64,000 nt of DNA, from contig JAUIMC010000002.1 of assembly GCA_030433215.1 (NCBI GenBank), forward strand, positions 62,001 to 126,000, written 5' to 3'. Made by a program: the position numbers and the translations under genes. Source of the stretch: Alphaproteobacteria bacterium. Its GTDB lineage: Bacteria > Pseudomonadota > Alphaproteobacteria > Caulobacterales > Parvularculaceae. Below the pieces are notes generated by a model, which saw only the letters and a program-made list of their open reading frames with translations, was not told the origin of the DNA and ran no database searches. Of this stretch, positions 1-64,000 are shown piece by piece (the stretch's first letter is position 1; every line of letters begins with the position of its first letter).

Positions 1-1
1 C

Positions 2-58
2 CTGCGTTTCGTCGTCTGTCACGTCCTGCCCATCGACTGCGTCGGCGCGACCAATTAG
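2..58 (+). CDS. Possible 3' end of an upstream gene (secE expected)
   Basis: An open frame enters from the left edge and stops at TAG 56-58, 24 nt before the nusG start. Its 18 visible codons include a hydrophobic run (FVVCHVLPI). secE normally precedes nusG and SecE ends in a membrane segment, which is the only reason to suggest it. The residues themselves are not diagnostic, and the other two frames are also open over this short distance. Confidence 0.2.
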   Translation: MRFVVCHVLPIDCVGATN

Positions 59-82
59 CGATTGCAAGAACGGAACTCCGCT

Positions 83-616
83 ATGGCCAGCAACTGGTAT
101 ATCGTTCACGCCTATTCGAACTTCGAAAAGAAAGTCGCCGAGTCCATCCTCGCTTCCGCGAAGGAAAAGGGACTGGAGCATCTGATCGAGGAAGTTTTCG
201 TTCCCACGGAAGAAGTCACCGAGGTGCGCCGCGGCCGCAAGGTCAACACCGAGCGCCGCTTCTTTCCCGGTTACGTGCTCGTCAAGATGACGCTCAGCGA
301 TGAGACCTATCACCTGATCAAGGAGACGCCGAAAGTCACCGGCTTTCTGGGGTCGGGCAACAAGCCGATGCCGGTTCCGCAAAAGGAAGTGGACCGTATT
401 CGCGGCGTCATCGAAGAAGGCGAAGCCCGCCCGCGCTCGACCATCACCTTCGATATCGGCGAAAGCGTGCGCGTCATCGACGGGCCGTTTGCGTCCTTCT
501 CCGGCATTGTCGAGGAAGTCGACGAGGATACCGAGCGCGTCAAGGTGGCGGTCTCGATCTTCGGGCGCGCGACGCCGGTGGAGCTAGAGTTCACGCAGGT
601 CGAAAAAGGCGCCTAG
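83..616 (+). CDS. nusG: Transcription termination/antitermination factor NusG
   Basis: NusG binds RNA polymerase, keeps it processive and couples it to Rho or to ribosomes. The 177-residue product has the NGN domain in its first two thirds (NWYIVHAYSNFEKKV near the N-terminus, FFPGYVLVKM in the middle) and a C-terminal KOW domain (VRVIDGPFASFSGIVEEVD). I chose ATG 83, which gives the usual MASNWYIVHA-type start; an in-frame TTG at 62 would add seven residues. Unlike the usual secE-nusG-rplK-rplA order, no ribosomal protein gene follows: the next genes are on the other strand. Length and motifs are normal. Confidence 0.97.
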   Translation: MASNWYIVHAYSNFEKKVAESILASAKEKGLEHLIEEVFVPTEEVTEVRRGRKVNTERRFFPGYVLVKMTLSDETYHLIKETPKVTGFLGSGNKPMPVPQKEVDRIRGVIEEGEARPRSTITFDIGESVRVIDGPFASFSGIVEEVDEDTERVKVAVSIFGRATPVELEFTQVEKGA

Positions 617-640
617 GGCGCTTCGCCCTCGGTCCCTTTA
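616..640 (+). terminator. Possible weak terminator after nusG
   Basis: A short hairpin (GGGCG, loop ctt, CGCCC) begins at the last base of the nusG stop codon and is followed by a mixed C/T stretch rather than a clean T run. It could end nusG transcription, which would fit the absence of rplK downstream. The match is weak. Confidence 0.3.
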
Positions 641-651
641 TTCCGGCGAGG

Positions 652-951
652 CTATTGCTCTCGGCGCGTCGCGTCTTGCGGCGCCGGGTGCGCGGCCGGG
701 TCTGTGTCTTCAAAGGTTTCATGAAAACGCGGCGGCGAACGCCGGGCCGCAAGGCGGACCAGCTTGTCGAACCAGCGCCAGCGCCGGCGCATGGCGAGAA
801 TGAGCGGGCGCGCCGCCGGATTCGCTGCGGCGATCATGATGAGACCGAGCGCTGCGAAAACGACGCCGAGGGGCAGGGGCGAGATGGCGGCAATGACGCC
901 GTAGATCACCAGAATGGCCCCGGCGAGGGTCGTTGCGGCGCGGGCGAGCAT
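652..951 (-). CDS. Small membrane protein of unknown function
   Basis: The 99-residue product has two closely spaced hydrophobic segments (roughly residues 5-45: ATTLAGAILVIYGVIAAI and LGVVFAALGLIMIAA), then a basic stretch (MRRRWRWFDKLVRLAARR) and a polar tail. This predicts an inner-membrane protein with a cytoplasmic basic patch. It resembles short PGPGW-type transmembrane proteins only in general design, and no function can be assigned. The opposite strand is also open here, but its product is Arg/Gly-rich and without domains, so I take the minus-strand frame as real. Confidence 0.65.
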   Translation of the reverse strand: MLARAATTLAGAILVIYGVIAAISPLPLGVVFAALGLIMIAAANPAARPLILAMRRRWRWFDKLVRLAARRSPPRFHETFEDTDPAAHPAPQDATRREQ

Positions 952-1054
952 TGAAGGAAAGCTCCTTAAAAAAAGCGGACGGCAAAGCCGGAATGATCGC
1001 TGGAAGGTTACGCCGCGCCGGCGCGAAAGGCCATGTGGCGATCGGGCCGGGGCG

Positions 1055-1756
1055 TCACGCCGTCAGGCGCAGCTCGTGAAAATAGGCATAGTCGCCGGCG
1101 CAGGCCGCCGCGACCTCTTCCAGCTCCGGGCTCAGCGTCAGCGCGCGCTCTGTAAAGGGCTTGAAGCCGGTCGAGGCGTGCACCGCGTCATACCAGTGCT
1201 CGGCCCAGACGCCGTCGCTTGCCCGCTCGCCCGCTTTCCATGACAGCATGGCTTCGGTGAACGGCATGTCCAGCGCAGCGCATAGCGTGCGCAACATCGC
1301 GGCGGGCGCTTTCAGAATGTCGCCGGCGTCGACCACGGGGGCGGGCGATTGTTCATGCAGGCGGCGCTGGATCCGGTAGCTGTCGATGATCGGCCGCACA
1401 TCGTCATATTTGTTCTTGTAGGAGGCGACCATGGCGCGCGGATCGCGGATCAGGTGAAAGACCTTCGCGCCCTGAAGCCAGTTGAAATCCTCCGCGCCGG
1501 CGAAATGAAAGGCGATGTGTTTTTCAAAACGATAGGCGGCGTTTTCCGGCGGCGCAGTCAGGTCTGCGACCACATCGCCCCAATCCGTCGCCATGCTGGC
1601 GAGGATTTCCGCGCGCATGGGATGATCGGCCCCGCTCTTCTTCAGATACCAGCCATAGAACGGCTCGTCCCGGACCTCCGTGTCCGGACGGCTTTCAAAG
1701 CTGCGCATCATCGTCGTGGAGATGTTGCGCGGGCCGGAAAACATGGCGATCCGCAT
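1055..1756 (-). CDS. Sulfotransferase-like P-loop protein
   Basis: The 233-residue product starts MRIAMFSGPRNISTTMMRSF, the PAPS/phosphate-loop region of the sulfotransferase fold (SGPRNISTTMM), and contains the second signature around VFHLIRDPRAMVASYKNKY. This family is related to a P-loop domain that, from memory, is joined to a class IV aminotransferase domain in plant branched-chain aminotransferase-like proteins. Here a class IV aminotransferase gene lies about 1 kb upstream on the same strand, which supports a functional link. Substrate is unknown. It begins 8 bp after the stop of the membrane protein gene, so the two are probably co-transcribed. Confidence 0.8.
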   Translation of the reverse strand: MRIAMFSGPRNISTTMMRSFESRPDTEVRDEPFYGWYLKKSGADHPMRAEILASMATDWGDVVADLTAPPENAAYRFEKHIAFHFAGAEDFNWLQGAKVFHLIRDPRAMVASYKNKYDDVRPIIDSYRIQRRLHEQSPAPVVDAGDILKAPAAMLRTLCAALDMPFTEAMLSWKAGERASDGVWAEHWYDAVHASTGFKPFTERALTLSPELEEVAAACAGDYAYFHELRLTA

Positions 1757-1764
1757 GGGGAGCG

Positions 1765-2385
1765 TTATTCTCCGGGCGTTTCGGCGGCTTTCCTCTTGGC
1801 CAGCGCTTTCTGGACCGGTTCTTCGCCTTTATGATGCACCGGCTCGTCCTTTTGCAGAGAGCCGAGATCGACAGGCTCGTCTTTATCGGCTTTGCCGTCG
1901 GTCTTGCCGGCGGGCGCGGACACTTTCGGCGCCGGCTTCTTCTTGCGTTCGATGACGTAGGGCTCCGGTTCTTCGCCGGTATATTCGTCGATCATGCGGA
2001 TGATGTGGCGGGAGGAGGTGATGACTTCCTTGCCGGCGTCGCTTTTGCGCCGCGTGATCGCCGCCTGGTTTTCCATGGCCTGAATGGCGGCGTAGGCCTT
2101 GTTCGCCGCCGAGTGGAGATTTTCCAGGAGGTCGTCGAGCTTGGGATCGTCGCCCGAGAGTTTCTGCTCCGCGACCGACCGCAGGCGGACGATTTCGCCG
2201 CGCACTTCCTGATAGTGCTTGCGCAATTTGCGGTCGGCGAACCATGCCCCCATGACCGCGCCGAGCACAGCGCCCGCGAGCGCCGCCGCGGCTCCGATAA
2301 GAATGATATTCAACACCCCAAACGCCCCTTGATCGCCAATCCGTCCCCAATGGGGAAAGTCTCGCATTTTATGGGGATTTGACAA
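1765..2385 (-). CDS. Membrane-anchored coiled-coil protein, unknown function
   Basis: The product (up to 206 residues) has one strong membrane segment near residues 24-48 (VLNIILIGAAAALAGAVLGAVMG) followed by a charged helical region (about 50-145) likely to form a coiled coil, then a Lys/Pro/Glu-rich disordered tail with repeated KDEPV-like motifs. The start is uncertain: ATG 2385 is used, but later starts close to the membrane segment are possible because the first 20 residues are not conserved-looking. It lies between the sulfotransferase-like gene (8-bp gap) and the YjbR-type gene. No known family was recognised. Confidence 0.65.
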   Translation of the reverse strand: MSNPHKMRDFPHWGRIGDQGAFGVLNIILIGAAAALAGAVLGAVMGAWFADRKLRKHYQEVRGEIVRLRSVAEQKLSGDDPKLDDLLENLHSAANKAYAAIQAMENQAAITRRKSDAGKEVITSSRHIIRMIDEYTGEEPEPYVIERKKKPAPKVSAPAGKTDGKADKDEPVDLGSLQKDEPVHHKGEEPVQKALAKRKAAETPGE

Positions 2386-2409
2386 GACCGCGCGGGGCCG
2401 GGAGAGGGC

Positions 2410-2772
2410 TTATGAGCCCTCATCATAGGTTTTCAGGAGTTTTTTCGGCGCCTGCGCACGCCAGACGCGCAAGAGATTCGCCTCCGCCCAGCCCATGTCG
2501 AGGCGGTCGGGGCGCACAAGGACGAGCTTGTGATTCTTGTAGTGGTCGGTGAAGAAAAAGGTCTCGGGCTCCGTCTCCACAAGCATCTCGCGCTCCTCGA
2601 ACGGGACCTTGAAGACCGGGGCGTCCTCGGTGGGGCTCCAGAAGACCCAGAGCTTGCCATGGGCTTTGAGGCAGGGCTGGCCCCAGGAGACGGCTTCGGT
2701 GACGCCGGGAAGGCCGAGCGAAAGCGCGAAACTTTTCAGGTCCTCGTAGGTGACGCGCTTTCTTTTCGCCAT
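2410..2772 (-). CDS. MmcQ/YjbR family protein
   Basis: The 120-residue product has the compact YjbR/MmcQ (CyaY-like fold) pattern: an N-terminal helix (VTYEDLKSFALSLG), then LPGVTEAVSWGQPCLKAHGKLW, FKVPFEERE and a C-terminal helix with W-x-x-AxLLRVWRA. Members are described as putative DNA-binding proteins, but their role is poorly known. I chose ATG 2772 because AGG lies about 8 nt upstream; an in-frame TTG at 2778 would add two residues. It sits 33 bp after the aminotransferase stop, in the same orientation. Confidence 0.85.
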   Translation of the reverse strand: MAKRKRVTYEDLKSFALSLGLPGVTEAVSWGQPCLKAHGKLWVFWSPTEDAPVFKVPFEEREMLVETEPETFFFTDHYKNHKLVLVRPDRLDMGWAEANLLRVWRAQAPKKLLKTYDEGS

Positions 2773-2805
2773 GCTCAACCTGCCAAAAGTCAGTCCCCTG
2801 AAAAA

Positions 2806-3753
2806 TCAGTCGAAGGTCATGCGCCGTCCGTCCGCGATGTCTTTCGCCACGCGCTCTTTATAAAGCGCGCGCAGCCGCGAAACCATCGGGCCGGAGGCGC
2901 TCTTCAGGGTGCGGCCGTCGACATCGGCGACCGGCGTCAGCCCGGCGAAGGTGCCTGTGACGAAGGCTTCGTCGGCGTTATAGACATCGTGCAGCGAGAA
3001 ATTGCGTTCATGAACGGTCAGGCCGGCTTCGCGCGCGGTTTCGATGATGATCCTGCGGGTGATGCCGCCCAGACAGAAATCGCCGGTCGAGGTCCAGATC
3101 TCGCCATCCTTCACGATGAAGAAATGCGTGGAGTTGCAGGTGGCGACGAAGCCGTGCGGGTCGAGCATCAGCGCCTCGTCGGCGTCCGCTTTCGCCGCCT
3201 GGATGCAGGCCATGATGCAGTTGAGTTTGGAATGGGAATTGAGTTTCTGATCCTGCCCGTCGGGATAGCCGCGGCGCACATGCACGGTGAAGAGGCTGAG
3301 CCCCTTCGCGGCGGCGTCCGGGGAGGGCGTCTTGAACTCCGGAATGATGACGACGGTCGGCGGCGTCACGGTCGCGCGCGGGTCCTGATAGGGCGTCGCC
3401 TTGACCCCGCGCGAGGTCATCAGGCGGATATGAACGCCGTCATGAGCCTCATTGGCGTCGAGGCAGGCGTAGAGCCGTTCGGCGAATTGCGCTTTCGTCA
3501 GCGGGAATTCGTAATCGAGGGTTTTCGCGCCTTCATAGAGCCGCGTCAGGTGGCGGTCGAGAAACGCGATGACGCCTGTGCCGTCGGGGCCGGCATAGAC
3601 GCGCAATCCTTCCCAGACGCCGTCGCCGAGAACGAAGCCGGAATCGAAAACCGAAACCTTCGCTTCGGCGCGCGGGAACAGCTCGCCATTGACGTCGATG
3701 AGGATGCGCTCATTGCGCGGATCGGGCGTATAAGCATGGGTCGAATGGGTCAT
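2806..3753 (-). CDS. Class IV aminotransferase (BCAT/D-amino acid aminotransferase type)
   Basis: A 315-residue PLP enzyme of fold type IV, probably moving an amino group between an amino acid and a 2-oxo acid. Visible signatures are VFDSGFVLGDGVWEGLRVY (residues about 35-53), the likely PLP lysine in SHSKLN (Lys176), DEALMLDPHGFV (about 192-203) and FLGGITR-like CLGGITRR (about 228-234). The position that carries the Glu contacting the PLP ring nitrogen in BCAT and D-AAT seems to be Thr205 (VATCNSTHF). That departure suggests a distinct subfamily, so the substrate should not be read from the name. It is the first gene of a minus-strand group ending in the sulfotransferase-like protein. Confidence 0.88.
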   Translation of the reverse strand: MTHSTHAYTPDPRNERILIDVNGELFPRAEAKVSVFDSGFVLGDGVWEGLRVYAGPDGTGVIAFLDRHLTRLYEGAKTLDYEFPLTKAQFAERLYACLDANEAHDGVHIRLMTSRGVKATPYQDPRATVTPPTVVIIPEFKTPSPDAAAKGLSLFTVHVRRGYPDGQDQKLNSHSKLNCIMACIQAAKADADEALMLDPHGFVATCNSTHFFIVKDGEIWTSTGDFCLGGITRRIIIETAREAGLTVHERNFSLHDVYNADEAFVTGTFAGLTPVADVDGRTLKSASGPMVSRLRALYKERVAKDIADGRRMTFD

Positions 3754-4129
3754 GAGACCTTTATCGGACAGCCCGGGCCGCCGGGCAATCGGGGCGGTCT
3801 TTCAGGCTTGTCTTCCGCATGATAATTTGTTGCACAATTTATATTGTCGCAAATTATACATGCTGTATGCAGGGGGGCCGCGCCACTGAAAAATCTGAAA
3901 AACCGGCCCAAAAAACGCCGAAAACGCACAAATTTCGCGCGAACGAGACTTGTGCGTTTCCGTGATGCCTGACGCCTTTTCCCCCGCCGGTCTCTCCCAA
4001 CCGGCTGAAAGGCGCCAGTAGCGGCATTCTCCCAACAATGACCCTAAGTTATGCGGTCATTTGCGGGTGCTATAGGAAATATTGGCCGTCAGGAAATATT
4101 GGCCGTCTCGGCCCAAAACCCGCAATTTT
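3754..4129. other. Intergenic region without a convincing gene
   Basis: These 376 bp separate the aminotransferase start from the AraC regulator stop. The part nearest the aminotransferase (about 3815-3860) is AT-rich and probably holds its promoter. A minus-strand open frame at 3802-4038 gives a Cys/Arg/Trp-rich product without domains and is not called. A perfect 17-bp tandem duplication lies at 4074-4107. Nothing else was recognised. Confidence 0.6.
4074..4107. repeat. Perfect tandem duplication, 17 bp x 2
   Basis: The unit AGGAAATATTGGCCGTC occurs twice head to tail (4074-4090 and 4091-4107) with no mismatch. It lies 22 bp past the stop codon of the AraC-type gene. It may be a replication-slippage duplication; no function is evident. 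Confidence 0.9.
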
Positions 4130-4966
4130 TTAAAAGCTGGCCAGCGGCAAAGCCAGCGTCTGGGACCGCTGGCTCTGGATTTCGGTGATGAGCTGCGCCT
4201 GATTGCCCATGAACTGCTTCGGCGTCACGCCGATGAACGTCCTGAATTCCTTTGTGAAATGAGATTGATCGTAAAAAGCCTCGCCGGCTGCGGCGAGCCA
4301 GTCCGTTTCGCCCGCCCGGATCCGGTCGGCCGCCCGCAAGGCGCGATATTTGCGTTGCAGATATTTCGGCGACGCCCCGAAATAGAGTTTCGCAACGCGG
4401 TCCGTCTGGCGCCGCGAGACGTCCATCATTGAAATGAGCGTGTCGAGGTCGAGATCGTTCGGATCGAGCAGCCATTGCGCCAGCGCGTGCGGATAAGATG
4501 GCGCAGTACGCTGCGGCGCGCGCTTGGATAAAATTTGAGCGAAAAACCGGTCCGCCGCTATGGCCATCTCAGCGAGGCTCGAGGCGTTGCGCATTTCGTC
4601 GATGCTTGACCGCGCCACGCCGCCGGCGAAAGACGTCAGGTCGATCACCTGGTCCCTGGCTTCCTGGGCGCTCATGCCGCACAGCGCGACCCAGCCTTTC
4701 GGGCGGATGCCGACGCCGAAAACGCGGGTCCCGGCCTGCGCTTCCATACAGTAAGCGCTCATGGTCGGACCGATCAGAAAGGCCGAGGTCGTGTGACGCT
4801 TGCCGCCGTCCGGGGTGTGCAGAATGCCGCCGCCGCTCAGAATGACGCGAATATTGCCCATTTCCGCGCAAAGCGGCTGGATTGCCGGATTGTCCGTTGA
4901 AAAATAATAATAGGCGCGCACATGATCGCGAAGATCCGCTCGCGGCATGTAATATTCCAGCGCCAT
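4130..4966 (-). CDS. AraC family transcriptional regulator
   Basis: The 278-residue product has an N-terminal sensing domain (residues 1-150, MALEYYMPRADLRDHVRAYYYF, of the DUF6597 type found in AraC-like regulators) and a C-terminal AraC DNA-binding domain. The second helix-turn-helix is clear: FYDQSHFTKEFRTFIGVTPKQF (about residues 231-252). The first is around LDTLISMMDVSRRQTDRVAKLYFGASPKYLQRKYR. It presumably senses a small molecule and activates a nearby promoter; the target is unknown. It stands alone between two intergenic gaps. Confidence 0.9.
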   Translation of the reverse strand: MALEYYMPRADLRDHVRAYYYFSTDNPAIQPLCAEMGNIRVILSGGGILHTPDGGKRHTTSAFLIGPTMSAYCMEAQAGTRVFGVGIRPKGWVALCGMSAQEARDQVIDLTSFAGGVARSSIDEMRNASSLAEMAIAADRFFAQILSKRAPQRTAPSYPHALAQWLLDPNDLDLDTLISMMDVSRRQTDRVAKLYFGASPKYLQRKYRALRAADRIRAGETDWLAAAGEAFYDQSHFTKEFRTFIGVTPKQFMGNQAQLITEIQSQRSQTLALPLASF

Positions 4967-5060
4967 CGCCTTCGCCTTCCCCTGCGCGTCCCACCTGACG
5001 CGCTTCTACTGCGTTAATGCGCCCGCTTTACGGCGAAATTACGAAACGGGCGTTACATAT

Positions 5061-5540
5061 TCATTGCAGCGGCGGCATTTCCTCCATCGCCTCGCCAATC
5101 GCCTCCAGATATTCCGGATGCTCAGTCGCGAGTTTCTGCATGGCCATGCCGATGCGCATTTGCGGCTCTGTCAATTTGCTTGCCTGCGCCGCCATGACGG
5201 CGGCGAGTTTTGATTTATTCGTTTCTTTGAATTTCTCGGACAGAATTTCAAATTCATTGGTTGCTTCGGCGATTATTTGCGCCGCTGCTTGCGCGTCCGC
5301 TTCCGACTCCACGGCCTCAAGCGCATCCGCGACTCGCGTTAGGTGCGCGGCGTACACATCGACGGCCTGGTTCGCGGTCTCGGCTTCTTGCGCGCTGACC
5401 GTTTTGGCCTCGCCCGTCTTGCTCTCAGCGAGCTGTTTCGCGCTTGCCGTTTTCGCGTCGCTTTTGGGGTCTTCCCCGCCGCCGCAGGCCGCGGCGCCAG
5501 TCGCCGTCAAAACAAGCAATAGTTGCTTAAAAATATTCAT
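5061..5540 (-). CDS. Small lipoprotein, unknown function
   Basis: The 159-residue product starts with a lipoprotein signal peptide (MNIFKQLLLVLTATGAAAC, with Cys19 followed by Gly-Gly-Gly-Glu) and continues as an Ala/Glu/Lys-rich helical protein. This predicts a periplasmic lipid-anchored helical bundle. Asp is absent at the position after the Cys, so outer-membrane sorting is possible. No family was recognised. Base composition is slightly lower in GC than its neighbours. It is a single gene 41 bp upstream of the MBL hydrolase start. Confidence 0.75.
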   Translation of the reverse strand: MNIFKQLLLVLTATGAAACGGGEDPKSDAKTASAKQLAESKTGEAKTVSAQEAETANQAVDVYAAHLTRVADALEAVESEADAQAAAQIIAEATNEFEILSEKFKETNKSKLAAVMAAQASKLTEPQMRIGMAMQKLATEHPEYLEAIGEAMEEMPPLQ

Positions 5541-5580
5541 TCTCTCTCACCCCGTTTCGGCAATGAAAGCATAATATTCG

Positions 5581-6426
5581 TTATCGGTCATTTCCGTCGA
5601 CGGTCAAGCCGTCATAGGCAGGCTCGACCCCTTCGGGGAGCTTATTTTTCAGGGTTTCATAGTCCATATGGATGTGAAGATTAGTCAGAATACCCCTGTC
5701 CGGCCGGATGCGCGCCAGCCACTCCAGGGCGAGATCGAGATGGGCGTGTGTACGGTGGGGCTCATATTGCAGCGCATCGAGGATCCAGCATTTCACGCCG
5801 GCGAGGATCTCGAAGCTTTCGTCCGGTAGTCCGACAACGTCGCTGGAATAGGCCATGTCGCCGAAACGGAAACCGAGTGAATCGACATTGCCGTGATGCT
5901 GAAGGAAAGCGCTCACCAGGATTGGTCCGCTCGGTCCGTCTACGGAAAATTCATCGCCGCAGGGCGGCATGTCGCGTTTCTCGAGGATCGCCGGATAAAG
6001 GCTGCCCGGCGCCTGTTCAAAGCAGTAATCGAAGCGCTCCAGGAGCCGGCCCGCCGTGGCGTCGTCGATATAGACCGGGATGCGCCGGCGCATCTGCAAA
6101 GCAAGGACGCGCAGATCGTCGATGCCGTGGGTCTGGTCCGCATGGTCATGAGTGAACAGCACCGCATCGAGACGCGAGCAGCGCGCCGCCAGCAATTGCG
6201 CGCGCATGTCGGGCGACGTGTCCACGAGAATGGAGGTCACCTTGTCATGGGCGAAACCGTGTTCGGGATGTTCGCGCTGGACGAGGATCGAACAGCGCGT
6301 GCGGCGGTTCTTCGGCTCGGCCGGGTCGCATGCGCCCCAGTCGCCCGCCCCGTCCGGTCCGCCGAAACGCGGCACGCCGCCGGACGAGCCGGACCCCAGA
6401 ATGGTGATGCGCAAGCGCCCGGTCAT
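5581..6426 (-). CDS. MBL-fold metallo-hydrolase (PhnP-like)
   Basis: A 281-residue metallo-beta-lactamase-fold hydrolase. The metal-binding HxHxDH motif is seen as LFTHDHADQTHGIDDLR (about residues 91-107), and the N-terminus ITILGSGSSGGVPRFGG is typical of the PhnP/phosphoribosyl cyclic phosphodiesterase-like group. More His ligands appear in LQHHGNVDSLGFR and in HAHLDLALEWL. Its start overlaps the tatD stop by 4 bp (ATGA), so it is translated in the holB-tatD operon. Family members hydrolyse cyclic or phosphodiester bonds; the true substrate is not shown. Confidence 0.9.
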   Translation of the reverse strand: MTGRLRITILGSGSSGGVPRFGGPDGAGDWGACDPAEPKNRRTRCSILVQREHPEHGFAHDKVTSILVDTSPDMRAQLLAARCSRLDAVLFTHDHADQTHGIDDLRVLALQMRRRIPVYIDDATAGRLLERFDYCFEQAPGSLYPAILEKRDMPPCGDEFSVDGPSGPILVSAFLQHHGNVDSLGFRFGDMAYSSDVVGLPDESFEILAGVKCWILDALQYEPHRTHAHLDLALEWLARIRPDRGILTNLHIHMDYETLKNKLPEGVEPAYDGLTVDGNDR

Positions 6427-7226
6427 GACGCCTCTTTCGGCGGGCGCGCTTTTGAAAACAGGCGGAAGAAATTGTCCGTTGTGACGGCGGCGATGTCCTC
6501 GAGGCTCTTCCCTTTTATCTCCGCGAGCTTTTCAGCCACATGCACGACGTAAGCCGGCTCGTTGCGCCTTCCGCGCATGGGAACCGGCGCGAGATAAGGA
6601 CAGTCGGTCTCGATGATGATGCGCTCCAGCGGCGTCGCCTCGGCGACGGCGCGCACGTCGGCGGCGTTCTTGAAACTTATAATGCCGGAAAAGGAGACAT
6701 AGCCGCTGAGCTTAAGCGCCGCTTCGGCGAGGTCCGGCCCGCCCGTATAGCAATGGAGGAGGGGGACGAAGGCCCCTTCCCCATGGGCTTTTTCCAGTTC
6801 CGCGCGCATGAGGTCGTCGGCGTCGCGGGTATGGATGATCAGCGGCAGCCCGGTTTCCTGCGCCGCCGCGATATGGGCGCGGAAGACCGCTTCCTGCGCC
6901 GCGCGGTCGGAATATTCGTAATAGAAGTCGAGGCCGCATTCGCCGATGCCGACGACGTCTTCGTCAGCGGCCATCTCGATCAGGGTTTGCGCCGTCAGAT
7001 CGGCGTAGTCTTTCGCGTGATGAGGATGCACGCCGACGCTGCGCCAGATATCCGGATCGCTTGCGGCGATGGTCTTGATCGCGTCGGTCGAGGACAACTG
7101 GTCGGAAATGGTCAGCATGGTTCCAACGCCTGCCTCGCGCGCGCGCGTCATGACCTCGCCCAGATCCTCGGCGTATTTCTCCGAATGCAGATTAACGTGA
7201 CTGTCGACAAACATGGGATGCGCCAT
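6423..7226 (-). CDS. TatD family metal-dependent hydrolase
   Basis: A 267-residue TIM-barrel hydrolase of the TatD/YcfH family (3'-5' exonuclease activity is known for relatives). Seen are the N-terminal metal motif in MFVDSHVNLHSEKY, GVHPHHAKDY, the Glu metal ligand in VGIGECGLDFYY, FRAHIAAAQETGLPLIIHTRDAD, LLHCYTGG and the terminal ETDCPYLAPVPMRGRRNEPAYV. Start could be ATG 7226 or ATG 7214 (MFVDSH). It overlaps holB by one base and the MBL gene by four. In many alphaproteobacteria metG lies between holB and tatD; here it does not. Confidence 0.95.
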   Translation of the reverse strand: MAHPMFVDSHVNLHSEKYAEDLGEVMTRAREAGVGTMLTISDQLSSTDAIKTIAASDPDIWRSVGVHPHHAKDYADLTAQTLIEMAADEDVVGIGECGLDFYYEYSDRAAQEAVFRAHIAAAQETGLPLIIHTRDADDLMRAELEKAHGEGAFVPLLHCYTGGPDLAEAALKLSGYVSFSGIISFKNAADVRAVAEATPLERIIIETDCPYLAPVPMRGRRNEPAYVVHVAEKLAEIKGKSLEDIAAVTTDNFFRLFSKARPPKEAS

Positions 7227-8248
7227 CAGGCCGCCTGCGCCCGGAGCGCGGCTTTCAAATCATACGCCATGGCTTGAAGCATCTGCGCGCGGTCGAGATT
7301 GAGCGCCTCGCCGCGTCCCGAAAGCTGGGTCAGCGCCTGCCAGGCGTCGAGCAGCGCGCCCGCGGAGACGCCTTCAAAGCCTTGCGCCTCGCCTTCAATC
7401 GCCGCCATGCGCGCGGCGTCGCTGAGCCCGGTCAGCACCGTGTCGAGAAACACCGGCCAGCGCCCTTCCCCGGCCTTGCCGGAAACGCCCGCGACGATCT
7501 TTGAAATGTCGCCGCCCTTGCGGGCCGCCATCAGGAAAGCCTGCGCCAGACGGATGGCGTCGGCCCCCTCTCCCGCCGCCAGCGTCAGCGCATAGCCGGG
7601 CCGGCCGCGGGCGTGATCGGCGATGTTCTTCGCGTCGCCCATGCTCACCGCCTCGGAGGTCAGGAACTGCTCCACGGCCTCGGTTGAAAGCGGCGGCAGG
7701 TCGATGCGCCGGCAGCGCGAGCGAATGGTCGGCAGGAGCCGTCCCGGGGTCGCGGACAGGAGCAGGAGGAGCGTGTCCGGCGGCGGCTCTTCCAGCGCTT
7801 TCAGGAGCGCATTGGCGGCGTTTCGGTTCATATGGTCGGCGGTGTCGACGATCGCCACGCGGGCGCCGCCGCCGGACGCCGTATGGCTCAGAAAGGAGGT
7901 GAGTTTTCGGACGGTTTCGACCGTGATTTCAGCTTGTTGCTTGTCTTTTTTCTCGTCCCACAAGCGTTCGGCGACAAACAGGTCGGGCTGCGCCTGGCTG
8001 GCGATCAGGCGAAAGACGCGCGCGTCTTCGGCCATCTCCAGCGTGTCGGCGGTTTTGAGGGACTTCGGGTCGAGGACGGCCCGGGCGATGCGATAGGCGA
8101 GCGTCGCTTTTCCGGCCCCTTCGGGCCCCGCGATGATCCAGCCATGGCTCAGCGTCCCGGCCTCAAGGGAGGCGCGAAGGCGCTTTTCCAGCGGCTCTCG
8201 GCCGATCTGATGCGCTCTAGCGCGGGGCGGGATCAGGTCCTCTTCCAT
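7226..8248 (-). CDS. holB: DNA polymerase III delta' subunit
   Basis: The 340-residue delta' subunit of the clamp loader. The AAA+ core is visible: the P-loop region GPEGAGKATLAYRIARAV (about 41-58), the DEVE/Walker B-like region VAIVDTADHMNRNAANALLKALEEPP and the SRC sensor motif TIRSRCRRIDLPPL. It lies in the replication/envelope cluster dacA-tmk-holB-tatD, 42 bp after tmk. The gene is intact and of normal length. Confidence 0.93.
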   Translation of the reverse strand: MEEDLIPPRARAHQIGREPLEKRLRASLEAGTLSHGWIIAGPEGAGKATLAYRIARAVLDPKSLKTADTLEMAEDARVFRLIASQAQPDLFVAERLWDEKKDKQQAEITVETVRKLTSFLSHTASGGGARVAIVDTADHMNRNAANALLKALEEPPPDTLLLLLSATPGRLLPTIRSRCRRIDLPPLSTEAVEQFLTSEAVSMGDAKNIADHARGRPGYALTLAAGEGADAIRLAQAFLMAARKGGDISKIVAGVSGKAGEGRWPVFLDTVLTGLSDAARMAAIEGEAQGFEGVSAGALLDAWQALTQLSGRGEALNLDRAQMLQAMAYDLKAALRAQAA

Positions 8249-8290
8249 GAGACGGTGTTATTCCGTTTGAGCCGCCTATGGAAGGCGCGA

Positions 8291-8947
8291 TCACACGGAA
8301 AAGAGGCCCGGCAGGCGCGCCTCGACAGCTTCGCGCAGGCGCGCGGCGACCGCGTCCTCGCCGCCGCTCGCGTCGACCACGAGACAGCGTTCAGGCTCGC
8401 GCCGGGCGATCTCCAGAAAGGCTTGGCGCACCGCTTCCTGATAGGCCGCGCCCTTCGATTCAAAACGCTGTTCTTTATCTGCTCGGCCCCCGGCGCGCTT
8501 CAGCCCTTCCTCCACGGGAATGTCGAGAATGATGGTGATGTCTGGTCCGCGATCGCCGACGACGAGCTTGTAAAGCGCCGCGACGGTCTCTTCCCCGAGC
8601 GAGCCCGCAAGGCCCTGATAGGCCATGGTGGAGTCCGCGAAACGGTCGCTGATGACAACCGCGCCGCGATGCAGCGCCGGCAGGATGGTGCGTTCGAGAT
8701 GATCCTCGCGCGCGGCGTACATCAGGAGGGCTTCGGCGAGCGGCGACCAGCGGTCAGCGTCGCCTTCGAGAATGAGCTTGCGGATCGCTTCCGCGCCGTC
8801 GGAGCCGCCGGGCTCGCGCGTCAGCACCACCTCCCGGCCCTCGGCGCGCAGGATGTCGGCGAGCCTTTTTATCTGGGTCGTCTTGCCGGCGCCGTCGCCG
8901 CCCTCGAACGAGATGAAAAGACCGGTCCAGGCGTCGGGGCCGTCCAT
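8291..8947 (-). CDS. tmk: Thymidylate kinase
   Basis: Phosphorylates dTMP to dTDP. The 218-residue product has the P-loop FEGGDGAGKTTQIKRLA (about 14-30), the dTMP-binding TREPGGSDGAE, and the DR(Y/F) motif in ISDRFADSTMAYQGLAG. The LID region lacks unusual insertions. One base separates its start from the dacA stop, so the two are co-transcribed. It sits between dacA and holB, the standard alphaproteobacterial order. Confidence 0.96.
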   Translation of the reverse strand: MDGPDAWTGLFISFEGGDGAGKTTQIKRLADILRAEGREVVLTREPGGSDGAEAIRKLILEGDADRWSPLAEALLMYAAREDHLERTILPALHRGAVVISDRFADSTMAYQGLAGSLGEETVAALYKLVVGDRGPDITIILDIPVEEGLKRAGGRADKEQRFESKGAAYQEAVRQAFLEIARREPERCLVVDASGGEDAVAARLREAVEARLPGLFSV

Positions 8948-8948
8948 C

Positions 8949-10118
8949 TTACTGCGCGGCTTGCGCGTCGGGGAGCGCGGTTTCGGTATGGGGCTTGGCG
9001 AGGAGCTTTTTCGCCGCGAGCCCGATCTTGCCCCAGATGCCCGCCTCTCTCACCGGCTGGCCAGCGTAAAGCGCATATTCGCGCGCGGCCCCGCCGGGCG
9101 CCGTGACGCGCAGAAAGCCGATCTGCTGGTTTTCCTTCACCGGCGCCGCCACCGGCCCCTGATAGACGATGGTCGCCTTGGCCTCATCCATCATCGAGCG
9201 GTGCATGATGAGTTTCACCGGTTCGCGCGCGATCAGCGGCACATTGGCGGTCTTGCCCTTGAAGACCTCCGCCTCGCCGACAATGTCGCCGGGCTCGTAA
9301 AAGGTCTTGGTGGTGAAGTCGTTGAAAGCGATGCGCATCAGCCGCGCCGATTCCGTCGCGCGCTCGCGCTCCGAGGAAAGGCCGTTGACGACGACGATGC
9401 GCCGTTCCCCGCCCTGCACGGCCGAGCCCACAAGGCCGTAGCCGGATTCTTCCGTATGCCCCGTTTTGAGGCCGTCCGCGCCCTCGACCATATCGAGAAT
9501 GGGGTTGCGGTTCGCCTGCCGGATTTTCTCCCAGGTGAATTCGCGCTCGGCGAAGAGCGCGTAATATTCGCCATATTCAGAAATGATCTTGCGGGTCAGC
9601 AGCGCCAGGTCGCGCATGCTCATCTTGTGGTCGGGATCGGGCTTGCCGTGGGGATTGCCGAAGGTGGAATCGTTGAGGCCCCATTCATGGGCCTTGCGGT
9701 TCATGAGCTCCACGAAAGCGTCTTCGGAGCCGGAGATATTTTCCGCGACCACGATGCAGGCGTCATTGCCCGACTGCACGATGATGCCGCGCAAAATGTC
9801 GAGCACGGGGATCTCGTCGCCGACGCGCACCCACATGGACGAGCCTTCACGCTCGCGCCACGCCTTTTCGCTGACGTCGAATGTGTCGGTGAGCGTGAGC
9901 GAGCCGTTTTGCAGGCGCTCGAAGACGATGGCGACCGTCATCAGTTTCGACATGGAAGCCGGCGAGGTCGGCGTGCGGGCGTTCTTTTCATAGAGAACTT
10001 CGCCGGTGCGATAGTCCATGATCATCGCATACTCGGCCGGCGTGGTGATCGGCTGCTGGGCGTAGGCGGCGCCGGAAAAAAGAACGGCGAGACCGGCGAG
10101 GATTTTCATGAGCTGCAA
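8949..10118 (-). CDS. dacA: D-alanyl-D-alanine carboxypeptidase (PBP5/6 type)
   Basis: A periplasmic penicillin-binding protein that trims the terminal D-Ala from peptidoglycan pentapeptides. The 389-residue product has a signal peptide (first 20 residues, cleavage near AYAQ), the SxxK motif S55-M-S-K58, the SxN motif S116-G-N118 and K218-T-G220, followed by the PBP5 C-terminal domain and an amphipathic C-terminal helix (WGKIGLAAKKLLAK). It lies 83 bp downstream of rlpA and leads directly into tmk. All three catalytic motifs are present. Confidence 0.95.
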   Translation of the reverse strand: MQLMKILAGLAVLFSGAAYAQQPITTPAEYAMIMDYRTGEVLYEKNARTPTSPASMSKLMTVAIVFERLQNGSLTLTDTFDVSEKAWREREGSSMWVRVGDEIPVLDILRGIIVQSGNDACIVVAENISGSEDAFVELMNRKAHEWGLNDSTFGNPHGKPDPDHKMSMRDLALLTRKIISEYGEYYALFAEREFTWEKIRQANRNPILDMVEGADGLKTGHTEESGYGLVGSAVQGGERRIVVVNGLSSERERATESARLMRIAFNDFTTKTFYEPGDIVGEAEVFKGKTANVPLIAREPVKLIMHRSMMDEAKATIVYQGPVAAPVKENQQIGFLRVTAPGGAAREYALYAGQPVREAGIWGKIGLAAKKLLAKPHTETALPDAQAAQ

Positions 10119-10201
10119 AACGCCCTCTCCTTCGATACTTTTGACGCCAGCTGAACGGCTGGCGGTAACAACTTGATTTCAAACGCCCTTATGGGGCGAT
10201 C

Positions 10202-11212
10202 TTATGGCGTCAGCGTGACAAGCGACGCATCACCATACCCTGCTCCGCGCACCGCTTCCAATCTTTCGGCGGCGGTTTCAATAGAGGAAAACGGCCCCAG
10301 ATTGACGCGGTAAAACGCGCTGCCGGCGCCGGTTTCAACCCGTGAGAGCCGCAAGACGCCGAGATCGCCGAGCCTGGCGCGCAGATCGTCGATATTGTCG
10401 AGACGCGACAGCGCGGCGACCCGCACCATGTAAATGGTCTCAAGCCCCGTCCCTTGCGGCGCGCGCGCATGCACGAGGCGCGCATCCTCCGGGTCCGGGG
10501 TCGAGAGATCAGCCGCGGGGATTTCCGCTTCGCCCGCCGTATCGGCTCTGGCTTCGGCGATGGCCGCCTCTTCGGCGCCGGGCGTCAGCGCCGGCGCGTT
10601 TTCCATGCTGGTGAGGAGGTCTGAAATCTGGTCGCCCTCGGGCATGCCGCGGCTCGGCGCGACGGTTTCCTCGCGCACCGGCGCGGCCTTCGCGATCCGT
10701 TCTTCCGGCCGCGCGGCGAATTTTGGCGCGTCGCCGTTCAGCGGCGCCGGGCCGGCGTAGCGCACCCGCACCCGCGCCGTCCCCTGCTGTTCGAAGCCGA
10801 GGCGGCGTGCGCCCTCGCGCGACATATCGATGATCCGGTCATGAGCGAAAGGACCGCGATCGTTCACCCGGACGAGGATCGAGCGGCCGTTTTCGAGATT
10901 GGTGACTTCAACCATGGACGGCAGCGGCAGGGTCGTATGCGCCGCCGAGAGCCGGTTCATGTCGAAGATTTCCCCGTTCGCCGTCAGCCGGCCATGGAAC
11001 TGGGAGCCGTACCAGGAGGCGATTCCGGTCTTCGAATAGGTGGGGTCTTCGGCGGGATGATACCACTTGCCGTTAATTTTGTAGGATTTGCCGACCTTGT
11101 AATGGGGAGACGCGGCCTCGCCGCCGCCGCGGGGGCTCGAGGCGCAGGCTGCGGCCAGCGCCAGGAGACAAAGCGCGAGGAGGTTCTTGAGAAAGGACGC
11201 CGGAAAGGACAT
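10202..11212 (-). CDS. rlpA: RlpA family septal ring lipoprotein with SPOR domain
   Basis: RlpA proteins act on glycan strands at the septum. The product has a lipoprotein signal (lipid Cys23, ALAAAC), a double-psi beta-barrel RlpA domain (GIASWYGSQFHGRLTANGE, AAHTTLPLPSMVEVTN, VRVNDRGPF; about 60-155), a Pro/Ala/Glu-rich linker and a C-terminal SPOR domain (YMVRVAALSRLDNIDDLRA onward) for binding denuded septal peptidoglycan. I chose ATG 11212; an in-frame GTG at 11230 would add six residues. A CtrA-type site lies 69 bp upstream. A second, SPOR-less RlpA protein is encoded at 62256-62648. Confidence 0.93.
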   Translation of the reverse strand: MSFPASFLKNLLALCLLALAAACASSPRGGGEAASPHYKVGKSYKINGKWYHPAEDPTYSKTGIASWYGSQFHGRLTANGEIFDMNRLSAAHTTLPLPSMVEVTNLENGRSILVRVNDRGPFAHDRIIDMSREGARRLGFEQQGTARVRVRYAGPAPLNGDAPKFAARPEERIAKAAPVREETVAPSRGMPEGDQISDLLTSMENAPALTPGAEEAAIAEARADTAGEAEIPAADLSTPDPEDARLVHARAPQGTGLETIYMVRVAALSRLDNIDDLRARLGDLGVLRLSRVETGAGSAFYRVNLGPFSSIETAAERLEAVRGAGYGDASLVTLTP

Positions 11213-11280
11213 CGGGGCACGCCTGAACACGGGATGCGATTAAACTGAAATCGGACGTCTCCGGCAATAAGGAGCGAGTG

Positions 11281-11296
11281 TTAACGCCTCATTAAC
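11281..11296 (-). promoter_or_regulatory. CtrA-type binding site upstream of rlpA
   Basis: TTAA (11281-11284), seven bases, TTAAC (11292-11296): a full match to the CtrA recognition pattern TTAA-N7-TTAAC. It lies 69 bp upstream of the rlpA ATG. CtrA control of septation genes is established in Caulobacter; that it acts here is inference. Confidence 0.6.
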
Positions 11297-11310
11297 TGTG
11301 AGGTCTGCTG

Positions 11311-11377
11311 AGTTGCCTTAGCCCATGCACCCATGTAGACAGCAGCCGTCGCTCTCGGAGGGGTGGCAGAGTGGTCG
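11311..11377 (+). repeat. 67-bp direct repeat, copy 1 (tRNA-Ser leader plus 5' end)
   Basis: These 67 bp match 11446-11512 with a single mismatch. The repeat spans 46 bp of the tRNA-Ser upstream region and the first 21 nt of the tRNA itself. Start-to-start distance is 135 bp. It is a partial tandem duplication of the tRNA promoter and 5' end. Confidence 0.92.
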
Positions 11378-11425
11378 CCTCCGGCCGCCTGAAGGCGGCC
11401 GATTTCAGGTTTTGCAATCGACCAC
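11357..11425 (+). pseudogene. Rearranged partial tRNA-Ser copy
   Basis: The copy begins with the acceptor and D-arm sequence of tRNA-Ser (GGAGGGGTGGCAGAGTGGTC) but departs from it after 21 nt. It then holds a perfect GC hairpin (GGCCGCC, TGAA, GGCGGCC) and, at 11408-11425, an inverted piece of the same tRNA (GGTTTT joined to GCAATCGACCAC, the reverse complement of the D-arm/anticodon region with 10 nt missing). There is no anticodon or T arm, so it cannot be a working tRNA. Confidence 0.75.
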
Positions 11426-11445
11426 TATGGCTTGTCGGCCTCGTC

Positions 11446-11512
11446 AGTTGCCTCAGCCCATGCACCCATGTAGACAGCAGCCGTCGCTCTCGGAGGGGTG
11501 GCAGAGTGGTCG
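11446..11512 (+). repeat. 67-bp direct repeat, copy 2 (leads into functional tRNA-Ser)
   Basis: This copy precedes and overlaps the intact tRNA-Ser gene and probably holds its promoter. It differs from copy 1 at one position (C for T near its left end). Confidence 0.92.
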
Positions 11513-11581
11513 ATTGCGGCGGTCTTGAAAACCGTTGAGCGTGCGAGCGTTCCGTGGGTTCGAATCCCACCCCCTCCGCCA
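11492..11581 (+). tRNA. tRNA-Ser (anticodon TGA)
   Basis: A 90-nt class II tRNA. The acceptor stem GGAGGGG (11492-11498) pairs with CCCCTCC (11571-11577), followed by discriminator G and an encoded CCA (11579-11581). The anticodon arm reads GGTCTTGAAAACC with TGA in the loop, so it decodes UCA and related serine codons. A long variable arm (about 11534-11551) and a GGGTTCGAATCCC T arm are present. It is flanked by duplicated fragments of itself on both sides. Confidence 0.96.
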
Positions 11582-11681
11582 TTTTCTATCTCACGCCACT
11601 CGCTTCACTCGAGGCTCCGATGGGGCGCGCTGACCGCGCGGCGGCCGTCGGCCTTGCGATCCCTGCGGGATCGAAAAAGCT

Positions 11682-11699
11682 CCCGCCCCCTCCGCCATT
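11682..11699 (+). repeat. Copy of the tRNA-Ser 3' end
   Basis: These 18 bp match the 3' end of tRNA-Ser (11566-11583) with one mismatch and include the terminal CTCCGCCA. Such a partial 3' copy is what remains when an element integrates into a tRNA gene, but the 98 bp between holds no integrase, so this is at best a remnant. Confidence 0.7.
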
Positions 11700-11834
11700 C
11701 CTGATCCCGCGCCAATTCGCTTCGCTTCTGGCGGAAAGGGAGCGTCCGGCGCCTTCTTGAAATCGGTCCTCGCGGGATATAGTTAGGATTCTAACGATTT
11801 GGCCGCGCCAGCCAAAGCGGCCCGGGAGGACGAC

Positions 11835-12770
11835 ATGGGCTCGAACATCAAGGCTGTTCCTATTCTGCCGCGTTTCGGCGCCGAGATTTCGGGCGTCGAC
11901 ATCACGAAGCCGCTCGAGGCGGCGACGCAGGCCGAGATCGTCGACCTTCAGAACAAATGGGGCGTTACGGTCTGGCGCGACACCGGCCTTGACGATGCAA
12001 GCCATGTCGCCTTCAGCCGCCTTTTCGGCCATGTGGAGCTGGCGCCCCGGCACAAAGGCGTTATGCGCTTCAGCGAGCCGGAGCTTTTCGACGCCTCCAA
12101 TATCGATGCTGACGGGAACATTATCGACAACGAGCTCATTCGCCTCAATTCCAAAGGCAACCGGCTGTGGCACACGGATTCCTCTTACATGGAAGTCCGT
12201 TCCGCCCAGTCGCTGCTGCTTTGTCACGAAGCCCCGCCGGAAGGCGGCGCGACGTGGTTTGCGGATATGCGTAGCGCTTATGACGACCTGCCCGAGGAGA
12301 TGAAGACCCGTATCGACGGGCTCGTCGCGGAGCATTCCTATTTCTGGTCGCGCCGCAGGGCCGGTTATCCTTATACGGAAGAAGATATCGACGCGAAGCC
12401 CGCCGCGCGCCACCCCCTCGTTCACTTTCATGAAGGCTCGGGGCGCAAGTCGCTCTTTGTCGGCGCCCATGCGCGCGACATTGTCGGGATGCCGCGCGCA
12501 GAAGGCCGCGCCCTGATCGCCGAGCTGATTGAGTGGGCGACGCAGCCCCAATATGTGTTTTCCGTGACCTACAAGCCCGGCGACATGACCATCTGGGACA
12601 ATCTCTGCACCCTGCATCGCGGCGGCGATTTCGACGATCGCGGCTATCGCCGCGACATGCGCCGCACCACAGTGCGCGCCGGCGCGGCGCCGGAGACGGC
12701 GGACGATCCCTTCAATGAGATGTTCAAGGCCGCCGGCCCGACAGCCTACAATCCGGACCCCGCAAAATAG
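11835..12770 (+). CDS. TauD/TfdA family 2-oxoglutarate dioxygenase
   Basis: A 311-residue Fe(II)/2-oxoglutarate dioxygenase, closest in pattern to TfdA (alpha-ketoglutarate-dependent 2,4-D dioxygenase type). The iron facial triad is H113-x-D115 (LWHTDSSY) and H261 (CTLHRGGDF), with R277 (MRRTTVR) placed to bind 2-oxoglutarate. ATG 11835 is preferred over an upstream TTG because GGGAGGA lies 5-11 nt before it. It stands alone, convergent with the GST gene with only a few bases between the stops. The substrate is not shown; taurine, phenoxyacid-like or other small acids are family options. Confidence 0.9.
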   Translation: MGSNIKAVPILPRFGAEISGVDITKPLEAATQAEIVDLQNKWGVTVWRDTGLDDASHVAFSRLFGHVELAPRHKGVMRFSEPELFDASNIDADGNIIDNELIRLNSKGNRLWHTDSSYMEVRSAQSLLLCHEAPPEGGATWFADMRSAYDDLPEEMKTRIDGLVAEHSYFWSRRRAGYPYTEEDIDAKPAARHPLVHFHEGSGRKSLFVGAHARDIVGMPRAEGRALIAELIEWATQPQYVFSVTYKPGDMTIWDNLCTLHRGGDFDDRGYRRDMRRTTVRAGAAPETADDPFNEMFKAAGPTAYNPDPAK

Positions 12771-12774
12771 ACCG

Positions 12775-13578
12775 CTAAAGGCCGAGCAGCGCTTTCACGG
12801 CGGGCCAGGATTTAGCGCCATTGGCGCGCATGTCGTCGATGAGATCGGCGGGCATCCATTTCATGAAGGCCGGTTCGAAAGTCGGGCGCGACTTGATGCG
12901 CTCGAACCAGCCCTCGACGCGCGGCAGGCGCCCGTCCCGCCACAGGCCGTGGCATTCGAGCATGGCGAGGCGATTGAGATAGGGCGCGAGCGCTACATCG
13001 GCCATGGTGAAGGCGCCGCCGGCGAGCCAGTCATTCTCGCGAAGCGCCGCTTCCATGCGGTGGAGGTAATCGTCGTAAAGCCGGATCTTGTCGCCGGCGC
13101 CGGGCGCCTCGAGCCCGTCCTGGATCCACCGCCATTTCAGCTCGCGCGCCGCGCGCCCCTCCGGCCCGGCCCCTTTCAGGAAGTCGCCGAAGGAGCCGAC
13201 GCCGTTGCGCAGGATCGCGTGGCGGTGCGAGAGCACATAGGTGAGCGCCGAACAGGCTGGGTGCAGTTCTTCGTCGACCGCCTTGGTCCATTGCCGCACT
13301 TTCGCGCGGGCGAGCGGGGCTTGCGGATAAAGCCGCGGCGTGTCGGGGAACGCTTCTTCCAGATAGTCGCAGATGATGGTGGATTCGGTGACGACCGCCC
13401 CGTCATGGATCAGCACCGGCACCACGGCTTTCGGATTGATCGCCAGAAAGGCCGGATCGAACTGCTCGCCCTTCAGGAGGTCGATGTAATGGCCTGTCCA
13501 GTCGAGGCCCTTCTCGGCGAGGGCGAAGCGCACCTTCGCGGCGCAGGCCGAAGACCCGTGGTGATAAAGCTCGAGCAA
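12775..13578 (-). CDS. Glutathione S-transferase family protein
   Basis: A 267-residue GST. The N-terminal thioredoxin-like domain starts LELYHHGSSACAAKVRFALAE and has the cis-Pro region VVPVLIHDGAVVTEST; the C-terminal helical domain follows (WLAGGAFTMADVALAPYL, the N-capping S/T-x-x-D motif). I chose TTG 13578 because it is preceded by GAGGAGAGGGG and yields the usual N-terminus; a longer open frame to 13668 would run into the terminator region of the next gene. The substrate is unknown. Confidence 0.88.
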   Translation of the reverse strand: MLELYHHGSSACAAKVRFALAEKGLDWTGHYIDLLKGEQFDPAFLAINPKAVVPVLIHDGAVVTESTIICDYLEEAFPDTPRLYPQAPLARAKVRQWTKAVDEELHPACSALTYVLSHRHAILRNGVGSFGDFLKGAGPEGRAARELKWRWIQDGLEAPGAGDKIRLYDDYLHRMEAALRENDWLAGGAFTMADVALAPYLNRLAMLECHGLWRDGRLPRVEGWFERIKSRPTFEPAFMKWMPADLIDDMRANGAKSWPAVKALLGL

Positions 13579-13631
13579 CGCCCCTCTCCTCTTCCGGTCG
13601 TCTGCTCCGGAGCATAAGGGGACGGCGGGGC

Positions 13632-13666
13632 AAAAGAAAACGCCGCGCCGTTGCCGGCGCGGCGTC
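13632..13666 (-). terminator. Rho-independent terminator of the TonB receptor gene
   Basis: On the minus strand ACGCCGCGCC, a 6-nt loop and GGCGCGGCGT form a perfect 10-bp stem followed by TTTCTTTT. It lies 22 bp after the receptor stop codon. Confidence 0.92.
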
Positions 13667-13688
13667 AATCTTCAGGTCTGAAACGCGC

Positions 13689-16247
13689 TTAGAAGTTGCG
13701 CTTCAGCGTGAGGGCCCAGGTGCGCGGCTTGCCCGGCGAGCCATAGACATGGCCCACGGCGGAGACGTCGTTCACCTTGGTCGTCAGGTAGTATTTGTCC
13801 GCGAGGTTCTTCACCTCGAAGGCGAGACCCCAGTTGCCGTCGCCGGAGTTCCACGTCATGCGGGCGTTTGCAAGGAAATACCCGTCAATCAGGTTGTCGG
13901 CCACGAGCATGTCGATCGGGCCGCCGCCGCCATTGAGGCCGATGTCCTCAAAGCCCGGCGATTCAGCGACAACGTCGCTGGGGATCAGTCGGCTGGAGAC
14001 GTTGCCCGCTTCGGTGTAGATCTCCGACTGGTAAGAGCCGTCGACCCGGAAGCTTAAGTCGCCGCCGAAGACGTTGTTGACGTCATACTGCACGCCGAAG
14101 CTGTACTGCCATTCCGGCGTGTAGGGCGTGATGTCGCCCAGCGCGACGCCGGTGCCGGCCAGCTCGTCGATTTCCTTGTACTGGAAGTCGAGATAGCTGA
14201 GCGAGGCGTCGATGCTGAAGTTTTGCGTCGGATAGAAATACGCTTCCGCCTCGAAGCCCTTGACCTTGGCCGAGCCGACATTGCTCGGACGCAGACACGG
14301 GGTCGCCTGGTTTTGGCCGCCCACATCCGTCAAGTCGGCGCAGTAGGTCGAAAGCAGCACGATGTCGTTATAGGGGAAGTAGAACCCGGCGACGTTCAGG
14401 CGCAGAGTGTCGTCGAAGAGATCGGATTTGAAGCCGATTTCATAAGACCGGATGGTTTCCGGCACGTGCGGCGTTGCCTGGCTCGGGAAGTAAGGCCGTG
14501 CGTTGAAGCCGCCGGCGCGGTAGCCGGTCGCGACCTGGCCGTAGACCATGAGCGCGTCGGTGAACCGGTAGTCGACGGCAACGCGCCAGTCGAGACGGTC
14601 GTTCTTGAAGGTCGCTTCCGTGCCGTTGATGCCGAAGAGCAGGCAGTTCGGCTGGTTGCCGAGGCCCACCGGGCCGGCGACGGGAGCGCCGAGGAAGAAG
14701 TTACAAGGACCTTCGATCGGCGAGAGATCCGGATTGCGCCGGAAATACTGATACTCTTTCTTGTCCCATGACTGGCGTACGCCGCCGGTCAGGTGGAAGG
14801 CGTCGCTGAAGTTGAAGGTGACGTTGCCGAAGATGGCCTTGTTGTTGGACGGTGTCGGGTCGGGACCGTGAACGAAGTCGAGGCCGCCATAAGGAATGTC
14901 GACCCGCGCCGTGTAGAAGCCGTCGGTGTCGAAATAGAATCCGCCCAGCGTGAAGTCGACGAAACCGTCGGCCACGGAACCGTTCAGGCGCAGCTCCTGG
15001 CTGACCTGCTCGTTGGTCTGGGTCTGGTTAAGGATGTTCGGCGCCAGCGGCGAGCCGTCGACGTCGTAGGACCAGTCGGTCTCGTACTTCCGGTAGGAAG
15101 TGATCGAGTAGACCGAGAAATTGTCGCTGAGCTCGTAGTCGATGGTCAGCGAGGTCCCGTAATTGTCCATGTCCCGGTGCGGATCGAGCGCAAAGGGCTT
15201 GTAGGGCTGCTGCGAGTCGCCGGGATAAAGATCGTCGAACGTCGCATAGGTGATGTAACGCCCGTCGAACATGGTCTGCGTGTCGCAAGAGTTCACGCCG
15301 GAGGGCACGAACATGCAGTTATAAGGAATGGCGGCGCCATCCGTGCCGCGCAGCCACGGACGGTCCGGGTTGGCGTTGTTGTAGCCTTCGGCGTTCGCGT
15401 AGAGAAGCGTGGCGATGCCGGCTTCGTTGCGCTCGCGCGTGTAGTCGCCCGTCAGGTTGATGTCGAGACGGTCGCTCGGCTGCCAGCGGAAGGCGATCTT
15501 GCCGGCCGCGATGGAGTGGCCGCCATTCGTGCCCAGCACCGGATCGACGCCCGGCGACTGCGTCGGGACATTGGTGCCCGGGTGCGCCAGCGCGTAGTCG
15601 ACCATTTTGACATAGCCGTCTTCGTTCTTGCTGACGGCGGACACGCGCATGGCGAGATCTTCCGTAAGCGGAACATCGTAGATGCCGCGCACGTCAAGAC
15701 GGTCGTAAGAGCCGTAGGTCACCTGGAGCGAACCGGAATTGTCGCCCTGGGGTTTCACGGAATACATCTTGATCGCGCCGCCGATGGAGTTCCGGCCGGC
15801 GAGCGTGCCTTGCGGGCCGCGAAGCACCTCGACGCGGTCGACATCCATGAGGTCGAGCAGCGAACCGGTGAGCGTCGGCAGGTACACGTCGTCGATATAG
15901 ATGCCGACGCCGGGCTCGACCGCGAAGTTCGGGTCGTTCTGGCCGATGCCGCGGATATAGGCGATCATCGACGAGCCGTATTCCTGGTTCTGGCCGGCGA
16001 GCGTGACGTTCGGCGCCTGGCGCGCGATTTCGGAAAGTTCGGTCTGGCTGCGGCGCTCGAGCATGTCGCCGCTGACGGCGGTCACGGCGAGCGGCGTGTC
16101 CTGGACGTTCTGTTCACGGAACTGCGCCGTAACGACGATCTCGTCCGTTTGCGCGAGTGCTGCGTCCATGACGCCAAAGCTTCCCAGCGCAAGCATCGAC
16201 ACGCCCATGCGTGCGATATTTTTAGATATAGGTCTCCGCGTGGTCAT
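13689..16247 (-). CDS. TonB-dependent outer-membrane receptor
   Basis: An 852-residue outer-membrane transporter for active uptake of a scarce ligand. It has a signal peptide ending near AALAQ, a TonB-box-like DEIVVTAQ, the plug domain (about 45-160, with VEVLRGPQGTLAGRNSIGGAI) and a 22-strand-type barrel ending in LTLKRNF with the terminal Phe. I chose ATG 16247 after GGAGGT; an ATG at 16265 is in frame but lacks a ribosome site. It resembles receptors of the large Caulobacter/sphingomonad type; the ligand cannot be read. It has its own terminator and a dyad-rich upstream region. Confidence 0.93.
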   Translation of the reverse strand: MTTRRPISKNIARMGVSMLALGSFGVMDAALAQTDEIVVTAQFREQNVQDTPLAVTAVSGDMLERRSQTELSEIARQAPNVTLAGQNQEYGSSMIAYIRGIGQNDPNFAVEPGVGIYIDDVYLPTLTGSLLDLMDVDRVEVLRGPQGTLAGRNSIGGAIKMYSVKPQGDNSGSLQVTYGSYDRLDVRGIYDVPLTEDLAMRVSAVSKNEDGYVKMVDYALAHPGTNVPTQSPGVDPVLGTNGGHSIAAGKIAFRWQPSDRLDINLTGDYTRERNEAGIATLLYANAEGYNNANPDRPWLRGTDGAAIPYNCMFVPSGVNSCDTQTMFDGRYITYATFDDLYPGDSQQPYKPFALDPHRDMDNYGTSLTIDYELSDNFSVYSITSYRKYETDWSYDVDGSPLAPNILNQTQTNEQVSQELRLNGSVADGFVDFTLGGFYFDTDGFYTARVDIPYGGLDFVHGPDPTPSNNKAIFGNVTFNFSDAFHLTGGVRQSWDKKEYQYFRRNPDLSPIEGPCNFFLGAPVAGPVGLGNQPNCLLFGINGTEATFKNDRLDWRVAVDYRFTDALMVYGQVATGYRAGGFNARPYFPSQATPHVPETIRSYEIGFKSDLFDDTLRLNVAGFYFPYNDIVLLSTYCADLTDVGGQNQATPCLRPSNVGSAKVKGFEAEAYFYPTQNFSIDASLSYLDFQYKEIDELAGTGVALGDITPYTPEWQYSFGVQYDVNNVFGGDLSFRVDGSYQSEIYTEAGNVSSRLIPSDVVAESPGFEDIGLNGGGGPIDMLVADNLIDGYFLANARMTWNSGDGNWGLAFEVKNLADKYYLTTKVNDVSAVGHVYGSPGKPRTWALTLKRNF

Positions 16248-16318
16248 AGTACCTCCCTTGAGCAACGCATCTATTTCGAATCGTCTTCACTGCGATTTCT
16301 TTTGGCCATGATTACCAT

Positions 16319-16361
16319 AATTGATCTGGCGAAAGCGTTTAAATTCGCCAAAAAATCAATT
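16319..16361. promoter_or_regulatory. Nested dyad upstream of the TonB receptor gene
   Basis: AATTGAT (16319-16325) pairs with ATCAATT (16355-16361), and inside it TGGCGAA (16327-16333) pairs with TTCGCCA (16344-16350). A third dyad, ATCCGT/ACGGAT, lies at 16394-16411. The whole 16266-16534 gap is AT-rich and holds no gene. It starts 72 bp upstream of the receptor ATG, so an operator or leader structure is plausible; no known regulator site was matched. Confidence 0.4.
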
Positions 16362-16504
16362 TGCGAGAGCATATGTTGCTCAACGGCAACGTAATCCGTT
16401 GATATACGGATCAATCCTGATTTTAGAATAAAATATCATGGTATTCTAAGCACCCCCATAGACTATGACCGCTTCCCGGAGCGGAAAGACGGCCTTCGTT
16501 TTTT

Positions 16505-16523
16505 ATCAAATATAGAATTTGAT
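16505..16523. promoter_or_regulatory. Perfect 7-bp inverted repeat downstream of the dehydrogenase gene
   Basis: ATCAAAT, five bases, ATTTGAT. It lies 11 bp past the stop codon of the aldehyde dehydrogenase. No T run follows on the minus strand, so it is not a normal terminator of that gene; it could be a protein-binding dyad. Confidence 0.35.
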
Positions 16524-16534
16524 TCTACAAATCA

Positions 16535-18022
16535 TTAAAAATCGAATTTGACGCCCTGAGCGAGTGGCAGGGCGGTCGAATAGTTCACGGTCTGGGTCTG
16601 GCGGCGCATATACGCCTTCCAAGCGTCGGAGCCGCTCTCGCGCCCGCCCCCGGTCTCTTTTTCCCCGCCGAAGGCGCCGCCGATTTCCGCGCCCGAAGGG
16701 CCGATATTGACGTTTGCGATGCCGCAATCGGAGCCTGAAGCGGACAAAAACGTTTCCGCTTCGAGCATGTCGCGGGTGAAGATGCACGACGACAGGCCCT
16801 GCGCGACCGAATTTTGCAGCGCAATCGCGTCCTCGAGATTTTCGTAACGCATCACGTAAAGGATCGGCGCGAAAGTCTCCTCGTTAACGATCCCTTCATG
16901 ATTGGAAAGCTCGGCGATGGCCGGGCGCACATAAGCGCCCTTCCCCTCGAGCGGTTCGCCGCCGGCGACAGCCGCGCCTTGCTCTTTCGCGCGGGCGAGC
17001 GCGTCCTGCATTTGCGCGCGCGCGTCCTCGTCGATGAGCGGGCCCACAAGCGTTCCCTCTTCCAGGGGATCGCCCACCGGCAAAGACGCATAGGCTTTTT
17101 TCAGGCGCGCGACGAAATCGTCATAGATGCTGTCATGGACGAACAGCCGGCGCAGGGTGGTGCAGCGCTGTCCCGCCGTGCCCGCCGCGGAAAAGCACAC
17201 GCCGCGCAGCGCGAGATCGAGATCGGCGGACGGCGCGACGATGCCGGCGTTGTTGCCGCCAAGCTCTAACAGCACGCGGCCGAAGCGTTTGGCGACGCGG
17301 GGGCCGAGTTCGCGGCCCATGCGCGTCGAGCCGGTGGCGGAGACCAGCGCCATGCGCTCATCGTCCGCGATCTGTTCGCCCGCCTCGCGCCCGCCGATGA
17401 CGACGCTCATCAATCCTTCCGGCGCGTCGCCGAATTTCTGCGCCGCGCGCTCGAACAGCGCGTGCACGGCAAACGCCGTCAGCGGTGTTTTCTCTGACGG
17501 CTTCCACACAAGGCTGTCGCCGCAGACGAGCGCCAGCGCCGCGTTCCACGACCACACGGCCACCGGAAAGTTGAAGGCGGAAATGACGCCGACCGGCCCC
17601 AGCGGGCGCCAGCTTTCGCGCATGTGATGGCCGGGGCGCTCCGACGCGATGGTCAGCCCGTAAAGCTGGCGCGACAGCCCCACCGCGAAATCGCAGATGT
17701 CGATCATCTCCTGGACTTCGCCGAGGCCTTCGGAGAGGACCTTGCCGCATTCGATGGTCACAAGCCGGCCGAGCGCGTCCTTGTGCGCGCGCAACTCCTC
17801 GCCGAGGAGACGCACGAGTTCGCCCCGGCGCGGCGCCGGCACATCGCGCCATGCCTGAAACGCTTTCGCCGCGAATTTGATCTTGGCGTCGATCTCCGCC
17901 GCGTCGTCGGGCGCGACGCGGGCGATCTCCGAGCCGTCAATGGGCGTCGTCACGGCCAGCGGGCCGCGGGTGTAGAGGCGATCCTCGACGCCGAGGTCGT
18001 ACATGAGGTCGGATATTTTCAT
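16535..18022 (-). CDS. Aldehyde dehydrogenase, ALDH7-like (aminoadipate-semialdehyde type)
   Basis: A 495-residue NAD(P)+-dependent aldehyde dehydrogenase. Catalytic Glu253 (LLELGGNNAGIV) and Cys287 (GTAGQRCTTLRRLF) are present, as is the cofactor loop SATGSTRMGREL. The NNAG and AGQRCTTLRRLF variants are typical of the ALDH7/antiquitin group that oxidises alpha-aminoadipate semialdehyde in lysine breakdown. No other lysine genes are near, so the substrate rests on family resemblance. It is preceded on the same strand by the VIT1-type gene, 25 bp away. Confidence 0.9.
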   Translation of the reverse strand: MKISDLMYDLGVEDRLYTRGPLAVTTPIDGSEIARVAPDDAAEIDAKIKFAAKAFQAWRDVPAPRRGELVRLLGEELRAHKDALGRLVTIECGKVLSEGLGEVQEMIDICDFAVGLSRQLYGLTIASERPGHHMRESWRPLGPVGVISAFNFPVAVWSWNAALALVCGDSLVWKPSEKTPLTAFAVHALFERAAQKFGDAPEGLMSVVIGGREAGEQIADDERMALVSATGSTRMGRELGPRVAKRFGRVLLELGGNNAGIVAPSADLDLALRGVCFSAAGTAGQRCTTLRRLFVHDSIYDDFVARLKKAYASLPVGDPLEEGTLVGPLIDEDARAQMQDALARAKEQGAAVAGGEPLEGKGAYVRPAIAELSNHEGIVNEETFAPILYVMRYENLEDAIALQNSVAQGLSSCIFTRDMLEAETFLSASGSDCGIANVNIGPSGAEIGGAFGGEKETGGGRESGSDAWKAYMRRQTQTVNYSTALPLAQGVKFDF

Positions 18023-18047
18023 GGAGCGGTCTCCTTTGCCCCGCGTC

Positions 18048-18797
18048 CTACACCCCGACCCAGCCTTTCAGCAATGCGCCGATGACATAGGCGAAGCCCG
18101 CCGCGGCCATGCCGATGGCAAAGGTTTCAAGCCCCGACGCCCACCAGCGCGCCGTGGACCATTTCGATTTCATGGCGCCGATGCCGAAAAATACGACGCC
18201 CGTCATCACAATGGCTGCGGCGAGCGCGTTCGCGCCGGCGCCGAACAGGAACGGCAAAAGCGGCACCGCGCCGCAAACGAAGAACGCCGCAAAGGTCGCC
18301 GCGCCCGCCTTCAGCGCCGAGCGCTCCACTTTCGGGGCGCCGAACTCTTCTTCCAGCATGACGGAGATCCAGCGTTCATGGCTCGCGGTGATGATCTCGA
18401 CCGCGCGCTCAAGGTCGGCGCCCTCAAATCCCTTGGCGGCGAAGATCTGGCGGATCTCCTCTCGTTCTCCCTCAGGGGTCAGCGCGATGTGGCGGCTCTC
18501 CATTTCGCGCAGGCGCTGATAGTCGTCTTTCTCCGCCTTGACCCCGGAATAATTCCCCGCCGCCATGGAGAACCCGTCGGCGATGAGATTGGCGGCGCCG
18601 AGGATCAGGATGACATTGGTCGACAGCGCCGCGCCGGCGACGCCCGCCACGACGGCGAAGGTGGTGACGGCGCCGTCGATGCCGCCGAGCACCCAGTCGC
18701 GCAGATAGCTGACCTGCGGGCCGTCTTTCAGGCGTTCGGCGATGGCGGCCGGGCTGTGGCTGTGCTCGATCTCGGGCGGGGATTGGGTCGGGTCCAT
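18048..18797 (-). CDS. VIT1/CCC1 family iron/manganese transporter
   Basis: A 249-residue membrane protein of the vacuolar iron transporter family. The first membrane hairpin carries the signature DGAVTTFAVVAGVAGA and ILGAANLIADGFSMAAGNYSGVKAE (about 40-90). A cytoplasmic Glu-rich helical domain follows (about 90-165; REMESRHIALTPEGEREEIRQIF, the metal-binding region), then three more membrane segments. It likely moves Fe2+ or Mn2+ out of the cytoplasm. It is placed just before the aldehyde dehydrogenase gene. Confidence 0.9.
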   Translation of the reverse strand: MDPTQSPPEIEHSHSPAAIAERLKDGPQVSYLRDWVLGGIDGAVTTFAVVAGVAGAALSTNVILILGAANLIADGFSMAAGNYSGVKAEKDDYQRLREMESRHIALTPEGEREEIRQIFAAKGFEGADLERAVEIITASHERWISVMLEEEFGAPKVERSALKAGAATFAAFFVCGAVPLLPFLFGAGANALAAAIVMTGVVFFGIGAMKSKWSTARWWASGLETFAIGMAAAGFAYVIGALLKGWVGV

Positions 18798-18973
18798 GAT
18801 TGGCTCTTATGACGCGCCGCCAAGTCCCGTCAATTGAGCGCCGAGAATGAGAATATCTTGCAAAACGGGCGCTTATAGGCGAGCGAGCGATGCGGGTTTC
18901 GCCGCATTGCGCCACAGGGTGCAGCGGCGTAAGTCAGCTTTAACCAGACCCTGCAAGCGGAGCCCTTGCCGCC

Positions 18974-19918
18974 ATGACCCGCAAATATGACCGCGTGCCC
19001 GAACTCAGCCTCAAGGCTTACACCGACGGCGACCTCGCCGAGCGGCGCGCTTTCGAGGAAGCGCTTATCGAAGGCTTTAAATATTTCGGCTTCATCATTC
19101 TCAAGGACCACAAGGTCAGCGGCGATCTTTTGCAGCGCGCTTACGACAAGAGCGCGGAATTTTTCGCGCTGCCTGAAGACTACAAGCAGCAGTTCTTCCG
19201 CAAGGACGGCCAGCGCGGCTACACGCCGTTCGGGCGCGAGCACGCGAAAGATTCGAAATATCCGGACCTGAAAGAGTTCTGGCATGTAGGCCGCGAGTTC
19301 GAAGCCACATCTCCCCTCGCCGACGCCTATCCGGCGAATATGTGGCCGGACAAGCCGGAAAGTTTTCGCAACACCTTTATCGAGCTTTACGACGCGCTCG
19401 AGGAAGCGGGCCTCGTCATGCTCGAAGCGCTGGCGCCGTCGCTCGACGTGCCGCGCAACTTTTTCCGCGACATGGCGACGGACGGCAATTCGATCCTGCG
19501 CCTGCTTCATTATCCGCCGATCCCTGAAGGCGTCGAGCCGGGCTCGATCCGCGCGGCGGCCCATGAAGACATCAATCTCATCACCATTCTCGTCGCCGCC
19601 AACGGCGCCGGGCTGCAACTCCTCGATCGCGAGGGCAAATGGCTGCCCGTTGAGACCGACCCGGAAAATCTCATTGTCGACGCCGGCGACATGCTGGCGC
19701 GCGTTTGCAACGACGTCATTCCGGCGACGACCCACCGCGTCGTCAATCCGGAAGGCGCGACCAATGAATCCCGCTATTCCATGCCGTTCTTCATGCACCC
19801 GCGCTGGGACGCCCTCCTCTCCTGTCTCGACAGCTGCAAGGGCGACGGCGCGAAATATTCCGACATCACCGCGGAAGACTTCCTGCATCAGCGGCTTCGG
19901 GAAATCGGGCTTGCGTGA
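18974..19918 (+). CDS. Isopenicillin N synthase family Fe(II) oxygenase
   Basis: A 314-residue non-haem iron oxygenase. Facial triad H197-x-D199 (AAHEDINLITIL) and H254 (ATTHRVVNP), with R267-x-S269 (ESRYSMPFF) for 2-oxoglutarate, and the N-terminal DIOX_N region (FKYFGFIILKDH). The fold is shared by IPNS, ethylene-forming and gibberellin-type oxygenases, so the substrate is open. The following acetyltransferase gene starts inside its stop codon (TGATG), implying translational coupling. Confidence 0.92.
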   Translation: MTRKYDRVPELSLKAYTDGDLAERRAFEEALIEGFKYFGFIILKDHKVSGDLLQRAYDKSAEFFALPEDYKQQFFRKDGQRGYTPFGREHAKDSKYPDLKEFWHVGREFEATSPLADAYPANMWPDKPESFRNTFIELYDALEEAGLVMLEALAPSLDVPRNFFRDMATDGNSILRLLHYPPIPEGVEPGSIRAAAHEDINLITILVAANGAGLQLLDREGKWLPVETDPENLIVDAGDMLARVCNDVIPATTHRVVNPEGATNESRYSMPFFMHPRWDALLSCLDSCKGDGAKYSDITAEDFLHQRLREIGLA

Positions 19919-20427
19919 TGAGCGTTTCCATCCGGCCTGCGCGCCGGGACGAGATGGCGGCGATGCAGGCGCTGGAACACGACGCGGCGCAGGCTTTTCG
20001 CGCGGTGGGCTATGATTTCTGCGCCGACGGGCCGGTGCGCACCGACGAAGAGCTTGAGCGCGGGTTTCGTGAAGGCGCGGTTTTGATCGCTGAAGCCGAT
20101 GGCGAGGCGGCGGGCTTCATCCTGCTCTGGCCGGTCGACGGCCATGGCCACATTACCGAAGTCTCGGTCGCAGAGCGGTTCCAGAAACGCGGCATCGGCC
20201 GGGCGCTGATCGAGGCCGGCGAAGCCTGGGCGCGCGAACAGGGCTTCGATGCGGTGACGCTCACGACCTTTCGCGACGTGCCCTGGAACGGACCGTTCTA
20301 TGACAGGCTCGGTTATGCGGAGTTCGCGCCGGGCGCCGGCGAAACGGAGCTCGCCGCCGTGCAGGCCGAAGAAGCCGGCTCCGGCTACGCCGAAAAGCCG
20401 CGCATCGCCATGAAGAAGATATTGTGA
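19918..20427 (+). CDS. GNAT family N-acetyltransferase
   Basis: A 169-residue GNAT enzyme that transfers an acetyl group from acetyl-CoA. Motif A is visible: ITEVSVAERFQKRGIGRALIEAGEAWAREQG (about 79-109), with the acetyl-CoA-binding Q-x-x-G-x-G. The C-terminal YDRLGYAEF segment is typical. ATG 19918 overlaps the oxygenase stop by one base. The acceptor is unknown; pairing with an oxygenase suggests a small molecule rather than a ribosomal protein. Confidence 0.9.
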   Translation: MSVSIRPARRDEMAAMQALEHDAAQAFRAVGYDFCADGPVRTDEELERGFREGAVLIAEADGEAAGFILLWPVDGHGHITEVSVAERFQKRGIGRALIEAGEAWAREQGFDAVTLTTFRDVPWNGPFYDRLGYAEFAPGAGETELAAVQAEEAGSGYAEKPRIAMKKIL

Positions 20428-20456
20428 CTGTTTAATCAGGCGCGACTATTCGCGAT

Positions 20457-20530
20457 GTGTCATGCCCGGGCGTGTCCCGGGCATCCAGTCAAAGGAAACT
20501 GGATCGCCGGCATAAAGCCGGCGATGACAC
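20457..20530. repeat. REP-like palindromic element, copy A
   Basis: A 74-bp element beginning GTGTCATGCCCGGG and ending GATGACAC. It is two hairpins (CCCGGGcgtgtCCCGGG and CGCCGGCataaaGCCGGCG) joined by CCAG...CTGG, and the ends GTGTCAT/ATGACAC are also complementary. It lies between the acetyltransferase and metalloprotease stops, where it could also act in 3'-end processing. Related copies lie at 43945, 61386, 61621, 62014 and 62172. Confidence 0.9.
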
Positions 20531-20553
20531 AAAGTGAACATTGCTTAGCGCGA

Positions 20554-23100
20554 TTAGCCGCCGAAATCCTCGCAGTGCCAGCAGGTTTCCATCATGCCGG
20601 CGCCGCCGCCGATCGGACTGCCGGGCGGGATTTCCGCTTGCGGCGTTGTCGGCGCGGCGGGCGCCGCCGGGCGTTCCAGATGCGCTTCGATGCGCGATTG
20701 CAGCCAGGCATTGTGTTCGCGCCCCTGCTGGCCGCTGAACAGCGACGGGTTCAGGCGGTTGGCGATGGCGCGCAGTTTTGAATCCGCCTGCGCCCGCACC
20801 GCCGGGATCGCCTCTTCGTCGAGGGACAGCGCGATCAGCGCCGAGACGAAGCGGTCCTGCGCCACCGTCATCAGCGGTTGCGCGGCGGCCTCGAACGTGA
20901 AGACTTTTTCGTCCACCGCGTTCAGCACCTCGGCGAAGCCGAGCGCCTGCGGGCTTCTCCTGCGCTGCTCCACAAGCCGCGCTGCGCGCGCCGGGTCGAG
21001 CAGCGCATGGATGGTCAGGCTGACCGCCGCGTCGGCGGCGCTCATCAGATCGAACATCGGATGCATTGCCGTATCGAAGAGCTCGCCGCCTCCGCCGCCG
21101 CCGAAACCGCCCATGGGCGGGGTCATGCGGTCGAGCAGGCTCGGCGGCAGGACCAGCGCGTCGCGGTCCAGCGTCTCCAAAAGCGCGGCGAGCGCTTCGC
21201 GTTGCCGGTCGGGCGCCACGATAGCCCCTGCGGAAAGCGTGTCGCCCTTCGTCTTGTAATCGAACGCGTAGCCGCCGACGAGTTTCGCCGCCGCCGCGAC
21301 CTGATAGCGGTGGTAGAGATAGATCGGCACGATCACTTCGCGCAGCCGCGATTGCGGCTGGCCTTCGCGGATCGAGCGCGCGCCGAAATTGTCGAGCGCA
21401 ATCTTGCGCACCGCCATGGTCTCCTTCAGCGCCGCCACGGGATCGCCGCCATTGTCCCAGACGCTGGCGTAAGGATGGCCGGTGGAGGTGCTGCGCCCTT
21501 CGCTGTCCGCGACGTAACGAAGGCCGGACGCGTAGGCGTCTTCTAGGATATTATCGAGCGCGGCTTTTTGGTCAGCGTCCGCCGGGAACTGCGCGTAAAG
21601 CCAAGTGGCCGCGATCTTGTCCCAGTCGCCGATGCCCACATCATACGCTTCGCTGAAATCGAGCGCGCCGTCATCGCCGACAGTGACGAGCGGCGCCGGG
21701 TAATCCATCACCGAAGCGCGGTCATTGGACGACGCCGCGAAGTTATGCGCGAAGCCGAGCGAGTGGCCGACTTCATGGGCCGACAATTGCCGGATGCGCG
21801 CCAGCGCGATCTCGACCGGATCGTCGGCGCTCCCTGTGCCGGATTTATCGGCGCCGGCGAGCCCTTCGAAGATCATCCGGTCCTGGCGCACGCGCTGCGA
21901 GCCGAGAATGACGCTGCCCTTGATCATCTCGCCGGTGCGCGGATCGGAAACCCCGCCGCCATAGGACCAGCCGCGGGTCTGGCGGTGGGTCCAGGAGATG
22001 ACGTTGTAGCGGATGTCGCGGGGGTGCGCGCCTTCAGGCAGCGGCTCGACGCGGAAGGCGTCTTCGAAGCCGGCGGCTGCAAAGGCGTCCGCCCACCAGG
22101 AGGCGCCATCGATCAGCGCGTCGCGGATCTGCGGCGGCGCGCCCGAGTCAACATAGAAGACGATGGGCTTTTTGACCGGGCCGGACTCGGCGGCGGGATC
22201 GACGCGCTCGAGCCGGTAGCGCCGCGCCACCGAGCGCCCGATGGAGTCCGAAAGCGGCGCCGAGAAATCGTAATGGGGAATGTCGATGGCGCCCGAGCGC
22301 ACGTCATAGGGGCGCGGCTCGTAACCGTCGCCGGGAAGCCTGGCCAGCGTGTGGTGCATGACCATGGTGACAGCGCGCGCGTCCGGCGCGGTGGCGGAGA
22401 CTTCCCCGCCCGGCGCATCGCTCGTCAGCGTCAGATAGGAGTCGAACTCCACATTGTCTGGAAAGGCCAGCGCGTTCGCTGCGTCGGGAAATGTGCGGTC
22501 GTCCGCGATGGAGAACGACCCGCCCTTGGGGTGGTCCTTCAGCGCCTTCACGACGGCGAGGGAGTCGCGCGTCAGGAAGCTCGAAATATCGACGAGGCTT
22601 TCGCCGCCGGGGCCGGTCGCCGTCACCTCGCCCGCCCACAGGAAGGAGCGCGCGAAGGATTCGCGCACGGCCTTGCGCTCCAGCGGATTGTCGGAGCTTG
22701 CGCGATAGGTCCAGTTTTCCTGTTCCGCGATCATCTTGTCGCCGACGCGCCGGAACGCGAGGAGCGAGCCGCTGTCGAAGAGACCGCGGTCGAGCCCCAC
22801 CGGATTGGAGCCGAGACCGGAGGTGAGCCCCGCCGCGTAGATGGCGCGAAGCGCGACGCCCTCCTCGTCGGCCGGCGGGAACACCGCATAGACCTTGCCG
22901 CCGTCTTCATCGGCGAACAGCGTCAGAAAACCGTCCTTGCGGGTGAAATCCTCGACGCTCTCATCGACCCAGACATTTGTCGCCGGGGCCGGCTGCGCCG
23001 TTTCCTCCGGCGCGCCGGGCGTGATGGTCCGCGGCTCCCTGTTCTCCCGGTCGCAGGCGGCAAAAGCGAAGACAGCAAGAATGAGGGCGGCGAGACGCAT
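20554..23100 (-). CDS. Zinc-dependent metalloprotease lipoprotein (DUF5117 type)
   Basis: An 848-residue secreted metallopeptidase. It has a lipoprotein signal (MRLAALILAVFAFAAC), a long N-terminal region with DUF5117/DUF5118-like features and the zinc motif HEVGHSLGFAHNF (HExxHxxGxxH) in its middle, plus a C-terminal helical domain. I chose ATG 23100, which follows AGGAAG and starts the signal peptide; the frame is open further upstream. Such proteins are common in Bacteroidetes and marine Proteobacteria; their substrates are unknown. It is single and ends 23 bp from REP copy A. Confidence 0.9.
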   Translation of the reverse strand: MRLAALILAVFAFAACDRENREPRTITPGAPEETAQPAPATNVWVDESVEDFTRKDGFLTLFADEDGGKVYAVFPPADEEGVALRAIYAAGLTSGLGSNPVGLDRGLFDSGSLLAFRRVGDKMIAEQENWTYRASSDNPLERKAVRESFARSFLWAGEVTATGPGGESLVDISSFLTRDSLAVVKALKDHPKGGSFSIADDRTFPDAANALAFPDNVEFDSYLTLTSDAPGGEVSATAPDARAVTMVMHHTLARLPGDGYEPRPYDVRSGAIDIPHYDFSAPLSDSIGRSVARRYRLERVDPAAESGPVKKPIVFYVDSGAPPQIRDALIDGASWWADAFAAAGFEDAFRVEPLPEGAHPRDIRYNVISWTHRQTRGWSYGGGVSDPRTGEMIKGSVILGSQRVRQDRMIFEGLAGADKSGTGSADDPVEIALARIRQLSAHEVGHSLGFAHNFAASSNDRASVMDYPAPLVTVGDDGALDFSEAYDVGIGDWDKIAATWLYAQFPADADQKAALDNILEDAYASGLRYVADSEGRSTSTGHPYASVWDNGGDPVAALKETMAVRKIALDNFGARSIREGQPQSRLREVIVPIYLYHRYQVAAAAKLVGGYAFDYKTKGDTLSAGAIVAPDRQREALAALLETLDRDALVLPPSLLDRMTPPMGGFGGGGGGELFDTAMHPMFDLMSAADAAVSLTIHALLDPARAARLVEQRRRSPQALGFAEVLNAVDEKVFTFEAAAQPLMTVAQDRFVSALIALSLDEEAIPAVRAQADSKLRAIANRLNPSLFSGQQGREHNAWLQSRIEAHLERPAAPAAPTTPQAEIPPGSPIGGGAGMMETCWHCEDFGG

Positions 23101-23249
23101 GAGGGCTTCCTTTCGGCTAAGCGCGAGAAAGCTGCCGGATTTTAGGGGTAAATGCAAAAAAGAATGCGATCTCCGCTGCTTGCCGCAATTGCGTAACGCC
23201 CCCGCCCCTCCCTATAGTCCGGCCCGCATCAGAAGAGAGCGTTTGTCCA

Positions 23250-24095
23250 GTGAAGTTTGCCGGCACCAAGGATTACGTCGCCACCGAGGATCTGAAAGTC
23301 GCGGTCAACGCCGCCGTGGCGCTGGAGCGCCCGCTCCTCGTCAAGGGCGAGCCCGGCACCGGCAAGACCGTGCTCGCGGTGGAGGTCGCCAAGGCCCTCG
23401 GCGCGCCGCTTCTCGAATGGCATATCAAATCGACCACCAAGGCCCATCAGGGGCTTTACGAATATGACGCGGTGGCGCGTCTGCGCGACGGCCAGCTCGG
23501 CGAAGAGCGCGCGCGCGACGTGCGCAACTATATCAAGCGCGGCAAGCTGTGGGAGGCGTTCACGGCGGACGAGCGCCCGGTCCTTCTCATCGACGAAATC
23601 GACAAGGCCGACATAGAATTCCCGAACGATCTCCTGCAGGAGCTCGACCGCATGGAGTTCTATGTCTACGAGACGAACGAAACCGTGACCGCGAAGCAGC
23701 GGCCCATCGTCATCATCACGTCGAACAACGAGAAGGAGCTGCCGGACGCGTTCCTGCGCCGCTGTTTCTTCCACTACATCAAGTTTCCCGACGCCGAGAC
23801 CATGGCCGAGATCGTCGAGGTGCATTTCCCCGGCATCAAGAAGCGCCTTGTCGCGGACGCCATGAAAATCTTTTACGAAATCCGCGAGGCGCCGGGGCTC
23901 AAAAAAAAGCCGTCCACCTCGGAACTCCTCGACTGGTTGAAGCTGTTAATGGCGGAAGACCTGCCGGAGGAAATTCTTTCCGAGCGCGACCCCAGAAAGG
24001 CCATCCCGCCGCTTCATGGCGCGCTTTTGAAGAACGAGCAGGACGTGCATTTGTTCGAAAGGCTGGCTTTTCTCGCCAGGCGCGACGGCGCTTAA
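23250..24095 (+). CDS. MoxR family AAA+ ATPase
   Basis: A 281-residue MoxR-type ATPase, a chaperone-like AAA+ enzyme. Walker A is GEPGTGKT (about 38-45), Walker B LLIDEIDKAD (about 113-122), sensor 1 ITSNNEKEL, Arg finger region LRRCFFHY. The start is GTG 23250. MoxR genes usually precede a VWA-domain partner gene; here the next gene is an alpha/beta hydrolase, so the partner is elsewhere or absent. Confidence 0.92.
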   Translation: MKFAGTKDYVATEDLKVAVNAAVALERPLLVKGEPGTGKTVLAVEVAKALGAPLLEWHIKSTTKAHQGLYEYDAVARLRDGQLGEERARDVRNYIKRGKLWEAFTADERPVLLIDEIDKADIEFPNDLLQELDRMEFYVYETNETVTAKQRPIVIITSNNEKELPDAFLRRCFFHYIKFPDAETMAEIVEVHFPGIKKRLVADAMKIFYEIREAPGLKKKPSTSELLDWLKLLMAEDLPEEILSERDPRKAIPPLHGALLKNEQDVHLFERLAFLARRDGA

Positions 24096-24122
24096 GATGC
24101 GAAAAGGCCGCAAAGGATATTA

Positions 24123-24983
24123 ATGGCGGCGCAAGCGCACCGCATAACTGCCAACGGTCTTCGCCATTATGTGCGCGACAGCGGCGAGAAAAATGCGCCC
24201 GTCGCCATTCTCCTGCACGGCTTTCCGGATTCCTCCGCTATCTGGGACAAGGCTGCGCCCTTTCTTCGCGAGGCGGGGTTTCGCGTCATGGCGCCGGACA
24301 TGCGCGGCTTTGGCGAAACCGACATGGCGCTTCGGGTCGCGGATTATGAAATCCGGAACGGCGCCGTCAAAGACGTCATCGGCGTCATGGACGCGCTCGA
24401 CATCAAGATCGCGCATATCGCCGGGCATGATTTCGGCGCGCCCGTCGCCTGGGCCCTCGCCGCGCAGCATCCCGACCGTTTCAGGACGCTGACCGCGATC
24501 TCTGTCGGTCATTCGCGCGCTTATCTCAAAGCCGGCTGGGAGCAGAAACGGCGCGGCGCCTATATTCTCTTTCATCTGCTGACCGGCATTTGCGAGCGCG
24601 CCTACAGGGCGCGCGACTGGGCGCTGTTGCGCCGCCACTGGGCGGCCCATGGCGACATCGAAGAGACCATTCGCCTGCTCGCGCGGCCGGGGCGCCTCAC
24701 CGCCGGGCTCAACTGGTATCGCGCGAATGTTCCCCTCGCCCGTCTCCTGCGGGCGCCGCCGCCGGGCAGTCTCGGCGAGGAGACCGTGCGCATCCCCACG
24801 CTCGGGCTGTGGAGCGACGGCGAGATCTATCTCACGGAAGCGCAGATGACGGGCTCATCGGATTATGTGGACGCGCCCTGGGCCTATAAACAGATCAAGG
24901 GCGCAAGCCACTGGATCCCCTATGACGCGCCGGAAGCGCTGGCGCACGCCATGATTTCGCACTGGCGAGAGAACGCCGCCTGA
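24123..24983 (+). CDS. Alpha/beta hydrolase, epoxide hydrolase-like
   Basis: A 286-residue alpha/beta-fold hydrolase. The oxyanion-hole motif is HGFPDSSAIWDK (about 35-46); the nucleophile elbow GHDFGAPVAW carries Asp (about residue 102) rather than Ser, as in epoxide hydrolases and haloalkane dehalogenases; the C-terminal His is in GASHWIPYDAPE. HGFPD-x-x-x-xW and GHDFG favour epoxide hydrolase. It follows the MoxR gene by 27 bp and is probably in the same transcript. Confidence 0.9.
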   Translation: MAAQAHRITANGLRHYVRDSGEKNAPVAILLHGFPDSSAIWDKAAPFLREAGFRVMAPDMRGFGETDMALRVADYEIRNGAVKDVIGVMDALDIKIAHIAGHDFGAPVAWALAAQHPDRFRTLTAISVGHSRAYLKAGWEQKRRGAYILFHLLTGICERAYRARDWALLRRHWAAHGDIEETIRLLARPGRLTAGLNWYRANVPLARLLRAPPPGSLGEETVRIPTLGLWSDGEIYLTEAQMTGSSDYVDAPWAYKQIKGASHWIPYDAPEALAHAMISHWRENAA

Positions 24984-25103
24984 GCCGCGCCGGAGCCCCG
25001 CCAGAGCCCAGTCAGAGCGCTGTCTGAGTTGCGCGGCCTTTCCTCCCCTCCAAAAAATCCCTAAGCTTTCTAGGCACTGTTTTGCGTAGAGGGGTCCCGG
25101 GGC

Positions 25104-26081
25104 ATGGAAGCGATTTTCGGCATATTGCCGATCCTTTTGTTACTGCTGTTCTTTTTTTCGCGCAGCCTCGCCAACAAGCAGCGCCATGCGGAACTTGTCA
25201 GCAAGTTCTCGAAAATCCAGAAAAAGCGCAAAAGCCGCATCATCGCCATCGTCCACCGGCAGGAGCCCATGGGCATCCTCGGCATTCCGATGCTGCGTTA
25301 TATCGACCTCAACGACGCTGAAGACGTGCTCGACGCGATCCGCAACACGCCGCCGAACAAGCCGCTCGAATTCATCCTGCACACCCCGGGCGGGCTCGTT
25401 TTGCCCGCCGTGCAGATCGCGCGCGCCATCAAGGCCCATCCCGGCAAGAAGACCGTCTTCGTGCCCCATTACGCCATGTCGGGCGGCACGCTGATCGCGC
25501 TCGCCGCCGACGAGATCGTGTTGAGTCAGCATGCGGTGTTAGGCCCCATCGATCCGCAGATCGGCGGGCTTCCCGCCGCCTCCGTTGTGCGCGTCGCCAA
25601 GGAAAAGCCTATTCAGCATACGGAAGACTATACGCTGGTGCTCGCCGATGTGGGCGCCATGGCGATCACCCAGCTTCAAAAAGTCGCCCGCGAGCTGCTG
25701 TCCGGCACGGTCTCGGAAAACGCCGCGGTCGCGGTCTCCGAACAATTGTCGTCGGGGCGCTGGACGCATGACTATCCCATCGGTTTTTCCGAGGCCAAGG
25801 AAATCGGCCTCAATGTCTCCAACGACATGCCCCGGGAGATCATGGAAATGATGGCGCTGTTCCCGGACACCCTGAACCGCAACAAGAGCGTCAAATATGT
25901 CGAGGAGCAGCATGCGCCGGACGGCGAAGCCGCATCGGGCCACCGCGTGACGCTCACCGGCTATCAACCCCAGCCCGGTTCGCGCAGCTACAGCTACGGG
26001 CCGTGGAATCCGAAAGAGCTGAGAGGCCCCGAGGCGCGCGAGAACAAGCGCAAGCCCTTCTGGCGGCGCGGCGACGAATAG
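25104..26081 (+). CDS. Membrane-anchored ClpP/crotonase-fold serine protease (SDH family)
   Basis: A 325-residue protein with an N-terminal membrane segment (FGILPILLLLLFFFSRSLA) and a ClpP-like domain of the serine dehydrogenase proteinase type. Seen are FILHTPGGLVLPAVQIARAI (the glycine-rich oxyanion region) and the probable nucleophile Ser in HYAMSGGTLIALAADEIVL, followed by GPIDPQIGGLPA. The tail is Pro/Arg-rich. Family members are thought to degrade membrane or cytosolic proteins; the substrate is unknown. It is a single gene with its own upstream gap (24984-25103). Confidence 0.88.
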   Translation: MEAIFGILPILLLLLFFFSRSLANKQRHAELVSKFSKIQKKRKSRIIAIVHRQEPMGILGIPMLRYIDLNDAEDVLDAIRNTPPNKPLEFILHTPGGLVLPAVQIARAIKAHPGKKTVFVPHYAMSGGTLIALAADEIVLSQHAVLGPIDPQIGGLPAASVVRVAKEKPIQHTEDYTLVLADVGAMAITQLQKVARELLSGTVSENAAVAVSEQLSSGRWTHDYPIGFSEAKEIGLNVSNDMPREIMEMMALFPDTLNRNKSVKYVEEQHAPDGEAASGHRVTLTGYQPQPGSRSYSYGPWNPKELRGPEARENKRKPFWRRGDE

Positions 26082-26102
26082 GCTTCGTCCTTCAACACCG
26101 GT

Positions 26103-27476
26103 TCAATACAAAAACTCCGCCTCTTCCGGCACGCGGGAGAAGGCGATCTTCGCGCCGAGATAGTTGAGCGCGAGGCCCGACTGGCTGGCCAGCGAGATAT
26201 AGCGCTTCGCCTCTCCTGAAGAGGCGCCGAGGCGGCGGAACTTGGCGTCGAGATCGGCGTTGACAGCGTCCACCGCCTTCCACAGATCGGCGCGGCGGCT
26301 GTCGGTTTGCGCATGCGCCGGCTCGGCGAAAAGATCGAGCTGGTCGAGCGCGGTCTCGCCGGGCTTGGAAAGCCCGTGCAGATAAACGGTCACCCCGCCG
26401 ATGCGCGGCATCGGCCCTTCCCGGCGCTGGCGCGTCAGAAATACCTCCCACATCTCGTCGAGAGTCTTGAGGAAGAGAAAACTGTCCTGGGAATGGGAAA
26501 AGCGCCGCGCCGTCTCCCAGCCGCCTTCGGGCCGAAGGCGCGCCGAGAAGCTCAAGGAACTCGCAAAAAGCCCGTAATGGCGCAGGCGCGAGGCGGCTTT
26601 CAGCAAGAGCGCGCGGGCGACGATGCGCGCTTTGTCCGGCGTTTCGTGTTCGCGGGTCAGAACCCGGCTGTGGCCGATCATGGATTTCTTGGTGGGCTCT
26701 TCGACGGTCTCAAACCCGTGCAGCCCGTACCAGAAGCGCTCGCCCATCACCGAGCCCCAGATCGCCCGCGCCTGTTTCGGCTGCAAATTCCAGAGCTTCA
26801 GGAAATTATCGACGCCGGCTTTCTCGAGACGCTTGGCGACGCCCGCCCCGACGCCCGGAATGTCCGTAAGCGTCATATCCGCGAGCTTGTGGGGGAGATC
26901 CTTCGCCTCGATGACCGTGAGGCCGTCGGGCTTCACCCGCTCTGCGGCGAGCTTGGCGAGAAGCCGGCTCGGCGCCAGCCCCACCGAGGCCCGCAAGGCG
27001 GGACCCACATTCTCGGCGATGCCCTGTTTGACGCGCCGCGCGGTCGCGACGGCGCGGGCGGGATCGTGCTCCGAGCGCGACAGCCGGAACGCCGCCTCGT
27101 CGATGGAATAGACCTTCTCCAGCGGAATATGCCGCTCGATCTCTTTCATCAGCAGCTTGTGCACGGCCACATAGCGGTCGTGACGCGCCGGCATGACGGC
27201 GATGTCCGGACACATCTCGCGCGCGTCGCGCACCCGCGTGCCGCGCTTGATCCCGTAGGGCCGCGCCTCGTAGCTCGCGGCGATGGCGCTCGTATATTCG
27301 GAATTGAGCGGCGTGACGATCACCGGCCGCCCCATGAGCTCGGGATGGTCGTGCTGCTCGACGCTGGCGAAATAGGCGTTGAAGTCGAGAAACAGATAAG
27401 CGAGCGGCCGGTCTGCGCCGGACGCGGCGAGGTCGTCAGGGCTCGATTTTCCGGGGGCTGGGGCGGCGGACGGCAT
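26103..27476 (-). CDS. Y-family DNA polymerase (translesion), LexA-boxed
   Basis: A 457-residue translesion polymerase. Catalytic residues are Asp31 in FLDFNAYFASVEQ and Asp126-Glu127 in YSIDEAAF, and a helix-hairpin-helix is seen at LTDIPGVGAGVAKRLEKAGV. The usual DxD of motif I is D-F-N here. It lacks the extra tail features of ImuB. A perfect LexA box starts 3 nt upstream of ATG 27476, so there is no room for a normal ribosome site; the message is either leaderless or starts further downstream. A second Y-family polymerase gene lies at 57395. Confidence 0.9.
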   Translation of the reverse strand: MPSAAPAPGKSSPDDLAASGADRPLAYLFLDFNAYFASVEQHDHPELMGRPVIVTPLNSEYTSAIAASYEARPYGIKRGTRVRDAREMCPDIAVMPARHDRYVAVHKLLMKEIERHIPLEKVYSIDEAAFRLSRSEHDPARAVATARRVKQGIAENVGPALRASVGLAPSRLLAKLAAERVKPDGLTVIEAKDLPHKLADMTLTDIPGVGAGVAKRLEKAGVDNFLKLWNLQPKQARAIWGSVMGERFWYGLHGFETVEEPTKKSMIGHSRVLTREHETPDKARIVARALLLKAASRLRHYGLFASSLSFSARLRPEGGWETARRFSHSQDSFLFLKTLDEMWEVFLTRQRREGPMPRIGGVTVYLHGLSKPGETALDQLDLFAEPAHAQTDSRRADLWKAVDAVNADLDAKFRRLGASSGEAKRYISLASQSGLALNYLGAKIAFSRVPEEAEFLY

Positions 27477-27478
27477 GA

Positions 27479-27493
27479 GAACAAATATAGAAC
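27479..27493 (-). promoter_or_regulatory. LexA box at the start of the Y-family polymerase gene
   Basis: The minus strand reads GTTC, TATATTT, GTTC: a perfect match to the alphaproteobacterial SOS box GTTC-N7-GTTC. It is separated from the ATG by only two bases. lexA itself (47273) has the same box. Confidence 0.85.
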
Positions 27494-27549
27494 ATTCGTT
27501 CCCGCCTGTCCATCGCCTTAAGCCGGGCGGATGTCCCCGCGGCTCCCGC

Positions 27550-28377
27550 CTATTGCAGGCCGCGGGCTGCGATCTCGATCCGTGAGGCGGCGCCGTAAAG
27601 CGTCGAGGCTTTGCCCTCGGTCGTCTCGTCGGTGAGGCTGTTATAGGAGGACAGCGCCAGTTCGAGCTGCTCATGGGCGAGCGCCACGGCGTCGGATTCA
27701 TTGACGTCGCTGGTGTCGATGCCGGAGAGGATCTCCCGCGAGGCGATCATGAAGCCGTAGGCGTCCTGATATTCATGGGCGTTAGTGATGGTTCCGTCGT
27801 CCTCGACGCCGATGTCGAACTCGTCGGCGGCGGTGCGCACGATCTGCGAGACCGCGAGCAATTGCTCCGCGACGCTGGCGTCCGGCGTGTTGGCCCGGAT
27901 CGCCTCAACCGTCTGGCTGTAGGGCTCTTCGACATCCTCGCCCGCTTCAGCCGCCGCCGCGAGCGTGTTCAGCTCTTCGGCGAAACCGCCAAGCCCGCGC
28001 GCATCGAAAGCCGGGCGCAGGGAGGCGTAAAGCTCGCTCTCGGGATGCTTCACATGCATCATCGCCATGTCGCGGGCGTCGGCCTGGTAAAGCTCCACAA
28101 AGGCGATGAGATGGCCGCGCACGAGCCCGAGGAGGTGCATATAGGCGACGTCGCTCGACGCGGGGTCGGCCGCAGTGGCGCCTTCTCCCTCGCCCTCGCC
28201 TTCACCCTCGCTGGCGCCTTCGCCTTCTCCCTCGCCGGTCGAAACGGGGCTGGAGAGATCGGATTCGCCTTCCGCGCCCTCTCCCGCCTCGCCCTCGCCG
28301 CCGCAGCCGGTCAGCGCCAAAGCGCTCGCCGCCGCCAGGGTGGAAAGGCCGGTCATCAGTTTCACGCGCCGCGTCAT
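27550..28377 (-). CDS. Lipoprotein, possibly iron-linked, unknown function
   Basis: A 275-residue lipoprotein (signal MTRRVKLMTGLSTLAAASALALTGC) with a low-complexity Gly/Glu/Ser linker (about 25-70, GEGEGEG repeats) and an all-helical domain. The domain has HLLGLVRGHLIAFVELYQ and VKHPESELY, motifs with His and Glu spaced like a metal site. ATG 28377 follows GGAGGAG. It is divergent from the PKHD hydroxylase gene with a Fur-like site between. An iron-uptake role (compare EfeO/imelysin-type periplasmic proteins) is inference only. Confidence 0.75.
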   Translation of the reverse strand: MTRRVKLMTGLSTLAAASALALTGCGGEGEAGEGAEGESDLSSPVSTGEGEGEGASEGEGEGEGEGATAADPASSDVAYMHLLGLVRGHLIAFVELYQADARDMAMMHVKHPESELYASLRPAFDARGLGGFAEELNTLAAAAEAGEDVEEPYSQTVEAIRANTPDASVAEQLLAVSQIVRTAADEFDIGVEDDGTITNAHEYQDAYGFMIASREILSGIDTSDVNESDAVALAHEQLELALSSYNSLTDETTEGKASTLYGAASRIEIAARGLQ

Positions 28378-28424
28378 CTTGCTCCTCCGCTTGTCTTCCC
28401 GGCATGATAATGGGTCGCAGCCTT

Positions 28425-28443
28425 GATGCAAATGATTATTAAT
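28425..28443. promoter_or_regulatory. Fur-like site in the divergent promoter
   Basis: GATGCAAATGATTATTAAT resembles the Fur consensus (about 11 of 19 positions by eye) and is the only AT-rich stretch between the divergent lipoprotein (start 28377) and hydroxylase (start 28454) genes. piuC-type genes are known Fur targets, which supports the reading. The match is moderate. Confidence 0.45.
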
Positions 28444-28453
28444 AGAGACTCAC

Positions 28454-29119
28454 ATGCTCCTGCATATTGACGACGTCTTCCGCAAGGATGACTGCCGCGC
28501 CATGCTCCAGGCCCTCGACGATCCGGACTTGTGGCGCGACGGCAAGGCGACCGCCCAGGGCGAGGCCCGGGCGGTGAAAGAGAACCGTCAGGCCGTCCCG
28601 ACCGCGCCGGCGGTCAAAGGGGTCCTGTCGAAAGTCGAAGCCGCTCTCGCCGCGCATCCGGTTTTCGCGGCGGCGGCCCAGCCCGCCTCTTTCGTGCGCC
28701 TGACCGTCAATAGCTATGGCGAAGGCATGGCCTATGGCGATCATGTGGACGCGCCCTACATCAATGGATCGCGCACCGACCTTTCCTTCACGGTCTTTCT
28801 GAGCGAGCCGGACGAGTATGAAGGCGGCGCCCTCGTCATCGACAATGCCGGCCATGAAGACGCCATTCGGGGCGGCGCGGGCAGCGTCGTGCTCTATCCG
28901 TCATCCTCCGTGCACAGAGTGGAAGCGGTGACGTCCGGCGCCCGGGTCGCCTGCATCGGCTGGGTGAGAAGCCGCATCCGCGCGCCGCAGCACCGCGCGC
29001 TGCTCTTCGAGCTCGAAACCGCCCTCGCGGACCTGAAGGCCGCGGGGACGCCGCCGCTGGCGGTCTATAACCGGCTCCTCAATCTCCGGAACAATCTCCT
29101 GCGGACCTTCGGCGAGTAA
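28454..29119 (+). CDS. PKHD-type Fe(II)/2-oxoglutarate hydroxylase (PiuC-like)
   Basis: A 221-residue dioxygenase of the PiuC/YbiX family. The facial triad is H97-x-D99 (YGDHVDAPYI) and H154 (SSVHRVEAV), with R164 (GARVACIGW) for 2-oxoglutarate; MLLHIDDVF at the N-terminus is typical. piuC genes normally accompany TonB siderophore receptors and are iron-repressed; here the neighbour is a lipoprotein instead. The Fur-like site lies 11-29 bp upstream of the ATG. The natural substrate of the family is not established. Confidence 0.92.
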   Translation: MLLHIDDVFRKDDCRAMLQALDDPDLWRDGKATAQGEARAVKENRQAVPTAPAVKGVLSKVEAALAAHPVFAAAAQPASFVRLTVNSYGEGMAYGDHVDAPYINGSRTDLSFTVFLSEPDEYEGGALVIDNAGHEDAIRGGAGSVVLYPSSSVHRVEAVTSGARVACIGWVRSRIRAPQHRALLFELETALADLKAAGTPPLAVYNRLLNLRNNLLRTFGE

Positions 29120-29186
29120 GCCCCAAAGCAAATCATTGCGGAGCCTTACGGCCCATGAGATAATGGGGCGGTCACAGGAGCTCCGT

Positions 29187-29432
29187 ATGGGAAGCAAGGT
29201 CAAAACGCATAAACCGGGGGACAGGCCCGGCAAGATCCTTCTTGTCGTCGGGATCGCGCTGACGCTGTTCAGTTTCTCCGCGGCGTTTCTCACGATCACC
29301 CATGGGCCCGAGTTCCACGGCTTGCTGAAAGCCGGGATGGGGTTGCTTGGCGTCTATGCGCTTGTGGGCGCGGCGACCGCGCTCATCCTCGGCGTCCGGC
29401 GCGGCAAGAAGTACGGCCGGCCCAAGGCCTAG
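29187..29432 (+). CDS. Small membrane protein, unknown function
   Basis: An 81-residue product with two hydrophobic segments (ILLVVGIALTLFSFSAAFLTI and AGMGLLGVYALVGAATALILG) and basic ends. ATG 29187 is chosen because AGGAG lies 6-10 nt upstream; the frame is open to 29136. Function unknown. Adjacent to, and possibly co-transcribed with, the hydroxylase gene. Confidence 0.65.
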   Translation: MGSKVKTHKPGDRPGKILLVVGIALTLFSFSAAFLTITHGPEFHGLLKAGMGLLGVYALVGAATALILGVRRGKKYGRPKA

Positions 29433-29507
29433 CCTTGCGCCGCCGGCGCAGTCAGCCGGCCGGAGCGCAAGACGCCCCGGCCCTCGGCTGGATTTCCGGT
29501 TTGGCTT

Positions 29508-30350
29508 TTAGAACCAGTAGCTCTTGTTGAGGCGCTGCATGAACAGCGGCGTCGAGGACGGCGTCATGTCGACAGTCCAGTCAACCCTCTGGCCCAGCGC
29601 GGCGTCATAGGAGGTGATCTCGATCGCGTAGCCCTGCGCTTCGACGCGCACCCAGAGCTTGCCGTTGTTCGAACGCGCCGGCACGCCTGCGTGAATCACC
29701 AGCGAGTTGCCCTGCTGGCTCAAAGAGCCGCCGGCGGTGCGGAACAGGTTGAAGGTCTCGCCCGTATCCTGATTGTGCAGCCGGCCGCGCAGCGAGCCTT
29801 TGCGGATCATGGTGTCCACATTGTCCGGAAGCCCGTTCGGAAAATTGACCGTCAGATGCACGTCGTATTTGGCGGCTCTGTTTTGGACCTGAACATATTG
29901 GGCCGGCGTGTAGCTCGCCCGGTAAACCCGTGCGCCTTCGACGGAGACTTCCTGCGAGGGCGCCTCGAGGCCCGGCAGCGTGTCGTTGATCGCTTCAAGA
30001 CCGCCGGCGAGATTGGACGGCACCGCCGTCATCATCACGGCGAGCAGGCCGAAGCCTTGCGCGAAGGCACCTTGCCGCGTGATCGGCTGAAAATAGAAAA
30101 TCGAGCCGGCGCCGAGCAGCGTCAGGCCGATCACGACCATCCACAACGGCACTGCGCCGAAGCCGAGTATGGCGCCGAGCTGCACAACCCACTGGTTGAT
30201 TGTGAAAAGCGCGGACGCTTCGCCCGACTGCTGATAGTCGGTCACGAGCGCGGAAATGATGCCGGCGGACCCCGCCAGCGCCAGCCCCGCCATGTCTACG
30301 ATTGAATAGTCGCCGGGCGCTTTAACGCCGCGCTTGACTCCATATGCCAT
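29508..30350 (-). CDS. Predicted membrane protein, unknown function
   Basis: A 280-residue product with three to four hydrophobic segments in its first half (VDMAGLALAGSAGIISALV, LGAILGFGAVPLWMVVIGLTLLGAGSIFYF, GFGLLAVMMTAV) and a soluble, beta-rich second half (about 135-280, with RVYRASYTPAQYVQVQNRAAKYDVHL). The topology suggests an inner-membrane anchor with an extracytoplasmic domain. No family was recognised. It is divergent from no close gene; the upstream gap 30351-30435 separates it from the phosphatase stop. Confidence 0.75.
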   Translation of the reverse strand: MAYGVKRGVKAPGDYSIVDMAGLALAGSAGIISALVTDYQQSGEASALFTINQWVVQLGAILGFGAVPLWMVVIGLTLLGAGSIFYFQPITRQGAFAQGFGLLAVMMTAVPSNLAGGLEAINDTLPGLEAPSQEVSVEGARVYRASYTPAQYVQVQNRAAKYDVHLTVNFPNGLPDNVDTMIRKGSLRGRLHNQDTGETFNLFRTAGGSLSQQGNSLVIHAGVPARSNNGKLWVRVEAQGYAIEITSYDAALGQRVDWTVDMTPSSTPLFMQRLNKSYWF

Positions 30351-30435
30351 GGAAAAACTCCCTCACCTAACCCCTCGGTGCGGGGGATTTAACCACAAAA
30401 ATGCGAAAGGTTTAAGGCGGTTTCTCGACAAGCCC

Positions 30436-31176
30436 TTAAACGCCGTTCTCCCGGCGGGGCCGAAGGCCGCCGAAATCCACGTCGAAGAGATGTTCGAGAC
30501 TGGAGCGGGAAAGGCCTTTCTTTACAAAGTCATAGGCCGTGACATTCAGCGCCTTCAGGGCGATCCGCTCGATTTGCAGGCCCTCGCCGTTTTCGGCGGG
30601 CGTGACGTCCACATCAAGGATATTGAGGCAGGCAAGATCCTGTTCGAAGGCGGCGATGGTGGAAAGCCCGCCGCCGCAGGCCCAGCCGAGCGCGATGCGG
30701 TTGACGCCCTCATGGGCGACGACCAGCGCCGAGCGCCATTCCTTTTCGAGGATCAGCTCGTGCAGCGCCGCAACGATGCGGTCCTGCGCGCCCTGAAAGG
30801 TCTCGCCGTCAGGCAGGAAAGACGCGCCGGGCGTGTCCGCGTCGTCGAAGCTGTAGGCGAGCCGCGCCGCCAGTTCTTCGCGGGTCGTCGCCTTGATCCA
30901 GCCGCTCTTGATTTCCTCAAGCCCCTCATGGGCGATGAGCGCCGGCGGCGCGTCATTGCCGGCCAGCACGATTTCCGCCGTCTGCCGGGTGCGCGGCAGG
31001 CCGGAATAGACGGCGATGTCGAACTGCGCGTGTTTCAGGGCGTCGCCGGCGGCTTCGGCCTGCGCGCGGCCTTCGTCGGTCAGCGGCACCTGCCGCGGAT
31101 CGGTCAGATCCGGGGCGAAATAGTCCACATGCCCGTGCCGCATTAGGTAAATGCGCCGTCTGCCCGCGCCTTTCAT
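30436..31176 (-). CDS. Histidine phosphatase family protein
   Basis: A 246-residue phosphatase of the phosphoglycerate-mutase-like superfamily. The catalytic RHG is in IYLMRHGHVDYF; the second Arg is in YSGLPRTRQTAEIVL and the second His in VVAHEGVNRIALGW. The insertion of about 45 residues around SGWIKATTREELAARLAYSFDD is within the family range. ATG 31176 gives the usual start just before the first strand; an ATG at 31215 would add 13 residues. Substrate unknown. Confidence 0.88.
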   Translation of the reverse strand: MKGAGRRRIYLMRHGHVDYFAPDLTDPRQVPLTDEGRAQAEAAGDALKHAQFDIAVYSGLPRTRQTAEIVLAGNDAPPALIAHEGLEEIKSGWIKATTREELAARLAYSFDDADTPGASFLPDGETFQGAQDRIVAALHELILEKEWRSALVVAHEGVNRIALGWACGGGLSTIAAFEQDLACLNILDVDVTPAENGEGLQIERIALKALNVTAYDFVKKGLSRSSLEHLFDVDFGGLRPRRENGV

Positions 31177-31371
31177 GACTACCGCCTTTCGCCCTTTTTC
31201 CGATGCTGGCGGCATAGCGAAAAGACGGCCCCCGCGCCAGCAGGCCCTTCAGCAGCGATAAAAAATGCCCGTCAAGCGCTCGCATCCGATGAAAACGGAT
31301 GATAAGCTTCAGGTTCTTGGGGGGCGTGGGGCCCATAAGGGCCGGAACGTGTCGAGGGGTGTTCACGGGCG

Positions 31372-33129
31372 ATGGCGTTGCGTTCGCCGATATATCTGGC
31401 CGGGGTGTTTCTTTTCCTGGCGATCTCCTTTTTGCTGTATTTCAACCTCGCCGTGCGGCTTGATTCCAGCGCGGCGCTGTTTCGATTCAACCAGTTGACG
31501 GAAATCGGCGCCGAGCGGCGCGCCGCCGTTCATGGCGAACGCGCGTTGACGCTGTTGCGCCGGGAAGGCGAAACCGACGAAAGCCTTTCGCCCCTGATCC
31601 TGCGGGTCGCCAACGCCCAGCTCGCGCGCAAGAAACACGACCGCGCCGCCGATCTGTTGCGCGACGCCCTCGCCACCAAGGCGTCGCAACGCCTCTCGCG
31701 GCGCGAGCGGGCCGCTTATGAAGACAAGCTTGCGCGCGCCTCGATCCTGTCCGGCGATATTGAATCGGCGGTGGGGATTTACGCCTCCTTCCTCGATCTT
31801 GCCGGCGATGATGCGGCGCGCGGCGGCGGTGAAGACCCGACGGCGCTCAGCGCCTATTACGCCGAACGGGTCGGCGAAGCGGGCGCGCTGTTCACCGGCG
31901 CGCTCAATCATGCGCGGCCCTATGAACCGACGCGCGGCGCGCGCGAAGCGCATCTCGCGGCGGCGGGCGGCATGGCCTCGCTCGGCGCGTTTTATTCCAT
32001 GCGCGAAGACAGCGCCTACGCCGCGGCAGGGCTCTTGTCTTCGGCCTATTCGATCCGTCAGCGCCTTCTCGGCGGCGATCATCCGGATACGGTGCAATTG
32101 ACCCTGGTGCTGGGCCCCGTCTATGCGGGTATGGGCCGCCTCGACGACGCCGAGAAGCTTTATCTCGATGCTTTTCACGCCCAGGAACAATTGAAGGGCC
32201 CGAACAGCCCGGACCTCAGCCTCTATATCAAGCTCCTCACCGGCATCTATGAAAAGCAGGGCCGCCTTACCGAGGCGCAGGCGTTGCAGGAGCATATGCG
32301 CAATCTCTTCCGCGACGCCTTCGGCGCCCAGCGCTACGCCGTCAACCGCGAACGCGACCGGCGCGAGGACATCAACCGCCCCGTCTCGCAGCAATTCGTG
32401 CTGGAAACCGATTACGCGCCGGGCGATCTCGTTTCCGCGGCGGAGTTTTCGGTGCCCACGGCGAAGTCGCCCAATATCGACGAAATGAAACTGCGCCTCG
32501 CTGGCGATGACGGTCTCGATCCGCGCGAGGCGAACCTGCCCGCGCGCCTCGCCCAGCTGATTTCGCTGTGCCGTTCCGAGGCTGCCGAGCGGATATCCCT
32601 GCGGTCGGGCTATCGCTCCTATGACACCCAGAAAGTGCTCTACGCCAATATCGGCGCCAAGGGCACGGTGACGCCGCCGGGCATGTCCGAACACCAGACA
32701 GGCCTCGCCGCCGACATCAATGTGGACGGGCGGTTCATGCGGCCCTCGGACCGCGCTTATCAGTGCTTCGAGGAAAACGCCTATCGCTTCGGCTTCATCC
32801 TCTCTTATCCGCCGGGCAATGATTATCTGCCCGGCGATGATCCCTACGAGCCCTGGCACTGGCGCTATGTGGGCGTGTCGACCGCACAGCTCTATCGCGA
32901 AGCCGGGCCGCACCATAAGCCGCAGGAATTTCTCGCCGCCCTGCCCTGCTATCAGGAGCGGGCCGCCAACGGCGTTTTTCCCGCCATCGGCGAAAGGGAC
33001 ATCTGTCTTTCGGGCAAGGGCGACATCAAGGTTGCGGCGAATGACGGCGAAGGCGCGCAACCCCTGGAAGAAGACGGCAAAACGGCCCGTATCTTGAATA
33101 CCATGCCCGCAGCGGCGTCGCCGCGCTGA
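31372..33129 (+). CDS. TPR-repeat protein with C-terminal VanY-type carboxypeptidase
   Basis: A 585-residue membrane-anchored protein: one N-terminal membrane segment (LAGVFLFLAISFLLYFNLAV), an all-helical part with TPR-like repeats (about 50-320; e.g. GPVYAGMGRLDDAEKLYLDAF), and a VanY D-alanyl-D-alanine carboxypeptidase domain (about 385-520). Zinc and catalytic residues are visible in RSGYRSYDTQKVLY, PGMSEHQTGLAADIN (HxxxxxxD) and EPWHWRYVG. Probably trims periplasmic peptidoglycan stems, with the TPR part as a protein-binding platform. The fusion of TPR and VanY is not the common layout. Confidence 0.88.
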   Translation: MALRSPIYLAGVFLFLAISFLLYFNLAVRLDSSAALFRFNQLTEIGAERRAAVHGERALTLLRREGETDESLSPLILRVANAQLARKKHDRAADLLRDALATKASQRLSRRERAAYEDKLARASILSGDIESAVGIYASFLDLAGDDAARGGGEDPTALSAYYAERVGEAGALFTGALNHARPYEPTRGAREAHLAAAGGMASLGAFYSMREDSAYAAAGLLSSAYSIRQRLLGGDHPDTVQLTLVLGPVYAGMGRLDDAEKLYLDAFHAQEQLKGPNSPDLSLYIKLLTGIYEKQGRLTEAQALQEHMRNLFRDAFGAQRYAVNRERDRREDINRPVSQQFVLETDYAPGDLVSAAEFSVPTAKSPNIDEMKLRLAGDDGLDPREANLPARLAQLISLCRSEAAERISLRSGYRSYDTQKVLYANIGAKGTVTPPGMSEHQTGLAADINVDGRFMRPSDRAYQCFEENAYRFGFILSYPPGNDYLPGDDPYEPWHWRYVGVSTAQLYREAGPHHKPQEFLAALPCYQERAANGVFPAIGERDICLSGKGDIKVAANDGEGAQPLEEDGKTARILNTMPAAASPR

Positions 33130-33174
33130 TATAACTACGTGCGGCCCTTAAGAGGCCGCCTGCCGGGTGATTTC

Positions 33175-34530
33175 ATGCAGGACGGAATCGGCAAAGCGCC
33201 GAAAGCAAGGATCGTTTATGTGGGCGGGCCGGACGAGGCGCGCGCGGCGTTAACCGAGAGTTTCGCCGAGGCCGGCTTCGCGCTTGTCTCTCATGAAGAC
33301 GCGGCCCAGTGCGACATCGGCCTGATCGATCTGCGCGGCCGGCGCCTGTCGAGCCGCAAGGCGCAGTCGATCGCCGCGGTCCTGCGCCAGTCCTCGCCGG
33401 AATCCTCGATCATCATTCTCATCGACCCTTACATGGACGAGACGGCGCGCAAGGCCCTGCGCCGCCATGGCGAACTTGTGGTCATGCTGACGCGTCCGGA
33501 AGGGCTCATCGAGCGCTGCCGCCAGGTCCTGCGCCTGCGCAATGTCGCCGAGGAGGCGGGCGAACGCCTGAAGTCGCTTGCCGGGCTCAACCGTCTCAAT
33601 GAATTTCCGCCGATCGCCGCCCCGGCCGCGCCCTTGCGGGTTCTAATCGCCGGGGAAGCCGGACCGACAGCACTGGCGGCCGTCAACGCGCTGACGCCGG
33701 TCACCGAACAATGCATCTGCGTCTTCTCCGCGGGACAGGCCCTGCGCGCGGTGGAGAACGGGCGCTTCGACGTGGCCGTCTTCCTGCCCGCGCGCGACAA
33801 CGACCCGCTGATGAGCCTGGCGCGCTCCCTGCGCCGGCATCCCAAACATGCGAGCATGCCGATCATCTTTCCCCTCGGCGATCCGGATGTCGCTGTCGAC
33901 TACGCCAGGCGCGGCGCCTCCGATTTCATGCTGAGCGATCATGTGGCGGCCGATCTCGGCGCAAAAGCGCAGACCACCGCGCGGCGCTCGCGGCTTTTGA
34001 AATCCATGCGCCGGTTCCTCAACGCCTGCGAAGGCGACGGCGTGCGCGATCCGGGGTCGGGCGCTTTCACGGCGACGTTTCTGACCGAACATGGCGCGCG
34101 GCTCTGCGCGCGCGCCGATCAGAGCGGGCGCAAGATGGCGATGATCGCCCTGAAGCTCGAGATGGAGGCGCAAGATAGCGGCGAGGCCGAGCCCGGCCGG
34201 CGCGCCTTGCATCAGGCGGCGCGCCTCATCAATCGCGTCACCCGCGCCGAAGACGTCGTGGCGCGCGTCGGGGTCGATACGTTCCTGGTGCTCGCGCCCG
34301 CGACCACCGAAGCCAATGCGGAAAAAGCCGCGCTGCGCATTCAGGGCGTGCTGGAGAACACCGTCTTCCGCTCCGGCGACGACAACATGCAGCTTTACGG
34401 CGTCTCCATCGACGTCGCCGCCTGCGAACGCCCCGCCGGGCTGTGTATCGAGGAAAGCGTCGCCCTGGCGCTCGCAGTGCTGCGCGACCGCCCGACCGCG
34501 CCGAAGACCGGCTCGCTCGAACTCAGATAA
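33175..34530 (+). CDS. PopA-like protein: two receiver-like domains and degenerate GGDEF
   Basis: A 451-residue protein. Two receiver-like domains (about 10-125 and 153-270, neither with a complete phosphorylation pocket) are followed by a GGDEF-type domain (about 295-440). The active-site motif GG(D/E)EF is replaced by GVDTF, so cyclase activity is unlikely, but the inhibitory c-di-GMP site RxxD is intact (R357-A-E-D360) five residues before it. This is the layout of Caulobacter PopA, a c-di-GMP receptor that recruits CtrA to ClpXP (where I recall the same Arg357). ATG 33175 gives this numbering. It is convergent with mfd. Confidence 0.72.
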   Translation: MQDGIGKAPKARIVYVGGPDEARAALTESFAEAGFALVSHEDAAQCDIGLIDLRGRRLSSRKAQSIAAVLRQSSPESSIIILIDPYMDETARKALRRHGELVVMLTRPEGLIERCRQVLRLRNVAEEAGERLKSLAGLNRLNEFPPIAAPAAPLRVLIAGEAGPTALAAVNALTPVTEQCICVFSAGQALRAVENGRFDVAVFLPARDNDPLMSLARSLRRHPKHASMPIIFPLGDPDVAVDYARRGASDFMLSDHVAADLGAKAQTTARRSRLLKSMRRFLNACEGDGVRDPGSGAFTATFLTEHGARLCARADQSGRKMAMIALKLEMEAQDSGEAEPGRRALHQAARLINRVTRAEDVVARVGVDTFLVLAPATTEANAEKAALRIQGVLENTVFRSGDDNMQLYGVSIDVAACERPAGLCIEESVALALAVLRDRPTAPKTGSLELR

Positions 34531-34533
34531 GCC

Positions 34534-37500
34534 TCAAGCCGCCTTCTCTGCGATCTCGCCGATGATGCCGGCGATTTTCTTCGCGCCTCTGAGGCGCGCT
34601 TTCGCATCGGCCCAGTCCTGACGGAAGACGATCTTCTGGTCCGGCCGCAATTTGACGTCCAGCGGCGAGGTTCCGATGAACGCGACAAGCCCCGCCGGAT
34701 TGGCGAACTCGTCGTTGCGGAAGGTGATGACCGCGCCTTTCGGACCGGCGTCGATCTTGGCGATGCCCGCCTTGCGGCAGGTCGTCTTGATGGCGACGAT
34801 TTCGAGGAGCTGTTCCACTTCGCTTGGCATCCTGCCGAAGCGGTCCACAAGCTCCGCGCCGAAGGCGTCGATTTCTTCCTGGGACGTGACGTCGCCGAGG
34901 CGCCGGTAGAGCGCCATCCGGACATCGAGATCGGTGACATAGCTTTCCGGGATCAAGACCGCCGCGCCGATATTGATCTGTGGCGACCACTGGTCGTCGC
35001 CCGCATGGCCGCCCTCGCGCAGTTCCGCGACGGCCTCTTCGAGCATGTGCTGATAAAGCTCGACGCCGACTTCCTTGACCTGGCCGGACTGTTCCTCGCC
35101 GAGCAGGTTCCCGGCGCCGCGAATGTCGAGATCGTGGCTCGCCAGCGTGAAGCCGGCGCCCAGCGTGTCGAGGGACTGCATCACCTTCAGGCGCCGTTCG
35201 GCGGCGTCGGTGAGTTTCTTGCGCGCGCTGGTGGTGAGATAGGCGTAGGCGCGCTGTTTCGAGCGCCCCACCCGGCCGCGCATCTGGTAAAGCTGGCCGA
35301 GGCCGAACATGTCGGCGCGGTGGATGATGATGGTGTTGGCCGTGGGAATATCGAGACCGGATTCGATGATCGTCGTCGAGACCAGCACATCGAACTTGCC
35401 TTCGTAAAAGGCGGTCATGATGTCTTCGAGTTCGCCCGACGCCATCTGGCCGTGAGCGATCTTGAATTTCAGTTCCGGCAGATCCTCGCGCAGGAATTCC
35501 GCGATGTCCTCAAGATCGGAAATGCGCGGCGCCACGTAGAAGCTCTGCCCGCCGCGATAATGCTCGCGCAGCAAGGTCTCGCGCGCCACCACCGGATCGA
35601 ACGGGCCGACCGTGGTGCGCACGGCGAGGCGATCCACCGGCGGCGTCGCGATCAGCGAGAGATCGCGAATGCCGCTCATGGCGAGTTGAAGCGTGCGCGG
35701 GATCGGCGTCGCGGTCAGCGTCAGGACGTGTGTGTCGGCGCGGAACTCCTTCAGGCGCTCCTTGTGCTTGACGCCGAAATGCTGCTCCTCGTCGACAATG
35801 ACGAGGCCGAGATCGCGGAACTTGATGGTCTTCTGCAACAGCGCGTGGGTGCCGATGATGATGTCGACGTCGCCGCTCTCGACGCCCTCTTTCGCCGCCT
35901 TGGCGTCGGCGGACGACACCATGCGCGAGAGTTGCGCGAGCTTTAGGGGGAAGCCTTTGAAGCGCTCGGTGAAATTCTTGTAGTGCTGGCGCGCCAGCAG
36001 CGTGGTCGGCGTGACGACGGCCACCTGCCGCCCGGTCATCGCCATGATGAAGGCGGCCCGCAGCGCGACTTCCGTCTTGCCGAAGCCGACATCGCCGCAG
36101 ACCAGCCGGTCCATGGGCTGGCCCTTCGCCAGATCCTCAATGACGTCGGCGATGGCGTTTTCCTGGTCTTCGGTCTCCGCATAGGGAAAGCGCGCGCAGA
36201 ACTCGTCATAGGTTCCGGTCGCTGGCTCGACCGCATCGGCATGACGCATGGCGCGTTTGGCGGCGATGGAAATGAGCTCTTCGGCGAGCATCTTGATGCG
36301 CGCGCGCATCTTCGCCTTGCGGCCCTGCCAGGCGGCGCCGCCGAGCTTGTCGAGCTGCACGCCGGAATCTTCCGAGCCAAAGCGCGAGAGGAGGTCGATA
36401 TTCTCAACCGGCAGGAACAGCTTGTCGCCGCCGAAATATTCAAGATGCAGGCAGTCATGGGGCGCGCCCTGCACTTCCAGCGTCTTCAAACCCTGATAGC
36501 GCGCGACGCCGTGATCCACATGGACGACGAGATCGCCCACCGAAAGGCTCGAGGCTTCGGAGAGGAAATTCTCCGCGCGCTTTTTCTTGCCGCGCCGCAC
36601 GAGACGGTCGCCGAGGATGTCCTGTTCGGAAATGAACGCCGCGTCCGGCGTTTCGAACCCACTTTCAAGACCCAGCACCGCCGCGACCACGGGCGCGGGC
36701 GCGTTCTTGACGCTGCGCCAGTCTTCCGCGACCGGCATGTCTTTCGCGCCGTGATCGGCGAGCACCGTCTTCATGCGGTCGGCGGAGCCTTCGGACCAGC
36801 AGGCGATGACGACCTTCTTTTTGGCCGCGATCAGCGATTTGGCGTGGGCGTTCACCGCATCGAAGACATTGATGTTTTCCGCGGCGCGCTCGGCCGCGAA
36901 GCCGCGGCCGACCTTCGCGCCGAAATTGAAGGCGCGGGCGTTTTCCGACGGCGAGAACGGCGAGAGCGGGCGCAGTTTCACCGTGAACATGCGCTCTTTC
37001 CATTCGTCTTCGCTGAGATAAAGCGCATCCGGTTTCAAGGGACGATAGGCGGGCGCGGCGAAGTCGTTATTGCGCGGCTTTCTCGCCTCGGCGTCTTCGG
37101 CGCGGGCGTCGTAATGGTCGCGAATGGCATTGAGGCGTTCCTCGGCGGCTTCCTCGCCGAGATGGTCGATAAAGACCTGCGCATCGCCGACAAAGTCAAA
37201 GAGCGTGTCCATGCGCTCATAGAAAAGCGGCAGCCAGTGTTCGGCGCCGGCGTGAGAGCGCCCGGCGCTTACCGCTTCGTAGAGCGGATCGTCGCCCGCC
37301 GGGCCGAACGCCGCCACATAGCCCTTGCGGAACCGCGAGACGGTTTCCTCCGAGAGCAGGATCTCGCTCGCCGCCGCGAGGGAAAAGCCGGAAAGCTGGT
37401 GCGTGGTGCGCTGGGTTTCCGCATCGAAGGCGCGGACGCTCTCGAGGCTGTCGCCGAAAAAGTCGAGGCGCACCGGCTCCTCGCCGCCCGGCGGAAAAAT

Positions 37501-38049
37501 GTCCACGAGCCCGCCGCGTACCGCGAACTCGCCCGGCTCGCGGACGGTCGAGGAGCGCGCATAGCCGTTGGCGCTGAGATAAGTCACGAGCGCGTCCATC
37601 TCCATCACCGCGCCCGGCGACAGGGACAGGGCCGCGTTTTCGATGATTTCCTTGGGCGGCGTTTTCTGGACTGCGGCGTTCACCGGCGCGACGATGATGA
37701 AGGCGCCCTCGCCGCGCCGCTGGATCGCCGCGAGCGAGGCCATGCGTTTCGACGACACGCCCGGCGACGGCGAGACGCGGTCGTAAGGCAGGCAGTCCCA
37801 GGCCGGGTATTCGATGACCGGAATGTCGGGCGCGAAGAATTTCAGGGCCTGCGTCATCGCCGCGGCGCGGGTTCCATCGCGCGCAATGTGAAGGACAAGC
37901 CCGCCCGTCGCGCGCGCGGCCTCGGCCACCGCCATGGCGTCGGCGCCTTCGGGCGCGCCGAAGATGTCGAGACGGCCTTCGGTTTTCCAGGCCGTTTCGG
38001 CGCTGATCGCCGTTATGCCCGAAACCATGGTTTTTTCGCCGTCCGCCAT
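34534..38049 (-). CDS. mfd: Transcription-repair coupling factor
   Basis: The 1171-residue Mfd removes stalled RNA polymerase and recruits UvrA. Order: UvrB-homology domain (residues about 30-330, EYPAWDCLPYDRVSPSPGVSSKRM), the RNA polymerase-interacting domain (VGDLVVHVDHGVARYQGLKTLEVQG, about 505-580), the superfamily 2 motor (motif I VCGDVGFGKTEVALRAAF, motif II IVDEEQHFGVKHKERLK, motif VI QMRGRVGRSKQRAYAYL) and the C-terminal TRCF domain. ATG 38049 follows GAGGAAG; a GTG lies just upstream. A large open frame on the opposite strand is a shadow. It stops 4 bp from the end of the PopA-like gene. Confidence 0.97.
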   Translation of the reverse strand: MADGEKTMVSGITAISAETAWKTEGRLDIFGAPEGADAMAVAEAARATGGLVLHIARDGTRAAAMTQALKFFAPDIPVIEYPAWDCLPYDRVSPSPGVSSKRMASLAAIQRRGEGAFIIVAPVNAAVQKTPPKEIIENAALSLSPGAVMEMDALVTYLSANGYARSSTVREPGEFAVRGGLVDIFPPGGEEPVRLDFFGDSLESVRAFDAETQRTTHQLSGFSLAAASEILLSEETVSRFRKGYVAAFGPAGDDPLYEAVSAGRSHAGAEHWLPLFYERMDTLFDFVGDAQVFIDHLGEEAAEERLNAIRDHYDARAEDAEARKPRNNDFAAPAYRPLKPDALYLSEDEWKERMFTVKLRPLSPFSPSENARAFNFGAKVGRGFAAERAAENINVFDAVNAHAKSLIAAKKKVVIACWSEGSADRMKTVLADHGAKDMPVAEDWRSVKNAPAPVVAAVLGLESGFETPDAAFISEQDILGDRLVRRGKKKRAENFLSEASSLSVGDLVVHVDHGVARYQGLKTLEVQGAPHDCLHLEYFGGDKLFLPVENIDLLSRFGSEDSGVQLDKLGGAAWQGRKAKMRARIKMLAEELISIAAKRAMRHADAVEPATGTYDEFCARFPYAETEDQENAIADVIEDLAKGQPMDRLVCGDVGFGKTEVALRAAFIMAMTGRQVAVVTPTTLLARQHYKNFTERFKGFPLKLAQLSRMVSSADAKAAKEGVESGDVDIIIGTHALLQKTIKFRDLGLVIVDEEQHFGVKHKERLKEFRADTHVLTLTATPIPRTLQLAMSGIRDLSLIATPPVDRLAVRTTVGPFDPVVARETLLREHYRGGQSFYVAPRISDLEDIAEFLREDLPELKFKIAHGQMASGELEDIMTAFYEGKFDVLVSTTIIESGLDIPTANTIIIHRADMFGLGQLYQMRGRVGRSKQRAYAYLTTSARKKLTDAAERRLKVMQSLDTLGAGFTLASHDLDIRGAGNLLGEEQSGQVKEVGVELYQHMLEEAVAELREGGHAGDDQWSPQINIGAAVLIPESYVTDLDVRMALYRRLGDVTSQEEIDAFGAELVDRFGRMPSEVEQLLEIVAIKTTCRKAGIAKIDAGPKGAVITFRNDEFANPAGLVAFIGTSPLDVKLRPDQKIVFRQDWADAKARLRGAKKIAGIIGEIAEKAA

Positions 38050-38185
38050 CACTCTTCCTCAACGCAAAATGCGCGGGTCGCCGATTTGACGGCCCGCGTT
38101 GGGAGCGTTGATGTAGGCGGGCGGGGCTGCGAATGCAACGCAGAATGGGGCGAAGCCGGGGCCGCGGGCGCTTCTCCGCGCGGTT

Positions 38186-39418
38186 TTACCCCGCCATGGA
38201 GGCGTCGCGGAATTGACGCCGTTCGGTGCTGTCGTCCTGCGGGGCGCCGAGGGTGCGCAGCTTGTGCACCATGAGATCGGTTTCGCAGGCGATCTGGTTG
38301 CGCCCCTTCTCCTTGGCGAGATAGAGCGCCTCGTCGGCGCGGGTCAAAAGCGCGCGGAGCGTTTCGGCGGGCTGGCGCTGGGCGACGCCGAAACTGGCGG
38401 TGAAGGTGCCGGCGTCCGTATCGCCATTGTCGATCCGCAAGGCGGCGAAATCACGCCGCACCGCTTCGGCCACTTCCCGCGCGTCGTGCAGCGTCTCGCC
38501 AATCAGCAACATGGCGAACTCCTCGCCGCCGATGCGGCTGGCGATCCGGTCATGGTCGGCGTACTGGGCCATGAGCGCGCCCATTTCCGCAATCACCATG
38601 TCGCCGAACGCATGCCCTTTCGCGTCATTGAGGCGTTTGAAATGGTCGATATCGACCAGAATAACGCTGATGAAGTCGTTTCCGTTATTCGGATGGAAGA
38701 TCCGCTCCGCCGTTTCCTCGAAGCCGCGTCGGTTGAAAAGTCCGGACAGGCGATCCGTCACCGAGCGTTCCTCGAGGTCGGAGACGATCTCGCTCGAAAA
38801 CGCGACCAGCAGCGTCATCCCGAGCACCACCCCGCAGGCGCCGACGACGATTTGCAGCGTCATCAGGATCATCGGCAGATCGAAGGTCTCGGCGTTCATG
38901 CCGCCGGAGAAATAGGCTATCAGCAAGGGCCGCGCGAAGCACTGGAAGACGCCGACGGCGCACAGCCAGAACACGACCTTGTCGATGGCGCGCGGCGTGT
39001 GATTGCGGATCAGCATCAGCCCGAGGCCGAAAATCACCCCGCAGCCGAAATTCGCCGCGAAGGACGTCACCCAGCCGAGCCCGATGGTGAGATACAAGAC
39101 GCTGTAGACCGCCATGTGCGCGGCGAACAAGGCGCCGAACAGCGCCCATGGCGTCTTGCGCCGATAATGCAGCGACAGGGCGCCGGAAAACAGAACCGCG
39201 GTGAGCGCGTAAACGCCGGAGATCGGGATCGACCCGATCAGGCGGATGCCCGCCTGCTGGACGATGTCGACGGTGAAGGCGCTCGCGCCGGCGACATAGG
39301 ACAGGGCGAGAAGCAGCACCGCCCGCGACGGACGAATGGCGTGAATGCAAAAGAAGCCCGCTGCAAAAAGCAGAAATACGAGCGGATTCATGAACTGGAA
39401 ATACGCTTCCGCCTGCAC
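38186..39418 (-). CDS. Membrane diguanylate cyclase
   Basis: A 410-residue protein with six to seven N-terminal membrane segments (about 10-215) and a C-terminal GGDEF domain with an intact active site (RIGGEEFAMLLIG). It should make c-di-GMP. The position five residues before GGEEF, where the RxxD inhibitory site would be, reads D-H-D-R, so feedback inhibition of the usual kind is probably missing. The start is GTG 39418; ATG 39391 is possible. It is inserted between mfd and sdhE, which are often direct neighbours in alphaproteobacteria. Confidence 0.92.
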   Translation of the reverse strand: MQAEAYFQFMNPLVFLLFAAGFFCIHAIRPSRAVLLLALSYVAGASAFTVDIVQQAGIRLIGSIPISGVYALTAVLFSGALSLHYRRKTPWALFGALFAAHMAVYSVLYLTIGLGWVTSFAANFGCGVIFGLGLMLIRNHTPRAIDKVVFWLCAVGVFQCFARPLLIAYFSGGMNAETFDLPMILMTLQIVVGACGVVLGMTLLVAFSSEIVSDLEERSVTDRLSGLFNRRGFEETAERIFHPNNGNDFISVILVDIDHFKRLNDAKGHAFGDMVIAEMGALMAQYADHDRIASRIGGEEFAMLLIGETLHDAREVAEAVRRDFAALRIDNGDTDAGTFTASFGVAQRQPAETLRALLTRADEALYLAKEKGRNQIACETDLMVHKLRTLGAPQDDSTERRQFRDASMAG

Positions 39419-39555
39419 TGTGATCTGTCGTGTTTGCTTCCGGTTTTTCTCCTGCCTGTCCTAAACGCAAAATCGTAACGCCCGGTTAGCCCGGCGCAGA
39501 CGATTTCTTAAGGTTAACGAAAGCTGAAACGGGCGCAGTCTTTCAGACGTGGCGT

Positions 39556-39822
39556 TCAGGCGCGCGGAATTTCGAAGGCTTTCAGCTTGTCCAGCACCGT
39601 TCCGTCGAGATTGGCGGGGGCCTCGGCGTTGCCGGTGGCCCAGGCGTAAAGCTCGCGGTCGTTCTGTTTCAACAGCGCCTCGAACTGGTCGAGCTCGTCC
39701 TCGTCCATTTCGGGCAGGCGCGCCTTTGCAAAGCCGCCAATCAACAGATCGGCTTCTTTGAAGCCGCGATAGGTGGCGAGATATAAAAGCCGCTTGCGGC
39801 GGATATCGATGCTTTGGCTCAT
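39556..39822 (-). CDS. sdhE: Succinate dehydrogenase assembly factor SdhE
   Basis: An 88-residue SdhE/Sdh5 protein that promotes FAD attachment to SdhA. The signature is seen as RRKRLLYLATYRGFKEADLLIGGF (residues about 8-31, with the RG motif), followed by LPEMDEDELDQFEALL and the DRELYAW motif. Its start overlaps the preceding hydrolase stop by four bases (ATGA), so the two are translated together. Confidence 0.92.
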   Translation of the reverse strand: MSQSIDIRRKRLLYLATYRGFKEADLLIGGFAKARLPEMDEDELDQFEALLKQNDRELYAWATGNAEAPANLDGTVLDKLKAFEIPRA

Positions 39823-40760
39823 GATTGCGGCGTTTCGAGATTGCGGATGATGGCGATGATCGCCTCGGTCTCGGCGTGATGCAAGGCGTGGCCGGTGTCC
39901 GGCAGCAGCGTCAATTGCGCGCTGTCGATCTCCTGCGCGAGCTGTCTGGCGTGGAGATCGGGGCTGACGGTGCGGTCGTCCGTGCCCGTCACAATCGCGA
40001 CCGGCAGGGTCAGCGCGCTATAGCGGTCCTGCTGTGCGATGATCTCGGCTTTCAGATTGGCGAGATCGGCGGCGTTGGCCTTGAAATCGGACGCGCGGAA
40101 CAACAGCGCGAGGCCGGTGTCTTCGGCGTAGTTGTCAGGCGGCGTATCGGGCGCGAAAGACCCGGCGACGCCGCCTTTCGCCGCGAGCTGGCCATAGACC
40201 GGAATGACGAGACGGCGCAGCAACAGGCCGGCCGCCGGCCATTGCGAGACGGCATTGTACCAGGCGACGCCGCCCGGCCATTCATGGCTGACCGGCGCCA
40301 GCAGCACGAGCCCGCTCATCTCGTCCTGATAGTCGAGCGCATAGCGCAGGGCCACCGCCCCGCCGAGGCTCTGGCCGACGACGACGGGACGCTCCGCGCC
40401 GAGCCGGTCGGCGGCTTGTTTGATCAGCCGCGCCTGCACGCCGAGCCGGTAGCCGTCATCGGGGCGCGTGGAGTAGCCCCGCCCCGGCCTGTCCATAAGA
40501 ATGACCCGGCGGTCTTGCGCCAGTCGGTCGCCGAGCGCCAGCTTCATGTCTCTCAGATTGACGCTCGCGCCGTGAATGAGAACCAGCGGCGGCGCCGCGC
40601 TGTCCTTCGGGCCCATATCGAGGACATGCAGGCGCGCGCCGTCGATCTCGACGAACTGGCCAAGCGCGGGCGCGCGCTTTTCCGCATTCCAGGTCGCGCA
40701 GCCCGACAGCCCCAGAACGAGGGCCAGAAGTGCGATGACCGCGACCAGCGTCATGCGCAT
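39819..40760 (-). CDS. Alpha/beta hydrolase, predicted lipoprotein
   Basis: A 313-residue alpha/beta-fold hydrolase. It has a lipoprotein signal (VAVIALLALVLGLSGC), the oxyanion motif LVLIHGASVNLRDM, the nucleophile elbow VVGQSLGGAVAL with Ser, the acid in VTGTDDRTVSPD and the His in DTGHALHHAE. ATG 40760 starts the signal peptide; the frame is open further upstream but would overlap tpiA. It begins 7 bp after the tpiA stop. Lid and substrate are unknown. Confidence 0.85.
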   Translation of the reverse strand: MRMTLVAVIALLALVLGLSGCATWNAEKRAPALGQFVEIDGARLHVLDMGPKDSAAPPLVLIHGASVNLRDMKLALGDRLAQDRRVILMDRPGRGYSTRPDDGYRLGVQARLIKQAADRLGAERPVVVGQSLGGAVALRYALDYQDEMSGLVLLAPVSHEWPGGVAWYNAVSQWPAAGLLLRRLVIPVYGQLAAKGGVAGSFAPDTPPDNYAEDTGLALLFRASDFKANAADLANLKAEIIAQQDRYSALTLPVAIVTGTDDRTVSPDLHARQLAQEIDSAQLTLLPDTGHALHHAETEAIIAIIRNLETPQS

Positions 40761-40767
40761 GGGGCGC

Positions 40768-41496
40768 TCACATCTCGCCCGGCGCGGCGGCGACGATGGG
40801 ATGGAAATCATCAGCCTTGAGGCTGGCGCCGCCCACCAGCGCGCCATTGACATTGCTGACCGCGAGAATCTCCTTGGCGTTGCCCGGCTTCACCGAGCCG
40901 CCGTAAAGAAGGCGCGTGCCTTCCGGCGTTTTCGAGCGGATGAAGTCGTGCATCTCCGCGATGTCGTCGAGGGTCGGCGTCAGGCCGGTGCCGATGGCCC
41001 AGACCGGCTCATAAGCGACCACGAAAGCCTCGCCGGTTTCCGGCAGCGATACGGCAAGCTGTCCGCCCACGATCTCGAGGGCCTTGCCGGCTTCGCGCTC
41101 GTCCTTGGTTTCGCCGACGCAGACGATTGGCGTCAGCCCGGCGCGCAGGGCGGCCTGCGCCTTGGCTTTCACCACGGCGTCGGTCTCGCCGTGATCGGCC
41201 CGGCGTTCCGAATGGCCGACAATCACGAAGCCTGCGCCGGCGTCCGCGAGCATTTCGGCGCTGATGTCGCCCGTATGGGCGCCGCTCGCTTCCCAGTGGC
41301 AGTCCTGGCCGCCGATCTGGATCGCCTCGTCGGAATATTTCGCCGCGAAGGACGCGACGAGGGTCGCCGGCGGGCAGATCAGGACGTCGCGGTCGTCCGG
41401 CGCCGAGCCGGCGAACCTGGCGATCAGCGCGTCGATCTCGGCGCTTGCGGCGGCGAAGCCGTTCATTTTCCAGTTCCCGGCGATCAACGGTTTCAT
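40768..41496 (-). CDS. tpiA: Triosephosphate isomerase
   Basis: Interconverts dihydroxyacetone phosphate and glyceraldehyde-3-phosphate. The 242-residue TIM barrel carries N8 and K10 (GNWKMN), H95 (VIVGHSERR), E163 ([11 protein letters not shown]) and the phosphate-binding loop [12 protein letters not shown]. It is divergent from ppiD, the usual arrangement with PpiD-type genes in alphaproteobacteria. Confidence 0.97.
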
Positions 41497-41695
41497 GGAC
41501 GGGGCTCCCCTCTTTTTCCTGCTCTGGCCTTATTGGACGAAATCGCCGTCGAGGTAAGCGATGGGGGCAGGCCTGTCCAGCCGCCCGTGCCGCCCCCGCC
41601 CTTGCGCCCTTGCCGATCGCCGGGGCCGCCACTAGGTTACCCGCCAATTTCGATTCCCGGCCTTTCCGGCCCCGGTAAAAAGCAAGGCGGTTTAA

Positions 41696-43591
41696 ATGCT
41701 TAGTCAGGTTCGCAACGCTCTTAAAGGCGTCGTCGCCTGGGTGTTTGTCATCCTTCTGGTCGCGGGCTTCTCGCTCTTCGGAATCCCCAGCGTGTCGCAG
41801 CTCTTTTCGAATGCGGCGGTGAAGGTCGGCGGCGAATCCTTTTCCAGCGCCTATGTCCGCAACGAGTTCGACCGCACCTTCCGCCAGCGCATGCGCGAAT
41901 CCGGCGGCGGCTACACCCGCGAACAGGCGATCGCCAGCGGCCTGCCGGCCCGCGTGGTCGAGGACATCGTCACTCGGACCGCGCTTGCGCAGTATGCGGA
42001 GAAAATGAATCTCGCCCTGCCGCGCGCCGCGATCGCGGAGTTCCTCAGCGAAAATGAAATGTTCCAGAACCCGGCGACCGGCGAAGTCGACCGCGCGACC
42101 CTTGAGGCGCTGTTGCAGCAGAACGGCCTGACTGTCACCGCCTTCGAAGACATCCTGCGCGAAGATCTCACCCGCAGCCAGCTTGTTCAGTCCCTCGCCT
42201 CGGAGACGGCTGCGCCGCGCGGCTTCATGGAGCCGATGATCCTGCGCGAAGTGGAGCGCCGCCGCATCGCCTATATGACCGTCACCGACGAGATGTCAGG
42301 CGTGCCGGCCCAGCCGACGCCCGACGATTTGCAGGCGTTTTACGAAGAGAACGCCGAGCTTTTCACGGCGCCGGAATACCGCACCTTTGATCTTCTCGTT
42401 CTGCGCAATGAAGATTTCAGCGAAGGGCTCGAAGCGCCGGAAGAGGAAATGCGCCGGCTTTACGAAGCGGGCAAGGACCGGATCTACAACACGCCGGAGC
42501 GGCGCACCGTCTATCAGATCACCTATGAGAGCGAAGCCGAGGCCGAAGCGGCCGTCGCCGAGCTTAATCAGGGCAAGGCTTTCGAGGCCCTTGCGGTCGA
42601 GAAAGGCATGACGCTCGACGGCGTCACCTATGACAATGCGCAACAGCGCGACATTCTCGATCCGGCCGTCGCCGAGGCCGCCTTTGCGGACGGCGTCGGG
42701 GCCGGCGACGTGATCGAGCCGGTGCGCAGCCTTTTCGGCTGGACCGTGGTGCAGATCGCCGGCGTCACGCCGGGCGAAAGCCGCAGCTATGAAGAGGTTC
42801 GCCCCGAACTCGAAAAGAGCTTCCTCGACAATGACGTCAGAAGCCGCATGCAGGACGCCATCGACGAGATCGAGGAAGTGCGCGACACCGGCGCCGGTCT
42901 CGCCGAAGCCGCCGATGTGGTCGGCATGCAGGTCGAGACCGTCGGCCCCGTGGACCGCGTCAGCTTCGCGCCCGGCGGCGCGATCATCGACAAGGTGCCT
43001 GGCGAGGCCCTGCGCGAGGCGTTCGCCCTCGACGAAGGCGAACAGAGCGAGCCCGTGCGGCTTTCCTCCGGCGAGGGCTATTTCTTTGTGGGCCTGCGGG
43101 AAATCACCCTGCCCGCGCTCAAGCCTTACGAATATGTGGAAGAGGAAGTGTTGCAGCGCTGGCAGGATCGCGAGCAGCGCGAGCGCATCGCCGCGACGGT
43201 CGCCTCCATCCGCGAGCAGGTCGCGGCCGGCAAGAGCTTCGCGGATGTCGCCGCCGAGTTCGACCGCGCGCCCATCGAAGTCCTCATCGACCGGCGCTAC
43301 CAGAACGACGTCATCAACGAAGATTTCAACGACAAGATCTTTTTCACCGAGCTTGGCGGGCTGACTTCTGCGAGCGTCGGCGCCGGCGGCGCCCAGGCCG
43401 TCGCGGAAGTCCGCGAGATCGGCTTTAACCGCAGCGACGTTCCCCCCGCCGCGCAGGAGCAGATCGCGCAACTTGTGGGCCGTCAGCTCGATCAGGAGAT
43501 GATCGAGGCGTTTATTCTCGCCATCCGCGAGGATTACGGCGTGACGATCAACGACGCGCAGCTCGACGCGCTGTTCGCCGACAGCTTCTGA
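41696..43591 (+). CDS. PpiD-like periplasmic folding chaperone (SurA_N/PPIC)
   Basis: A 631-residue membrane-anchored periplasmic chaperone. The N-terminus MLSQVRNALKGVVAWVFVILLVAGFSLFGIP is the PpiD anchor; a SurA_N-like helical domain follows, then a parvulin domain (about 255-365). The parvulin part lacks several catalytic residues, as in other PpiD proteins, so a chaperone role is more likely than isomerisation. It ends in a clear terminator. In many alphaproteobacteria the next gene is trpE; here it is not. Confidence 0.9.
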   Translation: MLSQVRNALKGVVAWVFVILLVAGFSLFGIPSVSQLFSNAAVKVGGESFSSAYVRNEFDRTFRQRMRESGGGYTREQAIASGLPARVVEDIVTRTALAQYAEKMNLALPRAAIAEFLSENEMFQNPATGEVDRATLEALLQQNGLTVTAFEDILREDLTRSQLVQSLASETAAPRGFMEPMILREVERRRIAYMTVTDEMSGVPAQPTPDDLQAFYEENAELFTAPEYRTFDLLVLRNEDFSEGLEAPEEEMRRLYEAGKDRIYNTPERRTVYQITYESEAEAEAAVAELNQGKAFEALAVEKGMTLDGVTYDNAQQRDILDPAVAEAAFADGVGAGDVIEPVRSLFGWTVVQIAGVTPGESRSYEEVRPELEKSFLDNDVRSRMQDAIDEIEEVRDTGAGLAEAADVVGMQVETVGPVDRVSFAPGGAIIDKVPGEALREAFALDEGEQSEPVRLSSGEGYFFVGLREITLPALKPYEYVEEEVLQRWQDREQRERIAATVASIREQVAAGKSFADVAAEFDRAPIEVLIDRRYQNDVINEDFNDKIFFTELGGLTSASVGAGGAQAVAEVREIGFNRSDVPPAAQEQIAQLVGRQLDQEMIEAFILAIREDYGVTINDAQLDALFADSF

Positions 43592-43613
43592 CCGGGGCGT
43601 CATCACCGGAACG

Positions 43614-43640
43614 AAAAAGGGCGCCGCGAGCGCCCTTTTT
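43614..43640 (+). terminator. Rho-independent terminator of ppiD
   Basis: AAAAA, GGGCGC (43619-43624), loop cgcga, GCGCCC (43630-43635), TTTTT. It works for the plus strand and, with its A run, also for the minus strand. Confidence 0.93.
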
Positions 43641-43821
43641 CATGCCCGGATAAGGCGACTGAAGCCGTCTGTTTTCATCATCGGCCATGAATTCCGGCCG
43701 CAAACCCGCATTCGATGCGTAGTTATCCCCCGCGTCGCCGGGCGCCGTATGATGCGTCCTGAAGAGTTCGTCCGTTCACGGCGGCGGCGCGGGCATTGAT
43801 GAGGAAAGCGCCGTGAAGTCG

Positions 43822-43922
43822 CGTGAAACATTTTGACGTAAAAGGCGCCAAACTCGTCTGAAAGCCAGGAAAGACGCCGTTTAAAGAGATCGCGAGGATC
43901 GAATGACGCAAATTGTTTCACG
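43822..43922. repeat. Inverted-repeat element with half-parS ends, copy 1
   Basis: A 101-bp non-coding element starting CGTGAAACATTTT and ending AATTGTTTCACG. Its reverse complement aligns with 61255-61354 over nearly the whole length, sharing blocks such as GTAAAAGGCGCCAAACT and CTGAAAGCC. CGTGAAACA and TGTTTCACG are the two halves of the ParB site parS (TGTTTCACGTGAAACA) in outward order. It lies 22 bp from REP-like copy B. Confidence 0.8.
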
Positions 43923-43944
43923 GCGGAAGATGACGGATTTAAAG

Positions 43945-44017
43945 GTGTCATGCCCGGGCTTGTCCCGGGCATCCAGAACGCGTGACTGGATCACCGGGAC
44001 AAGCCCGGTGATGACAC
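43945..44017. repeat. REP-like palindromic element, copy B
   Basis: A 73-bp element, GTGTCATGCCCGGG to GATGACAC, with the two-hairpin design of copy A (CCCGGGcttgtCCCGGG, then CACCGGGacaaGCCCGGTG). It lies 42 bp from the end of the YibQ-type gene. Confidence 0.9.
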
Positions 44018-44059
44018 GGGCGGCTTTCTTCTTCTCTTGCCGCCCCCGCAAAGCCTCCC

Positions 44060-45088
44060 TCAAAACCGCAAGGACGGCGCGGCGGCGAGCGTTTTCGGTT
44101 TGGCGTTGTCATGAATAGTCTTGAGCCCGCTCGCATAAACGAGGTCGAAACCCCGGGCCGGCGCCGATGTCATCCAGGGGCCGAGTACCGAAAGCGTTTC
44201 GGGTCGCGGATGGCCGATGGCGATGACATAGCCGGTTTCGCGCGCGATGCGTTCGGCGAGCGCAAGCTGGGTCTTCACCGTTTCCACGCTGCCGGCTTCG
44301 GGGTCGAGGAAAACATCGCGGGCATAGACGTCAAGGCCGAGCTCGCCGGCCGCGCGGCGCGCCGCCGTCTCCGAGGTCGTCACCGAATCGAGAAAGAAGA
44401 CGCCCTTGTGATCGAGATAGCCGAGCAGGGTTTTCATGGCCGCCATGTCGGCGGTGAGCTTCGAGCCCATATGATTGTTGACGCCTACATAGCCGTCGAA
44501 GCGCGTGAGGTTCCATTCCAGCGCCTGCATGAACTGCGCGCCGGTCATGTTTTCCCTGAGGGCGTGAGGCCCGGGGTCTTCGGCGCCTTCCGGCTCCATG
44601 GGCAGATGCAGCATGATTTCGCCGCCCGCGTCATGGGCGGCCGAGGCGAGCCTGGCGACATCGCGCGCGTAAGGCAGGAAGGAAAAAGTCACCGGACCGG
44701 GAAGCTTCAGCGCGTTCTCGCTGGCCTGCCGGTCGACGCCCATATCGTCGATGATGATGACGATCTTCGGCCGGATCGCCGAGCGGGTCTCATAGGCTCT
44801 CAGCATGCCGCCCGGCGGGGTCAGCCGCTCCGGCGCCGGTTCGGCCAGGATCTGCGCCACGATGCGGTCGCGCGCTGCAAGGACGGGGTTTTCGACCTCG
44901 CCGGACAGCGGCGTTTCGCTGGCGCTTGCCGCCGCCGCGCGGGCGCCGCGCTCGCCCATATAGGCCGAGATCGCACCCACGGCGACGCCGGCGAAGGCGA
45001 TGGCGATGGTCGCAATCAGCCCGGCATTGCCGGCGCGGGGGGCCGGAAGCCGGGTCTTGCCCGTCCTGATTTTGCGCATCCGCAACAT
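44060..45088 (-). CDS. Divergent polysaccharide deacetylase (YibQ/DUF610)
   Basis: A 342-residue protein with an N-terminal membrane anchor (LIATIAIAFAGVAVGAISAYMG) and a periplasmic NodB-like fold. Seen are IVIIIDDMGVD (about 108-118), LHLPMEPEG, VGVNNHMGSKLT (the conserved NNHMGS motif) and IGHPRPETL. Relatives occur next to peptidoglycan hydrolase genes (envC/ctpA); no such genes adjoin here. ATG 45088 is used; ATG 45079 is possible. Enzyme activity for the family is not well established. Confidence 0.88.
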   Translation of the reverse strand: MLRMRKIRTGKTRLPAPRAGNAGLIATIAIAFAGVAVGAISAYMGERGARAAAASASETPLSGEVENPVLAARDRIVAQILAEPAPERLTPPGGMLRAYETRSAIRPKIVIIIDDMGVDRQASENALKLPGPVTFSFLPYARDVARLASAAHDAGGEIMLHLPMEPEGAEDPGPHALRENMTGAQFMQALEWNLTRFDGYVGVNNHMGSKLTADMAAMKTLLGYLDHKGVFFLDSVTTSETAARRAAGELGLDVYARDVFLDPEAGSVETVKTQLALAERIARETGYVIAIGHPRPETLSVLGPWMTSAPARGFDLVYASGLKTIHDNAKPKTLAAAPSLRF

Positions 45089-45267
45089 GCCCGCGCCTTG
45101 CAAGCGTTCCTTCGCCGCCCTCGCCCGAGCTTGCGCCTTTGGCGGGCGGCGTTAAACCAAGAATGAAACTGAGCAATATTACTGATTCTCCTGACAATGA
45201 TCCTGTTGATCGACATAAGGGGCCTTTTGCCGCCCGCCGCCGCCAGCAAGAAAGGCCGCCCCCGGTC

Positions 45268-46287
45268 ATGAGCGCTTTCACGCCCCACCTGTCCCGGGCT
45301 GTTTCCGGGGCGCCGCTCTCGGCCGACGAGATGCGCGCCGCCATGGACGCCCTTTTCGCCGGCGAGGCGAGCGAGGTCGAAGTCGCGGGCTTTCTGGCCG
45401 CGCTGCGCGCGCGCGGCGAGACCGTTGAGGAAATCGCGGCGGCGGCGCAGGCGATGCGCGCCCATGCGATCAAGGTCGCGGCGCCGGACGACGTCATCGA
45501 CACCTGCGGCACCGGCGGCGACGGCGCCGGCACCTACAATATTTCCACAGCCGTTGCGCTGATCGCGGCGGGATGCGGCGTGCGGGTCGCCAAGCACGGC
45601 AACAAGGCCGCGTCCTCGAAATCGGGGTCGTCGGAAGTCCTCGAGGCGCTCGGGGTGAAGCTCGACATCGCGCCCGAACAGATCGCGGCCTGCATTGAGG
45701 AAGCCAATGTCGGTTTCATGTTCGCGGCTCTCCATCATCCGGCGATGAAGCATGTGGCGCCGGTCAGGAAGGCGCTCGGCGTTCGCACCCTCTTCAACGC
45801 GCTTGGGCCCCTTTCCAATCCGGCGGGCGCCAAGCGCCAGGTGATGGGCGTTTTCGACCGCGCGCTGGTGCGGCCCATCGCGGAAGTCATGCCGCTTCTC
45901 GGCGTGACCCGCGCCTGGGTTGTTCACGGAAGCGACGGGCTCGACGAGCTGACCACCACGGGGCCGAGCCATGTGGCCTCGCTGGAAGACGGGAAAGTCA
46001 CGGAATTTGAGGTGAGCCCGGCGGACGCCGGCCTGCCGCTTGCCGATCCGGACGCGCTGACGGGCGGCGATCCGTCGGAAAACGCGGCGGCGCTTTGGCG
46101 TCTCCTTGAAGGAGAAAAAGGCGCCTATCGCGATATCGCCGTCCTCAACGCCGCGGCGGCGCTGGTCGTCGCCGGCAAGGCCGAGACGCTCGATGAAGCC
46201 GCGCGGCGCGCGGAAGAGGCCATCGACACGGGCGCGGCGAAAGCGGCGCTCGAAAAACTTGTTGAATGCTCGAACAGGCGCAAATGA
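45268..46287 (+). CDS. trpD: Anthranilate phosphoribosyltransferase
   Basis: Second step of tryptophan synthesis, joining anthranilate and PRPP. The 339-residue product has [21 protein letters not shown] (PRPP loop), [39 protein letters not shown] and [20 protein letters not shown] 45268 gives the standard N-terminus; the frame is open to 45139. trpC starts inside its stop codon. The amidotransferase gene trpG, often just upstream, is not here: the neighbour is the divergent YibQ-type gene. Confidence 0.96.
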
Positions 46288-47081
46288 CTATTCTCGACGA
46301 CATCATCGCTTACAAGAAAACCGAAGTCGCCGCTGCGAAGGCCGCGGCCCCCCTCGCCGCCGTCGAGGCGCTGGCGAAGGAGCAGCCGCGCACACGCGGG
46401 TTCCGGCGTGCGCTCGAGATAAAGGCGGCGGACGGCTTCGCGCTGATCGCCGAGGTCAAAAAGGCCAGCCCCTCGAAAGGGCTCATCCGCGCCTATTTCG
46501 AGCCGGCTTCTATCGCCAAGGCCTATGAAGAAGGCGGCGCGGCCTGCCTTTCCGTCCTCACCGACGGGCCGAGCTTTCAGGGGGCTCCCGACTATCTGAT
46601 GGCGGCGCGGGCGGCGACGTCGCTTCCGGCCCTGCGCAAGGATTTCATGATCGATCCCTATCAGGTCGCGGAGGCCCGGAGCTGGGGCGCGGACTGCATC
46701 CTCCTCATCATGGCCTGCCTTTCCGACGATCAGGCGGGCGAGCTGATGGCTGCGGCGTCGGCCTGGGGCCTCGATGCGCTGGTCGAGGTTCATGACGAGG
46801 AAGAGATGGCGCGCGCCATTAAACTCGATGCTGATCTTATCGGCATAAACAACCGGAATCTAGCGACTTTTGAAACTTCACTTCTGACGACGTCGAGGCT
46901 CGCGGCGCTGGCCCCGTCCTCGGCTTTGCTGGTCAGCGAAAGCGGCATTGGCGGCCATCAGGATCTCGTCACCCTCGCCGGCTATGGCGCCAAAGCCTTC
47001 CTCGTGGGCGAAAGCCTGATGCGCCAGCAGGATGTAAAGGCCGCAACAAAAGCGCTCCTTCATCCTGTTTCTATTGCTTAA
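46284..47081 (+). CDS. trpC: Indole-3-glycerol-phosphate synthase
   Basis: Closes the indole ring in tryptophan synthesis. The 265-residue TIM barrel has [14 protein letters not shown] (catalytic Lys and substrate site), [45 protein letters not shown] and [14 protein letters not shown] 46284 overlaps the trpD stop by four bases (ATGA). trpC is single-function, not fused to trpF. Downstream there is no moaC or moeA, which in many alphaproteobacteria separate trpC from lexA. Confidence 0.96.
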
Positions 47082-47109
47082 TTCATTGCCGGGCATTGAC
47101 GGGGCATTA

Positions 47110-47124
47110 GAACAACCATAGAAC
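47110..47124. promoter_or_regulatory. LexA box upstream of lexA
   Basis: GAAC, AACCATA, GAAC: the reverse complement of GTTC-N7-GTTC, a perfect alphaproteobacterial SOS box. It lies 149 bp upstream of the lexA ATG and implies autoregulation. Confidence 0.85.
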
Positions 47125-47138
47125 ATCGTTGTCGTTTT

Positions 47139-47153
47139 GTTCTTTTGTCGTTT
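47139..47153. promoter_or_regulatory. Second, imperfect LexA box
   Basis: GTTC, TTTTGTC, GTTT: one mismatch to GTTC-N7-GTTC. It lies 14 bp after the perfect box; paired boxes would allow cooperative or graded repression of lexA. Confidence 0.5.
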
Positions 47154-47272
47154 CGGGCGTGCAAACAGCCTTGCGTTGAAGGGATGGGCGGCTTCCCGCG
47201 TCTGCCGGGAAACTCCGGCGCGGCGCCGAATGCCGGCCTTTTGGGCCTTAAGAGGAAGAATCGAGGGCGCAT

Positions 47273-47998
47273 ATGCTCACCAAGAAGCAACATGAATTGC
47301 TCGTTTTTATTAACGACCGGCTCTCCGAGACCGGCGTCTCCCCGTCCTTCGACGAGATGAAGGAAGCGCTCGATCTGCGCTCCAAATCCGGCATTCACCG
47401 GCTGATCACGGCGCTGGAGGAGCGCGGCTTCATCCGCCGCCTGCCCCACCGCGCCCGGGCGCTCGAGGTCTTGAAAATGCCCGAAGGCGTGAAGGCAGAT
47501 ACAACGCCGGCGCCAGCCCAACGCGGGTTCAAACCGGCGGTGGTGGACGGCGATTTCAAGCGCCGCCGCGCCCAGGCCGCGCCCGCCCCGGCGGCGAGAC
47601 CCGCCGACCCGGGCTCCGTGGACCTGCCGGTGCTCGGTCGCATCGCCGCGGGCACGCCCATCGAGGCGATCCAGCACGAGGTCGACCGCTACAACGCTCC
47701 CGAAGCCCTCATCGGCAAGGGCGATCACTACATCCTCGAGGTGCAGGGCGAATCGATGATCAACGCCGGCATTCAGGACGGCGACTATGTGATCATCAAG
47801 CGCTGCTCCGATGCGGAGAACGGCGCCATCGTCGTGGCGCTGGTCGACGACGAGGAAGCGACCCTGAAGCGCCTGCGGCGCAAGGGCGCTTCCATCGCGC
47901 TCGAGGCCGCGAACCCCGCTTTCGAGACCCGCATCTACGGGCCCGACCGCGTCGCCGTGCAGGGCAAGCTTGTGGGGCTGATGCGGCGGTATAACTAG
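47273..47998 (+). CDS. lexA: SOS repressor LexA
   Basis: Represses SOS genes and is inactivated by RecA-stimulated self-cleavage. The 241-residue product has a winged-helix domain ([19 protein letters not shown]..., recognition region [17 protein letters not shown]-like [16 protein letters not shown]), a long Pro/Ala-rich linker, the cleavage site Ala126-Gly127 (GRIAAGTP), Ser161 (QGESMINAG) and Lys199 (EEATLKRL). The long linker is typical of alphaproteobacterial LexA. Its stop codon shares CTAG with the convergent comEC stop. Confidence 0.97.
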
Positions 47999-50169
47999 CC
48001 GCCTCCCGTCCAGGGGCGCTCGCCCCGGATGTCGTTAGCGGTTTTGACCTTCAGGCCGCCGTCGCGCTCGATCCAGACCGCATGGGCGCCGCGCCGCCAG
48101 ACCGATCGCCGGTCGATAAGAAACGCTTTGCAGGCGCGCCAGTCTTCCGCGCTCGCCGGAAAGAAAGCGACGACGAGCTTGGCGCGCGCGCAGTCTTCGG
48201 CGAGGCTCGCCTTGCCTTGCGTGAACGCGGCGATGACGGCGCTCTCGTTTCTGGCTGCGCCTTGTGTGACGAGCCCCTGACAGCCGCTTTCGTCGCAGGC
48301 ATAGAGATCGCTCATGGGTTCGGGCTTCGCCGCTTCCGGGTCGAGCCCCACTGCCTCTTCCCACAGGCTCGCAGCGAAGCGCTCGCGCCGCGTCGAATGA
48401 ACATAGAGCGTCGACGCGTCCGGCTGATCGCCGACAATCACCCCGGCATTAAGACCGGTGGGGGAGACAAACAGCGCCGGCGGCCTTGCGCCCGCGACGA
48501 ACAGCGCGGCGACAGGGACCGCGGCAAGCCCCGCCAGCCGCCACGGCGCGCGCGACAGGCACAGCCACAAGCCGCCAAGGGTGAGCGCCAGCATCGCCGC
48601 TAGCGGCCATTGCGGCGTCACCGACACTGCGCCCTGAAGGCCCGACACCCAGCCGGCGATATCGAGAATAAGCTCCATCCACCAGGCCGCGACGCGCCAG
48701 GCCCAGGCGTCGAGCCCGAGCGGCGACAGGACCAGCGCGACAATCGCGAAGGGCACGACAAAGGCCCCCATGATCGGCATGGCGGCCATATTGGCGGGCA
48801 GCGAATAGAGCGCGACGCGGTTGAAATGAAACAGCGCATAAGGCGCGGTCGCCAGCGCGGCGATCAGGTCCGTTACGGCGAGGCCGATCGTGTAGCGTTT
48901 GGCCAGCGCGAAGGCCGTGAACTGACGGTTCGGGTCGGCGCGCGCGCCCATCCATTCATAGGCGGCGATCAGCGCCGTCACGGCGGCGAAAGACATCTGG
49001 AAGCCGGGACTGAACAGCGCTTCCGGCGTCGTCAGCAGGATGATGACCGCAGCGATGGCGACGTTTCTAAGAGACAGCGCCCGCCGGTCCACAAGCACCG
49101 CCGCGAACATGATTGCCGCCATGATGAAAGCGCGCCGGGCCGACCATCCGCCTCCGGATAGAATAAGATAGAAAAAGCCGGAGCCAAGCGCCGCCGCCGC
49201 GGCCCATTTCTTGATGGGGTATCGCAGCGCCAAAGATTCAAACGCCGCCAGTCCGAAGCGCACGGTGAAAAAGACGAGCCCCGTGGCGAGGCCCATATGA
49301 AGGCCTGAAATGGCCAGAAGATGCGCAAGCCCGGCGTCGCGCAGCGCCGCTTCGCTTCTCTCGGTGATCGCCCCCCGCTTGCCGGTGACAATGGCGGCCA
49401 GAATAGCCCCGCCCTCGCCGGGCGCGGCCGCGACGATGCGTGCGGCCAGCGATAGCCGCAGTGTTTCGATACGGGCGGCGGTTTTCTGCGGCAGGGATTT
49501 TTCGGACGCGTCGACCTCCGGCGCAGTGACGGCGAAACCCACCGCGCCGATGCGCTGGAAATAAAGCTGGCGCGCGAAATCGAACGCGCCCGGCGCCACC
49601 GGCGGCGGCGGCGGCGACAGGCCGGCGCGCACTGTGATGCGGTCGCCGGGCCGCGCCTCGAAGCCGTCCCCGCGCCAGGTGACGCGCGCCCGGGCCGGCA
49701 AGTCTTCCGGCGCCACGCCCTCGATCGTTTCGATAGCCAGCACATAGCGGCGCCGGTCGGGGCTTTCCTCGATAGAGACGATGCGGCCCGTGGCCTCGAC
49801 AATGCCGAGGTCACGGGTCAGTTGCGGCGCCTCGACGCGCGCCGCGCGCAGATCGGCGGCGGCAAAGCCGAGCGCGGCGAACATCAGCGCCGCCGTCGCT
49901 TTGCGCAGCGGTCCCTGTTGCATGAAGAAAAGCCCGGCCAGGGTGGCAAATGCGCCGGCGCCCCAGCCCCAATGGGGCTCCGCCTTGAGGCCGAAATAAA
50001 GCCCTGCCCCGAGCCCGATGGCCGCCGGCGTCCACAGGGAAAGCCGCGCGAAATCCTGCGCCGCCCAGCGCCGGGCGCTCTTTTCAGCCAGATAAAGGAT
50101 GCGCGCGAGGGGCGGCGCTTTTGGAAAGCGCGCCCCTTTCGAGCCGGTTCTGACAAGCTCGGCGACCAT
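47995..50169 (-). CDS. comEC: ComEC/Rec2 family DNA-uptake channel
   Basis: A 724-residue inner-membrane protein thought to carry single-stranded DNA into the cytoplasm. An N-terminal DUF4131 region with two or three membrane segments is followed by the Competence domain with [18 protein letters not shown] and many membrane helices (about 260-530). The C-terminal part (about 540-724) occupies the place of the MBL nuclease domain of Bacillus ComEC, but no HxHxDH motif is visible, so a nuclease role is doubtful. It is convergent with lexA and divergent from gltX. Confidence 0.9.
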
Positions 50170-50282
50170 TCACCCCATCCCCATGAGAGCCTGGCGCCGG
50201 GGCATAGGCGCCGCCTCCCTCGCATGGTATCTCGCGGCCCGCCCGAAAAGCCCCACGCAACAAAGGAGCCGGTCCGAGAGTT

Positions 50283-51692
50283 ATGGCCGATAATCAGCAG
50301 CCTGTCGTCACCCGTTTCGCCCCCTCGCCCACGGGCTATCTGCATATCGGCGGCGCGCGCACGGCGCTGTTCAACTGGCTTTATGCGCGCGGGCGCGGCG
50401 GCAAGTTTCTCCTGCGCATCGAGGATACGGATCGGGCGCGCCACAATGAGGCGGCGGTTGAGGCGATCCTCGACGGGCTGACATGGCTCGGCCTCGACTG
50501 GGACGGCGAGCCAGTCTCGCAATATGCCCGGCAGGACCGGCACCGGGAAATCGCCGAACAATTGCTGGCCGAAGGCAAGGCTTATCGCTGCTATCTTGAT
50601 TCGGAAGAGCTCGCGGCGGCGCGCGACAAGGCGAAGGCCGACGGCGTGCGTTTTGAAAGCCCGTGGCGCGAGGCGGACCCTTCGTCCGCGCCCGATAAGC
50701 CTTACGCGGTGCGGTTCAAGGCGCCGCGCGACGGCGAGACCCTCGTCGAGGATACGGTGCAGGGACGCGTCGCTTATCCGAACGCGGCGCTCGACGATCT
50801 GATCATTGTTCGGTCAGACGGCGGGCCGACTTATAATCTGGCGGTTGTCGTCGACGATCACGATATGGGCGTCACCCATGTCATTCGCGGCGATGATCAT
50901 CTCAACAACGCCGCGCGCCAGAGCCAGATCTATCAGGCTCTAGGATGGTCGGTTCCGGTTTTCGCGCATGTGCCGTTGATCCACGGCCAGGACGGCGCAA
51001 AGCTGTCGAAACGCCACGGGGCGCTGGGCGTCGAAGCCTATCGCGATCAGGGCTACCTTCCCGAAGGGCTGTTCAACTATCTGCTTCGCCTTGGCTGGGC
51101 CCATGGCGATGAAGAAATCATCCCATATGACCGCGCCAGGGAGATCTTCGACCTCAAGGGGCTGAACAAGGCGCCGGCGCGGCTCGATCTCGACAAGCTC
51201 AACCATGTGAACGCGCATTATGTCGCGGAATTGAGCGATGAAGACTTCGCGGGTCTGGCCGCGCCTTTTATTGAGGCCGCAGGCGTCCAACTCGACGCAG
51301 AGAATAAAGCGCGTCTGGAACGTTCAGCCGCCTCTCTGAAAACACGCTGCGCCACTCTGGCCGACTCGGTTGAGGCCTCCGCCTATCTCTTCCTTCAGCG
51401 CCCGTTAACCATCGAGGGAAAAGCCGCCAAACCGCTCAAGAAAGAAGGCGCGCAACAGGTATTGAGCGAGCTTCTCGAGGCCCTCGATGACGACGCGCTC
51501 TGGGCTTCCGCCGCCACGCTTGAAGAAAAGCTGCAAGCCTTCGCCGCGGCTAAAAATGTCGGTTTCGGCGTTGTGGGACCGCCGGCTCGGGCGGCGCTCA
51601 CCGCGGGCAGGCCTTCCCCTGGCCTGGGCGATGTTTTGTACGGGCTGGGCCCGGAAGAGAGCCGTGCGAGGCTGGCCGCTCAGGCCGCCTGA
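50283..51692 (+). CDS. gltX: Glutamate--tRNA ligase
   Basis: Charges tRNA-Glu. The 469-residue class I synthetase has the HIGH motif as YLHIGGARTALFN (residues about 20-32), RIEDTDRAR, HVIRGDDHLNNAARQ and KLSKRHG (KMSKS). The anticodon-binding domain fills the last 130 residues. No second gltX is visible in the window; alphaproteobacteria often carry two. It leads into gltA after 85 bp. Confidence 0.96.
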   Translation: MADNQQPVVTRFAPSPTGYLHIGGARTALFNWLYARGRGGKFLLRIEDTDRARHNEAAVEAILDGLTWLGLDWDGEPVSQYARQDRHREIAEQLLAEGKAYRCYLDSEELAAARDKAKADGVRFESPWREADPSSAPDKPYAVRFKAPRDGETLVEDTVQGRVAYPNAALDDLIIVRSDGGPTYNLAVVVDDHDMGVTHVIRGDDHLNNAARQSQIYQALGWSVPVFAHVPLIHGQDGAKLSKRHGALGVEAYRDQGYLPEGLFNYLLRLGWAHGDEEIIPYDRAREIFDLKGLNKAPARLDLDKLNHVNAHYVAELSDEDFAGLAAPFIEAAGVQLDAENKARLERSAASLKTRCATLADSVEASAYLFLQRPLTIEGKAAKPLKKEGAQQVLSELLEALDDDALWASAATLEEKLQAFAAAKNVGFGVVGPPARAALTAGRPSPGLGDVLYGLGPEESRARLAAQAA

Positions 51693-51777
51693 CACGGGAC
51701 TGGCATCCCTAGTCCAAACTGGGTAGTGTGCGCCGCAACATGCCGGTGATGCGCCGCATAACATAAGGGCACAATCC

Positions 51778-53082
51778 ATGAAAAGCGAATTAAAACAAGC
51801 GGATGTCGCAAGCTTTACGATCGGCGGGAAAACCGCTGACCTCCCCGTTTTCAAGGCGACTCATGGACCAGACGTGGTCGACATAAGGGCGCTCTACAAG
51901 CAGACCGGCGCTTTCACTTTCGATCCCGGCTACACGTCGACGGCAAGCTGCGAATCGAAAATCACCTTCATCGACGGCGATGAAGGCGTTCTTCTTTACC
52001 GCGGTTTTCCCATCGACCAGCTTGCTGAGAACTCGGACTTTCTCGAGGTCGCCTATCTCCTGCTGAATGGAGAACTGCCCAGCAAAGCCGAAAGGGACCG
52101 CTTCGACACCTCCATCACGCGCCATACGATGGTGCACGAACAGCTCAAGAATTTCTTCAGCGGCTTCCGGCGCGACGCGCACCCGATGGCGATCATGGTA
52201 GGCGTCGTCGGCGCTCTGTCGGCTTTTTATCACGACTCCACCGACATCAACGATCCCTATCAGCGCCGCGTTGCGATCCACCGCATGATCGCGAAAACGC
52301 CGACCATCGCCGCAATGGCCTACAAATACTCCATCGGTCAGCCTTTCGTCTTCCCGCGCAATGACCTCGATTTTACATCGAACTTCATGCGCATGTGTTT
52401 CGCGGTGCCCGCGGAAGAGTACGAACTGAACCCGGTTCTGTGCGACGCACTGGACAAGATCTTCATCCTGCACATGGATCACGAGCAGAACGCCTCGACC
52501 TCGACGGTGCGGCTCGCGGGTTCTTCGGGCGCCAATCCGTTCGCCTGTATCGCCGCCGGCATCGCCTCGCTCTGGGGCCCGGCGCATGGCGGCGCCAATG
52601 AAGCGGCGCTCAATATGCTCGAAGAGATCGGCGACGTGGAGCGCATCCCCGAATTCATCAAGCGCGCGAAAGACAAGGACGATCCCTTCCGCCTGATGGG
52701 CTTCGGCCACCGCGTCTATAAGAACTACGATCCGCGCGCCAAGGTGATGCGCAAGGCCTGTCACGAAGTGCTCGACGCGCTCGGCGTGAAGGATGAGCCG
52801 CTCCTCAAGGTGGCGATGGAACTTGAGCGCATCGCGCTTGAGGACGAGTATTTCGTCGAGAAGAAGCTTTATCCGAATATCGACTTCTATTCGGGCATCA
52901 CCCTGCGCGCCCTCGGCTTCCCGACGGATATGTTCACCGTGCTTTTCGCGCTTGCGAGAACCGTCGGCTGGATCGCGCAATGGCGGGAAATGATCGAGGA
53001 TCCCAACCAGAAAATCGGCCGTCCGCGCCAGATTTACACCGGCGCGCCGAAACGGGATTACCTGACGATTGACCAGCGCTAG
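51778..53082 (+). CDS. gltA: Citrate synthase (type II, hexameric)
   Basis: Condenses acetyl-CoA and oxaloacetate at the entry of the TCA cycle. The 434-residue product has FAHMDHEQN-like [41 protein letters not shown] and [14 protein letters not shown] (substrate His/Arg), and ends in [15 protein letters not shown]. Length and N-terminal domain match the proteobacterial NADH-sensitive type. ATG 51778 is the first start and is in the usual position. Confidence 0.97.
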
Positions 53083-53106
53083 GCGAACAGCGCATTAAAG
53101 ACTCAC

Positions 53107-53298
53107 ATGCTTTGGCTTGCAGTGCATATGTGGGCGCTGCTCCTCGCCGCTTTCGGCGTGGGGCTTGGCGCAGGCTGGTGGATTTGGGGACAGAGAGCCC
53201 GGCCGCCGGCCCCTTCGTCATCTGAGCTTGGCGAGGCGGCGCTTGGCACCCTTGATCTTGATGATGATTCAGGCGCGACCGCGTCTGACAGGAGTTGA
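53107..53298 (+). CDS. Possible small membrane protein
   Basis: A 63-residue frame with one strong membrane segment (AVHMWALLLAAFGVGLGAGWWIWG) and an acidic Ser/Asp-rich tail. It fits exactly between gltA (24 bp before) and purB (3 bp after), which favours a real gene. A second frame of similar length overlaps it but lacks the clean membrane pattern. Function unknown. Confidence 0.5.
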   Translation: MLWLAVHMWALLLAAFGVGLGAGWWIWGQRARPPAPSSSELGEAALGTLDLDDDSGATASDRS

Positions 53299-53301
53299 CG
53301 A

Positions 53302-54606
53302 ATGATCCCGCGTTACACCCGTCCGGAAATGGCGGCCATCTGGTCGGACGCCGCGAAATACCGGATCTGGTTCGAGATCGAAGCGCACGCCGCTGACCGG
53401 CTTGCTGAACTGGGCGTCATTCCTGCGTCAGCCGCAAAAAACATCTGGGATAAAGGCGGCGAAGCAGAGTTCGACGTTTCGCGCATCGACGAGATCGAGC
53501 GCGAGGTCAAACACGACGTCATCGCCTTTCTCACCCACCTTGCTGAATTTATCGGCGAGGACGCGCGTTTCGTTCATCAGGGCATGACCTCTTCGGACGT
53601 GCTCGACACGTGTCTTTCAGTGCAGTTGACCCGGGCGGCGGATCTCTTGCTCGCCGGCATGGACCGGGTCCTGGAGGCGCTGAAAAAACGCGCCCTGGAA
53701 CACAAGGACGATGTCTGTGTCGGGCGCAGTCACGGCATTCACGCTGAACCGACGACCTTCGGGGTCAAGCTCGCAGGCTTCTATGCCGAGTTTGAGCGCG
53801 GGCGCCATCGGCTTGAGGCCGCTCGTGAAGAAATCGCCGTTTGCGCGATTTCGGGCGCCGTCGGCACCTTCGCCAATATAGACCCGTCCGTGGAAGAGCA
53901 TGTGGCGGAAAAAATGGGCCTCAAGGTTGAGCCGGTCTCGACCCAGGTGATCGCGCGCGACCGCCACGCGGCCTATTTCACCGCCCTCGCCGTCATCGCC
54001 TCTTCCATCGAAAGACTGGCGACGGAAATCCGGCACCTGCAACGCACGGAAGTTCTTGAAGCCGAGGAGTTCTTCTCCAAGGGCCAAAAGGGCTCCTCCG
54101 CCATGCCGCATAAACGCAACCCAGTGCTGACGGAAAACCTCACCGGCCTTGCCCGTCTCGTGCGCATGTGTGCGACCCCGGCGCTGGAAAACGTCGCTCT
54201 ATGGCATGAGCGCGACATCTCGCACTCATCGGTGGAGCGCGGCATCGGCCCGGACGCCACCGTGCACCTCGATTTCGCGCTCAACCGCCTTGCCGGCGTC
54301 GTCGAAAACCTCGTCGTCTATCCTCAGCGCATGCTGGACAACATGAACAGCCTCAATGGCCTGATTTTCTCTCAGCGCGTGCTTCTGGCGCTAACCCAGG
54401 CCGGCGCTTCGCGCGAAGAGGCCTATAGCCTCGTTCAGCGCAACGCCATGCCGGCCTGGCGCGGCGAAGGCCTGTTTCTGGACAATCTCAAGGCGGATAA
54501 GGACGTAACGGCGCATCTGTCCGAAGCCGAGCTCGAAGGCCTTTTCGACCTCACTTATCACACCAAGAATGTGGATGTGATCTTCAAACGGGTCTTCGGG
54601 AAGTGA
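53302..54606 (+). CDS. purB: Adenylosuccinate lyase
   Basis: Acts twice in purine synthesis, cleaving SAICAR and adenylosuccinate. The 434-residue product has the fumarase/aspartase signature [11 protein letters not shown] (about 270-280), the catalytic region [11 protein letters not shown], and [14 protein letters not shown]. The start [16 protein letters not shown] is the standard N-terminus. It is an intact, normal-length enzyme. Confidence 0.97.
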
Positions 54607-54664
54607 TCGGCTGCGCTGTTTAGGCGTCTTGCCTCGTCCTGCTTTCACGGCCAAGTAAGCGGCC

Positions 54665-55084
54665 ATGAGTGAACTCCAAAGCTTTGGCGGCGATACGGAT
54701 CGGCGCTCCTGGCTCCGCGCCATGACCCGCGGAATCGGCCATCGCTGCCCGCAATGCGGGCGCGGCAGACTGTTCAAGAGCTATGTGAAGACCAACGAAT
54801 CCTGCCCGTCCTGCGGTCTCGATCTCTCCGGTCACCGGGCGGACGACGCCCCGCCCTATCTCACCATCATCATTGTCGGGCATGTGATGATCCCGCTGGC
54901 GCTGGCCGTTAAGCAAGTTTTCGACCCGCCTTTGACGCTGCAATTCGCTATCTGGCTGCCCGCCATGCTTCTCGCCACTTGGCTACTCCTGCCGGCCTCG
55001 AAAGGCGCCATGGTTGGGCTGCAATGGGCGAACCGGATGCATGGTTTTGCCGGTCCGGGCGCCGATCCGGATGCGGACGCCTGA
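54665..55084 (+). CDS. DUF983 family membrane protein
   Basis: A 139-residue protein with two CxxC pairs (HRCPQCGRGRLF and ESCPSCGLDLS; a zinc-ribbon-like knuckle) followed by two membrane segments (LTIIIVGHVMIPLALAV and FAIWLPAMLLATWLLLPA). This is the DUF983 layout. Its function is unknown; in alphaproteobacteria it is commonly near rpmG and pleD, as here. Confidence 0.92.
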   Translation: MSELQSFGGDTDRRSWLRAMTRGIGHRCPQCGRGRLFKSYVKTNESCPSCGLDLSGHRADDAPPYLTIIIVGHVMIPLALAVKQVFDPPLTLQFAIWLPAMLLATWLLLPASKGAMVGLQWANRMHGFAGPGADPDADA

Positions 55085-55185
55085 TTTCACGCGCATTTAA
55101 TCGGCCCCGCATGGCTTGACAGGGGATCGGTCGTGAGTATGTTCCGCGCTCATTTTGCGCGAATTAAGGTCCCGAGGAGCGACCC

Positions 55186-55353
55186 ATGGCCAAGCCAACC
55201 ACCGTCAAGATCCGGCTCAATTCCACCGCCGGCACGGGGTATTTTTACGTGACGAAGAAGAACACCCGTACGATGACGGACAAGCTCGTCCTGAAGAAAT
55301 ACGACCCTGTCGCGCGCAAGCATGTGGAATTCAAGGAAGGCAAGATCAAATAA
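55186..55353 (+). CDS. rpmG: Large ribosomal subunit protein bL33
   Basis: A 55-residue ribosomal protein: [20 protein letters not shown], then [20 protein letters not shown] and VRK-type [14 protein letters not shown]. It has no Cys residues, so it is the zinc-free type. ATG 55186 follows GAGGAG. It ends 21 bp before a strong terminator. Codons of this short gene are read directly from the sequence. Confidence 0.96.
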
Positions 55354-55374
55354 GATCGAGCCTTTTCCGGTATT

Positions 55375-55404
55375 AAAAAAGCCGCCCGTTGAGGCGGCTT
55401 TTTT
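55375..55404. terminator. Bidirectional terminator between rpmG and pleD
   Basis: AAAAAA, GCCGCC, loop CGTTGA, GGCGGC, TTTTTT: a perfect 6-bp GC stem extended by A/T pairs. It serves both convergent genes. Confidence 0.95.
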
Positions 55405-55427
55405 GTTGGTTGATTCGGCTTTGTCCT

Positions 55428-56804
55428 TCAGGCGGCGCTATGGATGACGCGATTCCGCCCGCCTGTTTTGGCCTCGTAAAGCGCCTCGTCCGCCCGTTTA
55501 ATGAGCTTCTGGGCGCTGTCGTCTTCAGGCCCGTTTTCGGTCGACGCAATGCCGATGCTGACCGTCACGGTCAGTTCGTCCCGTCCGGCGTTCACGTGAA
55601 ACTTCTGCATCGCGATTTCCTGGCGAAGACGCTCAGCCACAACAGACGCGAAATTCAAATCCGTATCCGGCATGGCGATCAGAAACTCTTCGCCCCCGTA
55701 ACGGCAAGCGAGATCAATGCCGCGGATCGAGTTGGAAATGCGATCGGCGAATTCCTTCAGAACGCGGTCGCCGACATCGTGTCCGTGACTGTCGTTCACT
55801 TCCTTGAAGTGATCTATATCGAGAATCATCACCGCAAGGGGGCGGCCGGTCCAGTAGGCGCGGTCGAACATGGCCGAGAGATGGCTCGCGAGATAGCGCC
55901 GGTTATAAAGGCCGGTGAGCTGGTCCGTCACCGCCATTTCCAGGCTGACCTGGAAGGATGAGCGCAACTGATCCAGATAACGCTTGCGGCGAAGCTGGGT
56001 CGAAACGCGCGCGGTGAGTTCGTTCTTGTCCACGGGCCGCGTCACATAGTCGTTGACGCCAATATCGAGGGCGCGCACCAGCTTGCGGGTGTCGCCATGG
56101 CGCACAATGGCTAGGATGGGCGTCAGACGGGTTTCCTCGAAAGACCGGATCGATGAGCACAGGCGCAAGGGATCCATCGCCTCGATCGACATGTTGACCA
56201 GGATTAAATCGAAGTCTCCCTGACGCGCGCGGTTGAGCGCCACTTCGGGATCGCTTTCGTGAGTGACATGATGCGCATCGCCGTTAAGGGCGCTGATCAT
56301 CCGTGCGGCCTGATCCTCGTTGTCGTCGATCAGGAATATCCGCGCTTCCTCGGTATTGGCGTCGGGATCGATATTGCCGACAATCCCAAGATCCTTGCCG
56401 GTGGCGTAACGCGCGCGCAGCTCGTCCGTCATCATCTTGAGACGTGTCAGCGATCGAACCCGCGCAAACAGCGCGAGGTCTTCCACGGGCTTGGTGAGAA
56501 AGTCGTCGGCCCCTGCTTCAAGGCCGACAATACGGTCGGCCTGCTGGTCGAGCGCGGTCACCATCACCACCGGAATATGCATTGTCTCCGGGTTGGATTT
56601 CAATTTTCTGCAAGTTTCGAATCCGTCGAGACCCGGCATCATGACATCAAGGAGAATGATGTCAGGCTTTTCACGAGCCGCTAGTTCCAAAGCCTCCTGG
56701 CCGGAATAAGCGCCGATCACGTCAAAATACTCCGCTCTCAGCTTCGCTTCGAGCAGTTTGACATTCGGTTCGAGATCATCGACGACCAGTACGCGCGCCG
56801 TCAT
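55428..56804 (-). CDS. pleD: Response regulator / diguanylate cyclase PleD
   Basis: A 458-residue cell-fate regulator. REC1 (1-120) has the phosphoacceptor Asp53 (ILLDVMMPG), REC2 (about 150-280) has Asn at the equivalent position (LILVNMS), as in Caulobacter PleD, and the GGDEF domain has an active site GGEEF with the inhibitory RxxD (RGID) five residues before. Phosphorylation drives dimerisation and c-di-GMP production at the stalked pole in Caulobacter. It follows divK by 43 bp on the same strand, the classic operon. Confidence 0.95.
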   Translation of the reverse strand: MTARVLVVDDLEPNVKLLEAKLRAEYFDVIGAYSGQEALELAAREKPDIILLDVMMPGLDGFETCRKLKSNPETMHIPVVMVTALDQQADRIVGLEAGADDFLTKPVEDLALFARVRSLTRLKMMTDELRARYATGKDLGIVGNIDPDANTEEARIFLIDDNEDQAARMISALNGDAHHVTHESDPEVALNRARQGDFDLILVNMSIEAMDPLRLCSSIRSFEETRLTPILAIVRHGDTRKLVRALDIGVNDYVTRPVDKNELTARVSTQLRRKRYLDQLRSSFQVSLEMAVTDQLTGLYNRRYLASHLSAMFDRAYWTGRPLAVMILDIDHFKEVNDSHGHDVGDRVLKEFADRISNSIRGIDLACRYGGEEFLIAMPDTDLNFASVVAERLRQEIAMQKFHVNAGRDELTVTVSIGIASTENGPEDDSAQKLIKRADEALYEAKTGGRNRVIHSAA

Positions 56805-56847
56805 GGAGCCCCCATGGCTATTAGGGTTTTGTTAGTTCCCTGAAAGC

Positions 56848-57213
56848 CTAGTCCAAATATCTTTTCACTTTCTCAAGAAACGTCGCAACCGAGATAGGTT
56901 TTGCGATGTAATCTTCACATCCGCCCTGGCGGATCCGCTCCTCATCCCCTTTCATGGCGAAAGCGGTGACAGCGATCACGGGAATTTCGGCAAGTTCGGA
57001 ATTGGCCTTGATCTCGCGGGTCACTTCCAGCCCGGAGACTTCCGGCAGCTGGATGTCCATCAAGATGAGGTCCGGTCTGTGCTCTTTGAGCTGTTCCAGC
57101 GCTTCGGGCCCGGTGCGGGCCTCCAGCGTCTCATAGCCGTGAATCTGCAAGAGATCGCGGAACAGCTTCATGTTCAGCTCGTTGTCCTCAACGATCAGCA
57201 CCGTCTTGGGCAT
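56848..57213 (-). CDS. divK: Single-domain response regulator DivK
   Basis: A 121-residue receiver protein with [20 protein letters not shown] at its start, Asp53 in [13 protein letters not shown], and [20 protein letters not shown], nearly the pattern of Caulobacter DivK. DivK~P steers the CckA-CtrA pathway and, with PleC/DivJ, cell polarity. ATG 57213 gives that N-terminus; ATG 57237 or 57246 would add 8-11 residues. It is the first gene of the divK-pleD unit; a CtrA-like site lies at 57324-57338. Confidence 0.95.
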
Positions 57214-57323
57214 GGTTGAATAATCGAGCTTTTCCATGGCCGACATAATACGCCTTTTTATCCCGTCGCGCGCGGATAGCCGTCAGATAAGCTGCGCGCT
57301 TGGAAAGTTTTGCGCAAAAGGTC

Positions 57324-57338
57324 TTAATCGAATGTTTA
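57324..57338. promoter_or_regulatory. Near-match to a CtrA site in the divK-dinB divergent region
   Basis: TTAA, TCGAATG, TTTA: seven of eight defined bases of TTAA-N7-TTAA. It lies about 110 bp upstream of the divK ATG. divK is a CtrA target in Caulobacter, which makes the site plausible. Confidence 0.4.
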
Positions 57339-57379
57339 TCCTGACGGGGCGGTTCTTGTTTTTAATTCGCCCTTTCATG

Positions 57380-57394
57380 TTAAGTTATTGTTAA
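57380..57394 (+). promoter_or_regulatory. CtrA-type site abutting the dinB start
   Basis: TTAA, GTTATTG, TTAA ending directly before ATG 57395: a perfect TTAA-N7-TTAA. As it occupies the ribosome-site position, it could either repress by blocking or reflect an AT-rich leader by chance. Confidence 0.5.
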
Positions 57395-58705
57395 ATGAAA
57401 AAAAAATCCGGATATTCCGGCTTCTGCCGGGACTGTTTCGAGCCCGTCCGGGAGGACCCCGGCGAGCCTGTCCGGCGCTGCCCGGCCTGCGAATCGGTGC
57501 GAATCGCTGCTCATCCTGAGCTTTTTTCGCTCTCCATCGCGCATCTCGACTGCGATGCTTTCTACGCCGCCATAGAAAAGCGGGACGATCCGAGCCTCGA
57601 GGACAAGCCCGTGATCATCGGCGGCGGGGTGCGCGGGGTTGTCTCGACCGCCTGTTATGTGGCCCGGACCTATGGCGTGCGTTCGGCCATGCCCATGTTC
57701 AAGGCGCGCGAGGCCTGCCCCGACGCCGTGATCATCAAGCCGAACATGGAGAAATACGCCGCGGTCGGGCGTGCGGTCCGCAAAATGATGCTGGACCTGA
57801 CCCCCATGGTGGAGCCGCTTTCCATCGACGAAGCCTTCATGGACCTTACCGGCACGGCGCGGATTCATGGCGGGCCGCCGGCCATCACGCTGGCGAAGCT
57901 CCAGGCGCGGGTCCAGGCGGAACTCGGCGTCACCGCCTCTATCGGTCTGTCGCACAATAAGTTCCTCGCCAAGATGGCGTCCGACCTCGACAAGCCGCGC
58001 GGCTTTTCGGTGATCGGCGAAGCGGAGACCAAAGAGTTCCTGGCGCGCCAGCCGGTGACCATGATCTGGGGCGTCGGCCGGGCCATGGCGACGAAACTGA
58101 AGCAGGACGGCGTTACGACTATCGCGCAGCTTCAGAAGGCGGACGCTGCGACGCTCGCCAAGCGCTATGGCGAAATGGGGCTGCGGCTTGCGCGTCTTTC
58201 CCAGGGCGAAGACAGCCGCGCCGTCAAACCTGAGCGCGAGACCAAGAGCGTTTCTTCCGAGACGACGTTCAACACCGATATGCGCGATGTGAAATGGCTC
58301 GAAGACGTGCTCTGGGAGCTGTGCGAAAAAGTCTCCGCCCGGATGAAGGCGTCGGGCTTCGAGGGGCGCACCATCACGCTGAAGCTCAAAACCGCGGACT
58401 TCAAAACCATTACGCGGCGCACGACACTCGACCAGCCGGCCAATCTGGCGCGGGTCGCCTTCGCCGCCGCAAGGCCGATGCTTCACGAGGCGGCGCAAGG
58501 CAAGGCCTATCGCCTGATCGGCGTCGGCTTTTCAGGCCTTTCCTTCGCCGGTGAAAGTTCAGCGCCGCCGGATCTCTTCGGCGAGAGCAATGAAAAAATC
58601 GCGCGCACGGAAAAAGCCATCGACGCCATCCGCGAGAAGTTCGGGCGCGACGCCGTGAAGGCCGGCCGCGCCCTGCGCAAGCTGGCGCCGCCGCGCGGGC
58701 GATAA
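57395..58705 (+). CDS. dinB: DNA polymerase IV with N-terminal zinc ribbon
   Basis: A 436-residue Y-family polymerase. The first 40 residues carry CxxC pairs (C11/C14 and C29/C32; FCRDCFEPV, RCPACESV), a zinc ribbon common in alphaproteobacterial DinB. Motif I is Asp52 in AHLDCDAFYAAIEKRDDPSL, and the catalytic pair Asp145-Glu146 is in LSIDEAFMDL. The C-terminal little-finger domain follows FSGLSFAGE. The product ends in a basic stretch (LRKLAPPRGR). No LexA box was found; a CtrA-type site abuts the ATG. Confidence 0.95.
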   Translation: MKKKSGYSGFCRDCFEPVREDPGEPVRRCPACESVRIAAHPELFSLSIAHLDCDAFYAAIEKRDDPSLEDKPVIIGGGVRGVVSTACYVARTYGVRSAMPMFKAREACPDAVIIKPNMEKYAAVGRAVRKMMLDLTPMVEPLSIDEAFMDLTGTARIHGGPPAITLAKLQARVQAELGVTASIGLSHNKFLAKMASDLDKPRGFSVIGEAETKEFLARQPVTMIWGVGRAMATKLKQDGVTTIAQLQKADAATLAKRYGEMGLRLARLSQGEDSRAVKPERETKSVSSETTFNTDMRDVKWLEDVLWELCEKVSARMKASGFEGRTITLKLKTADFKTITRRTTLDQPANLARVAFAAARPMLHEAAQGKAYRLIGVGFSGLSFAGESSAPPDLFGESNEKIARTEKAIDAIREKFGRDAVKAGRALRKLAPPRGR

Positions 58706-58716
58706 AAACACTGCAA

Positions 58717-58746
58717 TAAAAAACCCGGCGCTGGGGCCGGGTTTTC
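58717..58746. terminator. Bidirectional terminator after dinB
   Basis: AAAA, CCCGGC, 6-nt loop, GCCGGG, TTTT. It lies between dinB and the convergent VPLPA-CTERM gene. Confidence 0.92.
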
Positions 58747-58784
58747 TAAGTGCTTCGGATCAGCCTTGAAAAGGCTGCATATGT

Positions 58785-59414
58785 TTAGGCTTTTCTCGCG
58801 CGACGGCGCCGCGCGGCGCCGCCAAGACCCAGCGCGCCGGCGATGAAGAGCGGAAATGCGGCGGGCAGCGGCACTTCGGAAACTTCCGTGACCGTGAACG
58901 CGTCAAGGTCGAAACCGTCCGTGGAGCCCGTGCCGCCGAGACCGGCGAAATAGCTTTGCGAAATGTCGAGGAAACCAAGGAAGGCGTATACGCCCGAGAA
59001 GTTGAGCGATGTCGCGCCGCCAACCGTGGCGCCGCCATTCTGGTTCGTCACCGTGCCGAGAAGATCGAAATTGACGCCGTCGACCGAGCCGTAAACCTCA
59101 GCCGCTTCCCGGTGGTTTGTGCCGCCATTGGTGACTTCGACAACCATGGAGGGACCGGTAAAGTCGGTATCGAGTTGAAAGAGGACGCCGCCCTCAAGGC
59201 CGAGAGAATAGAAGTCGCCGTCGCCGGCGCCGAGATTGACCGCATCCGCGTCCGTGCGCGCCGGGTCGGAAGAACAGCTGAGGCCTGAGCCGGCATGGCC
59301 CGTGGCGGCTTCAGTCGGATCGCAGTCGGCGCTGACAACGGTGAGCGTCGCCGCCTGGGAGGCCGCCGTGGCGCCGAAAAACATCGCTGTGGCGATGCCG
59401 AGAGTCTTTTTCAT
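58785..59414 (-). CDS. Secreted VPLPA-CTERM sorting-domain protein
   Basis: A 209-residue secreted protein with a signal peptide (first 21 residues, cleavage near SQAA), a beta-rich lectin-like middle (about 25-175) and a C-terminal VPLPAAFPLFIAGALGLGG...RRRRARKA: the VPLPA motif, membrane helix and Arg cluster of PEP-CTERM-type sorting signals. An exosortase/EpsH-type membrane protease should process it; none is encoded in the window. Role probably in exopolysaccharide-associated surface display. Confidence 0.9.
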   Translation of the reverse strand: MKKTLGIATAMFFGATAASQAATLTVVSADCDPTEAATGHAGSGLSCSSDPARTDADAVNLGAGDGDFYSLGLEGGVLFQLDTDFTGPSMVVEVTNGGTNHREAAEVYGSVDGVNFDLLGTVTNQNGGATVGGATSLNFSGVYAFLGFLDISQSYFAGLGGTGSTDGFDLDAFTVTEVSEVPLPAAFPLFIAGALGLGGAARRRRARKA

Positions 59415-59714
59415 TACAAAACACCTTATGGGTCGTCGCTTGAATAGAGCCCTCCTGAAAGCAAGCCCCGCGCCATGACAGGCCTTGCGGGCGATCCCCC
59501 GGCGATTTTTCCGGCGCTCGTAAAGCCCATTTATTTCAGGGCGTTAAGCCAAGGCCCGCGCCGGTTCTCTTAAGAGCGGCCGGGAAAGGCTTAATGCGGC
59601 CGGCGCCGGCGCCCGCTTTCGCCAACGCAAGGTGACCGTCCGGTTTTGGCGTGATATCGTAACGCCGGGGTTTGTCGGCGCGCCGGGCGCGCGGGGGTAA
59701 TCGGGGGCGTATCG

Positions 59715-60671
59715 ATGAAATCTCTCTTGAGGCTTTTGCGCCGGCTTGTGGTCATGGCGGTCATGCCGGCGATCCTGCTTGCGGCGGGCTGGTATGGCGG
59801 GACGAAATACGGCGCCCCGCCCTCGGTCATTAACGCAGTCGATACGGTGTTCTCCAAGGGCCGGGCGCTGCTGACGCCGATCCTCGGCGAGGCGGCGCGC
59901 AAGGGCGGCGAGGCCGCGAAGACCGCCGCGCAGCAGGGCGGCGATTATGTGGTCGGCACGGTCGAGCAGATGATCAAGGACTATCGCGAGCGCGAGGAAC
60001 AGGAACCCGGCGCGCCCGCCGAACAAGATAATCAGCCTACGGATGAAATGCCGGCGCCGGAAGAGCCCGCGTCAGAACCGCCGGCGGCGGCGCCTGCGCC
60101 CAAACCCGAACCAGAACCCGCGCCCCAGCCGAAACCGGCGCCCTCGCCCGCGCCGATCGCCAGCGGCGACGGCATTGTTCTGTGTAAAATGCGCATTTCC
60201 AACCAGCCGCGCCAGGGCGAGCCGGGATCGAGCATCGGCGCGGCGGACGAAACCACGACCTATAAAGGCGTCGACCTTCTCCTCATGCCGGCGACCAAGG
60301 CCTGCCTCTCCTCCGGCTATGGCTACAGGAACGGCAAGCTCCACAAGGGCGTCGACTATTTCTCCGACCAGGGCGGCGACGCGCTGGCCGGCGGCGCCGG
60401 AACCATCGTCGAGGCGGTCTCGCGCGCCGATTACGGCAATATGATCGTCATCGACCACGGCAATGGCGTCTACACGCGCTACGCCCATCTCGCGCGCTTC
60501 GCATCCGGCGTTAGCGCGGGCGCGACCGTTTCCATGGGCCAGCCCCTCGGCCCCATCGGCAAGAGCGGCGCCTCGTCGATCGTGCATCTCCATTACGAGG
60601 TGCTGACCGGCGATTACGAAACCCGCGCCAAGTCCTTCGGCCTCGAGGCGGTGGACCCCTTCGGGCTTTAG
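59715..60671 (+). CDS. M23 family peptidoglycan endopeptidase
   Basis: A 318-residue LytM-type peptidase. It has an N-terminal membrane anchor (VVMAVMPAILLAAGWYGG), a helical linker, a Pro/Glu/Ala-rich spacer (about 95-150) and a C-terminal M23 domain with zinc-binding HxxxD (KLHKGVDYF) and HxH (VHLHYEVL). The catalytic residues are complete, so it is an active endopeptidase rather than an EnvC-like activator. It is a single gene in the 59415-59714 to 60672 interval; no terminator follows its stop at once. Confidence 0.92.
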   Translation: MKSLLRLLRRLVVMAVMPAILLAAGWYGGTKYGAPPSVINAVDTVFSKGRALLTPILGEAARKGGEAAKTAAQQGGDYVVGTVEQMIKDYREREEQEPGAPAEQDNQPTDEMPAPEEPASEPPAAAPAPKPEPEPAPQPKPAPSPAPIASGDGIVLCKMRISNQPRQGEPGSSIGAADETTTYKGVDLLLMPATKACLSSGYGYRNGKLHKGVDYFSDQGGDALAGGAGTIVEAVSRADYGNMIVIDHGNGVYTRYAHLARFASGVSAGATVSMGQPLGPIGKSGASSIVHLHYEVLTGDYETRAKSFGLEAVDPFGL

Positions 60672-60710
60672 CGCCGCCGCGGCGTCCCGCCGCAGCAAAA
60701 GGCCCTTTTA

Positions 60711-60726
60711 TGTGATCTGGATCACA
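60711..60726 (+). promoter_or_regulatory. Perfect CRP-type site
   Basis: TGTGATCTGGATCACA: TGTGA-N6-TCACA, a full match to the CRP/FNR-family consensus. It lies in a gap between convergent genes, 40 bp after the M23 peptidase stop. TAGGGT at 60748-60753 is placed as a -10 box would be if the site were centred at -41.5 (class II). Confidence 0.6.
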
Positions 60727-60759
60727 AAACGCGCCGGCGCGCCCGGCTAGGGTTCCTCA

Positions 60760-60881
60760 TGCACGTCTTTGCGGCCCTCATCCTGCCGCCGCATTGGCGG
60801 GCCGGGCGAGGTCCCTCCCTGCCCGGCTGCTAGCAAACTTTCCAAGCCGCGTGACGCATTCCTGCTCGCGCGGCTTTTTTT
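60760..60881 (+). ncRNA. Candidate small RNA (CRP-site driven)
   Basis: Between the CRP-type site and the terminator there is no open frame, but there is a strong hairpin (GCCGGGC 60801-60807 with GCCCGGC 60821-60827) and then a terminator. A transcript of about 120 nt from near 60760 is predicted. Promoter, hairpins and terminator are seen; that the RNA is made is inference. Confidence 0.35.
60844..60881 (+). terminator. Rho-independent terminator
   Basis: AAGCCGCG (60844-60851), a 17-nt loop, CGCGGCTT (60869-60876), then T to 60881. It is oriented for plus-strand transcription. No plus-strand gene lies immediately before it apart from the M23 peptidase 173 bp upstream, so it fits the candidate small RNA or a long 3' UTR of that gene. 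Confidence 0.75.
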
Positions 60882-61167
60882 ATGTCTTTTTCCGGCCCCT
60901 GCTGTCGTCGCCATTCTCATCCTTGTCCTTGCGGCGGCGCGCATCATGGTCATGGGTTTCGGCCGGCGCGGCCTCCTCGCCCTCCTCCACATGGATATCG
61001 GGCGCCGGATTGACGTCCGCGTCGGGCCATTTCGAGCGCCCGCCATGATGGGCCGTATCCTCGATGGCCTCTTCCTCGCGCTGCTCTTCCGTCGGCTGCA
61101 CGGAAGGCTTTTCCTGTTTCTCTTTTTTGCCGGGTCCGCCGGTTCTTGTTTTCGCATCGGCGTTCAT
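60880..61167 (-). CDS. Small hydrophilic protein, unknown function
   Basis: A 95-residue, strongly charged, probably disordered product (MNADAKTRTGGPGKKEKQEK... and an acidic ETHDHDARRRKDKDEN tail). ATG 61167 follows AGGAGG at ideal spacing, the main support for a real gene. The frame on the other strand is also open but gives a hydrophobic Leu/Phe-rich product without domains. Function unknown; low-complexity proteins of this kind are common in alphaproteobacteria. Confidence 0.55.
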   Translation of the reverse strand: MNADAKTRTGGPGKKEKQEKPSVQPTEEQREEEAIEDTAHHGGRSKWPDADVNPAPDIHVEEGEEAAPAETHDHDARRRKDKDENGDDSRGRKKT

Positions 61168-61254
61168 GGGGCGCCTCCTTTCAGACGACTGCGTAAGGCG
61201 AACAGGCGCCGCCGGCCCCGCGTTCCCGGCGCGCCCCAAAGACCGGTTTGCTCC

Positions 61255-61354
61255 CGTGAAACATTTTACGACATTTCAAACGCGCGATGCGTTGCTTTGG
61301 CTTGTTTCAAGGCTTTCAGCGGAGTTTGGCGCCTTTTACGACAAATGTTTCACG
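61255..61354. repeat. Inverted-repeat element with half-parS ends, copy 2
   Basis: 100 bp from CGTGAAACATTTT to AAATGTTTCACG, inverted relative to copy 1 at 43822. The outer 13 bases are complementary. The middle is diverged but alignable (GGCGCCTTTTAC, GGCTTTCAGC). It lies 31 bp from REP-like copy C, as copy 1 lies 22 bp from copy B. Confidence 0.8.
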
Positions 61355-61385
61355 GGGTCCGACTGGCGGTTGACGTTTTCCCGAC

Positions 61386-61476
61386 GTGTCATGCCCCGGC
61401 GTGTCCGGGGCATCCAGAGAAGCCTGACCTTCACGCCAGGCCGACTGGATCGCCGGCATGAAGCCGGCGATGACAC
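61386..61476. repeat. REP-like palindromic element, copy C
   Basis: 91 bp from GTGTCATGCCCCGG to GATGACAC, with both hairpins and a longer joining segment than copies A and B. Confidence 0.9.
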
Positions 61477-61620
61477 AAAGGTCCATATGACACGCGACTC
61501 CCGCACAATACCCCCGCCGGAAAGCCCCGTGGATAGTTATCCCCGCCTTTCCTTCCCGTGCTATCATGAACGGCGCCCGCCCGGCCTTTGCGGAGATGAC
61601 GGCGCATGTTGCGTTCTTCG

Positions 61621-61652
61621 GTGTCATCACCGGCTTTATGCCGGTGATCCAG
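61621..61652. repeat. REP-like half element, copy D
   Basis: One hairpin only: GTGTCAT, CACCGGCtttatGCCGGTG, ATCCAG. It ends 14 bp before the GIY-YIG start codon, directly before the ribosome site. Confidence 0.88.
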
Positions 61653-61666
61653 AAACGGGAGCCGCC

Positions 61667-61957
61667 ATGCGCAAGCTCTACCACGTCTACATCATGGCGA
61701 GCCGGCGCAACGGAACCTTGTATGCAGGCGTCACGAGCGATCTGGAGCGCCGCGTCTGGGAGCACAAGGAAGGCGTCTATAAAGGCTTCACCAAGAAATA
61801 CGGGGTCACCCTGCTCGTCTGGCATGAGCATTACGATTACGTCCACGCCGCCATTCAGCGCGAAAAGAATATCAAGAAATGGCCGCGCAAATGGAAGCTC
61901 AACCTGATCGAGTCCATGAACCCCGAATGGCGCGATCTCTATGAGGAAATCCGGTAG
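61667..61957 (+). CDS. GIY-YIG nuclease superfamily protein (UPF0213/YhbQ-like)
   Basis: A 96-residue single-domain GIY-YIG nuclease. The motif is YHVYIMASRRNGTLYAGVTSDLERRVWEHK (residues about 5-34, with the conserved Tyr pair, Arg and His), followed by REKNIKKWPRKWKLNLIE. ATG 61667 is preceded by CGGGAG. It is the small stand-alone class whose cellular role is unsettled. It is bracketed by REP-like copies: half copy D directly upstream and copy E downstream, an association worth testing. Confidence 0.9.
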   Translation: MRKLYHVYIMASRRNGTLYAGVTSDLERRVWEHKEGVYKGFTKKYGVTLLVWHEHYDYVHAAIQREKNIKKWPRKWKLNLIESMNPEWRDLYEEIR

Positions 61958-62013
61958 GGCCGCTCTCTCTGCGGTGTCCTTACGGATTTGCCAGGCTCAC
62001 TACGGTCCCTCTC

Positions 62014-62113
62014 GTGTCATCACCGGCTTTATGCCGGTGATCCAGTCTGGATGCCCGGGCAAGTTTATCCTCGGGCCGCGCTTTGCGCGGACCCGGGGGC
62101 CCGGGCATGACAC
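62014..62113. repeat. REP-like palindromic element, copy E
   Basis: 100 bp from GTGTCATCACCGGC to GCATGACAC. The arms appear in the opposite order to copies A-C (CACCGG hairpin first, CCCGGG hairpin second), and the second arm carries an insertion with its own GC hairpin (GGGCCGCGCTTTGCGCGG region). Confidence 0.85.
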
Positions 62114-62171
62114 AGGAAGTGCGGATGCTTTGAAAAGCCCTCTGAAAGTACAGGAAAGCCGTCTCCCCCTT

Positions 62172-62203
62172 GTGTCATCGTCGCCTTCATGCCTGCGACC
62201 CAG
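62172..62203. repeat. REP-like half element, copy F (diverged)
   Basis: GTGTCATCGTCGCC to GACCCAG: a half copy like D with several mismatches, in the 62114-62255 gap before the second RlpA-like gene. Confidence 0.6.
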
Positions 62204-62255
62204 ACCCTTCCCGCGAAATATAGGCGCCGCGCCCCGGACGCCCTATATTAGCCCC

Positions 62256-62648
62256 ATGAACCCTCGCGCCGTCATCGCCGCCGCCGTCAGCACCCTGATT
62301 TTCGGGGCCGGCTGTTCGCGCGAGCAAATGGCCGTCCCCCCGGCGCCCAGCCTCAAGCCCCAATGCGGCGTCGCCTCCTATTATCACGACACCCTGGCGG
62401 GGAACCTCACCGCCAATGGCGAGATCTACGACCCGGAAGAGATGACCGCCGCCCACAAAAGGCTGCCCTTCGACACCGAGCTCGTGGTGCGCCGGCGCGA
62501 TACGGGCGAGACCGTGGAAGTGCGCGTCAATGACCGCGGCCCGTTCGTCAAGGGACGGATCATCGACCTCTCCCCCACCGCCGCCGAGGAAATCAGCCTT
62601 ACGGAAGGCGATGGGGTGGCTGAGGTTTGTTTGGTGCGGGTGGGATGA
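62256..62648 (+). CDS. RlpA-like lipoprotein (double-psi beta-barrel only)
   Basis: A 130-residue lipoprotein with signal MNPRAVIAAAVSTLIFGAGC and an RlpA domain (GVASYYHDTLAGNLTANGE, AAHKRLPFDTELVV, VEVRVNDRGPFVKGRIIDLS). It has no SPOR domain, so it cannot be targeted to septal glycan like the long RlpA at 10202-11212. ATG 62256 starts the signal peptide; the frame is open further upstream but runs through repeats. It is the last high-GC gene before the AT-rich retron region. Confidence 0.88.
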   Translation: MNPRAVIAAAVSTLIFGAGCSREQMAVPPAPSLKPQCGVASYYHDTLAGNLTANGEIYDPEEMTAAHKRLPFDTELVVRRRDTGETVEVRVNDRGPFVKGRIIDLSPTAAEEISLTEGDGVAEVCLVRVG

Positions 62649-62691
62649 GATGAATGAGGCTGCAGGCAGTAACTAACACATTTTTCAGCAA

Positions 62692-63612
62692 TCATTTTGC
62701 TAATGACATAATCTTTTTGATAACATTTGAATAACTCTTCAGCTCTGAAGACGCCGCCAATTCATCAAATCCTGATAGATAATTCAAATACCCCCGAAGT
62801 TTTGGTAACTCTGCAATAGATGCCTCTGGCATGAGTGAAGCATTATGGAACGCAGCTCTGACTCGACGGCGAAAGACGCGTGGAGGGCGAACGCCAGAAT
62901 TAGTAACTAGCCCAGTCACCCTTTGTTGAGCGTATCGACTTGCAATCCTAGTTTTTTCATCTTTTACTTTGAAGCCATTTTTGGATAAGCGTATTTTTGC
63001 GAATGTAAGCGCTGCAATAATTGTTTTGTGGCTTTCACCGCTAATGGTGATGTCATCTGCGTATCTAGTGTACTTTAAGCCCATTCTGAAACAGTACGCC
63101 GCCATCTCGGCGTCAAAATCAAACAGCACGGCATTGGAAATACTAGGGCTTGTGGGCGCTCCTTGAGGGAGGTGACCATCTTTGGTGCTTATAGCGGTCA
63201 ATAGAGATGATGACATCGTATCAAAGCCGCAGGCTACAAATAAGGAATGCACTTGGTTATGTGTTATTGATCCAAAGTAATTTTCTATATCTATATTAGC
63301 CACAAAACGCTTGCCAACATGTTGAGCTGCGTTTTCTTTAATACCACAGCGCGGTCGGTATGATGTCACAGACTCATGCACAGGTAATACATGAAAAAGA
63401 TAATCATTACAGAATTGCTGCGCTATCTTTAAGTACAAGCGTGGACTTTCAATGATGCGTTCGCCACCACACTTTTTCTTTAAAGAAAAGCTACGCCAAT
63501 GTTTTTCAGGCTTTCGAAGAAAGCTAACAATTAGCCCCGGAGATATTCCGATCATCAACCCCATTGTATTGGCGCTGATTTCGAGGGTTTCACTATGGCT
63601 ATTACTAGCCAA
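62692..63612 (-). CDS. Retron-type reverse transcriptase
   Basis: A reverse transcriptase of about 306 residues (numbered from TTG 63612) that would make msDNA from the msr-msd RNA encoded just upstream. Motifs: the retron NAxxH (N94-AAQ-H98), the first catalytic Asp (NIDIENYF, about 108), PQGAPTSPSISN (about 150), the YADD box (TRYADDITISG, 184-187) and the retron VTG (VTGLVTN, 232-234). The start is uncertain: ATG 63564 gives 290 residues, and the frame is open to the window edge through the RNA gene. Lower GC than all neighbours points to transfer. No effector gene follows; the next gene is the RlpA-like one on the other strand. Confidence 0.9.
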   Translation of the reverse strand: MASNSHSETLEISANTMGLMIGISPGLIVSFLRKPEKHWRSFSLKKKCGGERIIESPRLYLKIAQQFCNDYLFHVLPVHESVTSYRPRCGIKENAAQHVGKRFVANIDIENYFGSITHNQVHSLFVACGFDTMSSSLLTAISTKDGHLPQGAPTSPSISNAVLFDFDAEMAAYCFRMGLKYTRYADDITISGESHKTIIAALTFAKIRLSKNGFKVKDEKTRIASRYAQQRVTGLVTNSGVRPPRVFRRRVRAAFHNASLMPEASIAELPKLRGYLNYLSGFDELAASSELKSYSNVIKKIMSLAK

Positions 63613-63660
63613 ATTAAGCTGCTTGGCATTAGAGAATGAAAGATATTGATTGAAATCGGT

Positions 63661-63841
63661 GTCGCGTGAGGTTTGCAATGGACCAGTTTTAGATGAAAAC
63701 TGCTTTGAAAGGCGAGGCCAATAAATCTGGACTCTAGGGACGACGAGTCCAGATTTATTGGCCTCGCCCCTTTTTGTGAGTGTTCTTGCATCTACAGACG
63801 GCGAAACGCCGCCCGATTCCTTAACAAGCTCCTCACGCGAC
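63661..63841 (-). ncRNA. Retron msr-msd RNA gene
   Basis: Read on the minus strand: a1 GTCGCGTGAGG (63841-63831), then AGC with the candidate branching G at 63829, an msr hairpin (CGGCGtttCGCCG), the msd with a perfect 24-bp stem (arms 63745-63768 and 63711-63734) closed by a 10-nt loop, a second small hairpin (CAGTTTT, 5 nt, AAAACTG; 63684-63702), and a2 CCTCACGCGAC (63671-63661), which is fully complementary to a1. All parts of a retron RNA are thus present, immediately upstream of the reverse transcriptase. The ends are set by a1/a2. Confidence 0.85.
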
Positions 63842-64000
63842 TTCCCTATTCTAGCGCGATGGGCCGTTTTTAACAAGTAGATACGCTCTCTATCACGAGC
63901 GTATCTATACTCGCGGTCAAAATAGGCATTACCCCCCAAGGTAAGCGAAAATAAATTCGGTGAGCGGCGGATTCTGAGAAGCCGGCCAAGCCTCTCTTGT
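63842..64000. other. Region upstream of the retron RNA, cut by the window edge
   Basis: AT-rich DNA. An 11-bp inverted repeat with an 8-nt loop (TAGATACGCTC, 63878-63888, with GAGCGTATCTA, 63897-63907) lies 37 bp before a1. On the minus strand one frame is open from the edge straight into the reverse transcriptase, and another stops at 63929-63931 and might be the end of an upstream gene. Neither could be identified from so little sequence. Confidence 0.5.

Follow-up and report, generated by a model that had tools for sequence, protein, structure and literature searches.

Retrons are bacterial anti-phage systems that make DNA from a small RNA template. This RNA is usually regarded as a noncoding gene in its own right, an arrangement that we take to be typical, rather than defining, of retrons. 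That a functional RNA may derive from the message of the very protein that uses it is illustrated by the omega RNA, which is cut from the 3' end of the tnpB message. Retrons are sorted into types by a classification of which Mestre (2020) is reportedly the source, and Retron-Eco1 (Ec86) is presumably of type II-A. The effector of Ec86 is said to hydrolyse NAD and carries a DNA-binding domain of its own ('ribosyltransferase/DNA-binding protein'). Filaments formed by this NDT-like effector are described in PMC12887533, and triggering by methyltransferases is described for two other type II-A retrons, Asa1 and Squ1, in PMC12548924. In the type IX retron Kva2, a winged-helix (WH) protein encoded in the operon binds the msDNA, the effector is a HEPN protein, and the WH protein and the reverse transcriptase (RT) are separate proteins of 27 and 36 kDa (PMC13405049). 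The retron Ec73/Eco3 of phiR73 sits at the selenocystyl-tRNA locus and has an accessory ORF between its msr-msd and its RT (PMC6868368). The Ec73 RT is reported to work together with its ncRNA in human cells, and the numbering of its active site as Asp189-Asp190 implies that it has no long N-terminus (PMC8563936).

The retron at the edge of the window (the whole stretch of DNA analysed here, 64,000 nucleotides) shares a homologous RT and an NDT-like effector with Ec86, but differs from it, and from the other systems above, in layout. The RT frame is free of stops through the whole msr-msd RNA and begins with an ATG at L002:2153, so that the N-terminal winged-helix-like (wHTH) domain, a linker and the RT form a single ORF of 486 aa (window position 64000 is G000:C23:126000, and DNA beyond this edge is numbered as the L002 position plus 61999). 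The preliminary description had the RNA as a gene of its own directly ahead of the RT; instead, it lies in frame inside the wHTH-RT ORF and is thus not a separate noncoding gene. Of the retron parts and effector envisaged there, the RT and the RNA are located in the window, whereas the NDT-like effector is encoded just past its edge by a 191-aa gene, the stop of which overlaps the start of the long ORF (TAATG). Unlike in Ec86, the NDT-like protein is not joined to a DNA-binding domain; rather, the winged-helix-like domain resides N-terminal to the RT on the RT ORF, with the RNA between the two. The fusion also contrasts with the separate WH and RT proteins of Kva2, and the internal position of the RNA, with coding sequence on both sides, contrasts with the omega RNA at the 3' end of tnpB. 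The features of the locus are collected in Table 1.

Table 1. Features of the retron locus in window coordinates.
Feature	Position	Strand	Basis or remark
wHTH - msr-msd - RT single ORF, 486 aa	62692..64000	(-)	ATG beyond the window, at L002:2153 (window-equivalent 64152)
N-terminal winged-helix-like domain, in-window part, residues about 1-95	63868..64000	(-)	weak fold prediction from homologues
msr-msd ncRNA	63661..63841	(-)	wholly within the ORF, in frame
a1 (GTCGCGTGAGG)	63831..63841	(-)	sequence pairing
msr hairpin, 9-bp stem, 3-nt loop	63795..63815	(-)	fold; covariation of the inner pairs among homologues
Long msd hairpin, stem of 27 bp including G-U pairs (24 bp perfect), 10-nt loop	63708..63771	(-)	fold and inverted repeat
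Second msd hairpin, 7 bp	63684..63702	(-)	fold; conservation or covariation of the outer pairs among homologues
a2 (CCTCACGCGAC)	63661..63671	(-)	sequence pairing
Retron reverse transcriptase domain	62695..63568	(-)	Pfam, PADLOC and PDB matches
NAxxH motif (NAAQH)	63319..63333	(-)	sequence
YADD active site	63052..63063	(-)	sequence
VTG motif	62911..62919	(-)	sequence

The locus is confirmed to be a retron, as the preliminary description had called it on the strength of its RT motifs and RNA parts. The YADD, NAxxH and VTG motifs are all present in the RT, which matches Pfam RVT_1 (1.6e-24). The best PADLOC model for the RT is RT_II-A (2.6e-112), and its best relatives in the PDB are the retron RTs of Ec86 (2.3e-34) and Kva2, the latter matching the RT of the homologous locus L024 at 4.7e-38. 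The probability that the enzyme is instead an RT of some other class, whether of a group II intron, a DGR or a DRT, is negligible: the group II and DRT models give weak cross-matches, but the retron models score much higher, the group II maturase model reaching 70.8 bits where its cut-off is 300, and the NAxxH and VTG motifs as well as the conserved msr-msd structure argue for a retron. With the 322-aa C-terminal part as query, the NCBIfam model for the retron St85 RT (NF038233) gives 224.5 bits, below its curated cut-off of 235.

Assignment to type II-A is supported by two PADLOC models, RT_II-A and NDT_II-A (PDLC02929), the latter matching the NDT-like gene at 4.7e-36. The sole PDB match of the NDT-like effector at E <= 1 is the Ec86 effector, a weak match (E 0.7) that has the GSFxExGxF stretch in common. 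The 486-aa protein is covered end to end by RT_II-A (PDLC02940; 4.7e-146, residues 1-483 to positions 1-474 of 477), and the long protein is therefore already within a published model. RT_II-A is, however, a protein profile and says nothing of an ncRNA inside the frame that it covers.

The N-terminal ~100 residues are predicted to be winged-helix-like. With an E. coli homologue, Pfam DEP and HTH_45 are matched, both below cut-off, and a profile of the domain reaches a best E of 0.077 against the PDB. An AlphaFold model of the domain from the homologue L031 (pLDDT 56.1) exhibits a helix-helix-helix-strand-strand order, and a Foldseek search with this model returned 770 matches at E <= 10, mostly winged-helix regulators among the 50 listed, with 0/770 at E <= 0.001. 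The winged-helix name is used provisionally, because these matches are sub-threshold or insignificant and Pfam gives nothing at E <= 1 for the window's own N-terminal stretch. A model of the full L003 ORF was discarded as unfit for a fold search (pLDDT 46.9).

The linker between this domain and the RT (about residues 102-195) has a pLDDT of about 21-27 within the generally poor L003 model, and is poorly conserved except for GGxSPS-like and WxRxxxQ stretches. These properties would be in keeping with a protein that is translated through the RNA and then cut by a protease in the linker, yielding a separate wHTH protein and RT as in type IX, but nothing requires such a cleavage and we consider it improbable.

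Folding of the RNA inside the ORF gives the structure set out in the preliminary description. The a1 and a2 segments are perfectly complementary over 11 bp, the msr hairpin and the second 7-bp msd hairpin are both recovered, and the perfect 24-bp msd hairpin with its 10-nt loop stands, its stem lengthened to 27 bp by G-U pairs. As an inverted repeat (63711-63734/63745-63768; 24 bp, 100%, 10-nt loop), it is the longest of three pairs found within 62600-64000. The msr-msd has an MFE of -94.8 kcal/mol (z -11.75), and an equally stable fold is reached in 0/200 dinucleotide shuffles. Covariance models, proposed as a check, gave no match to a retron family in Rfam, where the two sub-threshold matches both lie elsewhere. 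The AGC after a1, singled out for its candidate branching G, differs among the homologues and is not conserved.

The pairing of a1 with a2 in homologues, named beforehand as a point on which the retron assignment could fail, is kept in 9/9 distinct full-length loci, window included. The a1/a2 sequences are mostly unrelated between lineages yet complementary, the helix being shorter or bulged in L003 and L026. Ten ncRNAs of the clade, including that of L020, were folded, and all form the a1/a2 stem, the msr hairpin and the longer msd hairpin (z -7.3 to -12.3, 60 shuffles each), with an msr hairpin of only 5 bp in the MFE folds of L024, L030 and L031. The msr hairpin and the second msd hairpin covary. 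For these two hairpins, to which the covariation analysis is confined and for which the ten rows include near relatives, 89.2% of cells are paired with the window fold as reference, compared with 39-53% when slid. Double changes are present in nine cells, a number reached in 0/500 shuffles, and the covariation score of 0.319, versus 0.204 when shuffled, is likewise reached in 0/500. Two weak measures, pairs with a double change and further pair types, are reached in 24/500 and 265/500 shuffles, respectively, and one outer msr pair forms in the window alone. Between L024 and L031, the ncRNA carries 0 synonymous and 3 nonsynonymous changes over 64 codons; the wHTH and RT parts of this pair are near saturation (pS 0.54 and 0.56).

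The same order, an NDT-like gene followed by one frame of wHTH, ncRNA and RT, is found in eight other distinct full-length loci. These include L003, from a gammaproteobacterial MAG and the sole relative to emerge from the genome-contig scan, and L005, from a genome of the same family, where 14/100 relatives have any RT match. Two further genomes (L101 and L102) and two viral contigs (L030 and L031, among the 71 loci of the viral scan) also have the full-length layout, while a further viral scan with L003 as query gave no relative. Along the whole ORF, the loci are about 32-41% identical to the window, and the gap between the NDT stop and the wHTH start is -4 to +1 in 6/6 loci tested. The layout looks rare in the genomes sampled: at E <= 1e-60, other full-length matches are present in 0/385 genomes of the class, at E <= 1e-70 full-length matches are present in 2/398 genomes of the phylum, and among 369 genomes from the class to which one of these two belongs, that genome is again the one match (E <= 1e-80).

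In E. coli, 8/5426 complete genomes match, six of which were examined (L024-L029; about 34-35% identity to the window). RefSeq has one CDS spanning the RNA in 6/6 of these records, and the RNA inside is not annotated. Because integrase, psu-like and ogr-like genes adjoin all six loci, we read them as putative P4-like satellites. A tRNA-Sec is annotated beside three of them (L024, L026 and L029), and the group possibly corresponds to that of phiR73/Ec73 (Eco3). Compared by description, the tRNA-Sec fits, but the Asp189-Asp190 numbering does not, and the accessory ORF between the Eco3 msr-msd and RT is unlike the layout of L024-L029. If Ec73 does belong to the clade, the fusion would not be needed for copying. 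A Klebsiella plasmid typed as conjugative carries a frame-broken copy of this retron type (L020:3000-4860), in which the ncRNA keeps its fold and remains within an open frame.

The GS(F/Y)xExG stretch of the NDT-like proteins is kept in the window, L003 and L005, and is altered in L024 (1822-2499), L026 (1619-2347) and L031. At the aligned position of its Glu, which we take to be catalytic, the NDT-like proteins of L024, L026 and L031 have Gln. The effector chemistry may differ within the clade, because the stretch is altered in the E. coli relatives.

Taken as a protein, the long ORF product is already within the PADLOC profile; the layout with an in-frame ncRNA, common to several bacteria and to E. 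coli phage satellites, appears from these comparisons to be a distinct one. In the open-licence papers that we searched, we found no mention of a retron RNA inside the RT frame, and we make no claim of its being unpublished.

The frame through the RNA is open at every full-length locus. Over nine distinct ncRNAs, one being taken for the identical L025, L028 and L030 and one for the identical L024, L027 and L029, with L020 and L004 left out, the coding frame has stops in 0/546 codons, whereas the other forward frames have 17/543 and 32/546. Chance alone, given a GC-balanced palindrome, is a very improbable reason for the open frame: at a single locus, dinucleotide shuffles leave it open in 4-21% of draws, but 9/9 distinct full-length loci are open in precisely the frame that joins the wHTH to the RT, against 49 stops in the other forward frames. 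The product of the shuffle probabilities over 7 of the 9 is 3.9e-8, a figure that is not itself a probability, since the loci are related. The frame is also kept between L024 and L030/L025/L028, the msd lengths of which differ by 39 nt. These are otherwise closely similar satellite retrons, and the 39-nt difference leaves a 12-bp stem.

Substitution patterns are at most suggestive of codon-level coding constraint inside the RNA. In alignments guided by the protein, which favours the coding frame, pN/pS of the ncRNA is 0.37 in frame versus 1.10 and 0.94 shifted for L024/L026 (ungapped), 0.70 versus 1.02 and 0.90 for the window and L003, 0.83 versus 1.00 and 0.83 for the window and L005, and 0.62 versus 1.27 and 0.81 for the window and L102, so that for the three pairs with the window the in-frame ratio is less distinct from the shifted ones or not below them. 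For two chosen pairs aligned as DNA, a third-position excess is seen with p = 0.026 (one-sided), and protein-guided counts for three pairs give p of 0.09-0.50, none significant. The conserved W-x-R codons could reflect conservation of the RNA rather than coding.

The nearest sister of the fused loci, L103 (G765), is split. Its order is NDT, a wHTH that ends at a stop immediately ahead of a1, ncRNA, and RT with an ATG at a2. L103 has NDT, wHTH, ncRNA and RT in common with the window, but is split by ordinary stops and starts. Its wHTH is homologous to the fused N-terminus (1.7e-7 to PDLC02940 positions 10-98). Counted from the end of the wHTH motif (RLFLLK or similar), a1 follows after 24-27 nt in 7/7 of the fused loci that were compared and after 27 nt in L103, and because this spacing matches, the RNA would occupy a homologous place in the two layouts. 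An ML tree of 79 RTs puts the 11 rows that carry the label embedded (the truncated L004, the frame-broken L020 and the nine full-length loci) on one side of a branch with an SH-aLRT of 86, and L103 joins them at 95; this was a quick tree with no bootstrap, from which 24 locus names (near-copies, fragments and distant rows) were left out by hand. Since the embedded rows group together on one side of the branch, fusion through the RNA looks like a single event, gain and loss not being told apart. Two rows outside the clade, L056 and L009, were considered as embedded RNAs and rejected: the best strong hairpin lies inside the stop-to-stop frame, but an in-frame ATG follows it. The other rows with their best hairpin inside the frame have weaker hairpins.

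A rival reading is a conventional retron in which the fusion is incidental or a relic and the wHTH and RT work as two proteins, precisely the split layout that L103, with its RT ATG at a2, displays. In such a retron, translation of the RT would begin internally, close to a2 or beyond it, the wHTH would come from ribosomes that halt, or from mRNA that is cut, at the RNA structure, and the open frame would be left over from a gene fusion. Indeed, in 5/9 loci (the window, L003, L005, L026 and L031) the interval from a2 to the RT core does contain an in-frame ATG, GTG or TTG, in some of them right at the core, and L024 and L030 have an ATG just 5' of a2. The msd hairpin would be a heavy obstacle to ribosomes (-49.0 kcal/mol for a 62-nt piece), and split WH and RT proteins are functional in Kva2 (PMC13405049). 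However, a relic would gather stops, yet there are none in the 546 codons across loci that are ~32-41% identical to the window, and a wHTH with no stop of its own would depend on non-stop rescue in each of the lineages. In addition, with the core placed by motif, the interval from a2 to the RT core is devoid of any in-frame ATG, GTG or TTG at 4/9 loci (L024, L030, L101 and L102). For two of these, L101 and L102, the RNA itself also lacks an in-frame ATG, and because both kinds of start are missing, it is difficult to see how their RT could be translated unless ribosomes enter the RNA. On balance, we regard a relic fusion as rather unlikely.

By sequence comparison, frame continuity, an RNA fold with covariation and operon order are all conserved. 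We consider it likely that the locus is a type II-A-like retron of variant layout, in which the NDT-like gene overlaps one ORF that runs from the wHTH domain, via a linker encoded through the msr-msd, to the RT, and the transcript of which serves as message or as template. The transcript would either be read by ribosomes to give the wHTH-linker-RT protein or, upon binding of the RT to the msr and processing of the a1/a2 stem, become the msr-msd precursor that is copied into msDNA. Translation and use of the msr-msd would compete, message and template being the same RNA, and since one mRNA could hardly be both, the supply of RT relative to template would be self-limiting. By analogy with Ec86 and with the msDNA-binding WH protein of Kva2 (PMC13405049), the wHTH domain, tethered in cis to the RT, may bind the msDNA duplex. 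The RT-msDNA complex would, again by analogy, keep the NDT effector inactive until phage proteins or DNA modification damage or bind the msDNA, whereupon the effector would be freed and cell growth would stop.

A more tentative extension of this message-or-template reading, to which we give somewhat less than even weight, is that one stretch of RNA performs three jobs, as codons of the wHTH-linker-RT protein, as msr primer and scaffold, and as msd template, with each transcript being either translated or reverse transcribed. If this were true, the layout would provide a built-in brake tying the RT dose to the template dose, and would deliver the RT and a DNA-binding partner in cis to the message that they convert into msDNA. 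The conserved features suggest that a 180-nt structured template can be selected as RNA while staying an open protein frame, and the layout raises the testable question of how message and template are kept in proportion within one retron.

The retron sits between the convergent lpd and rlpA genes. Its GC content is about 42-50%, compared with mostly 60-68% around it, and other stretches of 54-57% are also found nearby. From this AT-richness the preliminary description had drawn an acquired defence island, an idea that gains from the variable, often defence-like cargo at the 3' flanks of lpd in the genus. Among six other such flanks (G003, G004, G007, G008, G009 and G011), AT-rich genes are nearby in five, four of which give defence-like matches of varying strength: a DarT-NADAR pair in G004, another type II-A retron in G008 (L157, on the reverse strand just downstream of lpd; NDT_II-A 3.6e-73 plus an RT), a PD-Lambda-5_A homologue in G009 (3e-83) and a weak LmuA match in G011 (6.6e-6). 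The flank of G003 has a gene of 46% GC with no PADLOC match, and that of G007 a GC-rich gene. On this evidence the retron is located in what appears to be a genus-level defence hot spot beside lpd, and the lpd-rlpA interval would be a further simple place to seek defence genes in the genus. The L157 retron has a strong hairpin near the start of its NDT gene.

A degenerate second 3' end of lpd lies beside the retron, downstream of lpd itself (L002:2762-2893; 44 codons, 70%), and second lpd 3' ends are also present in two genomes of the same genus, G007 and G009 (loci L156 and L158). They look like an attachment-site duplication or a recombination exchange. An empty site was sought, and 0/7 rlpA loci compared with the window's stretch show the retron flank. 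Between lpd and the retron lies a SnoaL-like gene (L002:2907-3440), which is probably accessory as well, since it has only weak matches, in 5/26 other genomes of the genus.
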